64,000 nucleotides of DNA from Arachis hypogaea (Eukaryota > Streptophyta > Magnoliopsida > Fabales > Fabaceae). The translations under genes and the position numbers were made by a program. The stretch covers positions 107,611,363-107,675,362 of the forward strand of contig NC_092046.1 of NCBI RefSeq assembly GCF_003086295.3, in the 5' to 3' direction. Below, piece after piece: positions 1-64,000 of this stretch (positions are counted from its first letter, which is position 1; each line of letters starts with the position of its first letter). The notes under the pieces are model-generated. The model had not been told where the DNA came from. It saw only the letters and a program-made list of their open reading frames with translations, and did not search any database.

Positions 1-831
1 AGTTGGATTTAGCTGTGATTAGTTATCTTATCTTTTAATTTTGTAATTTTTATTTACAAACAATATCTTTTAGTTTTAGAATTTATTATTTTATTTTAAT
101 ATTTCAAATCAAACTAGGTTAGAAATTAAAGGAAAAAAGATTCACCCTTTGGGGGGGATCTTCTCACTTCCGCACTTTCATACTTTTTCAGAACCCTTAT
201 TTTCTCTATAAGTCATGAGCCAATAAACCTCCTTAGTTAAGGTTAGGAGCTCTGTTTATTTCTATGGATTAAGACTATTGCTTTTCTATTTTAATTAATG
301 TATTGATTCAGTTTCGATGATTACTTTCGTTCTTCATTTTATGAATTTGGGTGGAACAGGAGTATGACCCTTATTCTAGATGCATTCTTGTGACCCTCGG
401 GAGAGGTCTCTCACCTGAACGTAGCTTGAAAGTAAATTTCTCCTAAATTGCTAATTACTTGAAATAATCTGAATACGTGACATATAACTCATTTAGCTTT
501 AGGTAATTAGGGTTTTTGTTGCCATAAACTAGATTGGAACTAAACCCTCTAATTGGAAAAAAGTGACCAAGGGATTGGCAGTTGATGAAGGTTAAAAGAG
601 ACTAAATCACTAAGGGATTAGGGTTTAGTCAATTATAGTTTGCCATGAAATGAATTTTACATGATTAAAATAGTTGGTAAGAAAACTTAATCCGGAAAAG
701 TAAACATCTTCGATACCTTAACTCCTTTCTCTCATTGATTTTTTACCAATTCTCTTATTTGCTTTCTTCACTTTTAAATTCTTGTTTAATGTTATTTCAA
801 TTCACTAAACCAACTTTTTTGTCTGCCTAAC
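1..831 (+). mobile_element. Element B 5' LTR, left part (start outside window)
   Basis: This stretch has no credible gene. It joins 7521-7659 once solo LTR A is removed, and the joined sequence ends in CCGCACCA directly before a primer-binding site. Phrases such as the TTAGGAGCTCTG block and the GGTGGAACAGGAGTATGACCC block are typical of the downstream half of the LTRs seen elsewhere in the window. The last five bases, CTAAC (827-831), are the target-site repeat of A. The LTR start is beyond the window edge. Confidence 0.75.
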
Positions 832-2041
832 TGGTGCGTGAAATTTGAACTCACACAACTGAACCGGCAAGTGCACCAGGTCGTCCAACTAATACCTCAG
901 GTGAGTGAGGGTCAATCCCACGAGGATTATTGGATTGAGCAACCTATGGTTATCTTGCAGATCTTAGTCAGACAAATAGAAAGATAATTGTTGTTATTGT
1001 AGGCGCATAAAACAAAACAATAAATATAACAATAAAGAACTGATATGGAAACAATGATGGGAAATCAGTTAAGGCATTGGAGATGCTTATCTTTCTGGAT
1101 TAATACTTCTTACTGACTACTTTAATAATGAGTGATTCATTGAATGGCAAGGCTGTAAGTGATTAAAGTCGGTGCTAATGGTCATCTAATCTGAACGAGA
1201 GTGAAGCTCGCACAATTCAATCTCTGGTGATCCTACTCAAAACGCCACAGACAAGGTCAGATCTTCCGGATCGGAGAATGATGCTCATTATTCTAGCCTT
1301 AACGCCACAAAAACCTCAATTACCCATGACTAACGAGATTTCATATCACATATCCCAATTAGCTAGATACTCTGTTGGAACCTGTGATGTATTCTCAAGC
1401 TGTAGCTCAATACTATTTGGCTAAGGCTTTGCAAAAGCTCATGTTGAATAAGGGGTCATACTCTTGTTCCACCCCAGATTCATAAAGATGAGGAATGATA
1501 ATTCATCATAGAATGGAATCAAACATGTATTATAGTAGAAAAGTAATGATATTAATCCATAAGAATGAGCAGAGCTCCTATCCTTAACTCAGGAGGTTTA
1601 GTTGCTTATACTTTACAGAAAAATAAAGAAAAATGTATGATAGGTTCGAAGATCCTTAACAAGGGTGATCTTTCCTCTATTTATACTAATAACTAGAACT
1701 AAAAAGATGTTAATAATAATTAGAAATTACAAAATGAGATAGACTAAGCTAAGAAGTGCGAAAATCCACTTCTGGTCCCAATTTGGTTGAGTGTTTCGTC
1801 CAAGCCTGGCGTCCATCTTGGGTGAGTGGGTGTTGAACGCCCACTACGGGGTGTCCACGCTGCCTTATGCTCCTTTGGTGGCGTTGAATGCTAGTTTTGG
1901 GCGTTCAACGCTAGCCTTGGTTCTTCTTGGGCGTTGAACGCCAGAGAGGGGGTAAGTTGGGCGTTCAATGCCCATTTTGGGCAGTCATTTCCAAGCAAAA
2001 GTATAAACTATTATACATTACTAGAAAGCCCTGAAATTTAG
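832..2041 (-). mobile_element. Solo LTR A, left part (antisense)
   Basis: Reading on the minus strand, an LTR of the TGATGAG...GCACCA type ends here; on the plus strand it begins TGGTGCGTGAAATTTG. It continues at 7219-7520 after Y1 and closes with CCACTCATCA. CTAAC is present on both sides (827-831 and 7521-7525), so A is one LTR with its own target-site repeat and no internal region: a solo LTR left by LTR-LTR recombination. Palindromes of the GGCGTTGAACGCC type lie at about 1833-1975. Confidence 0.85.
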
Positions 2042-3484
2042 TGATAAACCACTATTTTATGGTTTATCTTATGCGTAATTGAGTGGTTTTTATCAACTCT
2101 TTACCCACTTATTCATACTATTTGCATGGTTTTACAATTCCTTCCCAGAATTTGTGCTATGATTGAAAACATGCTTCTTTGGCCTTATATTTGCTAATAT
2201 TAACCCTCTCTTATTACCATTCGATGCCTTGATATGTGCGTTAAGTAATTTCAGGATTTACAGGGTAGGAATGGCTTGGAGGATGGAAAGGAAGCATACA
2301 AAAGTGGAAGGAATACAAGAAGTTGAAGGAACTGCAAAGCTGTCAGCCTGACCCTCCCGCACTAAAACTGTCATAACTTGAGCTACAGAGGTCCAAACGA
2401 CGCGGTTCCAGTTGTGTTGGAAAGCTAACGTCCGGAGCTTCGATTTGATATATAATATGCCATAGTTGCTCTAACGCTAGGCGATGGGAACGCTTGCTCC
2501 ACGCGGATGCATCGCGGTGACGAAAATCAGCGTGGCAGATTTCTTCTCCAGCTATTTTTGGGCTGTTTTCAACCCAGTTTGCGGCCCAGAAAACACAGAT
2601 TAGAGGCTATAAAGTGAGGGAATCCATTCATTCATGAGCATGCTTTCATAATACACAATTTTTAGGATTTAGATGTAGTTTTTAGAGAGAGAGGCTCTCT
2701 CCTCTCTCTTAGGATTTAGAATTAGGATTCCTTTTAAAGGATTTAGGATTCTTTATTATTTCAACTTACAATTTCTTCTGAGTTCTAGGTTCAATATTCC
2801 TTTTACTTTATATTTCTCTTTTACTTTCAGATACTTTAATGCTTTTATTTAATTACTTATGTTGCCAAATTGGCTTATGAACCATTCATGTTAGGATTTT
2901 CTTTATTTAATATAAATTGAGGTATTTCAGATTTATGATTCTTATTTAGCTTTTTATATTCTTGGCTTTAATTGATTAACTGAAAACTCTTGAGTTATCA
3001 AACTTATCGTGGTTGTTAATTATTATTTTTGCTAATTGAATTGAATTCTACTAACTCTAGTCTTTCCTTAGGAGTTGACTAGGAGTTGAGGATCTAACTA
3101 ATTAGTCCACTTGACTTTCCTTTGCTTTAGAAAATGTTAACTAAGTGGGATTAAAACTCAATTCTCATCACCATCGATAAGGATAACTAGGATAGGACTT
3201 CCGAATTTTCAAACCTTGCCAAGAGATTTTATTATTATTAATTTATTTTTCTTGTCATTTAAATTACCTGTTCTTTATCTTGAAAACCCCCAATTTACAA
3301 GAGTCATAACCAATAATAAGAACACCTCCCTGCAATTCCTTGAAAAGACGATCCGAGGTTTAAATACTTTGGTCATCAATTTTAAAGGGGTTTGTTACTT
3401 GTGACAACCAAAACTTTTGTAAGAAAGAAATTCTTGTCGGTCTAGAAGCTATACTTACAACGGAAATTTATTCGTAAAAATTCT
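2042..3484 (+). mobile_element. Element Y1 5' LTR
   Basis: It begins TGATAAACCACTATTTTATG and matches the 3' LTR (5751-7192) over about 1,440 bp with scattered substitutions. The last 26 bp of the LTR and the primer-binding site are missing: after CGTAAAAATTCT the sequence jumps straight to internal 3'-region DNA. The palindrome cluster near 2470-2530 differs strongly between the two LTRs. Confidence 0.88.
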
Positions 3485-4131
3485 TTCTTCTTTCTTACTT
3501 CATCTTTTTAACCTCTCATCCCTTTTCACTTCAATTCTATTTCATTTAATTTATTTACATACTTTCATTCATTGCATTATTTTCATTGGTGTTAGAAATT
3601 TATTTGGGTCATTATTTTCTATATTTTGCTTGTGGATTATTAAAGGAATTGTTTGACAATTATATATTACTTTTTAAAGGATTGCTTGCATGTTCAATTT
3701 AATACTTTCAATAACTTATTTACCATGCATGCTATGTGTTTGTGAAAACGCCCGTATGGCATTGTGCACTATTTTTAGATTTCTTTTATTCTACTACTCT
3801 AAATGCTTGCTTTTCACAAAACCCTTTTTATATTTTATTAATTAAATATAATTGTTATTCAAACATGTTAGTTTGAAAGACTTGGTAATCTAACTTGGAC
3901 ATTGAATGCTTGATCTATGCTACTCATGCCTTTGCCAGCATGCCAATAGACACCTTGCATTTAATTGTCATCATATGCACTTGCTATATTTCCATTGATG
4001 ATTTTTCACATGTAATCATGACCATGTGTTAACGTCATTCCTCCTTGCTGTGCATTGATTACCACCTTTTCCGCTCTCTTCCTTGCTCTAACCCTTAGCT
4101 TTAAAAGTTACTTTCTTTTTCCCTTTTCAGG
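3485..4131 (+). mobile_element. Element Y1 internal non-coding DNA
   Basis: AT- and pyrimidine-rich DNA with no gene. It aligns with the stretch of element Y between its palindrome array and its ORF3 remnant (about 61420-61950). The primer site, leader, main ORF and post-stop hairpins of the family are deleted from this copy. The last 20 bases form a pyrimidine tract ending in CAG just before an ATG, resembling a splice acceptor. Confidence 0.65.
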
Positions 4132-4242
4132 ATGGCCACCAAGAAGGATAAAGAGAAAGCTACTCCCAAACCACCAGCAAGGAAAGGAACAAAAAGAGCC
4201 CCAGCTGAGAAACCACAACCCCCATCCACTTGCACATCTTAG
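4132..4242 (+). pseudogene. Remnant of ORF3, 36 codons
   Basis: A short reading frame of 36 codons, rich in Lys and Pro, opens right after the CAG of a pyrimidine tract. The same start (ATGGCCACCA) is present in element Y, where it closes after four codons. The position, between the palindrome array and the internal hairpin, and the basic start resemble the beginning of the third ORF in D. I read it as the residual 5' end of ORF3; it may not be translated. Confidence 0.5.
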
Positions 4243-4244
4243 CA

Positions 4245-4282
4245 TGCACCGAGGATGGTGTAATCTTTAAGTGTGGGGAGGT
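4245..4282 (+). other. Internal GAGGAT-loop hairpin plus purine tract (Y1)
   Basis: TGCACC-GAGGAT-GGTGTA forms a 6-bp stem with one G-T pair and is followed by AAGTGTGGGGAGGT at 4269-4282. This is nearly the same purine tract that precedes the 3' LTR. The Y copy at 62071-62108 has the perfect stem partner GGTGCA. Confidence 0.75.
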
Positions 4283-5711
4283 CGATACCGACTTCCAGGG
4301 GTTAGTTACCTTCTTTTTAACACCAATACTCTATTTTCTTTGTTTGTTTATTGTTGCATTTGCATATTTGATTGCATGTTTGTTTGATTTTATGCATTTA
4401 GTCACTACTTGGTTGAAGTAATATTTTCTTTTTCAAGAAATTTTTATAGTATTTCACTAATTTAAATCAAAACTTTTGTGTTAAACTTGTTTGGAAGTTG
4501 TATTTGGAACATAGTTAAAAGCTAAGAACACACAACCTGTGAGATTTTGAGCTTATTTATATGGTTACATTATTTAACCATAAATATTTTATTCTTGTGT
4601 GTTTTCTTCTCTATAATTGCAATCTTTACTTTGTTCCATTCTATATGTCCATTATTTAGTGTATTTACATGCTTGCATATGATTGAGGCCATTACTTGTT
4701 TTCACTCACTTATCCCAAATAAGCCTACCCTTTTATGTCACCCTTATTAGCCACTTTGAGCATTTTAACCCCCTCTATTCCATAACCACATTACTAGTCT
4801 TAAGCAGAAAAACAAAATAAAAATCCCAAGTTGAATCCTTGGTTAGCTTAAGATAGATATTGTGTATAATTTAAGTATGGAGAATTTTATGGGAACAAGG
4901 GATGATAGAAAAAAAAAAGGGAATTAAATTGAATAAGTTATTTGAAAATTTGGGAAGCATGCTCATGTGAAATCAAAATAATTAAATTACCATGTGCATT
5001 GAAAAAAATAATAAATAAATATAATAAAAAAATAAAAATAAAATTTTTTTAAGTAATTAAATAAGGGGATACAAAAAAATATATATATGAATTACCCCAA
5101 ATGCAAAATAAAAATGATCAATGCACATGGGACAAAATTCAAAAATAAGTTTGATACATGAGCATGTAATACAAAAGTGGGAAAAATTTGGGTAGCTAGG
5201 TAAAGCATTTTAAATTATATAAAGTATGTATATGTTAGGTGAGATCTTACACTAATCAAGGATTCACTTTGTTAGCTCACTTAGCCTTATATATATATCC
5301 TTACCTTTACCTCAGCCCCATTACAACCCTGAAAAGACCTCATGATGTTTGCATTGGTATACTAAATATTTGTTGATTGGTTAGATGAAGAACAAGGTTG
5401 AGAAAGCATGACGAGGGAAGAGTAGAGTGATTGACCCTAGACACTTGAGAGTTAGAGTGATATACACTACCAGTAAGGGTTCAATGCTTGATTCTATATT
5501 CCCTGCTTTCATGAGCTATCTTCTAACAATTTTACCAGTTTTTACTGTATGGTTTGAATTAGTGGAATTTGATTTATGTTTGTCTTGGAGAACTTATTTA
5601 TTTTTAACCAAGTAGGTAGAAGCATTTCACATTTAGTTGCATTCATATAGATAGGATTGCATTTCATACATTTTACCATTCCTCTTCACTCATTTATAGC
5701 TTCTTTTGAGC
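4283..5711 (+). mobile_element. Element Y1 3' untranslated region
   Basis: Non-coding DNA matching 62109-63534 of element Y: the block around ACACAACCTGTGAGATTTTGAG, an AT/A-rich stretch near 4990-5100, and the block containing GATTGACCCTAGACACTTGAG and AGGGTTCAATGCTTGATTC. Short open frames here do not match between the copies. Confidence 0.7.
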
Positions 5712-5750
5712 TTAGCATGAGGACATGCTAATGTTTAAGTGTGGGGTGGT
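5712..5750 (+). other. GAGGAC-loop hairpin and polypurine tract of Y1
   Basis: TTAGCAT-GAGGAC-ATGCTAA is a perfect 7-bp stem. After a short spacer comes AAGTGTGGGGTGGT, which directly abuts the 3' LTR. Its place makes it the plus-strand primer (polypurine tract). Confidence 0.8.
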
Positions 5751-7218
5751 TGATAAACCACTATTTTATGGTTTATCTTGTGCGTAATTGAGTGGTTTTT
5801 ATCAACTCTTTACCCACTTATTCATATTATTTGCATGGTTTTACAATTCCTTCCCAGAATTTGTGATATGATTGAAAACATGCTTCTTTGGCCTTATATT
5901 TGCTAATATTAACCCTCTCTTATTACCATTCGATGCCTTGATATGTGCGTTAAGTGATTTCAGGATTTACAGGGCAGGAATGGCTTGGAGGATGGAAAGG
6001 AAGCATACAAAAGTGGAAGGAATACAAGAAGTTGAAGGAACTGCAAAGCTGTCAGCCTGACCCTCTCGCACTAAAACTGTCATAACTTGAGCTACAGAAG
6101 TCCAAACGACGCGGTTCTAGTTGTGTTGGAAAGCTAACGTCTGGGGCTTCAATTTGATATATAATATGTCATAGTTGCTCTGAGGCTAGGCGACGCGAAG
6201 GCGTCCTCCACGTGAACGCGTCGCAATGACGAAAATCAGCGTGGCCGATTTCTTCTCCAGCGATTTTTGGGTTGTTTTCGACCCAGTTTGGGCCCAGAAA
6301 ACACAGATTAGAGGCTATAAAGTGAGGGAATCCATTCATTTATGAGCATGCTTTCATAATACAGAATTTTTAGGATTTAGATGTAGTTTTTAGAGAGAGA
6401 GGCTCTCTCCTCTCTCTTAGGATTTAGAATTAGGATTCCTCTTAAAGGATTTAGGATTCTTTATTATTTCAACTTACAATTTCTTCTGAGTTCCAGGTTC
6501 AATATTCCTTTTACTTTATATTTCTCTTTTACTTTCAGATACTTTAATGCTTTTATTTAATTACTTATGTTGCCAAATTGGCTTATGAACCATTCATGTT
6601 AAGATTTTCTTTATTTAATATAAATTGAGGTATTTCAGATTTATGATTCTTATTTAGCTTTTTATATTCTTGGCTTTAATTGATTAACTGGAAACTCTTG
6701 AGTTATCAAACTTATCGTGGTTGTTAATTGTTATTTTTGCTAATTGAATTGAATTCTACTAACTCTAGTCTTTCCTTAGGAGTTGACTAGGACTTGAGGA
6801 TCTAACTAATTAGTCCACTTGACTTTCCTTTGCTTTAGAAAAGGTTAACTAAGTGGGATTAAAACTCAATTCTCATCACCATCGATAAGGATAACTAGGA
6901 TAGGACTTCCGAATTTTCATACCTTGCCAAGAGATTTTATTATTATTAATTTATTTTTCTTGTCATTTAAATTACCTGTTCCTTATCTTGAAAACCCCTA
7001 ATTTACAAGACTCATAACCAATAATAAGAACACCTCCCTGCAATTCCTTGAGAAGACGACCCGAGATTTAAATACTTCGGTCATCAATTTTAAAGGGATT
7101 TGTTACTTGTGACAACCAAAACTTTTGTAAGAAAGAAATTCTTGTCGGTCTAGAAGCTATACTTATAACGGGAATTTATTCGTAAAAATTCTAAATCGTG
7201 CAAGAGTTTCGTTCTTCA
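5751..7218 (+). mobile_element. Element Y1 3' LTR
   Basis: It starts TGATAAACCACTATTTTATG and ends GTTTCGTTCTTCA, giving the TG...CA ends of an LTR (1,468 bp). Right flank GTTAG against left flank TTTAG suggests a 5-bp target repeat with one change; removing Y1 rejoins solo LTR A. A likely TATA box lies in GGCTATAAAGTG near 6312-6323. Confidence 0.88.
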
Positions 7219-7520
7219 GTTAGCTTTCCAAAGCCATTAAGAAAGCTTTAATTGGACCTCTGTAGCTCAAGCTATGCTCATTGGAATGCATAGAGGTCAG
7301 GATTTGATAGCATCTGCTATCCTTTCTTTGCCTCTGAATCAGATTTTGCCAAAACTTGCCAGTTTTACCCAAAAATTACCTAAAATCATAAGAAAAACAT
7401 AAAAACTCAAAGTAGTATCGAAAATGTAAATTTTTACTAAAACAAAATAGAACTTGCTAAAATGTGATAAAAAACACTAAGGAAATGGTACTAAAAAGGG
7501 TACAAAATATCCACTCATCA
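7219..7520 (-). mobile_element. Solo LTR A, right part (antisense)
   Basis: Continues A from 2041: the CTTTCCAAAGCC and GGACCTCTGTAGCTC wording lines up with antisense LTRs at 31640 and 40780. It ends CCACTCATCA, the reverse complement of the TGATGAGTGG LTR start. The target repeat CTAAC follows. Confidence 0.85.
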
Positions 7521-7659
7521 CTAACTAAGCCAATCAGTTTGACCATTGTTGCTCAATCCATTAGTCCTTGTAGGATCGACCCTCACTTACCTGAGGTATT
7601 ACTTGGACTACCCGGTGCACTTGTCGGTTCAACTGTAGATATTCTCAAAATCCGCACCA
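7521..7659 (+). mobile_element. Element B 5' LTR, right end
   Basis: Resumes the LTR interrupted at 831, starting with the A target repeat. It holds the conserved block GGTATTACTTGGACTACCCGGTGC seen at the end of all gypsy LTRs here and ends CCGCACCA. Confidence 0.8.
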
Positions 7660-7665
7660 AATTTT

Positions 7666-7683
7666 TGGCACCGTTGTCGGGGA
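7666..7683 (+). other. Primer-binding site of B (tRNA-Asp type)
   Basis: TGGCACCGTTGTCGGGGA follows the LTR end by six bases. It differs at two positions from TGGCGCCGTTGCCGGGGA, the complement of the 3' end of plant tRNA-Asp that Athila-type elements use. Confidence 0.8.
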
Positions 7684-8053
7684 CTGACGGTGATTGACAA
7701 CTACCAGTTGTCTGATTGCTTAAATTAGGTATTTTTCTTAGTTTTGTTTGTTTATTTTTATTTAATTTTTCTTTTCGAATTAGGTTTTGATTATTTTTTC
7801 TTAATTTTTTATTTTAATTTTGGTGTCCCATTAGTAATTTTTCTTTTTAAATTTTTGAAAATATTAGTGTTCTTCCTTGTTTATATTTTTTAATTAGTAG
7901 TTTAATTTTTCTTAATTATTTTCAAAATTTTTAAGTCTATTTATTGTTTTATTTTATTTTATTTTATTTTATTCTTTTACATAGGATACTTCACTGGAAA
8001 TTTTCTCTACTCTCACATAAAGATTCTCATTTTTGTTTGTTTTTTGTTTGTTT
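7684..8053 (+). mobile_element. Element B leader between primer site and gag
   Basis: T-rich untranslated leader without ORFs. It includes a short (TTTTA) repeat near 7950-7972 and the CTCACATAAAGATTCTCATT block that also lies ahead of gag in F. Confidence 0.65.
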
Positions 8054-8806
8054 ATGAGTAGGAACAGGGACAAAGAATCCCTTCTTGATTTTGATCCTGA
8101 ACTTGAGAGGACCTTGAGGCGGCATTTGCAACAAGCTAGAGCTTACAAAACCTGTGAGAATCTCTAGGACACTTTTGAGAAGGAAGCCATGGATCCCAAC
8201 AATCTCAATAATTAGGGGAATCCAAATGGTAATGAGCAAGCTAGGAGGACGCTGAGTTCCTACACTGCCCCTACTCTTGACTTTTATGGGCGCAACATTT
8301 TTGTACCTCCTATTGGTGTAAACAACTTTGAGTTGAAGCCACAATTGATCACTTTGGTGCAAAAAAAATGCCAATTTCATGCACTCTCACTGGAAGACCC
8401 GAATTTCTTTATTTCTAATTTCTTGCAGATCTGTGATGCTATAAAGACTAATGAAGTGAATCCTGATGTTTACAAGCTCATGCTCTTCCCATTTGCTGTG
8501 AGGGACAGCGCAAAGCAATGGCTAGATACTCAGCCCAAGGAGAGCTTGGACTCTTGGAACAAGGTGGTTAATGGATTTCTGACCAAATTCTTTCCACCTC
8601 AGAAGCTGACTAAGCTGAGAGTAGATGTTCAGACTTTTCAGGCAGATAGATGGTGAGTCCCTCTATGGAGTTTAGGAAAGATACAAGCAGATGATCAGGA
8701 AGTGTCTCCCAGATATGTTTTCAGACTGGACCAAGCTGCAGATTTTCTATGATGGCCTCTCTGAGATGGCAAAAATGTCTCTGGACAATTCCGCAGGAGG
8801 TTCCTT
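8054..8806 (+). pseudogene. gag: gag of element B, broken and truncated
   Basis: The frame starts MSRNRDKESLL, like the short upstream frames of E and F, and holds retrotransposon gag residues (VRDSAKQWLDTQPKESLDSW and FPPQKLTKLR). In-frame stops lie at 8165-8167 and near 8213. A frameshift near 8640 precedes the conserved DGESLY region, and one further stop follows. The gene is cut at 8806 by element Z, in the part equivalent to NSAGGS. Gag would form the particle that packages element RNA; this copy cannot encode it. Confidence 0.8.
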
Positions 8807-9226
8807 TGATGATTGTGCATCATGTTATGTTTTTCTATGCTTTTTCCACCTTTAATTTTCATTAATCTTGCTTAATTATTGAGTGTTTTAGTGCTTAAAT
8901 AGTATATTACTTTGATCTTATGATTTGATAAATTTTGTAAGAAATAAGTAGAAAAAGAAGCAAAAAGAACAAATTAAGCTCAAAAGAAGAAAAGAAGAAT
9001 TTTTGGACACACTTTGGAGTTTGAGCACGCCTTGGAGCCTTAGGCCACGCTTTTAAAAGTGTGGCCCATGACTAAATCAAGGAAGAGCGCTCTTTGGTGC
9101 AAGCGCTACGCTCTTTCTTCAAGAGCGCTTGTGATAGTGGAGGTGGAAAAATTCGCAAGTGACGCGTACGCATGGGTGACGCGTATGCGTCGAAGTGACA
9201 ACTTTGGAAGGCCACGCGTACGCATG
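8807..9226 (+). mobile_element. Element Z LTR, 5' part
   Basis: A sequence starting TGATGATTGTGCATCATG interrupts B's gag. It ends at the X insertion and carries its own palindromes (ACGCGTACGCAT, GACGCGTATGCGTC, 9160-9226) about 350-420 bp from the LTR start. That is the same relative place as the palindromes in other LTRs here. The rest of Z is not in the window. Confidence 0.65.
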
Positions 9227-10897
9227 TGATAAAGAGAATTTATCATTAATCTAGATTTTCACAAAATAGAATTCCGTTGTTGAAAGTATAGTCTAGACTA
9301 ACAATTGATTTCCCAAATCAAATGTTTAAATTCAAATCAAATAACCGAGATCAAGAGTACTTCAACCTCGGGTCGTTCTCCCTAGGACGTAATCGGGAGT
9401 GTTTCTCTTTCGGTTGCTAAGAGGACAAAAGGGGTTTTTCAATCAAAGAATAAAAGATTAAAAGAACTTAATAAATAAAAATAATTAAGCAATGATCAAA
9501 ATTGGGAATTAATGTAAGTAAAGAGAAAACAGGATCAAAACTAGTGAAAATGCTATGAATGCAATAAAGAGCCTTGACTTGGGAATGAAAATCTAAGAAT
9601 CCTATCATTGCCATAACCACAACTATGATAATTATGATGAGTCAATCTCACCTAATCAACCTCAACCATCAAGGAGTAAGTCAAGCAAGCATAATTGACC
9701 TTAATCCATAAGTCCTAGCTAACTTACCAAACTAGTTGATAAAAGGCTAGCGTCAATGGAAACAAGAGTCAACTAACTACCCAAGAATTACCACTAAATG
9801 TCGGACATTATGACTCTAGTATCCTAGGAACTCAAACCACAAGCCAAGGTGGAAAAATCTACTCAAAATCTAAGGTTGGCATTTTCACAAACAACTTGTG
9901 TGCATAAAAGTAAAACATGGGAAATTGTAAAGGAAAATGGAAAACTATAACCAACTATCAACAAAACCAATCATAAACAAGCAATCAAACATAAAGGAAG
10001 CATGAAACATAAAATTCATTGATCAAAATACCAAGAAAAAAATTGAAAATATGAACAAGTAACTTGAACCAAAGGAAATGAAAGTAAAGACAATGTAATT
10101 AAAGAGTAATTAAAGAGTACTTACAATTAAAGATGATCAAAATCCAAAATTAAGCTTGTTATAAAATGCTACATGAAAACTATATAAACCCTAGGAGAGC
10201 TCTCTACACTACACTACTCCTACTCCTAATACTATGAAAAACTTGTAAAAACTAAAATTAAAATGTGCTAAAGCCTTCTTTTTTCATACGTGTTGATTCT
10301 CCCTTTATATAGCACTTCAGTTCAGCAATTCAGCGTTCCAAAATGGGCCAAAAGCCCCCAAAATGTGTGCTACACGTGTTTCATTAATGAAATCACGTGT
10401 TGGGTCCTGTGCGGACGCACAGATGCGTGCGTCCGCACACTTTGCTGTTTTGGCTCCTGTGCGTATGCACAGGTACTCGTGCGCACGCACACATGGAAAT
10501 TTTTTCTTATGCGTACGCACGCAAGCTTGTGCGCACGCACACATGGAAATTATCACTTGTGCACACGAACGCAGGGCTGTGTGCCCGCACACTTTGCTGT
10601 GTGTGCTTTTCCTTGTTTTTCTTCATGTTTTCTCCCTTGTACATGCTTTCTTCCACTTTTGGCTATCCATTCTTGCCTCTAAGGCCTGAAATCACTCACA
10701 AACCATATCACAGCATCGAATGACATAAAAGTGGAATTAAAAATCAATAATCTAAGCATTAAAACGTATGTTTTCACATTTAGAATCAAATTAGGGATCA
10801 AACACAAAAGTATGCTATTTTGGTGCTTAAGTGTGAGTTCATGTGCTAGAATCCATTCAAATCAAGTCAAAATACATAAAAAAATATGGACTCATCA
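9227..10897 (-). mobile_element. Element X 3' LTR (antisense)
   Basis: On the plus strand it runs from TGATAAAGAGAATTTATC to ATGGACTCATCA. Its first 65 bp match the other X LTR at 16256-16320. Palindromes built on TGTGCGGACGCACA occupy about 10417-10600. On the minus strand GCTATATAAAG (10303-10313) is a good TATA box downstream of them. Translations of the palindrome cluster (CVRTHT-like) are not genes. Confidence 0.85.
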
Positions 10898-10935
10898 ATT
10901 CTCCCACATTTAAATAATAGCATGTCCTCATGCTA
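10898..10935 (-). other. Polypurine tract and GAGGAC-loop hairpin of X
   Basis: Minus strand: TAGCAT-GAGGAC-ATGCTA (10918-10935), then AAATGTGGGAGAAT (10898-10911) abutting the LTR. It is the plus-strand primer region of X. Confidence 0.78.
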
Positions 10936-11015
10936 AAGCAATAAGGAGAATGATCAAAGGGGTAATCAACTTATTAAATACAACTTTCTATATGCATGCA
11001 AGTATGTATATACTA

Positions 11016-11046
<31 letters not shown>

Positions 11047-12436
11047 GGTATCTATATAAAATTGATAAAAACAATCAATCAAATTCCCAAGCAACTATAG
11101 ACAAGTAGGGCCAAGCAAGGAATTAATCCAATGCAACCAAAATCTAAAGAATTGATTCAACTCATCAAAATGAAGCAACTTGCAAGAATTCATGATAAGA
11201 GGGGTAGAACATAGAATTGAGTAATTGAACCCTGCTAGGTGTGTATACACTCTAATCATTCGGTGTTTAGGGTCAATTCACTCAAATCTCCTTTCAATCA
11301 TGCTTTCAAGGATTTGCTTTTCATCTAACGATCAACAAAGAAGTGATGCATGAATGTAATTATCATGAGGACTTCATATGGTTGTAATTGGGTTAGGATA
11401 AGGTGGGATAGATATGGCCAAGTGGACTAGAATGATTGAATCCTTGATTAGTTTAAGTCTCCACATCAACCCGTATTAACCAAATCAAAACAAAATGCAA
11501 TCTTAACCTTCCATCATTTTCTATTCACTAGCACTCATGTATGCTTTTTCCACAAAAACATCACATATGCAATTCTTTATTCATTTTTTTACTCTTTAGG
11601 GTGCCTTTGCGCCCTTTTTATGATGAAGAGTTTTTTTTTTTGAATTTAGAATTGCGTGTGGTTAAGTAGTTCATACATGAATGTTCCCATTTTTCACAAA
11701 TTTTCAATGAATATCCAAATTAAACATTTTCTTTTACTACCAAAGTTTTCCAAAAGATTCCCCCACACTTAAATGTAACACACTCTTTCAACCTAAGCTA
11801 ATCAAGGATACAATCCAATGTAATTCATATTTTTCTGCTTAGGGTTGTGATGTGCTAATATCAAGAACAATGGGGTAAATAAAGCTCAAACGGGTTTAAC
11901 AATGGTAGATGCAAAGGGTAGGCTATTTGGGTAAGTGAGCTATGCAAAGATGGCCTCAATCATGCTGAATGCAATTCAAAACATCAATCATTGGAAATAA
12001 AGAATCAAGCAAAACCAAAATTACAATCATAGAAGAGATATAATACTCAATGAACAAAATTAGTGGTTAAAAAATGTATGACCACTCAATATAAGCTCAA
12101 AAACTCACAAGGTATTTGTTCTTTACTCTTCTATGTTCCATAAGAAATCCATTCAAGCAAGTTTGAAAAACAGTTTTTCCATTCAATTCAATAGAAAGCC
12201 CAAAATTCTTGAAAAATTCTTGTTGTTTTTCACCAAAATTATTTCCTCTATATGTACGTATATATGTTGTGATGGATGCAAAATTTTTCCAAAATTTCCT
12301 AGTTCTTTCCCTAATTTTCATCAAGCAAAAAGTAACATGAACAATTAGGATCAAGATAAACTAGGCATAAGCTATTCACATCATCCAATCACACTCCATA
12401 TCTATACTATATACCAAGCAATATAAAGATGAAATA

Positions 12437-12506
<70 letters not shown>

Positions 12507-12683
12507 AAAATGAAAGTGCAATACTAAAGATAACTAGAAGCAAGCTAATATATATATCTATCCAAGTACTAAACAGTAGTAAAAAGTAAAGTGCTATCAA
12601 TATCTACAAAAGCATAATAAAACTGAAAATAAACTAAATAAGAGTGTTCAGGAGAGAATGTTTACACCCAAAATGTCATAGAT
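10936..12683 (-). mobile_element. Element X 3' untranslated region
   Basis: No gene seen. It holds a (CTAT)n run at about 11018-11045 and an (AT)n run of about 65 bp at 12440-12504. On the minus strand, a block near 11220-11290 (GATTAGAGTGTATACAC and AGGGTTCAAT) resembles the 3' region of Y and Y1. Open frames through the AT run translate to Tyr-Ile repeats and are discarded. Confidence 0.65.
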
Positions 12684-12719
12684 CCTCTCCCACACTTAAG
12701 TCATGCACTGTCCTCAGTG
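12684..12719 (-). other. Internal GAGGAC-loop hairpin and purine tract of X
   Basis: Minus strand: CACT-GAGGAC-AGTG (12706-12719), a short 4-bp stem, followed by AAGTGTGGGAGAGG (12684-12697). In X this second copy follows ORF3 rather than preceding it. Confidence 0.65.
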
Positions 12720-12742
12720 GTCAAAATAATCAATCGGGGGGA

Positions 12743-13687
12743 TCAAACATGAGAAGCTCCACCGTCAGATGGTGGTGGGTGGTGGTGACGCTGATAAACA
12801 ATAATGGCGCGGGATGCCTCTGTGGCGGTCTCAGCTGCCGGTCCCTCAACTGCCGGGTCAGCTGTCTCGACTGCCATCTCTACTGTCACTTCAGGTCTTG
12901 CTGCCTGCTCCTCGACTCTAGGCTCCTCAATCGTGGGCTCCGCGGGTCTTTGCTTAGGGTGTTCGACTGCCTGGCCAGCTTCAGCTGCTGGCTCCTTAGA
13001 TGCAGGCTCTTCGGCCTCAGGCTCTGGTGTATCTAGAGGAGGTGGACCAGGGTCTCTACCCTGAAACTCCGCCATTATCCATTGGAAGCGGTGAGTGTTG
13101 TGGTGCTCATAGCGGTGGACGGCCTGAATGATCTCCCGGCACAACTCATATGGTGTCTGGGGTTGGGGTGTGGGTGCGGGAGCTGTAGGAGGTGCTGAAG
13201 GTTCTGCTGCTGATGATAGAGGCTCAGTGATCTTCCTCTTCTTCTGCGGCAGTCCGTTGTAGTCGGCATATGGCAGGAATGGCTGCTTGCTGATGTAAAC
13301 AGACGTCTGGTCTATTGGGCATCTCTCTACTCCAGATAGAGCTGCTAATCTGGTGATCAACGATGGGAAGAGAATGTTGTATTTCTACTGTTGGTTCACC
13401 ATCTCCATCGACTCTCTGATAAGGGGAAGAACAAAGATCCTCTTTCCCTCCAGAATAGCCCACAGCAAAACTGACACACGAACTCTGATATGCGTGGCAT
13501 GCGTGCTTGGAAGAATGTAGTCGGCAATGATATGCTGCCAGATCCTTGCCTCTGGATTGAGATCAGTGCACGCAATGCTCAACAGAACTTCATTATCCCC
13601 TTTGCTGTACTCCCATCTAGCCTCAGGCTAGCCAATCTTTTCCAGAACCACATCCAAAGAAATTTGGCCCGTTGTCACGTCCTTCAT
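12743..13687 (-). pseudogene. ORF3 ('putative plant transposon protein') of X, broken
   Basis: One minus-strand frame of about 315 codons with two TAG stops (one near 13636, one at about 13384). The readable core includes LNPEARIWQHIIADYILPS, LLWAILEGKRIFV and LFPSLITRLAALSGV. These resemble the core of the third ORF in Athila-like elements, which databases call 'putative plant transposon protein' (recalled as Pfam Transposase_32). The C-terminal third is Pro/Glu/Ala-rich. The N-terminal part present in D and E is missing. The function of this protein family is unknown; no transposase catalytic triad is visible. Confidence 0.65.
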
Positions 13688-14337
13688 TATTTAAGTGTAA
13701 GCGTCGCGAGCCGGAGAAATCCCATTCAAGCAATTAAGCAAGCATACTATGTGCAGAAATAATGGGCAGCAGTCACAAAAATGGCAATTACATGTTACAC
13801 ACAGCAACATTCCTAGTTCCAGAAAAATCCAAACAATCAGTCGGCATCAATCAATATTCAATCGGAAACAGAAATCATCTAACCTAATGCCATCTAGTGT
13901 CTAGAACAGAATTCAAGATGCAGTTAAAGAAGTAAAATGAAACAGAAACAGCAACGAGCAGGTTACAGGGGAAGAAATGGAAACTGTGATGCAGAGGGAA
14001 GAGGAATGGAGGAAGGAATGGAAGGGCGAGGCGGAGAGGGGCGCAATGGCACAGAGGTCCGCCGCTGCTGGTGGCTGCTTGCTGGAACGGGAAGCGCGGC
14101 CTAAGGTTCTGGCATGGGAACAGGGAAGAGAAAGAAGAGAAATGTAGAAGGGAGATAGAGAGGAAGAGAGAGAGGGTTGTCGGCGACGGTGTGGTAGCGT
14201 GAACGGGGGGCTGAGAGGGGTTGGAGGTTGGGGTAGGGGTGCTTGTGTTTTGAGAGAGGGAAAAGAAGAAGAAAGGGGTGTGGTTTGGAAACTGAAGCGC
14301 GACACTCCCCTTTTCGAGTTAACATTCGAAAGGGGAT
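13688..14337 (-). mobile_element. Element X spacer between palindrome array and ORF3
   Basis: GC- and purine-rich (plus strand GGAAGAGAGAGAGGG) DNA with no recognised gene. On the minus strand it is a long CT-rich tract. The minus-strand open frames over 13913-14683 run through this tract into the palindrome array and look like composition artefacts. Confidence 0.5.
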
Positions 14338-14780
14338 CTGTGCGGACGCACAAGGTTGTGTGTGGACGCACACAGGGAAAAAAAAGGGTATTGTGCGCGC
14401 ACAAAGTCGTGCGGACGCTATGAATAGAAGGTCTAACACTTCCTGTGCGGGCGCACAAGATGGTGTGCGTTCGCACAGAAGGAGGAAAGGGGGTTGGGTT
14501 TACACGCACGGCCTGTGCGTGCGCTGCGACCAGGGGTTGTTTAAGGCTGTGCGTGCGCTCAGCTCGGTGCGCACGCACAAGGGCCTTCTTCTTTTTTCCT
14601 TTTGAAAGACAGGGTGAGGTGTGCGTTCGCACGCAGAGTGTGCGATCGCACAAGGAGAAAGGAAAGGTGGTATGCACACGCACCAGCCATGCGCGTGCTG
14701 CAAACAGAGGGAGTGTTCAGGGCCATGTGTGCGCACGATGCTGTGCGGACGCACAGGGAAGAGCTGTGCACACGCACAGG
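14338..14780 (-). repeat. Palindrome array of X (GTGCG..CGCAC type)
   Basis: A dozen or more imperfect copies of TGTGCGGACGCACA and variants (GTGCGCACGCAC, GTGCGTTCGCAC) are separated by 10-30 bp. The array lies between the post-stop hairpins and ORF3, the place used by the GGCGTTNAACGCC arrays in D, E, F and G and the ACGCGNNCGCGT array in Y. The related cluster in the X LTR uses the same palindrome. Confidence 0.88.
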
Positions 14781-14995
14781 TCTCTGTTCCTGCAATAAAA
14801 ATTTTGGCTCTAAGGCACCAAACTTGACATCCAAAAGAGGTTTTCAAGTCCCAAAACATCATAAAACTCCCAAAAATGCATTATTTCACTAAAATTACCT
14901 AACAAACATCAAAATAAATCTAACCAACTAAGCAATATAGCTAGTTATTCATGAAACAAAAGGTAAAAGAGGGAAAGTTAGAAGGATATTACCAT

Positions 14996-15044
14996 GGTGG
15001 GGTGTCTCCCACCTAGCACTTTGGTTAGATGTCCTAAGTTGGAC
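14996..15044 (-). other. Post-stop double hairpin of X
   Basis: Minus strand: GTCCAACTTAGGAC (15031-15044), then GGTGGG-AGACAC-CCCACC (14996-15013, 6-bp stem). The first starts 18 nt and the second 49 nt after the TAA at 15063-15065. The Y copy has the same 49-nt distance. Confidence 0.8.
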
Positions 15045-15062
15045 TTGGTGAGGAGATCCTTG

Positions 15063-16127
15063 TTAGGGCGGCTTATGCTTCCACTCCTCCTTGAATCTCC
15101 AACCAAGTTTGCTATTGATTCGATCTTCAAGGTCCCAATTAGATTGTATCAAACTCATGAGAGATTTCAAGCTAGCACTTAGGATCCAACTTCGTTGACT
15201 CTTGAAATTAATTCCCGGATCCCATATTTGAGTTCCTCTATCACCATCGACATGCTTGCGCACTCCCTGGAATCTACTAAATTGACTCTTACACCAAAAT
15301 TGAGCTCCAAATGTTAAGTTAGCTCCTTTGATGAACTTTCCATTTTCTTGCCAATTAACATTCTTCTCTTCACTATCCAATACTCCAAGAGAGGTTTGAA
15401 GTTAACCATCCGTTTCTAAAACGGCATATTGATGTGGGGCTAGAAAGCTTAGTGGAGAATTCTTCACCCACTCAATTTGCTCTTGCACAAATGCTTTCAC
15501 CTATTGGCAACTAAAATCTTCCTCAACCTCCTTTGAATCTTCTTCATCATCACTCAAGTCAAAAATTGGGGGTTGTGTGAAGTCTACATCAACATCTCCT
15601 TCAAAATCTAATAATGAAGGTTCATGAAGGTCATAGAAGGAATTACCTAAGTTGGACAAAAAATCTTGAATGATGGAATCCTCTTGATCAATTCCTACCC
15701 ACTCTTCATTTATCTCCCTTTGCACTTCATGTTGTGACTTGACGTCTTCTTCTTGATTTTGCAATTCTTCTTTCACTCCACACTTTTCACTTGGTCCCAC
15801 GCATTCATCCATTAGAATTTCTTGCTTGTGGCATGAACACAATGAAGCTAAATGACCCAAAGCTTTTGCTAAGTTAGACATAACTTGCTCTTGCTTCTTC
15901 CGGAACTCTTGTTGTTCTTGAATGAGCATGAAAAGTACTTCTTGTGTGGCTTGATCCATATATGAAGATGAAGATTGAGGTGATAAAGGTTGACAATCAA
16001 ACTCATGAGGGTAAGGGTTTTGGCTTTGTATGTAGTGAGGAGATGGTGTGTAAGATTGGTGATTATAAAGGTAAGTGTTTGGGTTCCATTGGGGTCCATT
16101 ATGGTGATGGTGTGAAAAAGTCATCAA
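15063..16127 (-). pseudogene. Unrecognised gag-position protein of X, two stops
   Basis: A single minus-strand frame of about 355 codons, with TAG at about 15498 and TAA at about 15400. Order: a His/Asn/Tyr/Pro-rich start (FSHHHHNGPQWNPNTY), a helix-prone stretch around ATQEVLFMLIQEQQEFRKKQ, an acidic middle, then a C-terminal part with WVKNSPLSF, IWDPGI and a final WKHKPP. The C-terminal part aligns with the 498-aa ORF of Y (WVKFSSLTF, IWDPGI, YKHKPP). It begins soon after the primer site, where gag is expected, but I see no gag, zinc knuckle, protease or RT. Function unknown; the stops may be recent. Confidence 0.75.
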
Positions 16128-16233
16128 GAAAATATAAACAAAAACCTACTAGGAAAAGCAAACAAACAACCAAAAAGAGCTATTTACACTATTAACATAT
16201 TCATAACAACCAAAAGATATAACACCGTTTACA

Positions 16234-16251
16234 TCCCAGGCAACGGCACTA
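16234..16251 (-). other. Primer-binding site of X (tRNA-Asp type)
   Basis: Minus strand TAGTGCCGTTGCCTGGGA, a degraded match to the tRNA-Asp 3' end, lies four bases inside the X 5' LTR. It fixes the orientation of X. Confidence 0.78.
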
Positions 16252-16255
16252 AATT

Positions 16256-16321
16256 TGATAAAGAGAATTTATCGTTAATCTAGATTTTCACAAAATAGAA
16301 TTCCATCGTTGAAAGTATAGT
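16256..16321 (-). mobile_element. Element X 5' LTR, outer 66 bp
   Basis: TGATAAAGAGAATTTATC onward copies the 3' LTR start at 9227. It is interrupted by D after ATAGT (16317-16321) and resumes at 28452. Confidence 0.88.
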
Positions 16322-17867
16322 TGATGAGCGGATATTTTATATGCTTTTTGGGGTTAATTTCATATAGTTTTTAGTATGTTTTAGTTAGTTTTTAGTTTAT
16401 TTTCATTAGTTTCTAGGAAAAATTCATATTTCTAGACTTTACTATGAGTTTGTGTGTTTTTCTATAATTTCAGGTATTTTCTGGCAAAAATTGAGGGAGC
16501 TGAGCAAAAATCTGATTCAGGCTGAAAAAGAACTGCTGATGCTGTTGGATCCTGACCTCTCTACACTCGGAATAAAATTTCTAGAGCTACAAGAGTCCAA
16601 TTGACGCGTTTCCAATTGCGTTAGAAAGTAGACATTCAGAGGTTTCCAGCAATATATAATAGTCCATACTTTGCTCAAGGATAGATGACGTAAACTGGCG
16701 TTCAACGCCAGTTCCATGTTGCAGTCTGGCGTCCAGCGCCAGAAACACGTTACAAGTTGGAGTTCAACGCCAGAAATAGGTTACAGCCTGGCGTTGAACG
16801 CCCAAAACAGCCCAGGCACGTGAGAAGCTTTAGTCTCAGCCCCAGCACACACCAAGTGGGCCCCAAAAGTGGATTTCTACACTATCTATCATAGTTTACT
16901 CATTTTCTGTAAACCTAGGTTACTAGTTTAGTATTTAAACAACTTTTAGAGATTTATTTTACATCTCATAACATTTTAGATCTGAATTTTGTACTCTTTG
17001 ACAGCATGAGTCTCTAAACTCCATTGTTGGCGGTGAAGAGCTCTGTTGTGTCTCGATGAATTAATGCAAGTATTTCTGTTTTCCATTCAAACATGCGTGT
17101 TCCTATCTAAGATATCCATTCACACTTCAACATGAATGTAATGAAAGTGACAATCATCATCATTCCCCCACGAACGCGTACCTGACAACCACTTCCGTTC
17201 ACCGTAGAATGAATGAATATCTCTTGGATCTCTTAATCAGAATCTTCGTGGTATAAGCTAGATTGATGGCAGCATTCAAGAGAATCCGGAAAGTCTAAAC
17301 CTTGTCTGTGGTATTCCGAGTAGGATTCAAGGATTGAATGACTGTGACGAGCTTCAAACTCGCGAGTGATGGGCGTAGTGACAGACGCAAAAGGATAGTA
17401 AATCCTATTCCGGTACGATTGAGAACCTGCAGATGATTAGCCGTGCGGTGACAGCGCACCTGGACCTTTTTACTGGAAGGATGGATGGTAGCCATTGACA
17501 ACGGTGATCCACTAACACATAGCTTGCCATAGGAGGACGTGCGTGCGTGAATCAGGAAATAGAGGAAAGCAGAATTTCAGAAGACAAAGCATCTCCAAAA
17601 CTCCAACATATTCTCCATTACTGCATACAAGTATAATTTGTGTTCCGCCCTTCTTACTTTTTACAATTCAAATTAAGAATTATTATTGATATTATATCCT
17701 GACTAAGAGTTACGAGATAACCATAGCTTGCTTCAAGCCAACAATCTCCGTGGGATCGACCCTTACTCACGTAAGGTATTACTTGGACGACCCAGTGCAC
17801 TTGCTGGTTAGTTGTTCGAAGTTGTAAGAGAGTAATGTGAACATTGACATTACAATTTCGTGCACCA
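16322..17867 (+). mobile_element. Element D 5' LTR
   Basis: It begins TGATGAGCGGATATTTTA and ends TTTCGTGCACCA, 1,546 bp, against 1,547 bp for the 3' LTR at 26905-28451. The two look almost identical by eye, suggesting a recent insertion. Palindromes (GGCGTTCAACGCC and variants) are at about 16697-16803. Candidate TATA-like TATTTAAA lies at 16932-16939. The upstream block around AATTGCGTTAGAAAGTAGAC and AATATATAAT is shared with the Y family. Confidence 0.92.
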
Positions 17868-17873
17868 AGTTTT

Positions 17874-17891
17874 TGGCGCCATTGCCGGGGA
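17874..17891 (+). other. Primer-binding site of D (tRNA-Asp type)
   Basis: TGGCGCCATTGCCGGGGA, one base from the tRNA-Asp complement, lies six bases after the LTR. Confidence 0.9.
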
Positions 17892-18671
17892 TTGTTTAAG
17901 TTTGAACAACTGACGGTGAATCCTGTTGCTTAGATTAGGAAAATTTTGTCTTTTGGGTCAGAGTCTTTTATATTCTTTTCAAAAAAAAAATAAATAAAAA
18001 TAAAAATAATATTTTTTCTTAGTTATTAAAAATATTTTCCAAAACAAGTGTTACATTTACTGCCCATTTGGCTAGAGCGTTGGTCTGTGTTCTTGGTAAT
18101 TGGGTACCTTCTTTTTAAAATTCTTTTTCAAAAATAATTTTTACATTAAATCTTATGCCAAAGTTTAAGTTTGGTGTTTTCTTGTTGATTTTTCTTTGGT
18201 TTTCAAAAAATCTTATTTTGGTTTTCTAAAAATTTTAAGTTTGGTGTTCTTTCTTCATGTTCTTGTGTTCTTGAGTTTTCCTTGTGTCTTGATCTTAAAA
18301 TTTTTAAGTTTGGTGTTCCTTGGTGTTTTCCCTCCAAAATTTTCGAAAACAAGGAGCATTAGATCTAAAAATTTTAAATCTTGTGCTATCTTATTTTTTT
18401 TCTCTCTCCTCTTTAAATTCAAAAATATCTTTTCTCTCTATTTTAAAGCAAATTTTCGAAATTTACCTTTAAAATTCAGATTTTTATTTCAAAATTTAAA
18501 ACCTTTTTCAAAAATCATCATATCCTTTTCAAAACTTCCTAACCACTTTCTCTCTGCTCATTTTTTCAAAAATCTTCACCCATTTTTATTTATTTTATTT
18601 TCGAAATAAATAAATCAATAAATAAATAAATAAAAATAATTTTTTTATTACATCATCTCCCTTTCTCCATC
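17892..18671 (+). mobile_element. Element D leader
   Basis: Non-coding T-rich leader with three copies of AAGTTTGGTGTT near 18166, 18237 and 18305. The block at about 18400-18500 (ATTCAAAAATATCTTTTCTCT and a run through CAGATTTTTATTTCAAAATT) closely resembles the leader of Y at 58810-58920. It is a plausible packaging region. The long open frame here is low-complexity Phe/Leu/Ser and is not taken as a gene. Confidence 0.7.
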
Positions 18672-20591
18672 ATGGATCTAAGTGGAAATGAACAGTCCAG
18701 AAGGACTCTGGGGTCATATGCTAACCCCTCTACTGCTTCATATGGGAGTAGTATATGCATACCCTCCATTGGAGTCAGTAGCTTTGAGTTGAATCCTCAG
18801 CTCATTATCATGGTACAGCAAAGCTGCCAGTATTCTAGTCTTCCACAGGAAGAACCTATAGAGTTTCTGGCACAGTTTTTACAAATTGCTGACATAGTAC
18901 ATGATAAGGAAGTAGATTAGGATGTCTACAGATTATTACTGTTTCCATTTGCTGTAAAAGACCAAGCCAAGAGGTGGTTAAATAACCAACCTAAGGCTAG
19001 CATAAGGACATGGAAACAGCTGACAGAAAAATTCCTGAATCAATACTTTCCTCCAAAACGGATGACACAGCTAAGGCTGGACATCCAAGGCTTTAAACAA
19101 GGAGATAATGAATCTCTTTATGATGCCTGGGAGAGATACAGAGAGATGCTACGAAAATGCCCCTCTGAAATGTTTTCAGAGTGGGTTCAGTTAGACATCT
19201 TCTATTATGGGCTTACAGAAAGAGCTCAGATCTTTCTAGATTACTCAACTGGTGGATCTATCCACATGAGAAAGACAATTGAAGAAGCTCAAGAGCTCAT
19301 TGATACAGTTGCCAAAAATCAGCATCTGTACCTAAGCAGTGACCCTTCCATGAAAGAAGAGGCTAAAACAGTAACTACTGAACTCAGTCCTGTAGAACAA
19401 GCTGCTGAATTCAATCAGCAATTGGACTTTCTAACACAACAGTTAGCCGAATTCAAAGATAGACTACAAGAGACAAGGATGGCTAATATAAATATGGAAG
19501 AACAATTGAAGCAAACAAAACAGCAGCTGTCAAAACAAATAACAGAAGAATGCCAAGCAGTTCAATTAAGAAGTGGGAAAACATTAAATACCCCACATCA
19601 AGGCAGCAGGAAGCCAAGAAATGAGCAAACCACCCAAAATCCATCTGAGGACAGTAAGAGCCCAGGAAAAAATAATTCTGGCGTTAAAACGCCAGAAATT
19701 GGGTGGAAGGCTGGCGCTGAACGCCCAGACCATGCTCAGGACTGGCGTTCAAAGCCAGAAACAAGCAAGGAACTGGCGTTGAACGCCCAAAGGAAGCAAA
19801 GTTCTGGCGTTCAGACGATAGGAACAGATGAGGAATTGGCATCTAACGTCACTCCAACTTCTAACTCTGGCACTCAAATGCCAGAGAGGGATCAGACATA
19901 CACAAGTGCTGATGACAACCCCTCTAAAAAGGCTTCTTCAACTATTTCTGTAGGAAATAAACCTACAGCAACCAAGGTTGAGGAATATAAAGCCAAGATA
20001 CCTTATCCTCAAAAACTCCGCCAAGAGGAGCAGGATAAGCAATTTGCTCGCTTTGCAGATTATTTCAGGACTCTTGAAATTAAGATTCCGTTTGCAGAGG
20101 CACTTGAGCAAATACCTTCTTATGCCAAGTTCATGAAAGAGATCTTGAGTCATAAGAATGATTGGAGAGAAACTGAAAGAGTTCTCCTCACTGAAGAATG
20201 CAGTGCAGTCATTCTGAAAAGCTTTCCTGAAAAGCTTAAAGATCCCGGAAGCTTTCTAATACCATGCACATTAGAGGGAAATTGCACCAGGACAGCTTTA
20301 TGCGATCTTGGGGCAAGCATCAACCTAATACCTGCATCCACTATCAGAAAGCTTGGTTTAACTGAAGAAGTTAAACCAACCCGGATATGTCTCCAACTTG
20401 CTGATGGCTCCATTAAATACCCATCAGGCGCGATTGAGGACATGATTGTCAGGGTTGGGCCATTCGCCTTTCCCACTGACTTCGTAGTGCTGGAGATGGA
20501 GGAGCACAAGAGTGCTACTCTCATTTTAGGAAGACCTTTCCTAGCAACTGGACAAACTCTCATTGATGTCCAAAAAGGGAAAGTCACCTGA
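18672..20591 (+). pseudogene. gag: gag-protease of D, one stop, one frameshift
   Basis: Gag residues run from the start through FPFAVKDQAKRWLNNQPKA and FPPKRMTQLRLDIQGF; the aspartic protease has LCDLGASINLIP and a second conserved LILGRPFLAT. A TAG at 18918-18920 splits gag. A one-base loss near 20589 takes the reading out of frame right after the protease, where gag-pol would continue. The region 19676-19886 of gag contains several palindromes of the element's own array, decoded as low-conservation peptide. The start follows a long untranslated leader, and the MSR-type short upstream frame of E and F is absent. Confidence 0.85.
19676..19886 (+). repeat. Palindrome array inside gag coding sequence of D
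   Basis: Copies include TCTGGCGTTAAAACGCCAGA, TGGCGCTGAACGCCCA, CTGGCGTTCAAAGCCAG, CTGGCGTTGAACGCCC and CTCTGGCACTCAAATGCCAGAG. They lie in the variable stretch between gag and protease and use the same palindrome as the LTR and post-pol arrays of D. Confidence 0.85.
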
Positions 20592-20593
20592 GA

Positions 20594-21406
20594 GTCAATG
20601 AAGATGAGTTTAAGTTGAATGCTGTCAATGCCATGCAGCATCCAGACACACCAAAAGACTGCATGAAAATTGATCTTATTGACTCTTTGGTAGAAGAGAT
20701 CAACATCGCTGAGAGTCTCGAATCAGAGCTGGAAAACATCTTTAAAGATGTTCCACCTGATCTAGAGGATTCAGAGGAATTGAAAGAGTCTCTGAAATTT
20801 CCTCAGGAAGAGGAAAAACCTCCTAAACCCGAGCTCAAACCATTACCACCATCCCTGAAATATGCATTTCTGGGAGAAGGTGATACTTTTCCAGTGATCA
20901 TAAGCTCTGCTTTAAATCCACAGGAAGAGGAAGCACTAATTCAAGTGCTAAGGACACACAAGACAGCTCTTGGGTGGTCCATAAGTGACCTTAAGGGTAT
21001 AAGCCCAGCTAGATGCATGCACAAGATCTTATTGGAGGACAATGCTAAGCCAGTGGTTCAATCACAGAGGCGGCTAAATCCAACCATGAAGGAAGTGGTG
21101 CAGAAAGAGGTCACTAAATTACTGGAGGCTGGGATTATTTATCCTATTTCAGATAGCCCCTGGGTGAGTCCTGTTCAAGTTGTCCCTAAAAAGGAAGGCA
21201 TGACAGTGGTTCATAATGAAAAAAATGAACTGGTTCCTACAAGAACAGTTATAGGGTGGCGCATGTGTATTGATTACAGAAGGCTCAATACAGCCACCAG
21301 AAAGGATCATTTTCCTTTACCATTCATAGACCAGATGCTAGAAAGACTAGCAGGTCATAATTATTACTGCAACCTTTCAGAGATGCATGCTCTCTATTTT
21401 CTCTGA
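20594..21406 (+). pseudogene. pol: Reverse transcriptase N-terminal half of D, frameshifted
   Basis: After the frameshift the frame carries the linker, then early RT (EAGIIYPISDSPWVSPVQVV, MCIDYRRLNTATRKDHFPLP). It breaks near 21380: the next frame resumes at the region just before the catalytic FMDDFLVYG. The stretch between, which in Ty3/gypsy RTs holds the first catalytic Asp, is missing, by my estimate about 50 codons. This RT cannot be active. Confidence 0.85.
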
Positions 21407-22565
21407 AATGGTGGAAAAATTTCTGGAAGTCTTCATGGATGACTTCTTAGTATATGGAGACTCATTCAGCTCCTGTCTTGATCACCTGACACTGGTTTTG
21501 AAAAGATGCCAAGAGACCAACCTGGTTTTAAACTGGGAAAAATGTCACTTTATGGTGACTGAAGGGATTATCCTTGGGCATAAAATTTCAAACAAGGGAA
21601 TAGAGGTGGATCAAGCTAAAATAGAGGTAATTGAAAAATTACCACCACCTGCCAATGTTAAGGCAATCAGAAGCTTTCTGGGGCATGCAGGATTCTATAG
21701 GAGGTTTATAAAGGATTTTTTGAAAATTGCAAAACCTCTAAGCAACCTGCTAGCTGCTGACACACCATTTGTGTTTGACACAGAGTGTCTGCAGGCGTTT
21801 GAAACTCTGAAAGCTAAGCTGGTCACAGCACCAGTTATCTCTGAACCAGACTGGACATTACCGTTCGAATTAATGTGTGATGCCAGTGATCATGCCATTG
21901 GTGCAGTACTGGGACAGAGGCATGACAAGCTTCTGCATGTCATTTATTATGCTAGCTGTGTTTTGAATGATGCCCAGAAAAATTACACAACCACAGAAAA
22001 AGAATTGCTTGCAGTGGTTTATGCTATTGACAAGTTTAGATCATACTTAGTAGGATCAAAAGTGATTGTGTACACAGATCATGTTGCTCTTAAATATCTA
22101 CTCACAAAGCAGGATTCAAAACCCAGACTCATAAGATGGGTGTTGCTTCTGCAAGAGTTTGATATAGAAATAAGAGACAAAAAAAGGACAGAGAACCAAG
22201 TGGCTGACCATCTGTCCCGGATAGAACCAGTGGAAGGGGCGTCCTCCCCCTCTATTGAGATCTCTGAAACTTTTCCGGATGAGCATTTGTTCGCCATTCA
22301 GGAATTACCATGGTTTGCAGACATTGCAAACTACAAAGCTGCAAGGTTCATTCCCAAGGAGTACAGCAGGCAACAAAAGAAAAAATTAATTACTGATGCA
22401 AAGTACTACTTGTGGGATGAACCCTATCTCTTTAAGAGATGTGCAGACGGCATAATCCGTAGGTGTGTGCCTAAGGAAGAAGCACAAAGGATCTTATGGC
22501 ATTGCCATGGGTCACAATATGGAGGTCATTTCGGAGGTAAGCGAACAGCCACCAAGGTCCTCTAA
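21387..22565 (+). pseudogene. pol: RT C-terminal part, RNase H and integrase zinc region of D
   Basis: Contains the RT catalytic box as FMDDFLVYG, the connection ([13 protein letters not shown]) and RNase H ([45 protein letters not shown]). It then enters the integrase HHCC zinc region ([14 protein letters not shown]). A TAA at 22563-22565 stops it inside that zinc region; the G copy reads CAA there. The reading frame is unchanged downstream. Confidence 0.88.
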
Positions 22566-23588
22566 TGTGGTTTCTACTGGCCTACACTTTACAGAGATTC
22601 CAGAGAGTTTGTACATAACTGTGACAGTTGCCAGAGAGCTGGTAATTTGCCTCCAAGTTACGCCATGCCTCAACAAGGAATCTTGGAGATTGAGTTATTT
22701 GACGTATGGGGTATTGATTTCATGGGGCCTTTCCCACCATCATACTCAAACACTTATATTCTGGTGGCGGTTGACTATGTATCAAAGTGGGTAGAGGCCA
22801 TTGCCACACCTACTAATGATACTAAAACATTACTGAAGATCCTCCAGAAACATATATTTAGCAGGTTTGGTGTCTCTAGGGTACTAATCAGTGATGGGGG
22901 CACTCACTTCTGCAACAAACAGCTTTACTCTGCCATGGTCCGGTATGGGATTCGCCATAAGGTGGCAACTCCATATCATCCACAGACAAATGGGCAAGCT
23001 GAAGTCTCTAACAGAGAACTAAAAAGAATCCTGGAACGGACTGTAAGCACCCGAAGAAAGGATTGGGCACGAAGCTTGGATGATGCTCTGTGGGCTTACA
23101 GAATAGCATTCAAGACTCCCATAGGGACCTCTCCTTACCAACTTGTGTATGGTAAGGCTTGTCACCTGCCCGTGGAACTGGAACATAAGGCCTACTGGGT
23201 AACCAGATTCCTTAACTTTGATGCCAAATTAGCTGGAGAGAAAAGATTGCTCCAGCTGAATGAGCTAGAGGAATTCAGATTCACTGCTTTCAAAAATGCC
23301 AAGCTTTACAAAGAGAAATAAAAAAGGTGGCATGATAGAAAGCTGTCATCTAGAATCTTTGAACCAGGACAAAAGGTTCTGTTGTTTAACTCTAGGCTCA
23401 GGCTATTTCCCGGGAAACTGAAGTCCCGGTGGAGAGGACCATATGTGATTACAAGTGTATCACCATATGGTTATGTGGAGCTTCAAGATATTGATTCTGA
23501 TAAGAAGTTCATTGTTAATGGACAGAGAATCAAGCACTATCTTGAAGGCAATGTTGAGCAAGAGTGCTCAAGGCTGAGGCTAGATTAA
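22566..23588 (+). pseudogene. pol: Integrase core and C-terminal part of D, one internal stop
   Basis: The frame continues from the previous entry. The DDE core shows [23 protein letters not shown] and [20 protein letters not shown] at 23319-23321 separates the core from the C-terminal module with [15 protein letters not shown] (GPY/F type). No chromodomain is visible, as expected for Athila-type elements. Integrase joins element cDNA to the chromosome; this copy is broken but the catalytic residues are still readable. Confidence 0.88.
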
Positions 23589-23600
23589 AAACTCAGCAAG

Positions 23601-23647
23601 GTCCAGCTAAAGACAATAAAGAAGCGCTTGCTAGGAGGCAACCCAGC
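23601..23647 (+). other. Post-stop double hairpin of D
   Basis: GTCCAGCTAAAGAC (23601-23614, stem GTC/GAC with an AGCT-type loop), then GCTAGG-AGGCAA-CCCAGC (23630-23647, five of six pairs). They start 12 and 41 nt after the pol stop at 23586-23588. Spacing is identical in G. Confidence 0.8.
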
Positions 23648-23795
23648 CATGGGGCATCACTTCCTCTAAGCATTTTGCCCTATTCTTGATTTTATTTGTT
23701 TATATAAAGTTCATTGATACTAAGGTAAAGAGTCAATTGTATAAGTTTACAGGGTTACAGAAGGATTCTGCACACAAAATAGAGAAAAAGAGCTC

Positions 23796-24098
23796 ACTGG
23801 CAAGAAAACGCCAGTAAAAGTCTGTTTTGGGCGTTCAACGCCCAAAAGAAGCATCCACTGGGAGTTGAACGCCAGTAAAGATAGCCATCTGGGTGTTAAA
23901 CGCCAGAAAGAAGCATCTTCTGGGCGTTGAACGCCAGATTTACAGCGTCCTGGGCGTTCAGAAAAACGCCCAGTGACAAAGGAGTTCCTGGCATTCAACG
24001 CCAGAAAGAAGCAACAGCTGGGCGTTGAACGCCCAGGAGAAGCAGCAGTTGGGCGTTGAACGCCCAAAACATGCAGCGTTTGGGCGTTCAAACGCCAG
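23796..24098 (+). repeat. Palindrome array of D after pol (GGCGTTGAACGCC)
   Basis: About ten units, mostly GGGCGTTGAACGCCC or its complement form, spaced by AAGAAGCA-like linkers. The centre base is G or C, as in E and A. Confidence 0.9.
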
Positions 24099-24618
24099 GA
24101 TGGTGGGGAGGAGGTAAATTCGTTTTTTCTTCATATTTTTCATTTTAATCTTAATTTTCATGTTTCAATTCATGATTTCTTGCATAAACATGTTACAAAC
24201 CCAGATTTCTAAAATCCCTAATTTCTAAAAACCCGACTTTAAAAATATCAAATGTATCTTAATCCATAAGCACAAATCCTTTTTTTTTATCCAATTCAAC
24301 TCTTTTTCAAAATTTTCAAAACAAATCTATCTCTTTTCATTCAAAAATCTTTTCAACTAATCAATATCTTTTTCAAATCTCTATATTATCTTTTTCAAAA
24401 ATCCAAATTTATCTTTTTCAAATATATTTCATATCTTTTCAATTTTAAATTATATCTTTTCTTATCATACTTATCTCTTTTTAAATCATATCTTCTATCT
24501 TATCTTTCTGCCTATTTTCGAAAACCCACCCCCTCCCTTTTAAAAACACATTCGGCCTCCTTCTTCTCATCCACCATTCAACACTAGCTCTCCTTCTATC
24601 CCTCTCCTTTCTTTTCTT
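24099..24618 (+). mobile_element. Element D spacer before ORF3
   Basis: T/C-rich DNA with repeated CTTTTTCAAAAAT-like words and no gene. It ends in a pyrimidine run before the internal hairpin. Confidence 0.6.
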
Positions 24619-24654
24619 TTGCTTGAGGACAAGTAATCCTCTAAGTTTGGTGTG
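24619..24654 (+). other. Internal GAGGAC-loop hairpin and AAGTTTGGTG tract of D
   Basis: TTGCTT-GAGGAC-AAGTAA (one G-T pair) at 24619-24636, then AAGTTTGGTGTG at 24643-24654, 36 bp before the ORF3 start. This repeats the hairpin plus tract at the 3' end of D. Confidence 0.78.
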
Positions 24655-24690
24655 TTTATCCGTGATCACTAAACCATACCCACTAAGATC

Positions 24691-25752
24691 ATGGCTCCTA
24701 AAGGAAAACAACCCACTCCAAGAGGCAAGAAAGAGAGTGTTCCAAAACCACTTTGGAATCAAGGGAGGTTCTTAACCAAAGAACATTCAAACCATTACTA
24801 CAAAATAATGGGTCTAAGATCTGTGATCCCGGAAGTCAAGTTCGATCTGAAAGAAGATGAATATCCAGAGATCCAAGAGCAGATTCGAAACAAGAACTGG
24901 GAAGTCCTAGCTAATCCTGAAACGAAAGTGGGAAGGAATATGGTTCAAGAATTCTACGCTAATCTGTGGCAAACAAACAGGCAGAGAATATCTGGATCTG
25001 CCCTATAAGACTACAGGACTGTGGTTAGAGGAAAGATTGTTCACATCCACCCTGACAAAATCAGGGAGATCTTTAAGCTACCTCAGCTGAAAGATGACCC
25101 AGACTCCTTCAATAGGAGAATGATGAGAACAAACAAGGGCCTGGATAAGATTCTAGAGGATATATGCATCCCTGGAGCCAGGTGGACCACCAGCACGAAG
25201 GGTGCCTCAAGTCAACTCAAGAGAGAAGATCTCAAACCAGTCGCCAGAGGATGGCTGGACTTCATTGGGCGTTCTATATTGCCCACCAGCAACCGTTCTG
25301 AAGTCAATATTAGAAGAGCAGTGATGATCCATTGCATTATGTTGGGAAAAGAAGTAAAAGTTCATCAACTGATCCCATCTGAATTCTACATACTTGCCAA
25401 CAAGAACTCCAAGGATGCCAGGTTGGCTTATCCAAGCCTAATCTCTATGCTCTGCAAAGATACTGGAGTAAAGATGGGAATAACAGAGTATATATCAGTG
25501 GAGCAACCAATCACTAAAATCACAATGGAAAAACAACAAATGCAGGATGACCCCATCAAGAGGAGGGCGCAAGAATTCCTACCAGAACTCCCTCAATTTG
25601 AATACTGGGAGCATCTTGAGGCATCTGTCACTAAGTTGCAAGAAACCATGGACCAATTGAAGGAAGAACAGCAAAATCAAAATAGCATGCTTTGCAAACT
25701 GCTCAGAGAACAAGAGGTGCAAGGGCGTGAATTAAGAGAACTAAAGCGTTAG
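24691..25752 (+). pseudogene. ORF3 ('putative plant transposon protein') of D, one stop
   Basis: A frame of about 353 codons with one TAA at 25006-25008. The start is basic (MAPKGKQPTPRGKK). The shared core holds VIPEVKFDL, EYPEIQEQI, MVQEFYANLW, the LKPVARGWLDFIGRSILPTS block and SNRSEV. The C-terminal 70 residues form a likely coiled coil (LQETMDQLKEEQQNQNSMLC). E has the same order without a stop. The role in the element is unknown; it lies downstream of pol where Athila elements have their env-like ORF, but no membrane segment is visible. Confidence 0.78.
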
Positions 25753-26866
25753 AAACTATCTCTTGAAGGGCCAAGCACCCCACAAACTAAAGAGGCATCC
25801 GCTTCCCAAAGTCAAGGTTGTTGAGTTCTGATCTTAACCTTAACCCTGTGATAACTTTTTTTCTATTATTTGAGTTTCACCTTAGGAGTCATATAATGGT
25901 AATTAGTATTTATATTTTGATTTTATCCCCAATTAGGCTATAATTTATTTTTCTCATCATCATTAAACATGAATAAAATAGAAGATTTTCTTTAGAACAA
26001 GGAGGAAATAATTTTCGAGTTTTTAATAAAACAAATTCTAATTGTTTACATGTGGTGGCAATGCTTTCTGGCTTCTGAATGAATGCTTGAATAGTGCATA
26101 TGTCTTTGGAATGTGATGTTCTTGAATGTTAAATATGTTGGCTCTTAAAAGAATGATAAACATGAGACATGTTATTGGTAATCTGAAAAATCATAAAAAT
26201 GATTCTTGAAGCAAGAAAAAGCAGTGAATACAAAGCTTGCAAAAAAAAAAGAAGAAAGCAAGCAGAAAAAGCCAATAACCCTTAAAACCAAAAGGCAAGG
26301 GTAATAAAAAGGATCCAAGGCTTTGAGCATCAGTGGATAGGAGGGCCTAAGGGAATCAAATCCTGGTCTAAGCGGCTAAACCAAGCTGTCCCTAACCATG
26401 TGCTTGTGGCGTGAATGTGTCAAGTGAAAACTTGAGATTGAGCGGTTAAAGTCAAGGTCCAAAGCAAAGAGAAGAGTGTGCTTAAGAACCCTGGACACCT
26501 CTAATTAGGGGCTTTAGCAAAGCTGAGTCACAATCTGAAAAGGTTCACCCAATTATGTGTGTGTGGCATTTATGTATCCGGTGGTAATACTGGAAAACAA
26601 AGGGCTTAGGGCCATGGCCAAGACTCATAAAAGTAGCTGTGTTCAAGAATCAACATACTGAACTAGGAGAATCAATAACACTATCTGAATTTTAAGTTCC
26701 TATAGATGCCAATCATTCTGAGCTTCAATGGATAAAGTGAGATGCCAAAACTGTTCGGAAGCAAAAAGCTACTAGCCCCGCTCATTTAATTAGAATCTGA
26801 GCTTCACTCAAAAACTCTGAGATATTATTATTTCTTGACTCATTTTTATTCTATTTTATTTATCTA
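25753..26866 (+). mobile_element. Element D conserved 3' untranslated region
   Basis: No gene. A block of roughly 600 bp (about 26270-26800) around GGCTTTGAGCATCAGTGGAT, CTAACCATGTGCTTGTGGCG and TTTATGTATCCGGTGGTAAT is repeated with high similarity in E (minus strand, about 32090-32560) and G (about 55270-55780). Confidence 0.75.
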
Positions 26867-26904
26867 GTTGCTTGAGGACAAGCAACAGTATAAGTTTGGT
26901 GTTG
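26867..26904 (+). other. GAGGAC-loop hairpin and polypurine tract of D
   Basis: GTTGCTT-GAGGAC-AAGCAAC, a perfect 7-bp stem (26867-26886), then AAGTTTGGTGTTG abutting the 3' LTR. Confidence 0.85.
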
Positions 26905-28451
26905 TGATGAACGGATATTTTATACGCTTTTTGGGGTTAATTTCATATAGTTTTTAGTATGCTTTAGTTAGTTTTTAGTTTATTTTCATTAGTTACTAGG
27001 CGAAATTCATATTTCTGGACTTTACTATGGGTTTGTGTATTTTTCTGTAATTTCAGATATTTTCTGGCTGAAATTGAGGAAGCTGAGCAAAAATCTGATT
27101 CAGGCTGAAAAAGGACTGCTGATACTGTTGGATCCTGACCTCTCTGCACTCGGAATGGAATTTCTGGAGCTACATAAGTCCAATTGACGCTCTTCCAATT
27201 GCGTTGGAAAGTAGACATCCAGGGCTTTCCAGCAATATATAATAGTTCATACTTTGCTCAAGGATAGATGACGTAAACTGGCGTTCAACGCCAGTTCCAT
27301 GTTGCAGTCTGGCGTCCAGCGCCAGAAACACGTTACAAGTTGGAGTTCAACGCTAGAAACAGGTTACAGCCTGGCGTTGAACACCCAAAATAGCCTAGGC
27401 ACGTGAGAAGCTTTAGTCTCAGCCCCAGCACACACCAAGTGGGCCCCAGAAATGGATTTCTGCACTATCTATCATAGTTTACTCATTTTCTGTAAACCTA
27501 GGTTACTAGTTTAGTATTTAAACAACTTTTAGAGATTTATTTTACATCTCATAACATTTTAGATCTGAATTTTGTACTCTTTGACAGCATGAGTCTCTAA
27601 ACTCCATTGTTGGGGGTGAAGAGCTCTGCTGTGTCTCGATGAATTAATGCAAGTATTTCTATTTTCCATTCAAACATGCGTGTTCCTATCTAAGATATCC
27701 ATTCGCACTTCAACATGAATGTGATGAACGTGACAATCATCATCATTCCCCCACGAACACGTGCCTGACAACCACTTTCGTTCACCGTAGAATGAATGAA
27801 TATCTCTTGGATCTCTTAATCAGAATCTTCGTGGTATAAGCTAGATTGATGGCAGCATTCAAGAGAATCCGGAAAGTCTAAACCTTGTCTGTGGTATTCC
27901 GAGTAGGATTCAAGGATTGAATGACTGTGAAGAGCTTCAAACAAGCGAGTGCTGGGCGTAGTGACAGACGCAAAAGGATAGTAAATCCCATTCCGGTACG
28001 ATTGAGAACCTGCAGATGATTAGTCGTGCGGTGACAGCGCACCTGGACCCTTTTCACTGGAAGGATGGATGGTAGCCATTGACAACGGTGATCCACCAAC
28101 ACACAGCTTGCCATAGGAGGACGTGCGTGTGTGAATCAGGAAACAGAGGAAAGCAGAATTTCAGAAGACAAAGCATATCCAAAACTCCAACATATTCTCC
28201 ATTACTGCATACAAGTATAATTTGTGTTCCGCCCTTCTTACTTTTTACAATTCAAATTAAGAATTATTATTGATATTATATCTTGACTAAGAGTTACGAG
28301 ATAACCATAGCTTGCTTCAAGCCAACAATCTCCGTGAGATCGACCCTTACTCACGTAAGGTATTACTTGGACGACCTAGTGCACTTGCTGGTTAGTTGTG
28401 CGAAGTTGTAAGAGAGTAATGTGAACATTGACATCACAATTTCGTGCACCA
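26905..28451 (+). mobile_element. Element D 3' LTR
   Basis: It begins TGATGAACGGATATTTTA and ends CGTGCACCA. The target repeat ATAGT (28452-28456) matches 16317-16321, so D is a complete insertion with both ends present. Confidence 0.92.
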
Positions 28452-28663
28452 ATAGTCTAGAACAACAATTGATTCCCCAAATCAAATGTTTAAATTCAAA
28501 TCAAATAACTGAGATCAAGAGTACTTCAACCTCGAGTCGTTCTCCCTAGGACGCAATCGGGAGTGTTCTCTTTCGGTTGTTAAGAGGACAAAAGGGGTTT
28601 TGTAATCAAAGAACAAAAGATTAAAAGAACTTAAGAAATAAAAAGAACTAAGCAATGATAAAA
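28452..28663 (-). mobile_element. Element X 5' LTR, continuation
   Basis: Starting with the D target repeat, it follows the X 3' LTR from CTAGAACAACAATTGATT to AGCAATGAT, then stops abruptly. The remaining inner two thirds are absent. Confidence 0.82.
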
Positions 28664-29677
28664 AATTTATCTACTTTTCATAGTATTAGGAGTAGGAGTA
28701 GTGTAGAGTAGAGAGCTCTCCTAGGGTTTATCATTTCCATTGTAGCATTTTATAGCAAGCTTTGATTTTGGATTTTGCTTCTTTAATTGTAAGTACTCTC
28801 AATTTCCTCTTTATTTAAAGCACTTTTACTTTCATTTCCTTTTGGTTCAAGTTACTTTGTTCATATTGCAATTTTCTGTTACTTGAAGTTTTGATTGATG
28901 AATTTAATGTTTCATGCTTTCTTCATGTTTGTTTGGATGTTCATTGTTGGTATTATTGATAGTTGGTTATAGTTTGTTATTTTTCCTTGCAATTTTCCAT
29001 GTTTTACTTTTATGCACACAAGGTGTTTGTGAAAATGCCAACTTTAGAATTTGAGTAGATTTTCCCACCTTGCCTTGTGGTTTGAGTTCCTAGGATACTA
29101 TAGTCATAATGTTCGACATTTAGTGGTAATTCTTGGGTAGTTAGTTGACTCTTGTTTCCATTGACGCTAGCTTTTTATCAACTAGTTTGGTAAGTTAGCT
29201 AGGACTTATGGATTAAGGTCAATTATGCTTGCTTGACTTACTCCTCGATGGTTGGGGTTGACTAGGTGAGATTGACTCATCATAATTACCATAGTTGTGG
29301 TTATGGCGATGATTGGATTCCTTAGATACTCATTCCCAAGTCAAGGCTTTTCATTGCATTTATAGCGTTTCCACTAGTTTTGATCCTATTTACCTTTGTT
29401 TGCATTAATATCCAATTTTTCTTATCTCTTAGTTCTTTTATTGCTTAGTTTCTTTAATCTTCCGTTCTTTGATTACAAAACCCCTTTTCCTCACAACCGA
29501 AAGAGAAATATTTCATTTTCATTCCTAGGGAGAACGAGTCGAGGTTTAATTACTCTCGGTTATTTTGTAATGAATTTATTATATGATTTGAGCATTACTT
29601 GTTGGCTCAGAGTTATAATTACAATGCCAATCTTATTTTGAGATTAAATTCCTAGTCGACGGAAATGTTCACTATCA
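28664..29677 (+). mobile_element. Element X' LTR, 3' two thirds (sense)
   Basis: From about 28680 the sequence is the reverse complement of the X LTR near 10240 (CATAGTATTAGGAG, then the CTCTCCTAGGG block). It ends CACTATCA before a primer site, so a second element of the X type, in the opposite direction, starts here without its LTR front. The exact join may lie within 10 bp of 28663. Confidence 0.78.
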
Positions 29678-29681
29678 AATT

Positions 29682-29699
29682 TGGCGCCGTTGCCGGGGA
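29682..29699 (+). other. Primer-binding site of X' (tRNA-Asp)
   Basis: TGGCGCCGTTGCCGGGGA is an exact match to the canonical Athila-type tRNA-Asp site. Confidence 0.9.
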
Positions 29700-29798
29700 A
29701 TGCAAATGGTGTTATATCTTTGTGAATATGTAAATAGTGTAAATAGCTCTTTTTGGTTGTTTGGTTGCTTTTCTTAGTAGGATTTTGTTTATATTTTC

Positions 29799-30150
29799 TT
29801 GACGTCTTTTTCACACCATCACCACAATGCACCCCAATGGAACCCAAACACTTACCTTTATAGTCACCAATCTTACACACCATCCCCTCACTACATACAA
29901 AACCAAGACCCTTACCCTCATAAGTTTGATTGTCAACCTTCATCACCTCTATCTTCATCTTCATATGTGGATCAAACCACACAGGAAGTACTTTTCGTGC
30001 TCATTCAAGAACAACAAGAGTTCCGGAAGAAGCAAGAGCAAGTCATGTCTACCTTAGCAAAAGCTTTGGGTCATTTAGCTTCATTGCGTTCATGCCACAA
30101 GCAAAAAATTCTAATGGATGAATGTGTGGAACCAAGTGAAAAGTGTGGAG
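29799..30150 (+). pseudogene. Gag-position protein of X', start lost and 3' end cut
   Basis: About 117 codons homologous to the first part of the X protein (HHHHNAPQWNPNTY, TTQEVLFVLIQEQQEFRKKQ, LGHLASLRSCHKQ). X begins TTGATGACTTTTTCACACC on its coding strand; here the second codon is ACG, so the usual ATG is gone. Element H interrupts after the SEKCG residues. The reading frame is otherwise open. Confidence 0.75.
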
Positions 30151-30289
30151 TGGTGCACAGAATTGTGATCACACTTTTCACAACTCCGGTACAACTAACC
30201 AGCAAGTGCACTAGGTCGTCCAAGTAATACCTTACGTGAGTAAGGGTCGATCCCACGGAGATTGTCGGCTTGAAGCAAGCTATGGTCAT
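30151..30289 (-). mobile_element. Element H 3' LTR, first segment (antisense)
   Basis: TGGTGCACAGAATTGTGATC is an antisense LTR end. It runs to GTCAT (30285-30289), where E is inserted. Confidence 0.85.
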
Positions 30290-31945
30290 TGGTGCACGAA
30301 ATTGTGATCTCCAGGCTTGAACAAATCCTGGTAATGGCTCCAAAGCTTGGTGCTCTGATCTTAATTCATAATTGTCACAACTTCGATACAACTAACCAGC
30401 AAGTGCACTGGGTCGTCCAAGTAATACCTTACGTGAGTAAGGGTCGAATCCCACGGAGATTGTTGGTATGAAGCAAGCTATGGTCACCTTGCAAATCTCA
30501 GTTAGGTAGATATAAATTGATAATGGTGTTTTCGAATTTAATATAATAAAATAGGGATAGAGATACTTATGTAATTCATTGGTAGGAATTTCAGATAAGC
30601 GAATGGAGATGCTTTTTGTTCCTCTGAACCTCTGCTTTCCTGCTATCTTCATCCAATCAGTCTTACTCCTTTCCATGGCTGGCTGTATGCAAGGGCATCA
30701 CCGTTGTCAGTGGCTACATCCCCTCCTCTCAGTGAATAATATGCTCACGCACCCTGTCACGGCACGGCTATTCATCTGTCGGTTCTCGATCATGCTGGAA
30801 TAGGATTCACCCTCCTTTTGCGTCTGTCACTAACGCCCAACAATCGCGAGTTTGAAGCTCGTCACAGTCATTCAATCATTGAATCCTACTCAGAATACTA
30901 CAGACAAGGTTTAGACCTTCCGGATTCTCTTGAATGCCGCCATCATTCTAGCTTATGCCACGAAGATTCTGGTTAGGAGATCTAAGAGATACTCATTCTA
31001 GCTTAATTCATGTAGAACAGAAGTGTTTGTCAGGCACGCGTTCATAAGGGAGAAGGATGATGAGCGTCACACATAATCATCACCTTCATCACATTCTTGG
31101 GTGCAAATGGATATCTTAGAAGAGAAATAAGAAGAATTGAATAGAAAACAGTAGTACTTTGCATTAATCTTTGAGGAACAGCAGAGCTCCACACCTTAAT
31201 CTATGGAGTGTAGAAACTCTACCGTATGAAAATACATAAGTGAAGGTCCAGGCATGGCCGAGATGGCCAGCCCCCAAAACGTGATCAAAGGATCATAAGG
31301 TAATCCAAAGATGGTCAAAAAGACATCTAATACAATAGTAAGAGGTCCTATTTATAATAAACTAGTCACTAAGGTTTACATGAGTGAGTAATTGATGCAT
31401 AAATCCACTTCCTGGGCCCACTTGGTGTGTGTTTGGGCTGAGCTTAAGTGTAGCACGTGCAGAGGCCATTTGTGGAGTTGAACGCCAGTTTCTGTGCCAG
31501 TTTGGGCGTTCAACTCTGGTTTTGGATCCTTTTCTGGCGCTGGACGCCAGATTTGGGTAGAAGGCTGGCGTTGAACGCCAGTTTACGTCGTCAATTCTTG
31601 GCCAAAGTATGGACTATTATATATTGTGGGAAAGCCCTGGATGTCTACTTTCCAACGCAATTAGAAGCACGCCATTTCGAGTTCTGTAGCTCCAGAAAAT
31701 CCACTTTGAGTGCAGGGAGGTCAGAATCCAACAACATCAGCAGTCCTTTTTCAACCTCTGAATCTGATTTCTGCTCAAGTCCCTCAATTTCAGCCAGAAA
31801 ATACCTGAAATCACAGAAAAACACACAAACTCATAGTAAAGTCCAGAAATGTGAATTTAACATAAAAACTAATGAAAACATCCCTAAAAGTAACTAGATC
31901 CTACTAAAAACAATGCCAAAAAGCGTATAAATTATCCGCTCATCA
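30290..31945 (-). mobile_element. Element E 3' LTR (antisense)
   Basis: TGGTGCACGAAATTGTG to CCGCTCATCA, 1,656 bp. It is nearly identical to the other E LTR (39431-41097), which has an extra ACATACTAAAA near its end. Palindromes at about 31475-31590 have a G/C centre. Confidence 0.92.
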
Positions 31946-31982
31946 CAACACCAAACTTAAATTGTTGCTTGTCCCCAAGCAA
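31946..31982 (-). other. Polypurine tract and GGGGAC-loop hairpin of E
   Basis: Minus strand: TTGCTT-GGGGAC-AAGCAA (31965-31982), then AAGTTTGGTGTTG (31946-31958) abutting the LTR. Confidence 0.83.
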
Positions 31983-33093
31983 CTGAAAATCAAAATAGGA
32001 TAAAAAGAAGAGAATATACTACAAATTCCAAACTATCAATGAAACAGAGCTTCAATCATATGAGCGGGACTTATAGCTTTTTGCCTCTTGAATAGTTTTG
32101 GCATCTCACTTTATCCATTGAGGTTCAGAATGATTGGCATCTATAGGAACTTCAGATTTCGAATAGTGTTATTGACTCTCCTAGTTCAGTATGATGATTC
32201 TTGAACACAGCTTCTTTATGAGTCTTGGCCGTGGCCCTAAGCACTTTGTTTTCCAGTAATACCACCGGATACATAAATGCCACAGACACATAATTGGGTG
32301 AACCTTTTCAGATTGTGACTCAGCTTTGCTAAAGTCCCCAATTAGAGGTGTCCAGGGTTCTTAAGCACACTCTTTGTTTTTGCTTTGGACCTTGACTTTA
32401 ACCGCTCAGTCTCAAGTTTTCACTTGACACCTACACGCCACAAGCACATGGTTAGGGACAACTTGGTTTAGCCGCTTAGACCAGGATTTTATTCCTTTAG
32501 GCCCTCCTATCCACTGATGCTCAAAGCCTTGGGATCCTTTTTATTTGCCCTTGCCTTTTGGTTTTAAGGGTTATTGGCTTTTTCTGCTTGCTTTTTCTTT
32601 TTCTTTCTATATATATATATATATTTTTTTTTTTGCCTATTTTTTTTTCTTTCTTCTCTTTTTTTTTTTCTGCAAGCTTTGTTTTTTTGCTGCTTTTTCT
32701 TGCTTCAAGAATCATTTTTATGATTTTTCAGATTATCAAATAACATGTCTCCTAGTCATCATTCTTTCAAGAGCCAACATATTTAACATTCTTAAACAAC
32801 AACTTCAAAAGACATATGCACTGTTCAAGCATACATTCAGAAAACAAGAAGCATTGTCACCACATCAATATAATTAAACTAAGTTCAAGGATAAATTCGA
32901 AACTCATGTACTTCTTGTTCTTTTGAATTAAAACATTTTTCATTTAAGAGAGGTGATGGATTCATAGGACATTCATATCTTTAAGACAAAGTTACTAACT
33001 ACTAATGATCATGTAATGAAGGCACAAACATAGATAAGCACATAACATAGAAAATGAAAAACAGAGAAAGCAAAAACAAGGAATGAATCCACC
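31983..33093 (-). mobile_element. Element E 3' untranslated region
   Basis: Non-coding. It contains the conserved block shared with D and G, a pyrimidine/AT run at about 32590-32690, and the copy of GGCTCTTGAAAGAATGATGA wording found in all three elements. Confidence 0.75.
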
Positions 33094-34245
33094 TTAGTGA
33101 TGGTGGCGTTTCCTTCTTGAGGAACCAATGATGTCCTTGAGCTCTTCTATGTCTCTTCCTTGTCTTTGTTGCTCCTCCCTCATTGCTTTTTGATCTTCTC
33201 TTATTTCATGAAGCATGATGGAGTGCTCTTGATGTTTCACCCTTAGTTGTCCCATATTGGAACTCAATTCTCCTAGGGAGGTGTTGATTTGCTCCCAATA
33301 GTTTTGTGGAGGAAAGTGCATTTGAGGCATCTCAGGGATCTCATGGAAGTGAGCTTCTTGCGCCTCTTGAGCTCCATGACTGGGCTCTCTTGCTTGCTCC
33401 ATCTTTTTCTTAGTGATGGGCTTGTCCTCTTTGATGAGGATATCTCCCTCTATGTCAATCCCCGCTGAATTGCATAGGTGGCAAATGAGGTGAGGAAAGG
33501 CTAACCTTGCCATGGTGGAGGACTTGTCAGCCACCTTGTAGAGTTCTTGAGGTATAATCTCATGAACTTCCACCTCTTCTCCAATCATGATGCTATGGAT
33601 CATGATGGCCCGGTCTATAGTAACTTCAGACCGGTTGCTAGTGGGAATGATTGAGCATTGAATAAACTCCAACCATCCTCTAGCTATAGGCTTGAGGTCC
33701 AATCTTCTTAGTTGAACCGGCTTGCCTTTGGAGTCAATCTTCCATTGAGCTCCTTCTACACATATGTCCATAAGGACTTGGTCCAACCTTTGATCAAAGT
33801 TGACTCTCCTTGTGTAGGGGCGTGCGTTCTCTTCCATGTATGGCAAGTTGAACGCCAACCTCACATTCTCCGGACTAAAATCTAAGTATTTTCCCCGAAC
33901 CATTGTAACATAGTTCTTTGGATCCGGGTTCTTACTTTGATCATGGTTCTTGGTGATCCATGCATTGGCATAGAACTCTTGAACTATTAGGATGCCGACT
34001 TGTTGGATGGGATTTGTTAGAACTTCCCAACCTCTTCTTTGAATTTCATGTCGGATCTCCGGATACTCATTTCTTTTGAGTTTAAAAGGGACCTCAGGGA
34101 TCACCTTTTTCTTGGCCACAACATCATAGAAGTGGTCTTGATGGGCTTTGGAGATGAACCTTTCCATCTCCCATGACTCGGATGTGGAAGCTTTTGTCTT
34201 CCCTTTCCCTCTTCTAGAGGATTCTCCGGTCTTAGATGCCATCAA
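33094..34245 (-). CDS. ORF3 of E, intact 'putative plant transposon protein'
   Basis: An open frame of 383 codons, the only undamaged ORF3 in the window. Order: basic Ser/Lys-rich start (GESSRRGKGKTKAS), WEMERFISKAHQDHFYDVV, VIPEVPFKLKRNEYPEIRHE, VQEFYANAWITKNHDQ, MVRGKYLDFSPENVRLAFNL, VCVEGAQWK-type block, LKPIARGWLEFIQCSIIPTS and SNRSEV, then a C-terminal coiled coil and a Lys/Arg/His tail. D, F, G and X carry damaged homologues. It lies after gag-protease, the palindrome array and the internal hairpin. Nucleic-acid binding is possible from the basic ends, but the function is unknown and no DDE, RT or membrane signature is visible. Confidence 0.8.
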   Translation of the reverse strand: MMASKTGESSRRGKGKTKASTSESWEMERFISKAHQDHFYDVVAKKKVIPEVPFKLKRNEYPEIRHEIQRRGWEVLTNPIQQVGILIVQEFYANAWITKNHDQSKNPDPKNYVTMVRGKYLDFSPENVRLAFNLPYMEENARPYTRRVNFDQRLDQVLMDICVEGAQWKIDSKGKPVQLRRLDLKPIARGWLEFIQCSIIPTSNRSEVTIDRAIMIHSIMIGEEVEVHEIIPQELYKVADKSSTMARLAFPHLICHLCNSAGIDIEGDILIKEDKPITKKKMEQAREPSHGAQEAQEAHFHEIPEMPQMHFPPQNYWEQINTSLGELSSNMGQLRVKHQEHSIMLHEIREDQKAMREEQQRQGRDIEELKDIIGSSRRKRHHH

Positions 34246-34282
34246 TGGTAATGGAAAAACAAAAAAGCTATGCTTTTACCAC

Positions 34283-34317
34283 ACCAAACTTAGAATATTG
34301 CTCGCCCTCGAGCAATA
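34283..34317 (-). other. Internal hairpin and AAGTTTGGTG tract of E
   Basis: Minus strand: TATTGCTC-GAGGGC-GAGCAATA (8-bp stem, 34296-34317), then AAGTTTGGTGTGG (34281-34293 region) ahead of ORF3. The loop varies from the usual GAGGAY. Confidence 0.75.
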
Positions 34318-34800
34318 AACAAAAGAATAGAAGAAGAAGAAGAAGAAATATGGAGAGGGAGAGGGAGATGAGGTTTCGGCCAAGAGTAGTGTAGAGGGGT
34401 GTGTTGTGTGGATTTGATGAAGAGTGGAGGTCTTTATATAGGGAAGGGAGGTGGGGTATTGTTTCGGCCATATAGGTGGGTTTGGGTGGGAAATTGGTTT
34501 TGAATTTTGAAGGTAGGTGGAGTTTATGAGGTAGGTTTATGGGGAAGAGGCGATGGATGTGAGTGGTGAAGGTTTAGTGGGGAAGAGAGATTGAGGTGAT
34601 TGGTGAGGGGTTTTTAGGGAAGAGTGTTTGTGGGGTTGTGTGAAAGAGAGTGGTGAGAAAAAGTGAGTGGAGGTAGGTGGGGATCCTGTGGGGTCCACAG
34701 ATCCTGAGTGGATCCTGTGGGGTCCACAGATCCTGAGGTGTTCAAGGATTTACATCCCTGCACCCATTAGGCATGTAAAAATGCCTTTGTATCCAACTCT
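34318..34800 (-). mobile_element. Element E spacer between array and ORF3
   Basis: CT-rich on the minus strand; no gene. A tandem pair of GGATCCTGTGGGGTCCACAG lies near 34680-34735; single related copies lie near 50401 in F and 54335 in G. Confidence 0.6.
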
Positions 34801-34971
34801 GGGCGTTCAGCACCAGGTTGGTGGCCATTTTGGGCGTTCAACGCCCATCTGTGTGCCATTTCTGGCGTTGAACGCCAGAACCATGCCTGTTCTGGCGTTC
34901 AGCGCCCAGAAGCTGCCCATTTTGGGCGTTCAGCGCCAGAACCATGCTCTGTTCTGGCGCTGAACGTCAGA
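34801..34971 (-). repeat. Palindrome array of E
   Basis: Six units such as GGGCGTTCAACGCCC, TGGCGTTGAACGCCA and GGGCGTTCAGCGCC, separated by CCATTT- or ACCATG-like linkers. The centre is G/C as in D. Confidence 0.88.
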
Positions 34972-35108
34972 CAGATGCTCCTCCAGGGTGTGATTTTTCT
35001 TCTGCTATTTTTTGATTCCGTTTTCAATTTTTCTGTTTATTTTGTGACTCCACATGATCATGAACCTAAGAAAACATGAAAAACAATAAAAATAAGAATT
35101 AGATAAAC

Positions 35109-35178
35109 ATTGGGTTGCCTCCCAACAAGCGCTTCTTTAATGTCAATAGCTTGACAGTGGGCTCTCATGGAGCCTCAC
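35109..35178 (-). other. Post-stop hairpins of E
   Basis: Minus strand order: GTGAGGCTC/GAGCCCAC (35157-35178, one bulge, enclosing a TGA), then TGTCAA-GCTA-TTGACA (35141-35156, 6-bp stem), then GTTGGG-AGGCAA-CCCAAT (35109-35126). The last begins 38 nt after the TGA at 35165-35167. Confidence 0.8.
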
Positions 35179-35576
35179 AGATGTGCAGAGCTTTGTTGAG
35201 ACTCTCCAACACCAAACTTAGAGTTTGGATATGGGGGTTCAACACCAAACTTAGAGTTTGGTTGTGGCCTCCCAACACCAAACTTAGAGTTTGACTGTGG
35301 GGGCTCTGGTTGACTCTGCTTTGAGAAAAGCTTTTCAAGCTTCCTCTCCATGGTTGCAGAGGGAGATCCTTGAGTTTTGAATACAAGGGAGTTCTCATTC
35401 TATTGAAGGACTATTTAACCTCTGTCAATATCAATCACAGCTCTTGCTGTGGCCAGGAAAGGTCTTCCTAGGATGATGGATTCATCCTCTTCCTTTCCAG
35501 TATCCAGGACTATGAAATCAGCAGGGATGTAAAGGCCCTCAACCTTTACTAACACGTCCTCTACTTGTCCATAAGA
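35168..35576 (-). pseudogene. Protease C-terminal remainder of E
   Basis: After the TAG at about 35574 the gag-protease frame continues with VEDVLVKVEGLYIPADFIVL and a conserved IILGRPFLATARAVIDID, then breaks again. A unit encoding PNSKFGV is repeated three times (35205-35295); its DNA contains AAGTTTGGTGTTG, the polypurine-tract sequence of the element. It is followed directly by the post-stop hairpins: no RT, RNase H or integrase is present. Confidence 0.78.
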
Positions 35577-37364
35577 CTATCTTCTTGAGCTGTCTGCCAT
35601 CTCTAGTGAGATTTTAGCAGCTTGCACCCCATAGATTCCCAGTTTCTCTATTACAGAGAGGGGCATGAGGTTTATTCCTGAACCAAGGTCACACAGAGCC
35701 TTAAGGATCATGGTGCCTATGGTACAGGGTATTATGAACTTTCCAGGATCCTGTCTCTTCTGAGGCAATGTCAGTTGGTCCAGATCACTTAGTTCATTGA
35801 TGAACAAGGGAGGTTCAACTTCCCAATCATCAATGCCAAACAATTTGGCATTCAGCTTCATGATTGCACCAAGAAACTTGGCAGTTTGCTCTTCAGTGAC
35901 ATCCTCATTCTCTTCAGAAGAGGAATACTCATCAGAGCTCATGAAGGGCATAAGGAGGTTCAATGGAATCTCTATGGTCTCTAGATGAGCCTCAGAGTCC
36001 TTTGGTTCCTCAGAGGGAAGCTCCTTATTGATCACTGGACGTCCCAGGAGGTCCTCCTCCTTGGGATTCACGTCCTCTCCTCTCCTCAGAGGTTCGGCCA
36101 TGGCGCTTATGTCAATGGCCTTGCACTCTCCTTTTGGGTTCTCTTCTGTATTGCTTGGGAGAGTACTGGGAGGGGTTTCAGTGTTCCTTTTACTCAGCTG
36201 GCCCACTTGTGCTTCCAGATTTCTAATGGAAGACCTTGTTTCATTCATGAAACTTACAGTGGCCTTAGATAGATCAGAGACTAGATTTGCTAAATTAGAA
36301 GCATTTTGTTCAGAGTTCTCTGTCTGTTGCTGAGTTGATGATGGAAAAGGCTTGCTATTGCTAAACCTGTTTCTTCCACCATTATTAAAGCCTTGTTGAG
36401 GCTTTTGATCCTTCCATGAGAAATTTGGATGATTTCTCCATGTTGAGTTATAGGTGTTTCCATAAGGTTCACCTAAGTAATTTACCTCTGCTATTGCAGG
36501 GTTCTCAGGATCATAAGCTTCTTCTTCAGAAGAAGCCTCTTGAGTACTGTTGGATGCAGCTTGCATTCCATGCAGACTCTGAGAGATCATATTGACTTGC
36601 TGAGTCAATATTTTATTCTGAGCCAATATGGCATTCAGAGTATCAACTTCAAGAACTCCCTTCTTCATAGGCGTCCCATTACTCACAGGATTCCTTTCAG
36701 AAGTGTACATGAACTGGTTATTAGCAACCATGTCAATGAGTTCTTGAGCTTCTGCAGGCGTTTTCTTTAGGTGAATGGATCCACCTGCAGAAGTGTCCAG
36801 TGACATCTTTGATAGCTCAGATAAACCATCATAGAATATATCCAGGATGGTCCATTCTGAAAGCATGTCAGAAGGACACTTTTTGGTCAACTGTTTGTAT
36901 CTTTCCCAAGCTTCATAGAGAGATTCACCTTCTTTCTGTCTGAAGGTTTGAACATCAGCTCTAAGCTTGCTCAGCTTTTGAGGAGGAAAGTACTTGGCTA
37001 AGAAAGCCGTGACCAGCTTATCCCAAGAGTTCAGGCTGTCTTTGGGTTGAGAATCCAACCATAATCTAGCTCTGTCTCGTACAGCAAAAGGGAAAAGCAT
37101 GAGCCTGTAGACTTCAGGATCTACTCCATTAGTCTTAACAGTATCACATATCTGCAAGAATTCAGTTAAGAACTGAAAAGGATCTTCAGATGGAAGTCCA
37201 TGAAACTTGCAGTTCTGCTGCATCAGAGAAACTAATTGAGGTTTCAGCTCAAAGTTGTTTGCTCCAATGGCAGGAATGGAGATGCTTCTTCCATATAAAT
37301 TGGAATTAGGTGTAGTGAAGTCACCAAGCATCTTCCTTATATTATTATTATTTTCGGCTGCCAT
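35577..37364 (-). pseudogene. gag: gag-protease of E, stopped inside the protease
   Basis: An open frame of 595 codons. The gag domain is clear (DRARLWLDSQPKDSLNSW, FPPQKLSKLRADVQTFRQKE, LYEAWERYKQLTKKCPSDML); then an Asn/Gly/Gln-rich region, a short coiled coil (SSIRNLEAQVGQLSKR), an acidic linker and the protease active site ALCDLGSGINLMP. It ends at a TAG after the SSRR residues where F continues with KQAYGL. No zinc knuckle was seen. The start is the ATG overlapping the MSR-type upstream frame. Pol is absent from the element, so any RT must come from another element. Confidence 0.82.
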
Positions 37365-37503
37365 CTCCTTTTCCTGTTTCGAAAATTTCTGAAAGGTTAT
37401 CTCTGGATTGTTGTATTTTAGCTTCTCTTAATTTTTTCTTCAGAGTCCTTTCAGGTTCTTGATCTGCTTCCACAAGAATGTTCTTATCCTTGCTCCTGCT
37501 CAT
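37348..37503 (-). CDS. Short upstream frame before gag of E (MSRSKDKN)
   Basis: 51 codons starting MSRSKDKNILVE, rich in Lys/Glu, overlapping the gag ATG by 17 nt in another frame. F has the same peptide start, in frame with gag but closed by TAA, and B has it too with a TAG. It may be the original gag N-terminus separated by different lesions in each copy, or a true upstream ORF. Confidence 0.5.
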   Translation of the reverse strand: MSRSKDKNILVEADQEPERTLKKKLREAKIQQSRDNLSEIFETGKGDGSRK

Positions 37504-39406
37504 ATGACAAAGAAGAAGGCACAGAAAAATAATAATAATAATAGAGATCCTTTATACCACAGTATAGGGATCCCTTTGTGAGTGGAAGAAAAGAGGGGGA
37601 GACAAAGAATGTGATGTAAAGGAAGAAACACAACTGTACGGATGGAAGAGATGTGAGATGAGATGTTAGGATATGAATGAATGAATAGAATAGGATGGGG
37701 GAGGGATAATTTTCGAAAATTATTTTGAAAAAGAGTTAGTGATTTTTGAAAAATGGTTTTTGAAAAATGTTAGAAATTTTCGAAAAATTTTTAAAATTTA
37801 AAAATAAAAATAATTAGTTAATAAAAAGGAAATTTTTGAAAAAGAGGGGAGATATTTTCGAAAATTAGAGAGAGAGAGAGTTAGTTAGGTAGTTTTGAAA
37901 AAGTTAAGAAACAAACAAAAAGTTAGTTAGTTAGTTGAAACAAATTTTGAAAAGATAGGAAGTTAGGAGGTTAGGAAAGATATTTTGAAAAGATATTTTT
38001 GAAAAAGATAAGATGAGAAGATATTTTTGAAAAGATATGATAGAAATTAGTTTTTGAAAAAGATTTGATTTTTAAAATCTCAATTAATGACTTGATTCAT
38101 AAGAAATCATAAGACATGATTCTAGAACTTAAAGTTTGAATCTTTCTTAACAAGCAAGTAACAAACTTCAAATTTTTGAATCAAAACATTAATTGATTAT
38201 GTTATTTTCGAAAATTTGGTATAAAAATAAGAAAAAGATTTTTGAAAAATATTTTTGGAATTTTCGAAAATAACTAAGAATTTTGAAAAAGATTTTATTT
38301 TTGAAAAAGATTTTGAAAAAGATAAGATTTTCAAATTGAAAATTTGATTTGACTCATGAGAAACAATTTGATTTTAAAAATTTTTGAAAAAGTCAATCCA
38401 AATTTTCGAATTTGATGAGAGAAAAAGGGAAAGATATTTTTTTGATTTTTGAATTTTTATGATGAGAGAGAAAAACACAAAAAAATGCAATGCATGAAAT
38501 TTTTAGATCAAAACATGTGATGCATGCAAGAATGCTATGAATGTCAAGATGAACACCAAGAACACTTTGAATGTCATGATGAACATCAAGAACATATTTT
38601 TGAAAAATTTTTAATGCAAAGAAAACATGCAAGACACCAAACTTAGAATTCTTTAATGCTTAGACACTAAGAATTCAAGAATGCATATGATAAACATGAA
38701 AAGACACAAAACAAAAAATCATCAAGATCATACAAGAAGATTTACCAAGAACAACTTGAAGATCATGAAGAACACTATGAATGCATGATATTTTCGAAAA
38801 ATGCAAGATGCACATGCAATCGACACCAAACTTATGATATGACTCAAGACTCAAACAAGAAACAGAAAATATTTTTGATTTTTATGATTTTCTAATTTTT
38901 TTTTGGATTTTTTTCGAAAATTTATTGAAAAGGGAAAATAAGGATTCCAAAAATTTTTAATATGAATTCCAGGAATCTTGCCATGTTAGTCTAAAGCTTC
39001 AGTCCAGGAATTAGACATGGCTCACTAGCCAGCCAAGCTTTCAAAGAAAGCTCCAGTCCAAAACACTAGACATGGCCAATGGCCAGCCAAGCTTCAGCAG
39101 GTGATCATGGATCAGCAGCAGGTGGATGAGCAACAACTAAGTTGCTCTTAATAACAAATTGCAAGCCTCAGTCCAAATGAATTTAGACATGGCTTTACAG
39201 CCAGCCAGGCTTCACATGCTTCATGAAACACTAGAATTCATTCTTAAAAATTTTGAATAAATTTTTTTTGAAAATATTTTTATTTTTTTCGAAAACAAAG
39301 GAAGAATTTTTGAAAGATTTTTGAAAAATTTTTTGAAAACAAGACAAAAAGAAAATTACCTAATCTGAGCAACAAGATGAACCGTCAGTTGTCCAAACTC
39401 GAACAA
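37504..39406 (-). mobile_element. Element E leader
   Basis: Long untranslated leader (1.9 kb) with simple GAAAAAGATTTTTGAAAAA-like repetition at 37700-38450. CAAGATGAACACCAAGAACA repeats near 38540 are shared with F and Y, and there are two ACACCAAACTTA words. The end near the primer site holds three repeated stem-loops (39018-39203). Confidence 0.7.
39018..39203 (-). repeat. Three leader stem-loop repeats of E
   Basis: TGGCT-cact-AGCCA (39018-39031), TGGCC-aat-GGCCA (39073-39085) and TGGCT-ttac-AGCCA (39190-39203) sit in repeats containing TTAGACATGGC and CCAGCCAAGCTT. One related stem-loop is in F at 46155-46172. Stem bases change together (CT/AG to CC/GG). Confidence 0.7.
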
Positions 39407-39424
39407 TCCCCGGCAACGGCGCCA
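39407..39424 (-). other. Primer-binding site of E (tRNA-Asp)
   Basis: Minus strand TGGCGCCGTTGCCGGGGA, exact canonical site, six bases inside the LTR. Confidence 0.92.
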
Positions 39425-39430
39425 AAAACT

Positions 39431-41097
39431 TGGTGCACGAAATTGTGATCTCCAGGCTCGAACAAATCCTGGTAATGGCTCCAAAGCTTGGTGCTCTGAT
39501 CTTAATTCATAATTGTCACAACTTCGATACAACTAACCAGCAAGTGCACTGGGTCGTCCAAGTAATACCTTACGTGAGTAAGGGTCGAATCCCACGGAGA
39601 TTGTTGGTATGAAGCAAGCTATGGTCACCTTGCAAATCTCAGTTAGGCAGATATAAATTGATAATGGTGTTTTTGAATTTAATATAATAAAATAGGGATA
39701 GAGATACTTATGTAATTCATTGGTAGGAATTTCAGATAAGCGAATGGAGATGCTTTTTGTTCCTCTGAACCTCTGCTTTCCTGCTATCTTCATCCAATCA
39801 GTTTTACTCCTTTCCATGGCTGGCTGTATGCAAGGGCATCACCGTTGTCAGTGGCTACATCCCCTCCTCTCAGTGAATAATATGCTCACGCACCCTGTCA
39901 CGGCACGGCTATTCATCTGTCGGTTCTCGATCATGCTGGAATAGGATTCACCCTCCTTTTGCGTCTGTCACTAACGCCCAACAATCGCGAGTTTGAAGCT
40001 CGTCACAGTCATTCAATCATTGAATCCTACTCAGAATACCACAGACAAGGTTTAGACCTTCCGGATTCTCTTGAATGCCGCCATCATTCTAGCTTATGCC
40101 ACGAAGATTCTGGTTAGGAGATCTAAGAAATACTCATTCTAGCTTAATTCATGTAGAACAGAAGTGTTTGTCAGCCACGCGTTCATAAGGGAGAAGGATG
40201 ATGAGCGTCACACATAATCATCACCTTCATCACATTCTTGGGTGCGAATGGATATCTTAGAAGAGAAATATGAAGAATTGAATAGAAAACAGTAGTACTT
40301 TGCATTAATCTTTGAGGAACAGCAGAGCTCCACACCTTAATCTATGGAGTGTAGAAACTCTACCGTATGAAAATACATAAGTGAAGGTCCAGGCATGGCC
40401 GAGATGGCCAGCCCCCAAAACGTGATCAAAGGATCATAAGGTAATCCAAAGATGGTCAAAAAGACATCTAATACAATAGTAAGAGGTCCTATTTATAATA
40501 AACTAGTCACTAGGGTTTACATGAGTGAGTAATTGATGCATAAATCCACTTCCTGGGCCCACTTGGTGTGTGTTTGGGCTGAGCTTAAGTGTAGCACGTG
40601 CAGAGGCCATTTGTGGAGTTGAACGCCAGTTTCTGTGCCAGTTTGGGCGTTCAACTCTGGTTTTGGATCCTTTTCTGGCGCTGGACGCCAGATTTGGGTA
40701 GAAGGCTGGCGTTGAACGCCAGTTTACGTCATCAATGCTTGGCCAAAGTATGGACTATTATATATTGCTGGAAAGCCCTGGATGTCTACTTTCCAACTCA
40801 ATTGGAAGTGCGCCATTTCGAGTTCTGTAGCTCCATAAAATTCACTTTGAGTGCAGGGAGGTCAGAATCCAACAGCATCAGCAGTCCTTTTTCAACCTCT
40901 GAATCTGATTTCTGCTCAAGTCCCTCAATTTCAGCCAGAAAATACCTGAAATCACAGAAAAACACACAAACTCATAGTAAAGTCCAGAAATGTGAATTTA
41001 ACATAAAAACTAATGAAAACATCCCTAAAAGTAACTAGATCCTACTAAAAACATACTAAAAACAATGCCAAAAAGCGTATAAATTATCCGCTCATCA
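39431..41097 (-). mobile_element. Element E 5' LTR (antisense)
   Basis: 1,667 bp, TGGTGCACGAAATTGTG to CCGCTCATCA. Target repeat GTCAT at 41098-41102 equals 30285-30289. Removing E rejoins the H LTR. Confidence 0.92.
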
Positions 41098-42079
41098 GTC
41101 ATCCTGTAAATCTTAGTCAGGCACATTCAAATGGTTATGAGGTTTTGATAATTGAAAGATAAATAAAACGTAAATTAAAATAAGATACTTATGTAATTCA
41201 TTGGTGGGAATATCAGATAAGCGTTTGGAGATGCTTTGTTGCTTCAGAACCTCTACTTTCCTATTGTCTTCATCCAATCATGCGTGCTCCCGTCCATGGC
41301 AAGCTGTATGATCCTCTCTGTGAAAATGGTCCAAGTACGGTTTCTGCACAGCTAATCAACTGTTAGATTTCTCGTCTCGGATGAAAAATACTAGGTACAG
41401 CTACTGCACGGCTAATCATCTGTCGGTTCTCACTTGTGTCGGAATAGGATCTCTCTATCCTTTTGTACACTGTCACTGCGCCCAACATTCACGAGTTTGA
41501 AGCTCGTCACAGTTATCCCTTCCCAGATCCTACTCGGAATACCATAGACAAGGTTTAGACTTTTCGGATCTCAAGAATGCTGCCAATTGGTTCTAGCCTC
41601 TACCACGAAAGTTCTAATCTCACGAACTCGGTCCGTGAATCAGAGACCCAAGAGGCTATACTCCGGCTGTCGTCCAATGACTTTGTTGAACATCATGTAG
41701 ACCGCTTGTGGTTGTCAGGCACGCGGATCTTGGCTAAGCGAGTAACGAAGATAGTGGGTGATTGTCACGGGTCACCCCTTCATTCTGACTTAACTGAATT
41801 AAGTACGAGAGTATATCTTGGAGAAGAAGTAGGCGTGAATTGAAAGAGAAACAATAGTACTTACATTAATTCATGAAGAACAGTAGAGCTCCGCAACATA
41901 ATCTATGAGGTGTAGAAACTCCACTATTGGAAAATACATAAGAGAAAAAGGTCTAGGCATAGCCGAATGGCCAGCGTCTCCAAATGTTCTCAAAGTCCAA
42001 AAGATCTGATAAAAGATGCGAATACAATAGTAAAAAGTGCTATTTATACTAAACTAGTTACTAGGGATTATAGAAAATA
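41098..42079 (-). mobile_element. Element H 3' LTR, second segment
   Basis: Antisense LTR resuming with GTCATCCTGTAAATCTTAG and continuing to TAGAAAATA, the Pack-MULE target site. The short open frame at 41577-41843 is LTR sequence. Confidence 0.85.
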
Positions 42080-42373
42080 GGGTAAATACCCTTTCCGGCC
42101 CCTGAGCATTTTAAATTGGGACATGTCGCACCTTTATCATCCAGAAACCTCAACCAGGTCCTCAACCATCAACATTAGTGGACGTATCGACTCCTGTGAC
42201 CAGTTGCCAACAGGTTGCCTGGATGACGTCTCAGGTGGAGACTGAGTTGTCAAATGTAGGTGCCACGTGTCACTAGAAGTTGTTGCAGAGACTAAAAACC
42301 CCCTCCCTGCCCAAACTATTCTCAGCCCCACCAGCAACACCCTCCACTCACCACCCCTCCCCAGCACTCCTCC
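42080..42373 (+). repeat. Left terminal inverted repeat of the Pack-MULE
   Basis: About 294 bp, matching 43199-43492 in inverse orientation with scattered changes. The inner 80 bp or so (CCTCCCTGCCCAAACTATTC onward) correspond to coding sequence of the captured gene's start on the other side. Confidence 0.88.
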
Positions 42374-43136
42374 GCCACATCCTTTCCCTTCCCAAACTAT
42401 TTGCATCAGGGCTCACTCCTTCTCCGATCATGGAATCAAACATATCCACCACATCCTTTCCCTTCCCATGCATGGCCAACCCACCAATCATGGCATTCCA
42501 CGCCACTACATTTCTCCTTGGCATGTTCCTGAACACAACCAAGGCAGCGCCAATCCTCCCACACTTTGCATACATATCAACCAACCCAGTCCCCACCATG
42601 ACACCCATATCCCACCCAATTTCCTTCACAGCATACCCATGAACCCACCTCCCCAAGCTCACATCCCCAGACCGCGAACAAGCCGAAAGAATCGAACAAA
42701 GGCTCACATCATTCAACACAAACCCACACCCAAAAATCATTTCCCTCAAAAGCTCAAAAGCCTCCCTAGTCATCCCATTCTCAACATACCCCACAATCAT
42801 CACAGTCCAAGCAACCTCATTCCTCTCTGGCATTTCATCGAACACCTTCCGCCCATTCTCCAAACCCTCCCCTTTCACCACACCTTCCAAGACCACAGTC
42901 CAAGACACCACAGTCTTCAACCCCATATCCTCAAAAACTCTTCTAACCCCACCCACAAGCCCACACTTCACATAAACATCCATCAAAGCATTGCAGACTC
43001 TAACATACCCAGAAACCCCAAGCTTCACCACAAGTGCATGAAGCTGCGAGCCCATTTTGACACAGCCGAGATGGGAGCACTTAGTGAGAATGCAGAGTAC
43101 GGAGACGGGGTCAAGGAGGAGGAGGAGGGAGCGCAT
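42348..43136 (-). pseudogene. Captured PPR protein gene fragment
   Basis: A minus-strand frame of 262 codons. It shows plant PLS-class pentatricopeptide repeats: MGSQLHALVVKLGVSGYV, ALMDVYVKCGLVGGVRRVFE, VFDEMPERNEVAWTVMIVGY, SACSRSGDVSLGRWVHGYAV, VGTGLVDMYAKCGRIGAALV and NVVAWNAMIGGLAMHGKG. The frame can be read upstream of the ATG into the right inverted repeat (LLHNYTALISDTNP), so the start lies within a larger gene. The last 20 or so codons come from the left inverted repeat. The parent PPR would bind organelle RNA; this piece lacks C-terminal E/DYW domains and is probably not functional. Confidence 0.85.
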
Positions 43137-43198
43137 TTCGGAGAAAAGGCAAAGGGCATGGTTGGGGTTAGTGTCAGAGATGAGGGCAGTGTAATTGT

Positions 43199-43492
43199 GG
43201 AGGAGTGCTGGGGAGGGGTGGTGAGTGGAGGGTGTTACCGGTGGGGATGAGAACAGTTTGGGCAGGGAGGGGGTTTTTAGTCCCTGTAATAACTTCTAGT
43301 GACACGTGGCACCTGCATTTGACAACTCAGCCTCCACCTGACACGTCATCCAGGCAACCTGTTGGCAACCGGTCACAGGGGTCGATACGTCCACTAATGT
43401 TGATGGTTGAGGACCTGGTTGAGGTTTCTGGATGATAAAGGTGCGACACGTCCCAATTTAAAATGCTCAGGGGCCGGAAAGGGTATTTACCC
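43199..43492 (-). repeat. Right terminal inverted repeat of the Pack-MULE
   Basis: The inverse partner of 42080-42373, ending GGGTATTTACCC. Confidence 0.88.
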
Positions 43493-44083
43493 CAGAAAAT
43501 AAGTAACTAAGTGTAGATAGTTCAGAAATTCACTTCTAGGGCCCACTTGGTGTGTGTTTGGGCTGATCATTGAGCTTTACATGTGCATAGGCCTTTCCTA
43601 GAGTTAAACGCCAGCTTGGATGCCAGTTTGGGCATTTAACTCCAGTTCTAGTGCCAGTTTTGGCATTTTACGCCAGGAAAGGGTCTCTGGTTGGCATTTA
43701 AATGCCAGTTTGGGCCATCAAATCTCAGGCAAAGTATGGACTATTATAAATTGCTGGAAAGCCCAAGATGTCTACTTTCTAATGCAATTAAGAGCTTTCC
43801 AATTGGGCTTCTGTAGCTCCAGAAAATCTATTTCGAGTGTAGGAGGTTCAGAATCCAACAACATCTGCAGTCCTTTCTCAGCCTCTGAATCAGACTTTTG
43901 CTCAGGTCCTTCAATTTCAGCCAGAAAATACCTGAAATTACAAAAAAACACACAAACTCATAGTAAAGTCTAGAAATGTTATTTTTGCATAAAAACTAAT
44001 AAAAATATAATAAAAAGCAACTAAAACATACAAAAAACTATGTAAAAATAATGCCAAAAAGGGTATAAATTATCCGCTCATCA
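43493..44083 (-). mobile_element. Element H 3' LTR, third segment
   Basis: From the target repeat CAGAAAATA to CCGCTCATCA. Palindromes at about 43603-43705 use a T/A centre (GTTAAACGCCAGC, GGCATTTAAATGCC), unlike E's. Confidence 0.85.
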
Positions 44084-44120
44084 CAAGACCAAACTTAAAT
44101 TGTTGCTTGTCCCCAAGCAA
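44084..44120 (-). other. Polypurine tract and GGGGAC-loop hairpin of H
   Basis: Minus strand: TTGCTT-GGGGAC-AAGCAA (44103-44120), then AAGTTTGGTCTTG (44084-44096). It shows that the LTR on the left is the 3' LTR of H. Confidence 0.8.
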
Positions 44121-44279
44121 GTAAAAACAAAATAGGATAAAAAGGAAGAGAAAATACAATAAATTTCAAAAATATCAATGAAGATTTGTTTTAATTAGAT
44201 GAGCGGGACTAGTAGCTTTTTGCTTCTGAATAGTTTTGGCATCTCACTTTATCCTTTGAAGTTCAAAATGATTGGTATC
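44121..44279 (-). mobile_element. Element H internal 3' region, interrupted by F
   Basis: About 160 bp of 3' untranslated sequence matching E after 31983; it stops where F begins. The rest of H must lie past the window end. Confidence 0.75.
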
Positions 44280-45932
44280 TGATGAGCGGATAATTTATAC
44301 CCTTTTTGGCATTATTTTTACATAATTTTTAGTATGATTTAGTCACTTTTTATTATATTTTTATTAGTTTTTATTCAAAAATCATATTTCTGAACTTTAC
44401 TATGAGTTTGTGTGTTTTTCTGTGATTTCAGGTATTTTCTGGTTGAAATTGAGAGACCTGAGCAAAAATCTGATTCAGAGGCTAAAAAAGGACTGCAGAT
44501 GCTATTGGATTCTGACCCTCCTGCACTCCAAGTGGATTTTCTGGAGCTTCAGAAGCCCAATTGATGCGCTCTCAATTGCGTTGGAAAGTAGATATCCTGC
44601 GCTTTTCAGCAATATATAATAATCCATACTTTTCCCGAGATTTGATGGCCCAAACTGGCGCTCAAAGTCAGCCAAAAATATCTTGGCGTAAAACGCCCAA
44701 ACTAGCACCATAATTGGAGTTAAACGCCCAAACTGGCACCCAAGCTGGCGTTTAACTCCAGGAACAGCCTATGCACATGTAAAGCTCAATGATCAGCCCA
44801 AGCACACACCAAGTGGGCCCCCGAAGTGGATTTCTGCACTATCTGCACTTAGTTACTCATTTTCTGTAAACCCTAGTTACTAGTTTAGTATAAAAACTAC
44901 TTTTAGAGAATTATTTTACATCTTTTTTAGCTTTTATCTTTTGATCAGTTTTAGATCATTTTGTACACGTTTGGAGGCTGGCCTCATGGCCATGCCTAGA
45001 CCTTTTACTTATGTATTTTCTACGGTGGAGTTTCTACACCCTATAGATTAAGGTGTGGAGCTCTGCTGTTCTTCACGAATTAATGCAATTACTACTGTTT
45101 TCTATTCAATTCATGCCTACTTCTTCTCCAAGATATACTCTCTTACTTAATTCAGTTAAGTCAGAATGAAGGGGTGACTCGTGACAATCACCCAATCTTC
45201 GTTACTCGCTTAGCCAAGATTGCGTGCCTATCAACCACAAAGCGGTCTACATGATGTTCAACGTAGTCATTGGACAACAGCTGGAGTATATTCTCTTGGA
45301 TATCTAATACACGGACCGAGTCCGTGAGATTAGTATCTTCGTGGTATAGGCTAGAATTATTGGCAGCCATTCCTGGGATCCGAAAAGTCTAAACCTTGTC
45401 TGTGATATTTCGAGTAGGATCTGGGAAGGGATGACTGTAAAGATCTTCAAACTTGCGAAGTTGGGCGCAGTGACAGTGTGCAAAAGGACAATGGTCCTAT
45501 TCCGACGCTAGCGGGAACCGACAGATGATTAACCGTGCGGTGACAGCGGATATGGATTTGTTTTCATCCGAGAGGATCATACAGCTTGCCATGGAAGGAA
45601 GTAATGCATGGTTGGAAGAAGGCAATAGGAAAGCAGAGGTTCTGAAGCAACAAAGCATCTCCAGATGCTTATCTGAAATTCCCACCAATGAATTACATAA
45701 GTAACTTTATCTTATTTTATATTTTATTTATATTTTAATTATCAAAACCTCATAACCATTTGAATCCGCCTGACTGAGATTTACAAGGATGACCATAGCT
45801 TGCTTTAAGCTGACAATCTCCGTGGGATCGACCCTTACTCATGTAAGGTATTACTTGGACGACCCAGTGCACTTGCTGGTAAGTTACACGGAGTTGTGAA
45901 GAAAAAGTGTGAGATCACGATTCCGCGTACCA
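44280..45932 (+). mobile_element. Element F 5' LTR
   Basis: TGATGAGCGGATAATTTATA to CCGCGTACCA, 1,653 bp. Palindromes with T/A centres or altered arms lie at about 44655-44762. TATAAAAA at 44889-44896 is a good TATA box, about 130 bp downstream. The conserved U3 block with CAATTGCGTTGGAAAG is present. Confidence 0.9.
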
Positions 45933-45938
45933 AGTTTT

Positions 45939-45956
45939 TGGCGCTGTTGCCGGGAT
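45939..45956 (+). other. Primer-binding site of F (tRNA-Asp type)
   Basis: TGGCGCTGTTGCCGGGAT, near match to the canonical site, six bases after the LTR. Confidence 0.85.
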
Positions 45957-47665
45957 TGATCGAGTTTGGACAACTGACAGTTTATTTTGTTGCTCAGATT
46001 AGGTAATTTTATTTTATGTTTAAGCATTTTATTTTTAACTTTATTTTCGAAAAAAAATAATTAAAAAAAATTATTAAAAATATACAATATGTTATTTTGT
46101 TCTTCAGAATCTTTAAGAATGAATTCTAGAGTTTTATCATGATCTGTTGAAGCTTGGCTGGCAATTTAGCCATGTCTAAATTTTTGGACCGAATCTTTAG
46201 ACTAACATTGCATGATTCGTGGAATTCCTATTAAAAATTTTGAATTTATTTATTTTTTCTTTTTCCAAATAATTTTCAAAAAAATACAAAAAAAATAATA
46301 AAACCGTAAAAACTAAAAATTTTATGTTTCTTGTTTGAGTCTAGTGTCAAATTTTAAGTTTGGTGTCAATTGCATATTTTTAATTTATCTTAAAAAATTT
46401 CGAAAATCCATGCATGTGTTCTTCATTGATCTTCAATTTGTCCTTAATGATTTTCTTTGTTTGATCTTTAAATTTTCTTGTTTTGTGTCTTTTCTTGTTT
46501 TTCATATGCATTCTAGAATTATTAGTGTCTATAGTTTAAAAATTTTTAACTTTGGTGTCTTGCATGTTTTTCTTTTCTTAAAAATTTTCAAAATATGTTC
46601 TTGATGTTCATCATGATCTTTAAAGTGTTCTTGGTGTTCATCTTGACATTCAAAGTGTTCTTGCATGCATTTTTGTTTTAATCTTAATTTCTTGTGTTTT
46701 GCATCAATTTTATGTTTTTCTTTCTCCTCATTAAAACTTCAAAAAAAATAAAAAATAATATCTTTCCATTATTTTACCAATAAATTTCAAAATTTTGAAT
46801 TGATTTAGTAAAAAATTTTTAAAATTTTAGTTGTTTCTTGTTAATCAAGTCATATTTCAATTTAAAAATTTTCTATCTTTTCAAATCTTTTTCAAAAATC
46901 AAATCTTTTTCAAGTCTTATTTTTATTTCATATTTTCGAAAATTAATGCTAACAATTAATGTTTAGATTAAAAAATTTTCAAGTTGTTACTTGCCTATTA
47001 AGAAAGGATCAATCTTTAAATTCTAGAATCATATCTTTTAGTTTCTTGTTAGTCAAGTAATCAACTTTAATTTCAAAAATTAAATCTTTTTAATTTCCTT
47101 TTCAAATCTTTTCAAAAAAAATTTCAATCATATCTTTTTCAAAATTTAATTTCAAAATCTTTTTCTAACTACTTATCTTTTCAAAATTGATTTTCAAATC
47201 TTTTTCAATTAACTACTTGACTTTTTGTTTGATTTTAAAAGTTTTCTATTTCAATCATATCTTTTTCAAAACCACCTAACTACTTTTCTCACTCCAATTT
47301 TCGAAAATCACTAACCACTTTTTTAAAAATCTTTTTAATTAATTAATTTATTTAGTTCTCAAATATTATTTTATCTCTTCTCTTAAATTTCGAATACTAA
47401 CCAATAATTAAAATAAAAACAAAAATAGTTTCCTTTTATTTTAATTTAAAAATCGAATTCTCTCTCTCTCATTTCTTTCTATTTATTTATTTATTTACTA
47501 ACACTTCTCTTTTTCTTATAATTCGAACCCTCTCTCCCTCTCTGTGTTCGAATTCTTCATCTTCTCTCTTCTTCATTCTACTCTTCTATTCTTCTACTCA
47601 CATAAAGGAATCTCTATACTGTGACATAGAGGATTCTTATTCTTTTCTGTTTTCTTCTTTTTCAT
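45957..47665 (+). mobile_element. Element F leader
   Basis: Long T-rich leader with one GGCTGGCAATTTAGCC stem-loop (46155-46172), AAGTTTGGTGTC words, and repeated GTTCTTGGTGTTCATCTTGA (about 46590-46680) shared with E and Y. No gene. Confidence 0.7.
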
Positions 47666-47800
47666 ATGAGCAGGAGCAAGGATAAGAACATTCTTGTTGA
47701 AGCTGATCCGGAACCTGAAAGGACTCTAAAGAGAAAGCTAAGAGAAGCTAAAGCACAACACTCTGGAGAGGACCTGACAGAATTTTTCGAAAAAGAATAA
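47666..47800 (+). CDS. Short upstream frame before gag of F
   Basis: 44 codons, beginning MSRSKDKNILVEAD, closed by TAA three bases before the gag ATG and in the same frame. The peptide resembles the starts in E and B. Confidence 0.5.
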   Translation: MSRSKDKNILVEADPEPERTLKRKLREAKAQHSGEDLTEFFEKE

Positions 47801-47803
47801 GAG

Positions 47804-49944
47804 ATGGCCGAACCCAATAACAATGGTGGAGATGCAAGGAAGATGCTTGGTGACTTTATTGCACCCTCTTCTGACTTCTGTGGAAGGAGCATCTCAATTC
47901 CTGCAATTGGAGCAAATAACTTTGAGCTTAATCCTCAATTAGTTTCTCTGATGCAGCAGAATTGCAAGTTTCATGGACTTCCATTGGAAGATCCTCATCA
48001 GTTCTTAGCTGAATTCTTACAAATCTGTGACACTGTTAAGACCAATGGGGTCAATCCTGAGGTCTACAGACTTATGCTTTTTCCTTTTGTTGTAAGAGAC
48101 AGAGCTAGGACATGGTTGGACTCACAACCTAAAGATATCCTGAACTCTTGGGAAAAGCTGGTCAATACTTTCTTGGCCAAATTCTTTGCACCTCAAAAAT
48201 TGAGCAAGCTTAGAGTGGAAGTCCAAACCTTCAGACAGAAGGAAGGTGAATCCCTCTATGAAACTTGGAAAAGATACAAGAAATTGATCAGAAGGTGTCC
48301 TTTTGACATGTTTTCAGAATGGAGCATCATATGTATACTCTATGATGGTCTGTCTGAATTGTCCAAGATATCATTGGAAAACTCTACTAGAGGATCTCTT
48401 CATCTGAAGAAGACTCCTGCAGAAGCCCAGGAACTCATTGAAATGATTGCAAATAACCAGTTCATGTACTCTTCTGAAGGGAATCCTGTGAAAATGGGAC
48501 AACTCAGAAGAAAGGAGTTCTTGAGATTGATACTCTGAATGCAATATTGGCTCAGAACAAAATATTAACTCAGCAAGTCAATATGATTTCTCAGAGTCTG
48601 TCTGGAATGCAAGCTGTATCAGGCAGTACTAAGGAAGCTTCTTCTGAAGAAGAAGCCTATGACCTTGAGAATCCTGGAATGAAAGAGGTGAATTACATGG
48701 CAGAATCCTATGGAAATACCTATAATCCTTCATGGAGGAATCATCCTAATCTCTCATGGAAGGATCAACAGAAGCCTAATCAAGGCTTCAATAATAATAA
48801 TGGTGGGAGAACACTGTTTGGCAATAACAAACCTTTTCCATCATCTTCTCAGCAACAGACAGAGAATTCTAAGTAGAGTCACTCTGACTTAGCAACTGTA
48901 GTCTCTGATCTATCTAAGACCACTCTCAGTTTCATGACTGAAACAAGGTCCTCCATTAGAAATTTGGAGGCACAAGTGGGTCAGCTGAGTAAAAGAGTTA
49001 CTGAACTCTCTCCTAGTACTCTCCTAAGCAATACAGAAGAGAATCCAAAGAGAGAGTGCAAAGCCATCCACACGTCCAACATGTCTGAACCTGTAGAGGA
49101 GGGAAAGGCAGTGATTTCCAGTGAGGAAGACCTCAATGGACATCCACTGGCCTCCAAGGAGTTCCCTAATAAGAAACCAAAGAAATCTGAGACTCATATA
49201 GAGACCATACAGATTCAACTAAACTTACTGTTGCCATTCATGAGCTCTGATGAGTATTCTTCCTCTGAAGAGGATGAAGATATTATTGAAGAGCAAGTTG
49301 CTCAATATCTAGGAGAAATCATGAAGCTGAATGCCAAGTTAATTGGTAATGAGACATGGGAGGATGAACCCCCATTGCTCATCAATAAACTGAATGATCT
49401 GGTTTAACTGAAATTACCTAAGAAGAAACATGATCCTGGAAAGTTCTTAATACCTTGTACCATAGGCACCATGACCTTTGAGAAGGCTCTGTGTCACCTG
49501 GGGTCAGGGATAAACCTCATGCCCCTCTCTGTAATGGAGAAATTGGGGATCTTTGAGGTACAAGCTACAAGAATCGCACTAGAGATGGCAGACAATTCAA
49601 GGAAACAGGCTTATGGACTTGTAGAGGATGTCTTAGTGAAGGTTGAAGGCCTTTACATCCCTGCTGATTTCATAATCCTAGACACTGGGAAGGATGAAGA
49701 TGAATCCATCATCCTTGGAAGACCCTTCCTAGCCACAGCAAGAGCTGTGATTGATGTGGACAGAGGAGAGTTAGTCCTTCAATTGAATGAGGACTACCTT
49801 ATGTTTAAGGCTCAAGGATCTTCTTCTATAACCATGGAGAGGAAGCATGAAAAGCTTCTCTCAATACAGAGTCAAACAGAGCCCCCACACTCAACTTCTA
49901 AGTTTCGTGTTGGGAGGACAACATCAAGCTCTGAGTCTCTGTGA
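47804..49944 (+). pseudogene. gag: gag-protease of F, one frameshift and two stops
   Basis: Gag: DRARTWLDSQPKDILNSWEK, APQKLSKLRVEVQTFRQKEG, LYETWKRYKKLIRRCPFDMF. A frameshift lies near 48500. Then the MISQSLSGMQ helix region and SSIRNLEAQVGQLSKR follow with a TAG at 48874-48876 and a TAA at 49405-49407. The protease has CHLGSGINLMP, where the active-site Asp of CDLGS is replaced by His, and IILGRPFLATARAVIDVD. The final TGA is followed directly by the post-stop hairpins; RT, RNase H and integrase are absent, as in E. Confidence 0.85.
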
Positions 49945-50011
49945 AGCTCTCTAAGAGCTTCACTGTCAAGCTATTGACATTAAAGAAGCGCTTATTGGGA
50001 GGCAACCTAAT
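49941..50011 (+). other. Post-stop hairpins of F
   Basis: GTGAAGCTCT-CTA-AGAGCTTCAC (49941-49963, perfect 10-bp stem enclosing the TGA stop), TGTCAA-GCTA-TTGACA (49964-49979), and ATTGGG-AGGCAA-CCTAAT (49994-50011, one G-T pair). Confidence 0.82.
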
Positions 50012-50156
50012 GTTATTTAATCATATTTATTTATTTTTCATTGTTATTTTATGTTTTCTTTAGGTTGATGATCATGTGAAGTCATAAAAACAACTGAAAA
50101 ATCAAAAATAGAATGAAAAACAGCATTAAAAATAGCACCACCTAGAGGACAGGCTT

Positions 50157-50361
50157 ACTGGCGTTTAAACGCCAGTAAGGATAGTAAAATAGGCGTTTAT
50201 CGCCTAGCCTGGCAGCATTCTGGCGTTTAACGCTAGAAATGGGCAGCAAAGTGGCATTTAATGCCAGAAATGGGCAGCAGAGTGGCGTTTAATGCCAGGA
50301 AAGGTAGCAGAGCTGGCGTTAAATGCCAGAATTAGCACAGAATGGGCGTTTGAACACCAGA
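50157..50361 (+). repeat. Palindrome array of F (GGCGTTTAACGCC)
   Basis: Seven units, such as ACTGGCGTTTAAACGCCAGT, TAGGCGTTTATCGCCTA and CTGGCGTTAAATGCCAG. The centre is T or A, unlike D and E. Confidence 0.88.
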
Positions 50362-50760
50362 ATGGTGCAGGGACTCAAATTCCTTGACACCTCAGGATCT
50401 GTAGACCCCACAGGATCCCCACCTGCCCCTCCTCATCTCTCCTCTTCACACCTTTCCATAACACTCTTCCCTAAACACCATTGACCAATCCCATCAAAAC
50501 CTCTTCCCCAAATACCCCTCACCTATCAAATCCTACCCTCTTCCCCACAACCTCTTTACCACTCACATTCATCCATCATTAAACCCCACCTACCTCACCA
50601 CTACCCCTCATACACGGCTACCCTCTCTCCCTTACCCCAAATACCCCCTCCTTACCACCTTCATCTTCACACAACATACACACTACTACCCCCTTGGCCG
50701 AACCACTCACCTCCCTCCATCTCCTCCATTTCTTCTTCTTCTACTCCTTTCTTTCTACTT
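50362..50760 (+). mobile_element. Element F spacer before ORF3
   Basis: C/T-rich non-coding DNA with CCCCACAGGATCCCCACCTG and ACCTCTTCCCCA-like words, ending in a pyrimidine tract. Confidence 0.6.
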
Positions 50761-50796
50761 TTGCTCGAGGATGAGCAACCATTCTAAGTTTGGTGT
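50761..50796 (+). other. Internal GAGGAT-loop hairpin and AAGTTTGGTG tract of F
   Basis: TTGCTC-GAGGAT-GAGCAA (50761-50778), then AAGTTTGGTGTGG, just upstream of the ORF3 start. Confidence 0.8.
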
Positions 50797-50834
50797 GGGA
50801 AAAGCTAAAACTTTTTGTTTTTCCATAACCATTA

Positions 50835-51472
50835 ATGGCACCTAAGGCCAGAGAAACCTCTAGAAAGAGGAAAGGAAAGGCAATTGCTTCCACCTCTGAG
50901 TCATGGAAGATAGAGAGATTCATCTCAAAAGTGCATCAAGACCACTTCTATGAAGTTGTGGCCAAGAAAAAGGTGATCTCCGAGGTCCCCTTCAAGCTCA
51001 AAAAGAGTGAATATCCGGAGATCCGACATGAAGTTCGAAGAAGAGGTTGGAAAATTCTCACCAACCCTATTCAACAAGTCGGGATCTTAATGGTTCAAGA
51101 GTTCTATGCTAATGCATGGATCACTAAGAACCATGACCAAAGTGTGAACACGAAACCAAAGAATTGGCTCACAATGGTTCGGGGGAACTACTTGGATTTT
51201 AGTCCGAAAAATGTGAGGTTGGCATTTAACTTGCCAATGATGCAAGGAGATCCTCACCCTTTCACTAGAAGGGTCAACTTTGATCAAAGGTTGGACCAAG
51301 TCCTTAGGGACATTTGTGTGGAAGGCGCTCAATGGAAGAGAGATTCAAGAGGTAAGTCGGTTCAACTAAGAAGGCTTGACCTTAAACCCGTGGCTAGGGA
51401 ATGGTTGGAGTTCATCCAACATTCTATCATTCCTACTAGTAACCGGTCTGAAGTTACTGAAGACCGGGCTAT
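50835..51472 (+). pseudogene. ORF3 of F, cut by element G
   Basis: About 212 codons homologous to E ORF3 (WKIERFISKVHQDHFYEVV, VQEFYANAWITKNHDQ, MVRGNYLDFSPKNVRLAFNL, SNRSEV). The frame is open until G's LTR begins at 51473, directly after the GCTAT that may be G's target site. The remaining part should lie beyond the window. Confidence 0.82.
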
Positions 51473-52270
51473 TGATGAGCAGATAATTTATACGCTTTTT
51501 GGCATTATTTTTACATAGTTTTTAGTATGATTTAGTTAATTTTTAATATATTTTTATTAGTTTTCAAATAAAAATCACACTTCTGGATTTTACTATGAGT
51601 TTGTGTGTTTTTCTGTGATTTCAGGTAATTTCTGGCTGAAATTGAGGGACCTGAGCAAAAATCTGATTCAAAGGCTGAAAAAGGACTGCAAATGTTGTTG
51701 GATTCTGACCTCCCTACACTCAAAGTAGATTTTCTCGAGCTACAGAAGTCCAAATAGCACGCTCTCAATTGCGTTGGAAAGTAGACATCCATTGCTTTCC
51801 AGTAATATATAATAGTCCATACTTTGTTCAAGGATAGATGACGTAAACTGGCGTTCAACGCCAGTTCCATGTTGTATTCTGGCGTTAAACGCCAGAAACA
51901 GGTTACAAGTTGGAGTTAAACGCCAGAAATAGGTTACAACCTGGCGTTTAACTCTAGAAACAGCCTAGACATGTGTAAAGCTCAAGTCTCAGCCCCAGCA
52001 CACACCAAGTGGGCCCCAGAAGTGGATTTCTGCACTATCTATCTTAATTTACTCATTTTCTGTAAACCTATGTTACTAGTTTAGTATTTAAACAACTTTT
52101 AGAGATTTATGTTGCACCTCATGACATTTTTCACATTTTGACATTGTATCTCTACGGCATGAGTCTCTAAACTCCATTGTTGGGGGTAAGGAGCTCTGTT
52201 GTGTCTCGATGAATTAATGCAATTATTTCTGTTTTCTTTTCAAACACGCTTGTTTCTATCTAAGATGTTC
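51473..52270 (+). mobile_element. Element G 5' LTR, front half
   Basis: It begins TGATGAGCAGATAATTTA and matches the G 3' LTR (55882 onward) to CTATCTAAGATGTTCATT. Then it joins RNase H coding sequence, so the LTR end, primer site, gag, protease and RT are deleted. Palindromes at about 51848-51957. Confidence 0.85.
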
Positions 52271-52709
52271 ATTGACAAGTTTAGATCATACTACAAGAAT
52301 TGCTTGCAGTGGTTTATGCCATTGACAAGTTTAGATCATACTTAGTAGGATCAAAAGTGATTGTGTACACTGACCATGCTGCTCTTAAATATCTACTCAC
52401 AAAGCAGGATTCAAAACCCAGCTCATAAGATGGCTGTTGCTTCTACAACAGTTTGATATAGAAATAAGAGACAGAAAAGGGACAGAGAACCAAGTGGCTG
52501 ATCATCTGTCCCGGATAGAGCCAGTAGAAGGGACGTCCTTTCCCTCTGTTGAGATCTCTGAAACTTTTCCGGATGAGCAATTGTTTGCCATTCAGGAAAC
52601 ACCATAGTTTGCAGACATTGCAAACTATAAAGCTGCAAGATTCATACCCAAGGAGTACAGTAGGCAACAAAAGAAAAAATTAATTACTGATGCAAAGTAC
52701 TACCTGTAG
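52271..52709 (+). pseudogene. pol: RNase H remnant of G with duplicated filler
   Basis: TTGACAAGTTTAGATCATAC occurs twice (52271 and 52322), flanking a copied stretch around GAATTGCTTGCAGTGG. Then RNase H ([20 protein letters not shown]) follows with a one-base loss near 52420, and a TAG at 52707-52709 where D has Trp (YLWDEP). It is not expressible. Confidence 0.8.
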
Positions 52710-53882
52710 GATGAACCATATCTCTTTAAGAGATGTGCAGACGGAATAATCAGTAGGTGTGTTCCTAGAGAAGAAGCAAAGAAGATCCTATGGCATTGTC
52801 ATGGATCACAATATGGAGGACATTTCGGAGGTGAGCGAACAGCCACAAAGGTCCTCCAATGTGGCTTCTACTGGCCCACTCTCTATAAAGACTCCCGAGA
52901 ATTTGTTCGTAACTGTGACAGCTCCCAGAGAGCTGGTAATCTGCCTCATAGTTACGCCATGCCTCAGCAAGGGATCTTAGAGATTAAGTTGTTTGATGTA
53001 TGGGGTATTGACTTCATGGGGCCTTTCCCACCATTATACTCAAACACTTATATTCTGGTGGCAGTCGACTATGTATCCAAATGGGTAGAGGCCATTGCAA
53101 CACCCACCAATGATACTAAGATAGTGCTGAAGTTCCTCCAGAAACATATCTTCAGCAGGTTTGGTGTCCCTAGAGCACTAATCAGTGATGGGGGCACTCA
53201 CTTCTGCAACAAACAGCTTTACTCTGCTATGGTCCAGTATGGAATTAGCCACAAGGTGGCAACTCCATATCATCCACAGACAAATGGGCAAGCTGAAGTC
53301 TCTAATAGAGAACTAAAAAGAATCCTGGAATGGACTGTAAGTACCCGTAGAAAGGATTGGGCAAGAAGCTTAGATGATGCTCTGTGGGCTTACAGAACAG
53401 CATTCAAGACTCCTATAGGGACCTCTCCATACCAGCTTGTGTATGGTAAGGCCTGTCATCTGCCCGTGGAACTGGATCATAAGGCCTACTGGGTAACCAG
53501 ATTCCTAAACTTTGATGCCAAATTAGCTGGAGAAAAAAGAATGCTCCAGCTGAATGAGCTAGAGGAATTCAGACTCACTGCTTTCGAAAATGCCAAACTT
53601 TACAAAGAGAAAGCAAAAAGGTGGCATGACAAAAATCTATCATCTAGAGTCTTTGAACCAGGACAGAAGGTTCTGCTGTTTAACTCTAGGCTCAGGCTAT
53701 TCCCCGGGAAACTGAAATCCCGGTGGAGGGGACCATATGTGATTACAAGTGTGTCACCATATGGCTATGTAGAGCTTCAAGACATTGATTCTAATAAGAA
53801 GTTCATTGTTAATGGACAGACAATCAAGCATTATCTTGAAGGCAATGTTGAGCAAGAGTGCTCAAGGCTGAGGCTAGACTAA
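52710..53882 (+). pseudogene. pol: Integrase of G, open frame, zinc Cys lost
   Basis: The frame is open from 52710 to 53882, with the first in-frame ATG at 52959 (307 codons). Zinc region: [12 protein letters not shown] is present, but the CDSC pair reads CDSS ([10 protein letters not shown]), losing a metal ligand. The DDE core is intact: [39 protein letters not shown]. The C-terminal GPY/F module is complete ([15 protein letters not shown]). It lacks every upstream pol part, so it is a relic despite the long open frame. Confidence 0.82.
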
Positions 53883-53894
53883 AAGCTCAGCAAG

Positions 53895-53941
53895 GTCCAG
53901 CTAAAGACAATAAAGAAGCACTTGTTGGGAGGCAACCCAAT
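53895..53941 (+). other. Post-stop double hairpin of G
   Basis: GTCCAGCTAAAGAC (53895-53908) and GTTGGG-AGGCAA-CCCAAT (53924-53941), starting 12 and 41 nt after the TAA at 53880-53882. Confidence 0.82.
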
Positions 53942-54086
53942 GTTATTCAACTATATCTATTTAGTTTCCATTGCTATTTTATGTTTTTTGTAGGTTGATG
54001 ATCATGTGACGTCACAAAAACTACTGAAAAATCAAAAACAGAATGAAAAACAGCATTAAAAATAGCTCACCCTGGAGGAAGAGCTT

Positions 54087-54289
54087 ACTGGCGTTTAAAC
54101 GCCAGTAAGAGGCAACAAGCTGGCGTTTAACACCAGAAAGAAGCATCAAGCTGGCGTTAAATGCCAGAAACAAGCACCAGACTAGCGTTTAACGCCAGAA
54201 CAGAGCATGGAATTAGCGTTAAACGCCAGAAACAAGCAGCAAGCTGGCGTTTAACGCCAGACATGCATTCTAAGTGCGTTTTGCACGCC
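54087..54289 (+). repeat. Palindrome array of G
   Basis: Six or seven units, e.g. ACTGGCGTTTAAACGCCAGT, CTGGCGTTAAATGCCAG and CTGGCGTTTAACGCCAG; T/A centre as in F. Confidence 0.88.
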
Positions 54290-54444
54290 TAAATGGAGCA
54301 GGGATGTTAAGTCCTTGACCCCTCTGGATCTGTGGACCCCACAGGATCCCCACCTACCTTACCATTCAAATTCAAACCATTTCCCTCCCAAACCCACCCA
54401 TTCACACACCTCCATCTCCTCCATCTTCTCCACTTCTTTCTTCT

Positions 54445-54482
54445 TTTGCTCGAGGATGAGCAAACCTTTTAAGTTTGGTGTG
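54445..54482 (+). other. Internal GAGGAT-loop hairpin and AAGTTTGGTG tract of G
   Basis: TTTGCTC-GAGGAT-GAGCAAA (54445-54464, 7 bp), then AAGTTTGGTGTG (54471-54482). Confidence 0.82.
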
Positions 54483-54518
54483 GTAAAAGCATTGCTTTTT
54501 GTTTTTCCATAACCATTT

Positions 54519-54735
54519 ATGGCACCTAAGGCCGGAGAAACCTCTAGAAGGAGGAAAGGGAAGGCAAAAGCTTCCACCTCCGTGTCATGAGAGATGGAGA
54601 GATTCATCTCAAGGGTCCATAATTCAGTGGTAGAGCAATTGACTGTAGATCAAAGAGCTATGAGGGAAGAGCAAAAAAGGCAAGGAAGAGACACAGAGGA
54701 ACTCAAGATGCCACCCTCACTAAGGTGGACTCGTT
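54519..54735 (+). pseudogene. ORF3 remnant of G with large internal deletion
   Basis: The first 30 codons match E and F (ATGGCACCTAAGGCC start) but hit a TGA where E has Trp (SESWEMERF). After MERFIS the gene jumps to the C-terminal coiled coil (AMREEQKRQGRDTEEL). Most of ORF3 is gone, and 41 bp of tRNA-like sequence fills the junction. Confidence 0.8.
54613..54653 (+). pseudogene. 5' half of a tRNA-Cys-like gene at a deletion junction
   Basis: GGGTCCATAATTCAGTGGTA, then GAGCAATTGACTGTAGATCA, resembles the acceptor, D-arm and anticodon arm of plant nuclear tRNA-Cys (recalled as GGGTCCATAGCTCAGTGGTA). The anticodon position reads GTA instead of GCA, and the 3' half with the B box is absent. 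The end GATCAA overlaps the expected ORF3 sequence (GATCAA before AGCTATGAGG), so the join may have used microhomology. Confidence 0.7.
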
Positions 54736-55844
54736 CTTTAATCTCCTTGTTCTTATTTTCCTGTTTTTTGGTTTTTGAGCCTTATGTTTTATTTATGTTT
54801 GTGTTTTTACTATATGATCATTAGTATTTAAGTATCCATGTCTTAAAGCTATGAATGTCCTATGAATCCATCACCTCTCTTAAATGAAAAATGTTCTAAA
54901 AACAAAAGAACAAGAAGTACAGGGTTTCGAATTCATCCTTGAAACTAGTTTAATTATTTTGATGAGTGACAATAATTTTTGTTTTCTGAATGAATGCTTG
55001 AACAGTGCATATGTCTTTTGAAATTGTTGTTTATGAATGTTAAATATGTTGGCTCTTGAAGAATGATGAAAAAGGAGACATGTTATTTGATAATCTGAAA
55101 AATCATAAAAATGATTCTTGAAGCAAGAAAAAGCAATGAATACAAAAGTTTGCGAAAAAAAGAAAAGAGAAATGGCGAAAAAAAGAGAAAGAAAAAGAAA
55201 AAGCAAGCAGAAAAAGCCAAAAGCTCTTTAAACCAAAAGGCAAGAGCAAAAAGCCAATAGCCCTTAAAACCAAAAGGCAAGGGTAAAAAGGATCCAAGGC
55301 TTTGAGCATCAGTGGATAGGAGGGCCTAAAGGAACAAAATCCTGGCCTAAGCGGCTAAACCAAGCTGTCCCTAACCATGTGCTTGTGGCGTGAAGGTGTC
55401 AAGCCAAAAGCTTGAGACTGAGCGGTTAGAGTCGATGTCCATAGCAAAAAAAAAAAGAGTGTGCTTAAGAACCTTGGACACCTCTAATTGGGGACTTTAG
55501 CAAAGCTGAGTCACAATCTGAAAAGTTTCACCCAGTTATGTGTATGTGGCATTTATGTATCCGGTGGTAATACTGGAAAACATAGTGCTTAGGGCCACAA
55601 CCAAGACTCATAAAGTAGCTGTGTTCAAGAATCAACATACTAAGCTAGGAGAATCAATAACACTATCTGAATTCTAAGTTCCTATAGATGCCAATCATTC
55701 TGAACTTCAAAGGATAAAGTGAGATGCCAAAACTATTCAAGAGGCAAAAAGCTACAAGTCCCGCTCATCTGATTGGAGCTAAGTTTCATTGATATTTTGG
55801 AATTCATAGTATATTCTCTTCTTTTTATCCTATTTGATTTTTAG
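54736..55844 (+). mobile_element. Element G 3' untranslated region
   Basis: No gene; contains the conserved block shared with D and E (about 55270-55780) and an A-rich AAAAAGAGAAAG run. Confidence 0.72.
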
Positions 55845-55881
55845 TTGCTTGGGGACAAGCAATAATTTAAGTTTGGTGTTG
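55845..55881 (+). other. GGGGAC-loop hairpin and polypurine tract of G
   Basis: TTGCTT-GGGGAC-AAGCAA (55845-55862), then AAGTTTGGTGTTG, abutting the LTR. Confidence 0.84.
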
Positions 55882-57086
55882 TGATGAGCGGATAATTTAT
55901 ACGCTTTTTGGCATTATTTTTACATAGTTTTTAGTATGATTTAGTTAGTTTTTAATATATTTTTATTAGTTTTTAAATAAAAATTTCACTTCTGGACTTT
56001 ACTATGAGTTTGTGTATTTTTCTGTGATTTCAGGTAATTTCTGGCTGAAATTGAGGGACCTGAGCAAAAATCTGATTCAAATGCTGAAAAAGGACTGTAG
56101 ATGCTGTTGGATTCTGACCTCCCTGCACTCAAAGTGGATATTCTAGAGCTAGAGAAGTCTAAATGGCGCACTCTCAATTGAGTTAGAAAGTAGACATCCA
56201 GGGCTTTCCAGCAATATATAATAGTCCATACTTTGTTCAAGGATAAATGACGTAAACTGGCGTTCAACACCAGTCCCATGTTGTATTCTGGCATTAAACG
56301 CCAGAAATAGGTTAAAAGTTGGAGTTAAACGCCAGAAACAGGTTACAACCTGGAGTTTAACTCTAGAAACAGCCTAGGCACGTGTAAAGCTCAAGTCTCA
56401 GCCCCAGCACACACCAAGTGAGCCCCAAAAGTGGATTTCTGCACTATCTATCTTAGTTTACTCATTTTCTGTAAACCTAGGTTACTAGTTTAGTGTTTAA
56501 ACAAATTTTAGAGATTTATTTTGCAACTCATGACATTTTTCACGTTTTGACATTGTATCTCTATGGCATGAGTCTCTAAACTCCATTGTTGGGGGTGAGG
56601 AGCTCTGCTGTGTCTCGATGAATTAATGCAATTATTTCTGTTTTCTATTCAAACACGCTTGTTTCTATCTAAGATGTTCATTCGCACTTCAATATGATGA
56701 ATGTGATGATCCGTGACACTCATCAACATTCTCAATCTATGAATGCGTGCCTGACAACCACTTCCATTCTACCTTCTATTGAATGAGTATCTCTTGGGTT
56801 CCTTAATCAGAATCTTCATGGTATAAGCTAGAATCCATTGGCAGCATTCGTGAGAATCCGGAAAGTCTAAACCTTGTATGTGGTATTCTGAGTAGGATTC
56901 AGGGATTGAATGACTGTGACGAGCTTCAAACTCACAAGGATTGGGCGTAGTGACAGACGCAAAAGGATCAATGGATCCTATTCCAGCTTGAGTGAGAACC
57001 AACAGATGATTAGCCGTGCGGTGACAGCGCACCTGGACCATTTTCACTGAGAGGACGGATGGTAGCCATTGACAACGGTGATCCAC
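55882..57086 (+). mobile_element. Element G 3' LTR, front part
   Basis: TGATGAGCGGATAATTTATA to ACGGTGATCCAC, where Y is inserted; D's LTR continues ACTAACACATAGC at this point. The remainder should be past the window. Confidence 0.86.
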
Positions 57087-58515
57087 TGATAAACCACTAT
57101 TTTATGGTTTATCTTGTGCTCAATTGAGTGGATTTTATCAACTCTTTACCCACTTATTCATACTATTTGCATGAGTTTACATTCTCCTTCCTGATTTTGT
57201 TCTATGATTGAAAACATGCTTCTATGACCTTATATTTGCTAATATTAATCCTCTCTTATTACCATTAGATGCCTTGATATGTGTTTAAGTGTTTTCAGAG
57301 ATTACAGGGCAGGAATGGCTTGGAGGATGGAAAGGAAGCATGCAAAAGTGAAAGGAATACAGGAAACTGAAGGAAGTACTAAAGCTGTTCAACCTGACCT
57401 CCTAGCACTCAAACGACCATAACTTGAGCTACAGAGGTCCAAATGATGCGGTTCCAGTTGCGTTGGAAAGCTAACGTATGGGGCTTCGCAACAATATATA
57501 ATTTGTCATAGCTTCCCCGAAGCCAGGTGACGCGAACGCGTGGATCACGTGGATGCGTGACCTGGCAAAATCCCAATCCACGCTAACGCGTGGACGACGC
57601 TTCCGCGTCACTTTCCTGCGACCTTAACGTACCAGAAATTGCTGGGGGCGATTTTTGGGCTGTTTTTGACCCAGTTTTCAGCTCAGAACACATAGATTAG
57701 AGGCTATAAAGTGGGGGAATGCATCCATTCATAAACACGCTTATAATTTTAGGTTTTAGATGTAGTTTTAGAGAGAGAGGTTCTCTCCTCTCTCTTAGGA
57801 TTTATATTAGGATTAGGATTTCATCTTCTGCAATCACAGGTTCAATGTTCCTTTTATTTATTTTATCAATTTAGTTTATGAACTCTTTATGTTTCGATTA
57901 ATTTTCTTTTATTAATGCAATTAAGGTATTTCAGTTTATGATCGTTTTATTCTATTTATGAAAGCTTTTAATTTAATTTTGAATTTTCTCTTTTGGCTCT
58001 GGTTAAGTAATTGTTAACACTTGAGTTGTCAAACTTAGCAGTTGTTTAAATTGGCAGATTACTAATTGATCTAGATCGCTCTAAAGCTAGTCTTCCCACG
58101 GGGATTGACTAGGACTTGAGGATCAAGCTAATTAGTCCACTTGACTTAACTAAGTGGGATTAAAACCCAATTCTCATCACACCTGATAAGGATAACAAGG
58201 ATAGAAATTCCAAATTCTAATACCTTTCCAAGAGATTTTATTATTATTAATTTATTTTTTTGTCATTTAAATTACTTGCTCCTTATTTTAAAAACCCCAA
58301 TTTACAAAACTCATAACCAATAATAAGAACATACCTCCCTGCAATTCCTTGAGAAGACGACCCGAGGTTTAAATACTTCGGTTATCAATTTTAAAAGGGG
58401 TTTGTTACTTGTGACAACCAAAACATTTGTAAGAAATTACTTTTGTTGGTTTAGAAGCTATTCTTGCAACTGGAATTTATTCTGAATTCTAGACCACGCA
58501 AAAGACCTCTCTTCA
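57087..58515 (+). mobile_element. Element Y 5' LTR
   Basis: TGATAAACCACTATTTTATG to CCTCTCTTCA, 1,429 bp. Palindromes built on ACGCGAACGCGT and TCCACGCTAACGCGTGGA lie at about 57533-57610. CTATAAAG at 57704-57711 is a good TATA box just downstream. The preceding U3 block (GCGTTGGAAAGCTAACG, AATATATAAT) is shared with D-type LTRs. Confidence 0.9.
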
Positions 58516-58518
58516 AAA

Positions 58519-58536
58519 TGGCGCTGTTGCCAGGGA
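58519..58536 (+). other. Primer-binding site of Y (tRNA-Asp type)
   Basis: TGGCGCTGTTGCCAGGGA, two changes from the canonical tRNA-Asp complement. Confidence 0.85.
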
Positions 58537-59170
58537 ATTGCAAACGTGTGCCTTATTATTGGTTATTGTAAATATTTGCTTTTTACCTATTTTATTGTTT
58601 TTATTTTTGTTTTTATTTTTGCTTTTCCGTAAATTAAGAGGTTATTGGTTTTTATTAGTTATTAAAAATTTTTTCAAAAAAATTTGTTCTTGGTGTTCAT
58701 CTTGATCTTCAAGTTGTTCTTCGTGTTCATCTTGACCTTCAAGTTGTTCTTAGTTGTTTTCTTCGTTTTGATCTAAAAATTTTTAAGTTTGGTGTCGTTT
58801 TATTGTTTTTCTCTTTCCACATTTAATTCAAAAATATCTTTTCTCTTTATTTTTAATTGAATTTTCAAAATTTGCATAAAAAAATTTTTCAGATTTTTAT
58901 TTTAAAATTTTTATCTTATCTTATCTTATTTCAAAAATCAAATTTCAAAATTCAAATTTAAAAATTTTGAAAATTCAAATTTAAAAATTTTCAAATTTCA
59001 AATTTCAAATTTCAAAATTCAAATTTCAAAAATTTAAAATTCAAATTTCAAAACTCAAATTTCAAAATTTCAAATTTCAAATTTCAAAATTTAATTTTCA
59101 AATTCAAATTTTAAATAACCTCTTAATTTAAAATTGTTTTTATTTTTGTTTTTAATTTTTATTTGTTACT
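58537..59170 (+). mobile_element. Element Y leader
   Basis: Contains the GTTCTTGGTGTTCATCTTGA repeats also found in E and F (58680-58750), AAGTTTGGTGTCG (58784), a stretch resembling D's leader (58810-58920), and a low-complexity AAATTTCAAATTTCAAAATT field (58920-59115). No gene. Confidence 0.75.
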
Positions 59171-60667
59171 ATGAACTCTCACCGCTTTGGCTATGAGTCT
59201 GGTTACAATTATGTTGCAGGAAGAGAAGATTACAATGAGAACAGGCATCAAGGTTGGAACAACCAAAAATGGGAGGAGCCACAAGGATTTGATCAACTCT
59301 TTTGGCAACAACCCCCTCCAATGCACTATAACCAACAACCATTCTGTGATGATGACTATGGTGGACCCCCTTGTAATTACCGACAAGCCCCATCATACGC
59401 CTATAAACCATCTCCTCAACACAGCTTTGAACCACCATACTCACAAGCCACCTACAACCATTCACCTCCATATGACCCTAACCCATATCCACCATACCAA
59501 CCACCCTATGAGCCAAATGAACCCTCCTATCCACCCCAAACCTCCATGGAAAAAGTACTTACCGATCTAAACTCTACTATACAAGCTCTCGTCGCCCAAA
59601 TCGGACCACCAAATACCTTCAACAATCAACCCTCAAGCTCTAGTGCACTTCCTTTTCAACCACAGAATGATCTCTCCATCCCATTACCACCATCCTTGGA
59701 AGAGCACCCACATCCATCAATCCAAGAGCAACATGATCCCAATGATGCTATTGACATGGAACAAGAGAGAAGGGATCATCTTCGTGAATCCATACTTCAT
59801 AAGGAGCTAGAGGAGGCCTTAAAGGTGAAGGTAGTAAAGACCCTTGAAGATGAAAGAATAGTTGAAAGGAGTTGTCATGGAAAGAAAATCATCAAGGATG
59901 AGTACGATTTTATATTAAAGCTACTGGACAAAGCAGTAATTATTAAAGAGGAAAAAGTGGTTGAAGACTTGCGAGATGTTGAACCTCCATGGGAAAGTGA
60001 AGACATAGAGCCTCCATCCAAGACGGTTGCATTTGATGTTGAGGAGGGTGTACAACCTCCAAGGCATACCCTGGTTGAAGACTTGGAAGAGGTTGAAATT
60101 GAAGAAGCTTACAAGGAGGTGGAAGTTGTCAGAGAAGAGCACAAGGGAGTGGAGCTCGCAAGTTCATTAGAAACACCTCCCCCAAGGCCATTACCGTCCA
60201 ACACAACATTTAAGTGGGTAAAATTCTCATCCTTGACCTTTACTTTCCCACTTGAATATAGACTACTAGAGAAGGATGGTCAGCTTAGAGCCCTTTATGG
60301 CATTAAGAGTAAGAGGAAGATGGTCAGTGGTAAGAATTGTCCTGCAAGGTTCATTATGGTTGGAAGCTTTAAGTTTAAACGCAAAGGTTGGTGTAGAGCT
60401 CAATTGAATGGGTCTGGGAAGTTGTTTGGACGCTTCAGTGAGAATTCTAAGGCTGAACCACCCGGATGGAATCATGATAATCAACTTGAAGACGGGTGTA
60501 GAAACAAGATTTGGGATCCAGGAATATATGAGGATCAATTTTGGGAGCTCAAAGCTTGTGAAGAACTCCATCAAAGCTTGAGGAATCTACTTGGTATTGA
60601 TAGAGCTTATTGGAAGTCCAAGCATTGGTGGAAGTTTCAGGATGAATACAAGCACAAGCCACCATAA
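59171..60667 (+). CDS. Intact 498-aa unrecognised protein in the gag position of Y
   Basis: An open frame of 498 codons. Residues 1-140 are Tyr/Pro/His/Asn-rich (YPPYQPPYEPNEPSYPP). A helix-prone segment follows (MEKVLTDLNSTIQALVAQI). Residues about 195-330 are Glu/Lys/Val-rich, likely coiled coil or disordered. The C-terminal 150 residues are more globular, with WVKFSSLTFTFPLEYRLLEK, an ARFIMVGSFKFKRKGWCRAQ stretch, IWDPGI and a closing YKHKPP. That last part aligns with the broken X protein. There is no zinc knuckle, protease, RT or integrase here or elsewhere in Y. Position after the primer site and leader suggests it replaces gag. Function unknown. Confidence 0.82.
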   Translation: MNSHRFGYESGYNYVAGREDYNENRHQGWNNQKWEEPQGFDQLFWQQPPPMHYNQQPFCDDDYGGPPCNYRQAPSYAYKPSPQHSFEPPYSQATYNHSPPYDPNPYPPYQPPYEPNEPSYPPQTSMEKVLTDLNSTIQALVAQIGPPNTFNNQPSSSSALPFQPQNDLSIPLPPSLEEHPHPSIQEQHDPNDAIDMEQERRDHLRESILHKELEEALKVKVVKTLEDERIVERSCHGKKIIKDEYDFILKLLDKAVIIKEEKVVEDLRDVEPPWESEDIEPPSKTVAFDVEEGVQPPRHTLVEDLEEVEIEEAYKEVEVVREEHKGVELASSLETPPPRPLPSNTTFKWVKFSSLTFTFPLEYRLLEKDGQLRALYGIKSKRKMVSGKNCPARFIMVGSFKFKRKGWCRAQLNGSGKLFGRFSENSKAEPPGWNHDNQLEDGCRNKIWDPGIYEDQFWELKACEELHQSLRNLLGIDRAYWKSKHWWKFQDEYKHKPP

Positions 60668-60684
60668 CAGGGAGCTCACCAAAT

Positions 60685-60734
60685 GTCCAACTTAAGGACT
60701 TTAACTAAAAGTGCCAGGTGGGAGACAACCCACC
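60685..60734 (+). other. Post-stop double hairpin of Y
   Basis: GTCC-AACTTAA-GGAC (60685-60699) and GGTGGG-AGACAA-CCCACC (60717-60734), 17 and 49 nt after the TAA at 60665-60667. Confidence 0.85.
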
Positions 60735-60913
60735 ATGGTATGATCGTTCCTTTTTTAATTATAATTACTTTTGTTTGTTTTTGAATTTTATTTCATTTCA
60801 TTGAACCTGTCATTACTCATAACATCTGCATATTGCATTCTGCATTTTGCACAAAAAAAAGCACGCACCGCATCACAAGTGCATTAGGAAAAAAAAGAAA
60901 TCAAACAGAGAGT

Positions 60914-61373
60914 CACGCGAGAGCGTGGCTGGAGGCGTGCCTTTGGCACAAATTGATCCACGCGACCGCGTCACTGACACGTCCGCGTCATTTGTGAAAA
61001 ATACCTCCCACGCGTCCACATCACCTACGCGAATGCGTGCTCCAACAAATCGACGAAAAAGGGGTGCATGGCTGAAAGTTGTGCTAGAGTAAGGCTGGAC
61101 TGGCGCTAGACGCACAAACCTTACCACGCAAACGCTTGCCCCACGCGTCCGCGTCATCCTCCAATCTTGGCCATTTACGCGATCGCATCCACCATGCGAA
61201 CGCGTCACCCTGGAATTTGGCAATAATGCATTTTGAACAGAGAGTTGTGCGAGCGCGAGGCTGCCCTCGCGCCAGTAGCACAAAACGAGTCACGCATCCG
61301 CGTGACCGACGTGACCGCGTCGACTCCTCCAAGCGCCATCCGCGCGAACGCGTACCCCACGCGTCCGCGTCGC
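60914..61373 (+). repeat. Palindrome array of Y (ACGCG..CGCGT type)
   Basis: Many imperfect palindromes, e.g. CACGCGAGAGCGTG, CACGCGTCCGCGTC and CGCGCGAACGCGTACC, with spacing of 10-30 bp. It lies between the post-stop hairpins and the ORF3 remnant, as in the other elements. Open frames through it on both strands are not regarded as genes. Confidence 0.85.
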
Positions 61374-61950
61374 TTGCGCCGTACAGCTTAACCTAATATG
61401 CCAAAAATCTTATCTTTTCTTCTCCAATCCTAATTTTTCCTCCTTCCTTTCTTACTTACTTCTTCTTCCCTCCTTTCCCTTCTCATTCTTCTTATCTTTC
61501 ATTTTATTTTACTTAATTAATTTGCATATTTCATTCATTGCATCTTAATTTTGTGCATATTTTTATTTTCTTTTCTAAATTAATTATTTTTCCTTTGGTG
61601 TTAAAATTTTTGTATTTAACTGTTGCATCTTCTCTTGAATTATTTTAGGTGCTTAGAGACTTGTTTTATTCTGGTTAGATAATATTATTTAAATCAATGT
61701 CAATCTTTTATACCTGTATTAATTTTGCATTGACATGAATTTACATTACCTTTCCTTACCCACACTCTCCCTCATTGTTGCAAAATTTTGCACCACTGGT
61801 ATGCCATGTGCTTCTATTATTTTTTTTTTTCACTTGCATGTTGTAGCTACCATGTAATTGAGACCCTCATTATTTGGCATTAACCAACCCATGTTTTATT
61901 TGCTTTTGTATCTTTGTTTTGGGTTACTTTTCTTCCCTTTTTCTTTCAGG
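61374..61950 (+). mobile_element. Element Y spacer before ORF3 remnant
   Basis: CT/AT-rich non-coding DNA matching 3485-4131 of Y1. It ends in TTCTTCCCTTTTTCTTTCAG, a strong splice-acceptor-like pyrimidine tract. Confidence 0.65.
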
Positions 61951-61965
61951 ATGGCCACCAGGTAG
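61951..61965 (+). pseudogene. ORF3 start remnant of Y (four codons)
   Basis: ATGGCCACCAGG then TAG, right after the pyrimidine tract and CAG. Y1 keeps 36 codons from the same start. The ORF3 body is deleted in both. Confidence 0.45.
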
Positions 61966-62070
61966 AGAACCGGAAGACGTTTACATGGGAGAGACAAACA
62001 AGTTCCTACGCACATTCCTTGATGAGAAAGGCGTCAGTTGAAGCAACCCGTCCACTTGCACATCTTAGCA

Positions 62071-62108
62071 TGCACCGAGGATGGTGCAATCTTTAAGTGT
62101 GGGGAGGT
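62071..62108 (+). other. Internal GAGGAT-loop hairpin plus purine tract of Y
   Basis: TGCACC-GAGGAT-GGTGCA, a perfect 6-bp stem, then AAGTGTGGGGAGGT (62095-62108), an exact copy of the purine tract that abuts the 3' LTR (63560-63573). Confidence 0.82.
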
Positions 62109-63534
62109 CGATACCGATCTCCATGGGTTAGTTACTCTTCTATCTCAACACCAATGGTTTATTTTCCGTGTTAGTTGTTGCATTCGCATGTTTGATTGCA
62201 TGATTATTTGTTTTGTGCATATTTTACCACTTGGTTGAAGTAATATTTTCTTTTTCAAGAAACCTTTTAGAGCTTTTCACTAATTTGAATAAAATTTAAT
62301 GTTATACTTGTTTGAAGAAATATTATACTGGAACATGGTTTAGAGCTCGAACACACAAAACCTGTGAGATTTTTGAGCCTATTTGAATTGGTTGCAGTTT
62401 ATCAACCAAAATTCTGTTTTAGTGTGTATTTTTCTCTCTAAAATTGTGATCTTTGTCTTGCTTAATTCTATATTTTCGTGGTTTGATGTATGCATAAACT
62501 TACATGATTGAGGCCTTTGTTTCACTGAGCTTACATACCCATATGACCTTACCCTTTCATTATTCTTTGCAAACTAATGTTGAGCCTATTATACCCCATT
62601 GTTCTTTACTTTAGCACATCATTAACTCTAAGCAGAAAACAATAATGTCCTTAATTTGAATCCTTGGTTAGCTTAGACTAGTGAGAGTGCTCATGAATTA
62701 AGTGTGGGGAAGTGAATTTGGAAACATTTGGTTTGAGAATTGAGTATGTTAGAATTTTCTGAAAATGTGAAAGAAATGTTTAGGACATGATTCATGCATC
62801 CAATAATTTAATCATATGCATTGAGAAAAATAAAAGAAAAGAAAAAAAAAAAATATATATATATATATATATAAAGAAGTGAGAAAAAGAAGAGAAAAAA
62901 AAGAGCAATTAAGCAAAAAGGGGACAAAATGCCCCAAAGTAAATGATGAAAGTAATGCATATGTACTGTACTCAAAATCGGACGCATGAATATGTGAAAA
63001 ACATAGTTAATGGGCAATTAGATTTTTCATTGTAATTTCATGGATTGTCTTAAGTTAGGTGGGAAAGTTTAAGTTAATTAAGGATTCAGATTTTAGTCCA
63101 CTTGGCCAAATACAATCCTACCTTGACCCTAACCCCATTACAACCCTTAAAAGACCTCTTGATACGTGTATCTTTGCATTAAATTTATGTTGATTGTTAG
63201 ATGAAGAGCAAACCTTAGAAAGTAAGGTTAGTAGAGAATTGAGAGAATCGAACCTAAAATACTTGAGTGATTAGAGTGCATACACTTCCAGTGAGGGTTC
63301 GATACTCGATTCTTTGTTCCCGGCTTTCATGAGCTATTCTCTTCTACAAGTCTATTTGTACTTCATTTTTATGATTTGAATTAGTGAAATCCAATTCAAA
63401 TTTATTCTTGGAGAATTTATTTACTTTTAAACCAAGTAGGAAAAATCATTCTTCATGTAGTTGGATTCATATAGATAGGTTGCATTTCATACATTCTACC
63501 ATTCTTCTTCACCCCTTTATAGTTTCTCTTGAGT
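62109..63534 (+). mobile_element. Element Y 3' untranslated region
   Basis: Non-coding DNA matching Y1; an (AT)n run lies at about 62854-62873, and the block with ATTAGAGTGCATACACTTCC and GAGGGTTCGATACTCGATTC near 63270-63320 is related to X. Confidence 0.7.
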
Positions 63535-63573
63535 TTAGCATGAGGACATGCTAATGTTTAAGTGTGGGGAGGT
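63535..63573 (+). other. GAGGAC-loop hairpin and polypurine tract of Y
   Basis: TTAGCAT-GAGGAC-ATGCTAA (63535-63554), then AAGTGTGGGGAGGT abutting the 3' LTR. Confidence 0.87.
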
Positions 63574-64000
63574 TGATAAACCACTATTTTATGGTTTATC
63601 TTGTGCTCAATTGAGTGGACTTTATCAACTCTTTACCCACTTATTCATACTATTTGCATGAGTTTACATTCTCCTTCCTGATTTTGTGCTATGATTGAAA
63701 ACATGCTTCTTTGACCTTATATTTGCTAACATTAATCCTCTCTTATTACCATTAGATGCCTTGATATGTGTGTTAAGTGGAAGGAATACAGGAAACTGAA
63801 GGAACTGCTAAAGCTATCCAGCTTGACCTCCTGGCACTCAAACGACCATAACTTGAGCTACAGAGGTCCAAATGACGCGGTTCTAGTTGCGTTGAAAAGC
63901 TAACGTCCGGGGCTTCACAACGATATAATATAATTTGCCATAGCTGCCCCGAAGCTAGGCGACGCGAACACGTAGATCACGCAGACGCGTGACCTGGCAA
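63574..64000 (+). mobile_element. Element Y 3' LTR, cut by the window end
   Basis: TGATAAACCACTATTTTATG onward. Relative to the 5' LTR it lacks about 60 bp after ATGTGTGTTAAGTG (near 63780), where the 5' copy has the GATTACAGGGCAGGAATGGC stretch. The palindrome block starts at about 63955. Confidence 0.88.

Follow-up and report, generated by a model that had tools for sequence, protein, structure and literature searches.

A covarying double hairpin with near-constant loops, found close behind stop codons in Athila-like retrotransposons of peanut

A two-hairpin element with covarying stems and near-constant loops is present in several Athila-like retrotransposon families of peanut (Arachis hypogaea). 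The starting point was a window of 64,000 nt (NC_092046.1 of assembly GCF_003086295.3, forward strand, positions 107,611,363 to 107,675,362), in which an earlier note had described six such hairpin pairs; sequence checks and covariance-model matches place all six where they had been reported. The near-constant parts are the loop AGRCAA, closed by GGG/CCC, and the linker. As a tentative reading, to which we give a probability of roughly 0.36, the double hairpin would be a stop-proximal cis element of the full-length RNA, predicted to shield it from nonsense-mediated decay (NMD).

The arrangement is illustrated by element Y, on the forward strand. Its first long open reading frame (59171..60667, 498 aa), which has no match in Pfam and relatives that by name belong only to Arachis and Stylosanthes, ends with a TAA codon (60665..60667). 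Hairpin 1 (60685..60699) has the stem GTCC/GGAC and a loop of 7 nt, hairpin 2 (60717..60734) has the stem GGTGGG/CCCACC and the loop AGACAA, and a U-rich tract, read directly and from the base profile of the family, extends 3′ of hairpin 2 (60735..60800). On the reverse strand, element X carries the same hairpin 2 stem with the loop AGACAC (14996..15013), preceded by hairpin 1 (15031..15044) and by a TAA codon (15063..15065), and element E has the stems TGTCAA/TTGACA (hairpin 1, 35141..35156) and GTTGGG/CCCAAT (hairpin 2, 35109..35126). The remaining three elements are on the forward strand. In D, hairpin 1 (23601..23614, GTC/GAC) has a C.A mismatch as its fourth pair, also found in G, and hairpin 2 (23630..23647, GCTAGG/CCCAGC) contains a single A.C mismatch. 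In F, the gag-pro frame ends with TGA (49942..49944), followed by hairpin 1 (49964..49979) and hairpin 2 (49994..50011, ATTGGG/CCTAAT). In G, the TAA codon of an integrase frame (53880..53882) is followed by a hairpin 1 of the D type (53895..53908) and a hairpin 2 of the E/F type (53924..53941, GTTGGG/CCCAAT). The recombination joint of G lies inside 53895-53939. Because G thus combines D-like upstream with E/F-like downstream sequence, the six window copies are not independent of each other.

A covariance model built on 23 copies (five from the window, Y being left out) and run with filters off gave six matches in the window, with E values from 1e-20 to 8e-8 and a next-best value of 0.98, that is, about 1. 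These matches are exactly the double hairpins of X, D, E, F, G and Y. The loose core pattern by itself was found 7 times in the window for 2.8 expected, a count equalled in 5 of 100 shuffles and hence non-significant. In the 2.56 Gb peanut genome, the core of hairpin 2 occurs 70,803 times, against 5 for the reversed-pattern control; with both stems left free, the figures are 45,665 and 0. Sampling covered this one plant genome, with every fetched locus on contig C1. Among 128 loci, five were excluded from the counts, L009 because it matches the core by chance and L014, L017, L042 and L127 for failing the linker or stem filter. Together with the six window copies, the other 123 amount to 129 entries; as many places were fetched twice, 99 entries are distinct. 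Removal of L012, in which hairpin 1 is deleted, and of L062 from 31 non-redundant copies left 29 for alignment; for hairpin 1, L004 and the Y-type rows except X were also excluded, which gives 23 copies. The Y-type hairpin 1, X excepted, has a loop one base longer. Copies retrieved with patterns in which TGGG...CCCA was fixed are uninformative on pairs 3-6, and it is the free-stem copies that inform on them.

The earlier note had stated that the stems vary on both sides while the loop is kept, and had called for covariation to be sought in a larger alignment. Both the window copies and the 29 aligned copies agree with that description. In hairpin 2, 97.1% of the cells are paired and 28 two-sided changes are counted, against 8.1 ± 1.9 after shuffling, with none of 500 shuffles reaching as high a value; two of five covariation measures fail to exceed the shuffles. 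Covariation is weaker in hairpin 1, where the outer pair and the innermost pair are each missing in 5 of the 23 copies. RNAalifold recovered both hairpins unprompted. Compensated stems absent from the window also occur among the genome copies (CAT/ATG, TAT/ATA and GTC/GAT). Where the third left position is C, a right-side G is found in 79 of 88 matches listed, and where it is another base, in 0 of 12 listed. When the second left position is a purine, the pair is kept in 91 of 100 matches listed, mostly as CATGGG/CCCATG, and broken in nine. These lists were counted by eye, with pairs 4-6 fixed, and each consists mainly of one family. TATGGG has either CCCATA or CCCATG as its partner. Non-canonical pairs of hairpin 2 are more often G.U than A.C (11 vs 3, in copies that are not independent), which points to the sense strand. 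Folding-energy z-scores of single copies, from -3.7 to +0.5, are unconvincing when taken alone, and the case for a structure therefore rests on covariation. Identity between otherwise unalike families reaches 93% at the loop and falls to about 25% farther out; around the spacer (-60 to -31, ungapped) it is 26-34%. A self-complementary form of the linker, AAGCGCTT, was considered as a dimer site and rejected, as it is not kept in X/Y, L003, L004 or G.

Assignment of the elements to the Athila lineage relies on their domains and primer sites. Element D contains RVT_1, RT_RNaseH, H2C2 and rve in this order, in line with the succession of reverse transcriptase, RNase H and integrase, lacking the archaeal RNase H characteristic of the Tat clade, by which Athila elements are recognized in the available text of PMC6317226. 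No additional RNase H family was detected in D at E 0.01 in the three pieces scanned, one of which was matchless; the frames of D are broken. Seven tRNA-Asp-like sites with at most three mismatches lie in the window, for 0.01 expected, the query being 17 letters that we take to be those of the tRNA-Asp primer site. They are located behind the 5′ LTRs of D, E, F and Y, on the remaining 5′ side of X (16235), in a further X-like copy (29682) and at 7666. None was found for G, the 5′ part of which is missing. A tRNA-Asp primer site, expected within a few bases of the 5′ LTR, is the rule given for the Athila lineage in the accessible part of PMC1142308.

A further proposal of the earlier note was that the signal tracks position and not the protein encoded upstream. 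This proposal held, and of the two outcomes that the note had named as refuting its observation, missing covariation and missing enrichment just after stop codons, neither was obtained. Of the 56 distinct loci with an open reading frame of 100 codons or more nearby, 50 have its end 38-49 nt 5′ of hairpin 2; for random anchors, the proportion is 49 of 3,700. The six exceptions, with stops at 20, 56 (twice), 67, 104 and 121 nt, are taken as decay; 24 of 80 loci lack a nearby frame of this length. Similar spacings are observed behind pol, gag-pro, gag-pro with an integrase-like tail and the Arachis-type protein, and the stop may be TGA, TAA or TAG. Hairpin 1 starts 10-19 nt 3′ of the stop, as measured by eye on six sequences. 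That a first long reading frame precedes all six window copies is accurate for Y, X, F and G, where 503, 112, 178 and 390 codons are open. It does not apply to D, where an earlier in-frame stop (23319-23321) leaves 88 codons open, or to E, whose gag-pro frame already stops some 420 nt upstream, at 35577. As for the 38 nt given for E, a stretch of 81 codons does end at that distance, and another, of 74 codons, ends 48 nt before hairpin 2; in the family of E, 48 nt is the usual distance (20 of 28 loci with a reading frame) and 38 nt is seen in three. The peptides before the stop are alike in several families (KHKPP, KHYNPP, KHYDQPPP), and the constant spacing can also reflect common descent.

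Considering this position, the following mechanism may be envisaged for a shield against decay. Since hairpin 1 starts so close to the stop, it could remain folded beside the terminating ribosome. The constant loop with its GGG/CCC closure and the constant linker look like putative protein contacts. A protein bound there would act jointly with pyrimidine-tract binders that occupy the U-rich stretch, keeping UPF1 away from a 3′ tail of kilobases, made of the ORF3 region and the LTR. The full-length RNA would thereby be both translated and retained as genome, as has been proposed for the RNA stability element (RSE) located behind the gag stop of Rous sarcoma virus. The same protection would be required by non-autonomous relatives, and their retention of stop and hairpins as one unit would then be explained.

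The RSE is the closest parallel. In the available text of the papers describing it, it also belongs to a retroelement RNA with a long 3′ tail and, like the peanut hairpins, lies directly behind the stop of the first long reading frame; it contains pyrimidine-rich sequence, to which the U-rich tract of the sampled peanut families might correspond (PMC4764554, PMC5580461). It is position-dependent (PMC4764554). However, the RSE used there is 400 nt long and has CU-rich clusters bound by PTBP1 (PMC4764554), whereas the peanut element is from a plant and consists of two small hairpins within about 50 nt, followed by the U-rich tract. A second parallel, the beginning of the turnip crinkle virus 3′ UTR, is a stop-proximal RNA of a plant system that resists NMD. 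There, as reported in the accessible part of PMC6277124 for a plant assay, it is the absence of structure that protects: an unstructured pyrimidine-rich stretch after the viral stop confers resistance, and a stable hairpin formed in that stretch abolishes it. This result counts against the shield, as the hairpins occupy that very post-stop zone and only the U-rich tract, taken by itself, fits.

The main rival, in our opinion unlikely though it deserves serious consideration, is a packaging or partner-recognition signal. In such a model, Gag or another protein of the autonomous elements would bind the constant loops and linker, so that their own RNA and that of non-autonomous elements enter the particle. 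Protein-bound hairpins typically have a constant loop and changing stems. Family-specific variants are common to pol-bearing and non-autonomous elements: the AGACAM loop, GGTGGG stem and AAAGTGC linker are found in X/Y and in the integrase-bearing locus L011, and the AGGCAA loop with the AAAGAAGCGCTT linker in D-type elements and in gag-pro elements of the E/F type. In addition, the hairpins are kept in elements whose scanned reading frames show no reverse transcriptase or integrase, and D, E, F, X and Y have the tRNA-Asp-like primer site in common. Yet the sharing of variants is also expected from descent, and a packaging signal needs no tie to a stop codon, the spacing to which is nevertheless kept.

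The region downstream of the hairpins bears on another, quite improbable, explanation, in which hairpins and U-rich tract would serve as a regulated 3′ splice-site region in the production of a spliced ORF3 mRNA, on the model of retroviral env mRNA, which is made by splicing. In every sampled family, hairpin 2 is followed by a U-rich tract, with a T fraction of 0.40-0.71 over the first 40 nt and of 0.05-0.31 beyond 100 nt (0.15-0.45 in the exceptional CAT family; double fetches included). From the hairpins to the 3′ LTR, the distance is 2.8-3.3 kb for D, E and Y and shorter, 1.5-1.9 kb, for F and G; for X it would be about 4.7 kb, provided that its LTR corresponds to 9314-10240. ORF3 is found about 0.7-1.1 kb downstream in D, E, F and 36 of 45 distinct non-Y-type loci. 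X has a weak ORF3 trace 1.4 kb 3′ of the hairpin, and the gene model P0033 joins a Y-like protein to an ORF3-like one, the latter below the Pfam cut-off. Elements of the E/F family repeatedly show a TTTTCTGTAG/GTTGATG-like acceptor at the end of this tract; of 52 copies (counting double fetches), 34 have their first AG 41-46 nt past hairpin 2. For Athila and BAGY2, the available text of PMC2829016 mentions predicted splice acceptors. On the other side, the place of the first AG is not the same from one family to another, being 4 nt past hairpin 2 in CAT copies, 4-42 nt in GCT copies and 2-125 nt in Y-type copies, so that a conserved acceptor is seen within the E/F family and not overall. Moreover, no ORF3 match was obtained in the 2,839 nt preceding the 3′ LTR of Y or, within the 1-1.5 kb searched, in any of 29 distinct Y-type loci, where ORF3 could be farther off or too diverged. 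Because Y keeps the hairpins in this situation, a role limited to ORF3 is disfavoured. The earlier note had offered ORF3 translation, RNA export, stop-codon context and packaging as inferred roles; of these, ORF3 translation was not borne out as a general role, with the weak trace in X as a caveat.

Slightly less probable still would be promotion of the nuclear export of unspliced RNA, as by the constitutive transport elements of simple retroviruses. The position 3′ of the coding region, in an RNA whose exit from the nucleus has to occur without splicing, and the constant loop within a variable stem would suit such a role, for which a fixed distance to the stop is unnecessary; any resemblance of the loop to known export loops is presumptive. 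A very improbable alternative gives the island no function at the stop and sees it as a recombination joint, kept through module exchange as reverse transcriptase switches templates. G, fusing a D-like pol with an E/F-like 3′ half, is a case in point, and the sequence of a joint of this kind has 42 exact copies in the genome, all on contigs C11-C20 and none on C1-C10. Nevertheless, recombination at shared sequence requires identity, not paired stems changing on both sides. Finally, readthrough or reinitiation, yielding a C-terminal extension or a new start, is hardly credible: an ATG stands at the 3′ foot of hairpin 2 in several families and CAR follows many X/Y-type stops, but the ATG is missing from GTC copies and from GCT copies other than D, and the hairpin is met in phases that differ between families, with no peptide in common. 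The ATG as start codon and a readthrough peptide were accordingly rejected as candidates, a protein search with the short read-through stretch giving no candidate. The readthrough structure of turnip crinkle virus requires recoding, of which the peanut elements give no sign.

Other comparisons place the element among plant retrotransposons. Sirevirus inverted repeats, in the accessible text of PMC2829016, are likewise conserved non-coding secondary structures of plant LTR retrotransposons. They belong to Ty1/copia elements and lie at the gag/pol boundary or the polypurine tract (PPT), whereas the peanut hairpins belong to Ty3/gypsy elements and, D, E, F, G and Y considered, precede the 3′ LTR by 1.5-3.3 kb. 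Diaspora, an ORF3-less soybean relative of Athila, also has a tRNA-Asp primer site; it was compared by description only, and a hairpin is not described in the available part of PMC1142308. The tract behind the stop of G reads, by eye, as hydrophobic residues, and may be set beside the 128 bp from pol stop to PPT of Diaspora, said to read as a membrane-like stretch (PMC1142308). At the Rfam gathering score, no family matches the hairpins in the window, the sole match there being snoR71, elsewhere. Searches of viral contigs and prokaryote genomes found no relatives, and six plasmid records with distant integrase-like matches (<60% identity) were of no use. Literature searches with the sequence strings of the element returned matches judged to be due to chance, for example primers, and none on plant retrotransposons in the text available; a description of cis-acting RNA structures in this Athila-like Ty3/gypsy lineage was not found in the literature searched.

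It may be imagined, as a doubtful but coherent possibility, that the double hairpin represents a new RNA family, a stop-anchored and modular 'end of gene, keep this RNA' signal of plant Athila-type elements, equivalent in plants to the stability element of retroviruses. Through template switches within the hairpins, unrelated proteins could come to stand before it, making it an RNA passport common to autonomous elements and the elements that parasitize them, with about 70,000 copies in one crop genome. With natural variants in the tens of thousands, this covarying element offers material ready for testing. Should it act in RNA stability, it would show how long-tailed transposon RNA evades decay in plants; should it act in packaging, it would explain the carriage of the non-autonomous elements of peanut. 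On either reading, it provides a landmark for the end of the first reading frame in degraded copies.

The double hairpin (hairpin 1, a linker and hairpin 2) is present in all six elements of the window, X, D, E, F, G and Y, where the earlier note had located it. The core pattern by itself is insufficiently rare in 64 kb, but a covariance model search of the window returned the six copies and nothing else of note. Element Y, which was outside the training set of the model, scored 36.3 bits (E = 8e-8). The long ORF that had been described before the hairpins in every element is missing in D and E, broken copies with no ORF of 100 codons reaching that stop, and for E a spacing of 48 nt is a candidate besides the proposed 38 nt.

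The window is located on contig C11 of the 2.56-Gb genome and is a nest of LTR retrotransposons. Element D (LTRs at 16322-17868 and 26905-28452) carries gag and protease pieces, RT, RNase H, integrase and then ORF3, a frame with PF20167. Gag-pro and ORF3 are found in element E (minus strand, LTRs at 41097-39430 and 31945-30289) and are assigned by DNA similarity to F, a further LTR retrotransposon of the nest; neither RT nor integrase was found in the ORFs seen of E and, by DNA similarity, of F. Element G is internally deleted (3′ LTR at 55882-57087), Y has LTRs at 57087-58482 and from 63574 onward, and X is on the minus strand. The protein of X and Y (15063-16145, minus strand, and 59171-60667, respectively) has no Pfam match. 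For that of Y, 41 matching proteins were retrieved; those bearing a name all come from Arachis hypogaea, A. duranensis or Stylosanthes scabra, the others being metagenome proteins, which identifies the genome as that of peanut or a near relation. Two relatives, P0003 and P0020, look fused to gag or protease pieces, as judged by eye and from source names; Pfam identifies no family in either. Elements D, E, F and Y each have a tRNA-Asp-like primer site following the 5′ LTR, and X has one on its 5′ side; none was found for G. Partial similarity to PF20167 has been reported for a sunflower Athila element (PMC11728184), and the host elements are here provisionally filed as Athila-like.

Two other repeated features were observed. 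In gag-pro copies of the E/F family, the interval from the usual stop to hairpin 1 contains a third small hairpin (GGCTC...GAGCC), for example at 35160-35174 (minus strand). The motif CTAAGTTTGGTGT occurs at 18 places in the window against 0.12 expected, one mismatch being allowed (for instance 24641-24653, 34281-34293, 35209-35287 and 50784-50796). These places are on the gag side, upstream of ORF3, upstream of the stops in E and F, and immediately upstream of the 3′ LTRs of D, E and G.

Covariation was assessed on 129 entries, 99 of them distinct, reduced to 31 at no more than 90% mutual identity, of which 29 were aligned. In hairpin 2, 97.1% of 174 cells are paired (80.0 ± 1.8 after shuffling), with 28 two-sided changes (8.1 ± 1.9) and a covariation score of 0.475 (0.120); none of 500 shuffles reaches any of these values, though shuffling ignores relatedness, so that independent events are fewer than cell counts. 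Sliding the partner by 1-3 columns leaves at most 48% paired. Pair 2 is UA in 12 sequences, AU in 8, GC in 6 and CG in 3, and in the family named GTC after its stem pair 3 has switched from UA to CG. Among the matches listed, a left C at pair 3 faces G in 79 of 88 copies and another base in 9, and with a purine at pair 2 the pair is kept in 91 of 100 copies and lost in 9. Two weaker measures fell within the shuffled range: how many pairs have a two-sided change (91 of 500 shuffles at least as high) and how many additional pair types occur (158 of 500). For hairpin 1 (23 sequences), 89.6% of cells are paired (81.5 ± 1.6 shuffled), with 9 two-sided changes (3.5 ± 2.2), eight of them CG/UA at the outer pair, and a score of 0.188 (0.103; 0 of 500 as high). 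Two slid versions come close to this score (0.153 and 0.168), and hairpin 1 is therefore less well supported. RNAalifold predicts both hairpins from the same alignment, minus the innermost pair of hairpin 1.

The position of the hairpins was examined at 80 distinct loci, among them the six window copies, each having 400 nt or more of upstream sequence. In 56, an ORF of 100 codons or longer terminates no more than 150 nt before hairpin 2; the distance is 38-49 nt (mostly 41, 48 or 49) in 50 of the 56, as against 49 of 3,700 points placed at random in these loci. The stop is TGA in 39 cases, TAA in 13 and TAG in 4. In D, X, Y, F and two fetched loci, L001 and L011, hairpin 1 follows the stop after 10-19 nt, as read by eye. 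Between families, the length of the spacer is kept while its sequence is hardly alignable, which is read here as a constraint. Alternatively, the fixed spacing would reflect common descent of the stop; indeed, the end KHKPP of the X/Y protein looks related to the KHYNPP and KHYDQPPP ends in other families.

An ungapped comparison of 13 sequences from seven groups, anchored on the hairpin 2 loop, delimits a conserved island. Between-group identity is 93% across the loop plus the 4 nt that follow, 82% over the 10 nt preceding the loop and 60% over the 10 before. Between -300 and -51, and again past +80, it is 19-33%, no more than unrelated DNA shows; the 33-53% at +20 to +60 arises from U-richness. 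The upstream proteins vary: pol (ending SKLRLE), gag-pro (HCSEHL), the Arachis-type protein (KHKPP) and, by eye, gag-pro with an integrase-like tail (KHYNPP). The latter was seen at L001 (C1:352992-356005), where a gag-pro-like frame with an in-frame stop continues into a tail resembling an integrase C-terminus. Neither RT nor integrase core was found in the stretches read of L001 and L003, and this type appears from its sequence to be a further kind of non-autonomous element. At L011, X/Y-type hairpins follow an integrase; this variant is thus common to X/Y and a pol-bearing element.

Genome-wide counts refer to the core of hairpin 2, hairpin 1 having been observed in the copies read. On this basis, TGGGAGRCAACCCA has 35,504 + 35,299 copies (reversed control, 0 + 5). 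When linker and loop were kept constant and both stems allowed to vary, 22,890 + 22,775 were obtained, and 6,990 + 6,860 for the X/Y type (controls 0 + 0 in both cases). By reading, 47 of the first 48 fetched copies were judged to be element copies and one (L009) a chance match. With only the loop free, 10,415 copies were counted; by eye, AGGCAA is present in 93 of 100 among the matches listed, which says little about selection because the copies belong to one family. No Rfam family matches the double hairpin. Separately, an Rfam snoR71 match at 36861-36968 (plus strand, antisense to the gag-pro frame of E; 40.6 bits for a gathering score of 40) is probably due to chance. No description was found in the literature on Athila structure, PF20167, env-like splicing, retrotransposon RNA structure or the sequence strings; this literature was mostly open-access, so that an earlier notice may exist in subscription papers.

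The double hairpin must act in a nucleic acid that is single-stranded, most probably the sense RNA, in view of the two-sided changes and of the excess of G.U (11) over A.C (3) among the non-Watson-Crick pairs of hairpin 2. Because its place is fixed, an effect at or near the stop is favored. The RNA extends 1.5-3.3 kb plus the LTR downstream of the hairpins, and tails of such length attract nonsense-mediated decay. A U-rich tract lies directly 3′ of the hairpins. Considering the fixed place, the long tail, this tract and the parallel that follows, the double hairpin would shield the element RNA at the stop from nonsense-mediated decay, the reading preferred here, to which we give a probability of little more than one in three. 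In Rous sarcoma virus, an element likewise placed at the stop of a long-tailed retroelement RNA protects unspliced RNA, must adjoin the stop and acts via a pyrimidine-tract protein (PMC4764554). A plant study opposes such protection here, where hairpins are present: in that case protection was conferred by an unstructured tract and abolished by a hairpin (PMC6277124). The second reading, held somewhat less probable, is packaging or partner recognition, because non-autonomous elements retain the same variant as their relatives with pol. An ORF3 splice acceptor would fit the E/F family but not the others. ORF3 is present in 36 of 45 distinct non-Y-type loci; no tblastn match to it was found in 2,839 nt of element Y, nor, over the 1-1.5 kb searched, at any of 29 distinct loci of the Y type, and it is therefore unlikely as the common reason for the hairpins. 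Element X has a weak trace of it 1.4 kb behind the hairpins (E = 2e-5), so that a diverged ORF3 may lie further off in some X/Y-type elements.

Finally, the island coincides with a recombination joint in element G (53895-53939), where a D-like pol passes into an E/F-like 3′ half within the hairpins. Similarity to D extends through the upstream part of G as far as hairpin 2 (91.9% over 1,646 nt), and similarity to E/F runs from hairpin 1 onward (78.6% over 468 nt). The joint sequence, D-type hairpin 1 with E/F-type hairpin 2, counted in a form one base off that of G, has 42 genome copies, all of them on C11-C20 and thus absent from C1-C10; should the contigs be numbered like the chromosomes, the joint is confined to a single subgenome. 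Coding modules would be free to change before a common 3′ half if templates were switched at the island.
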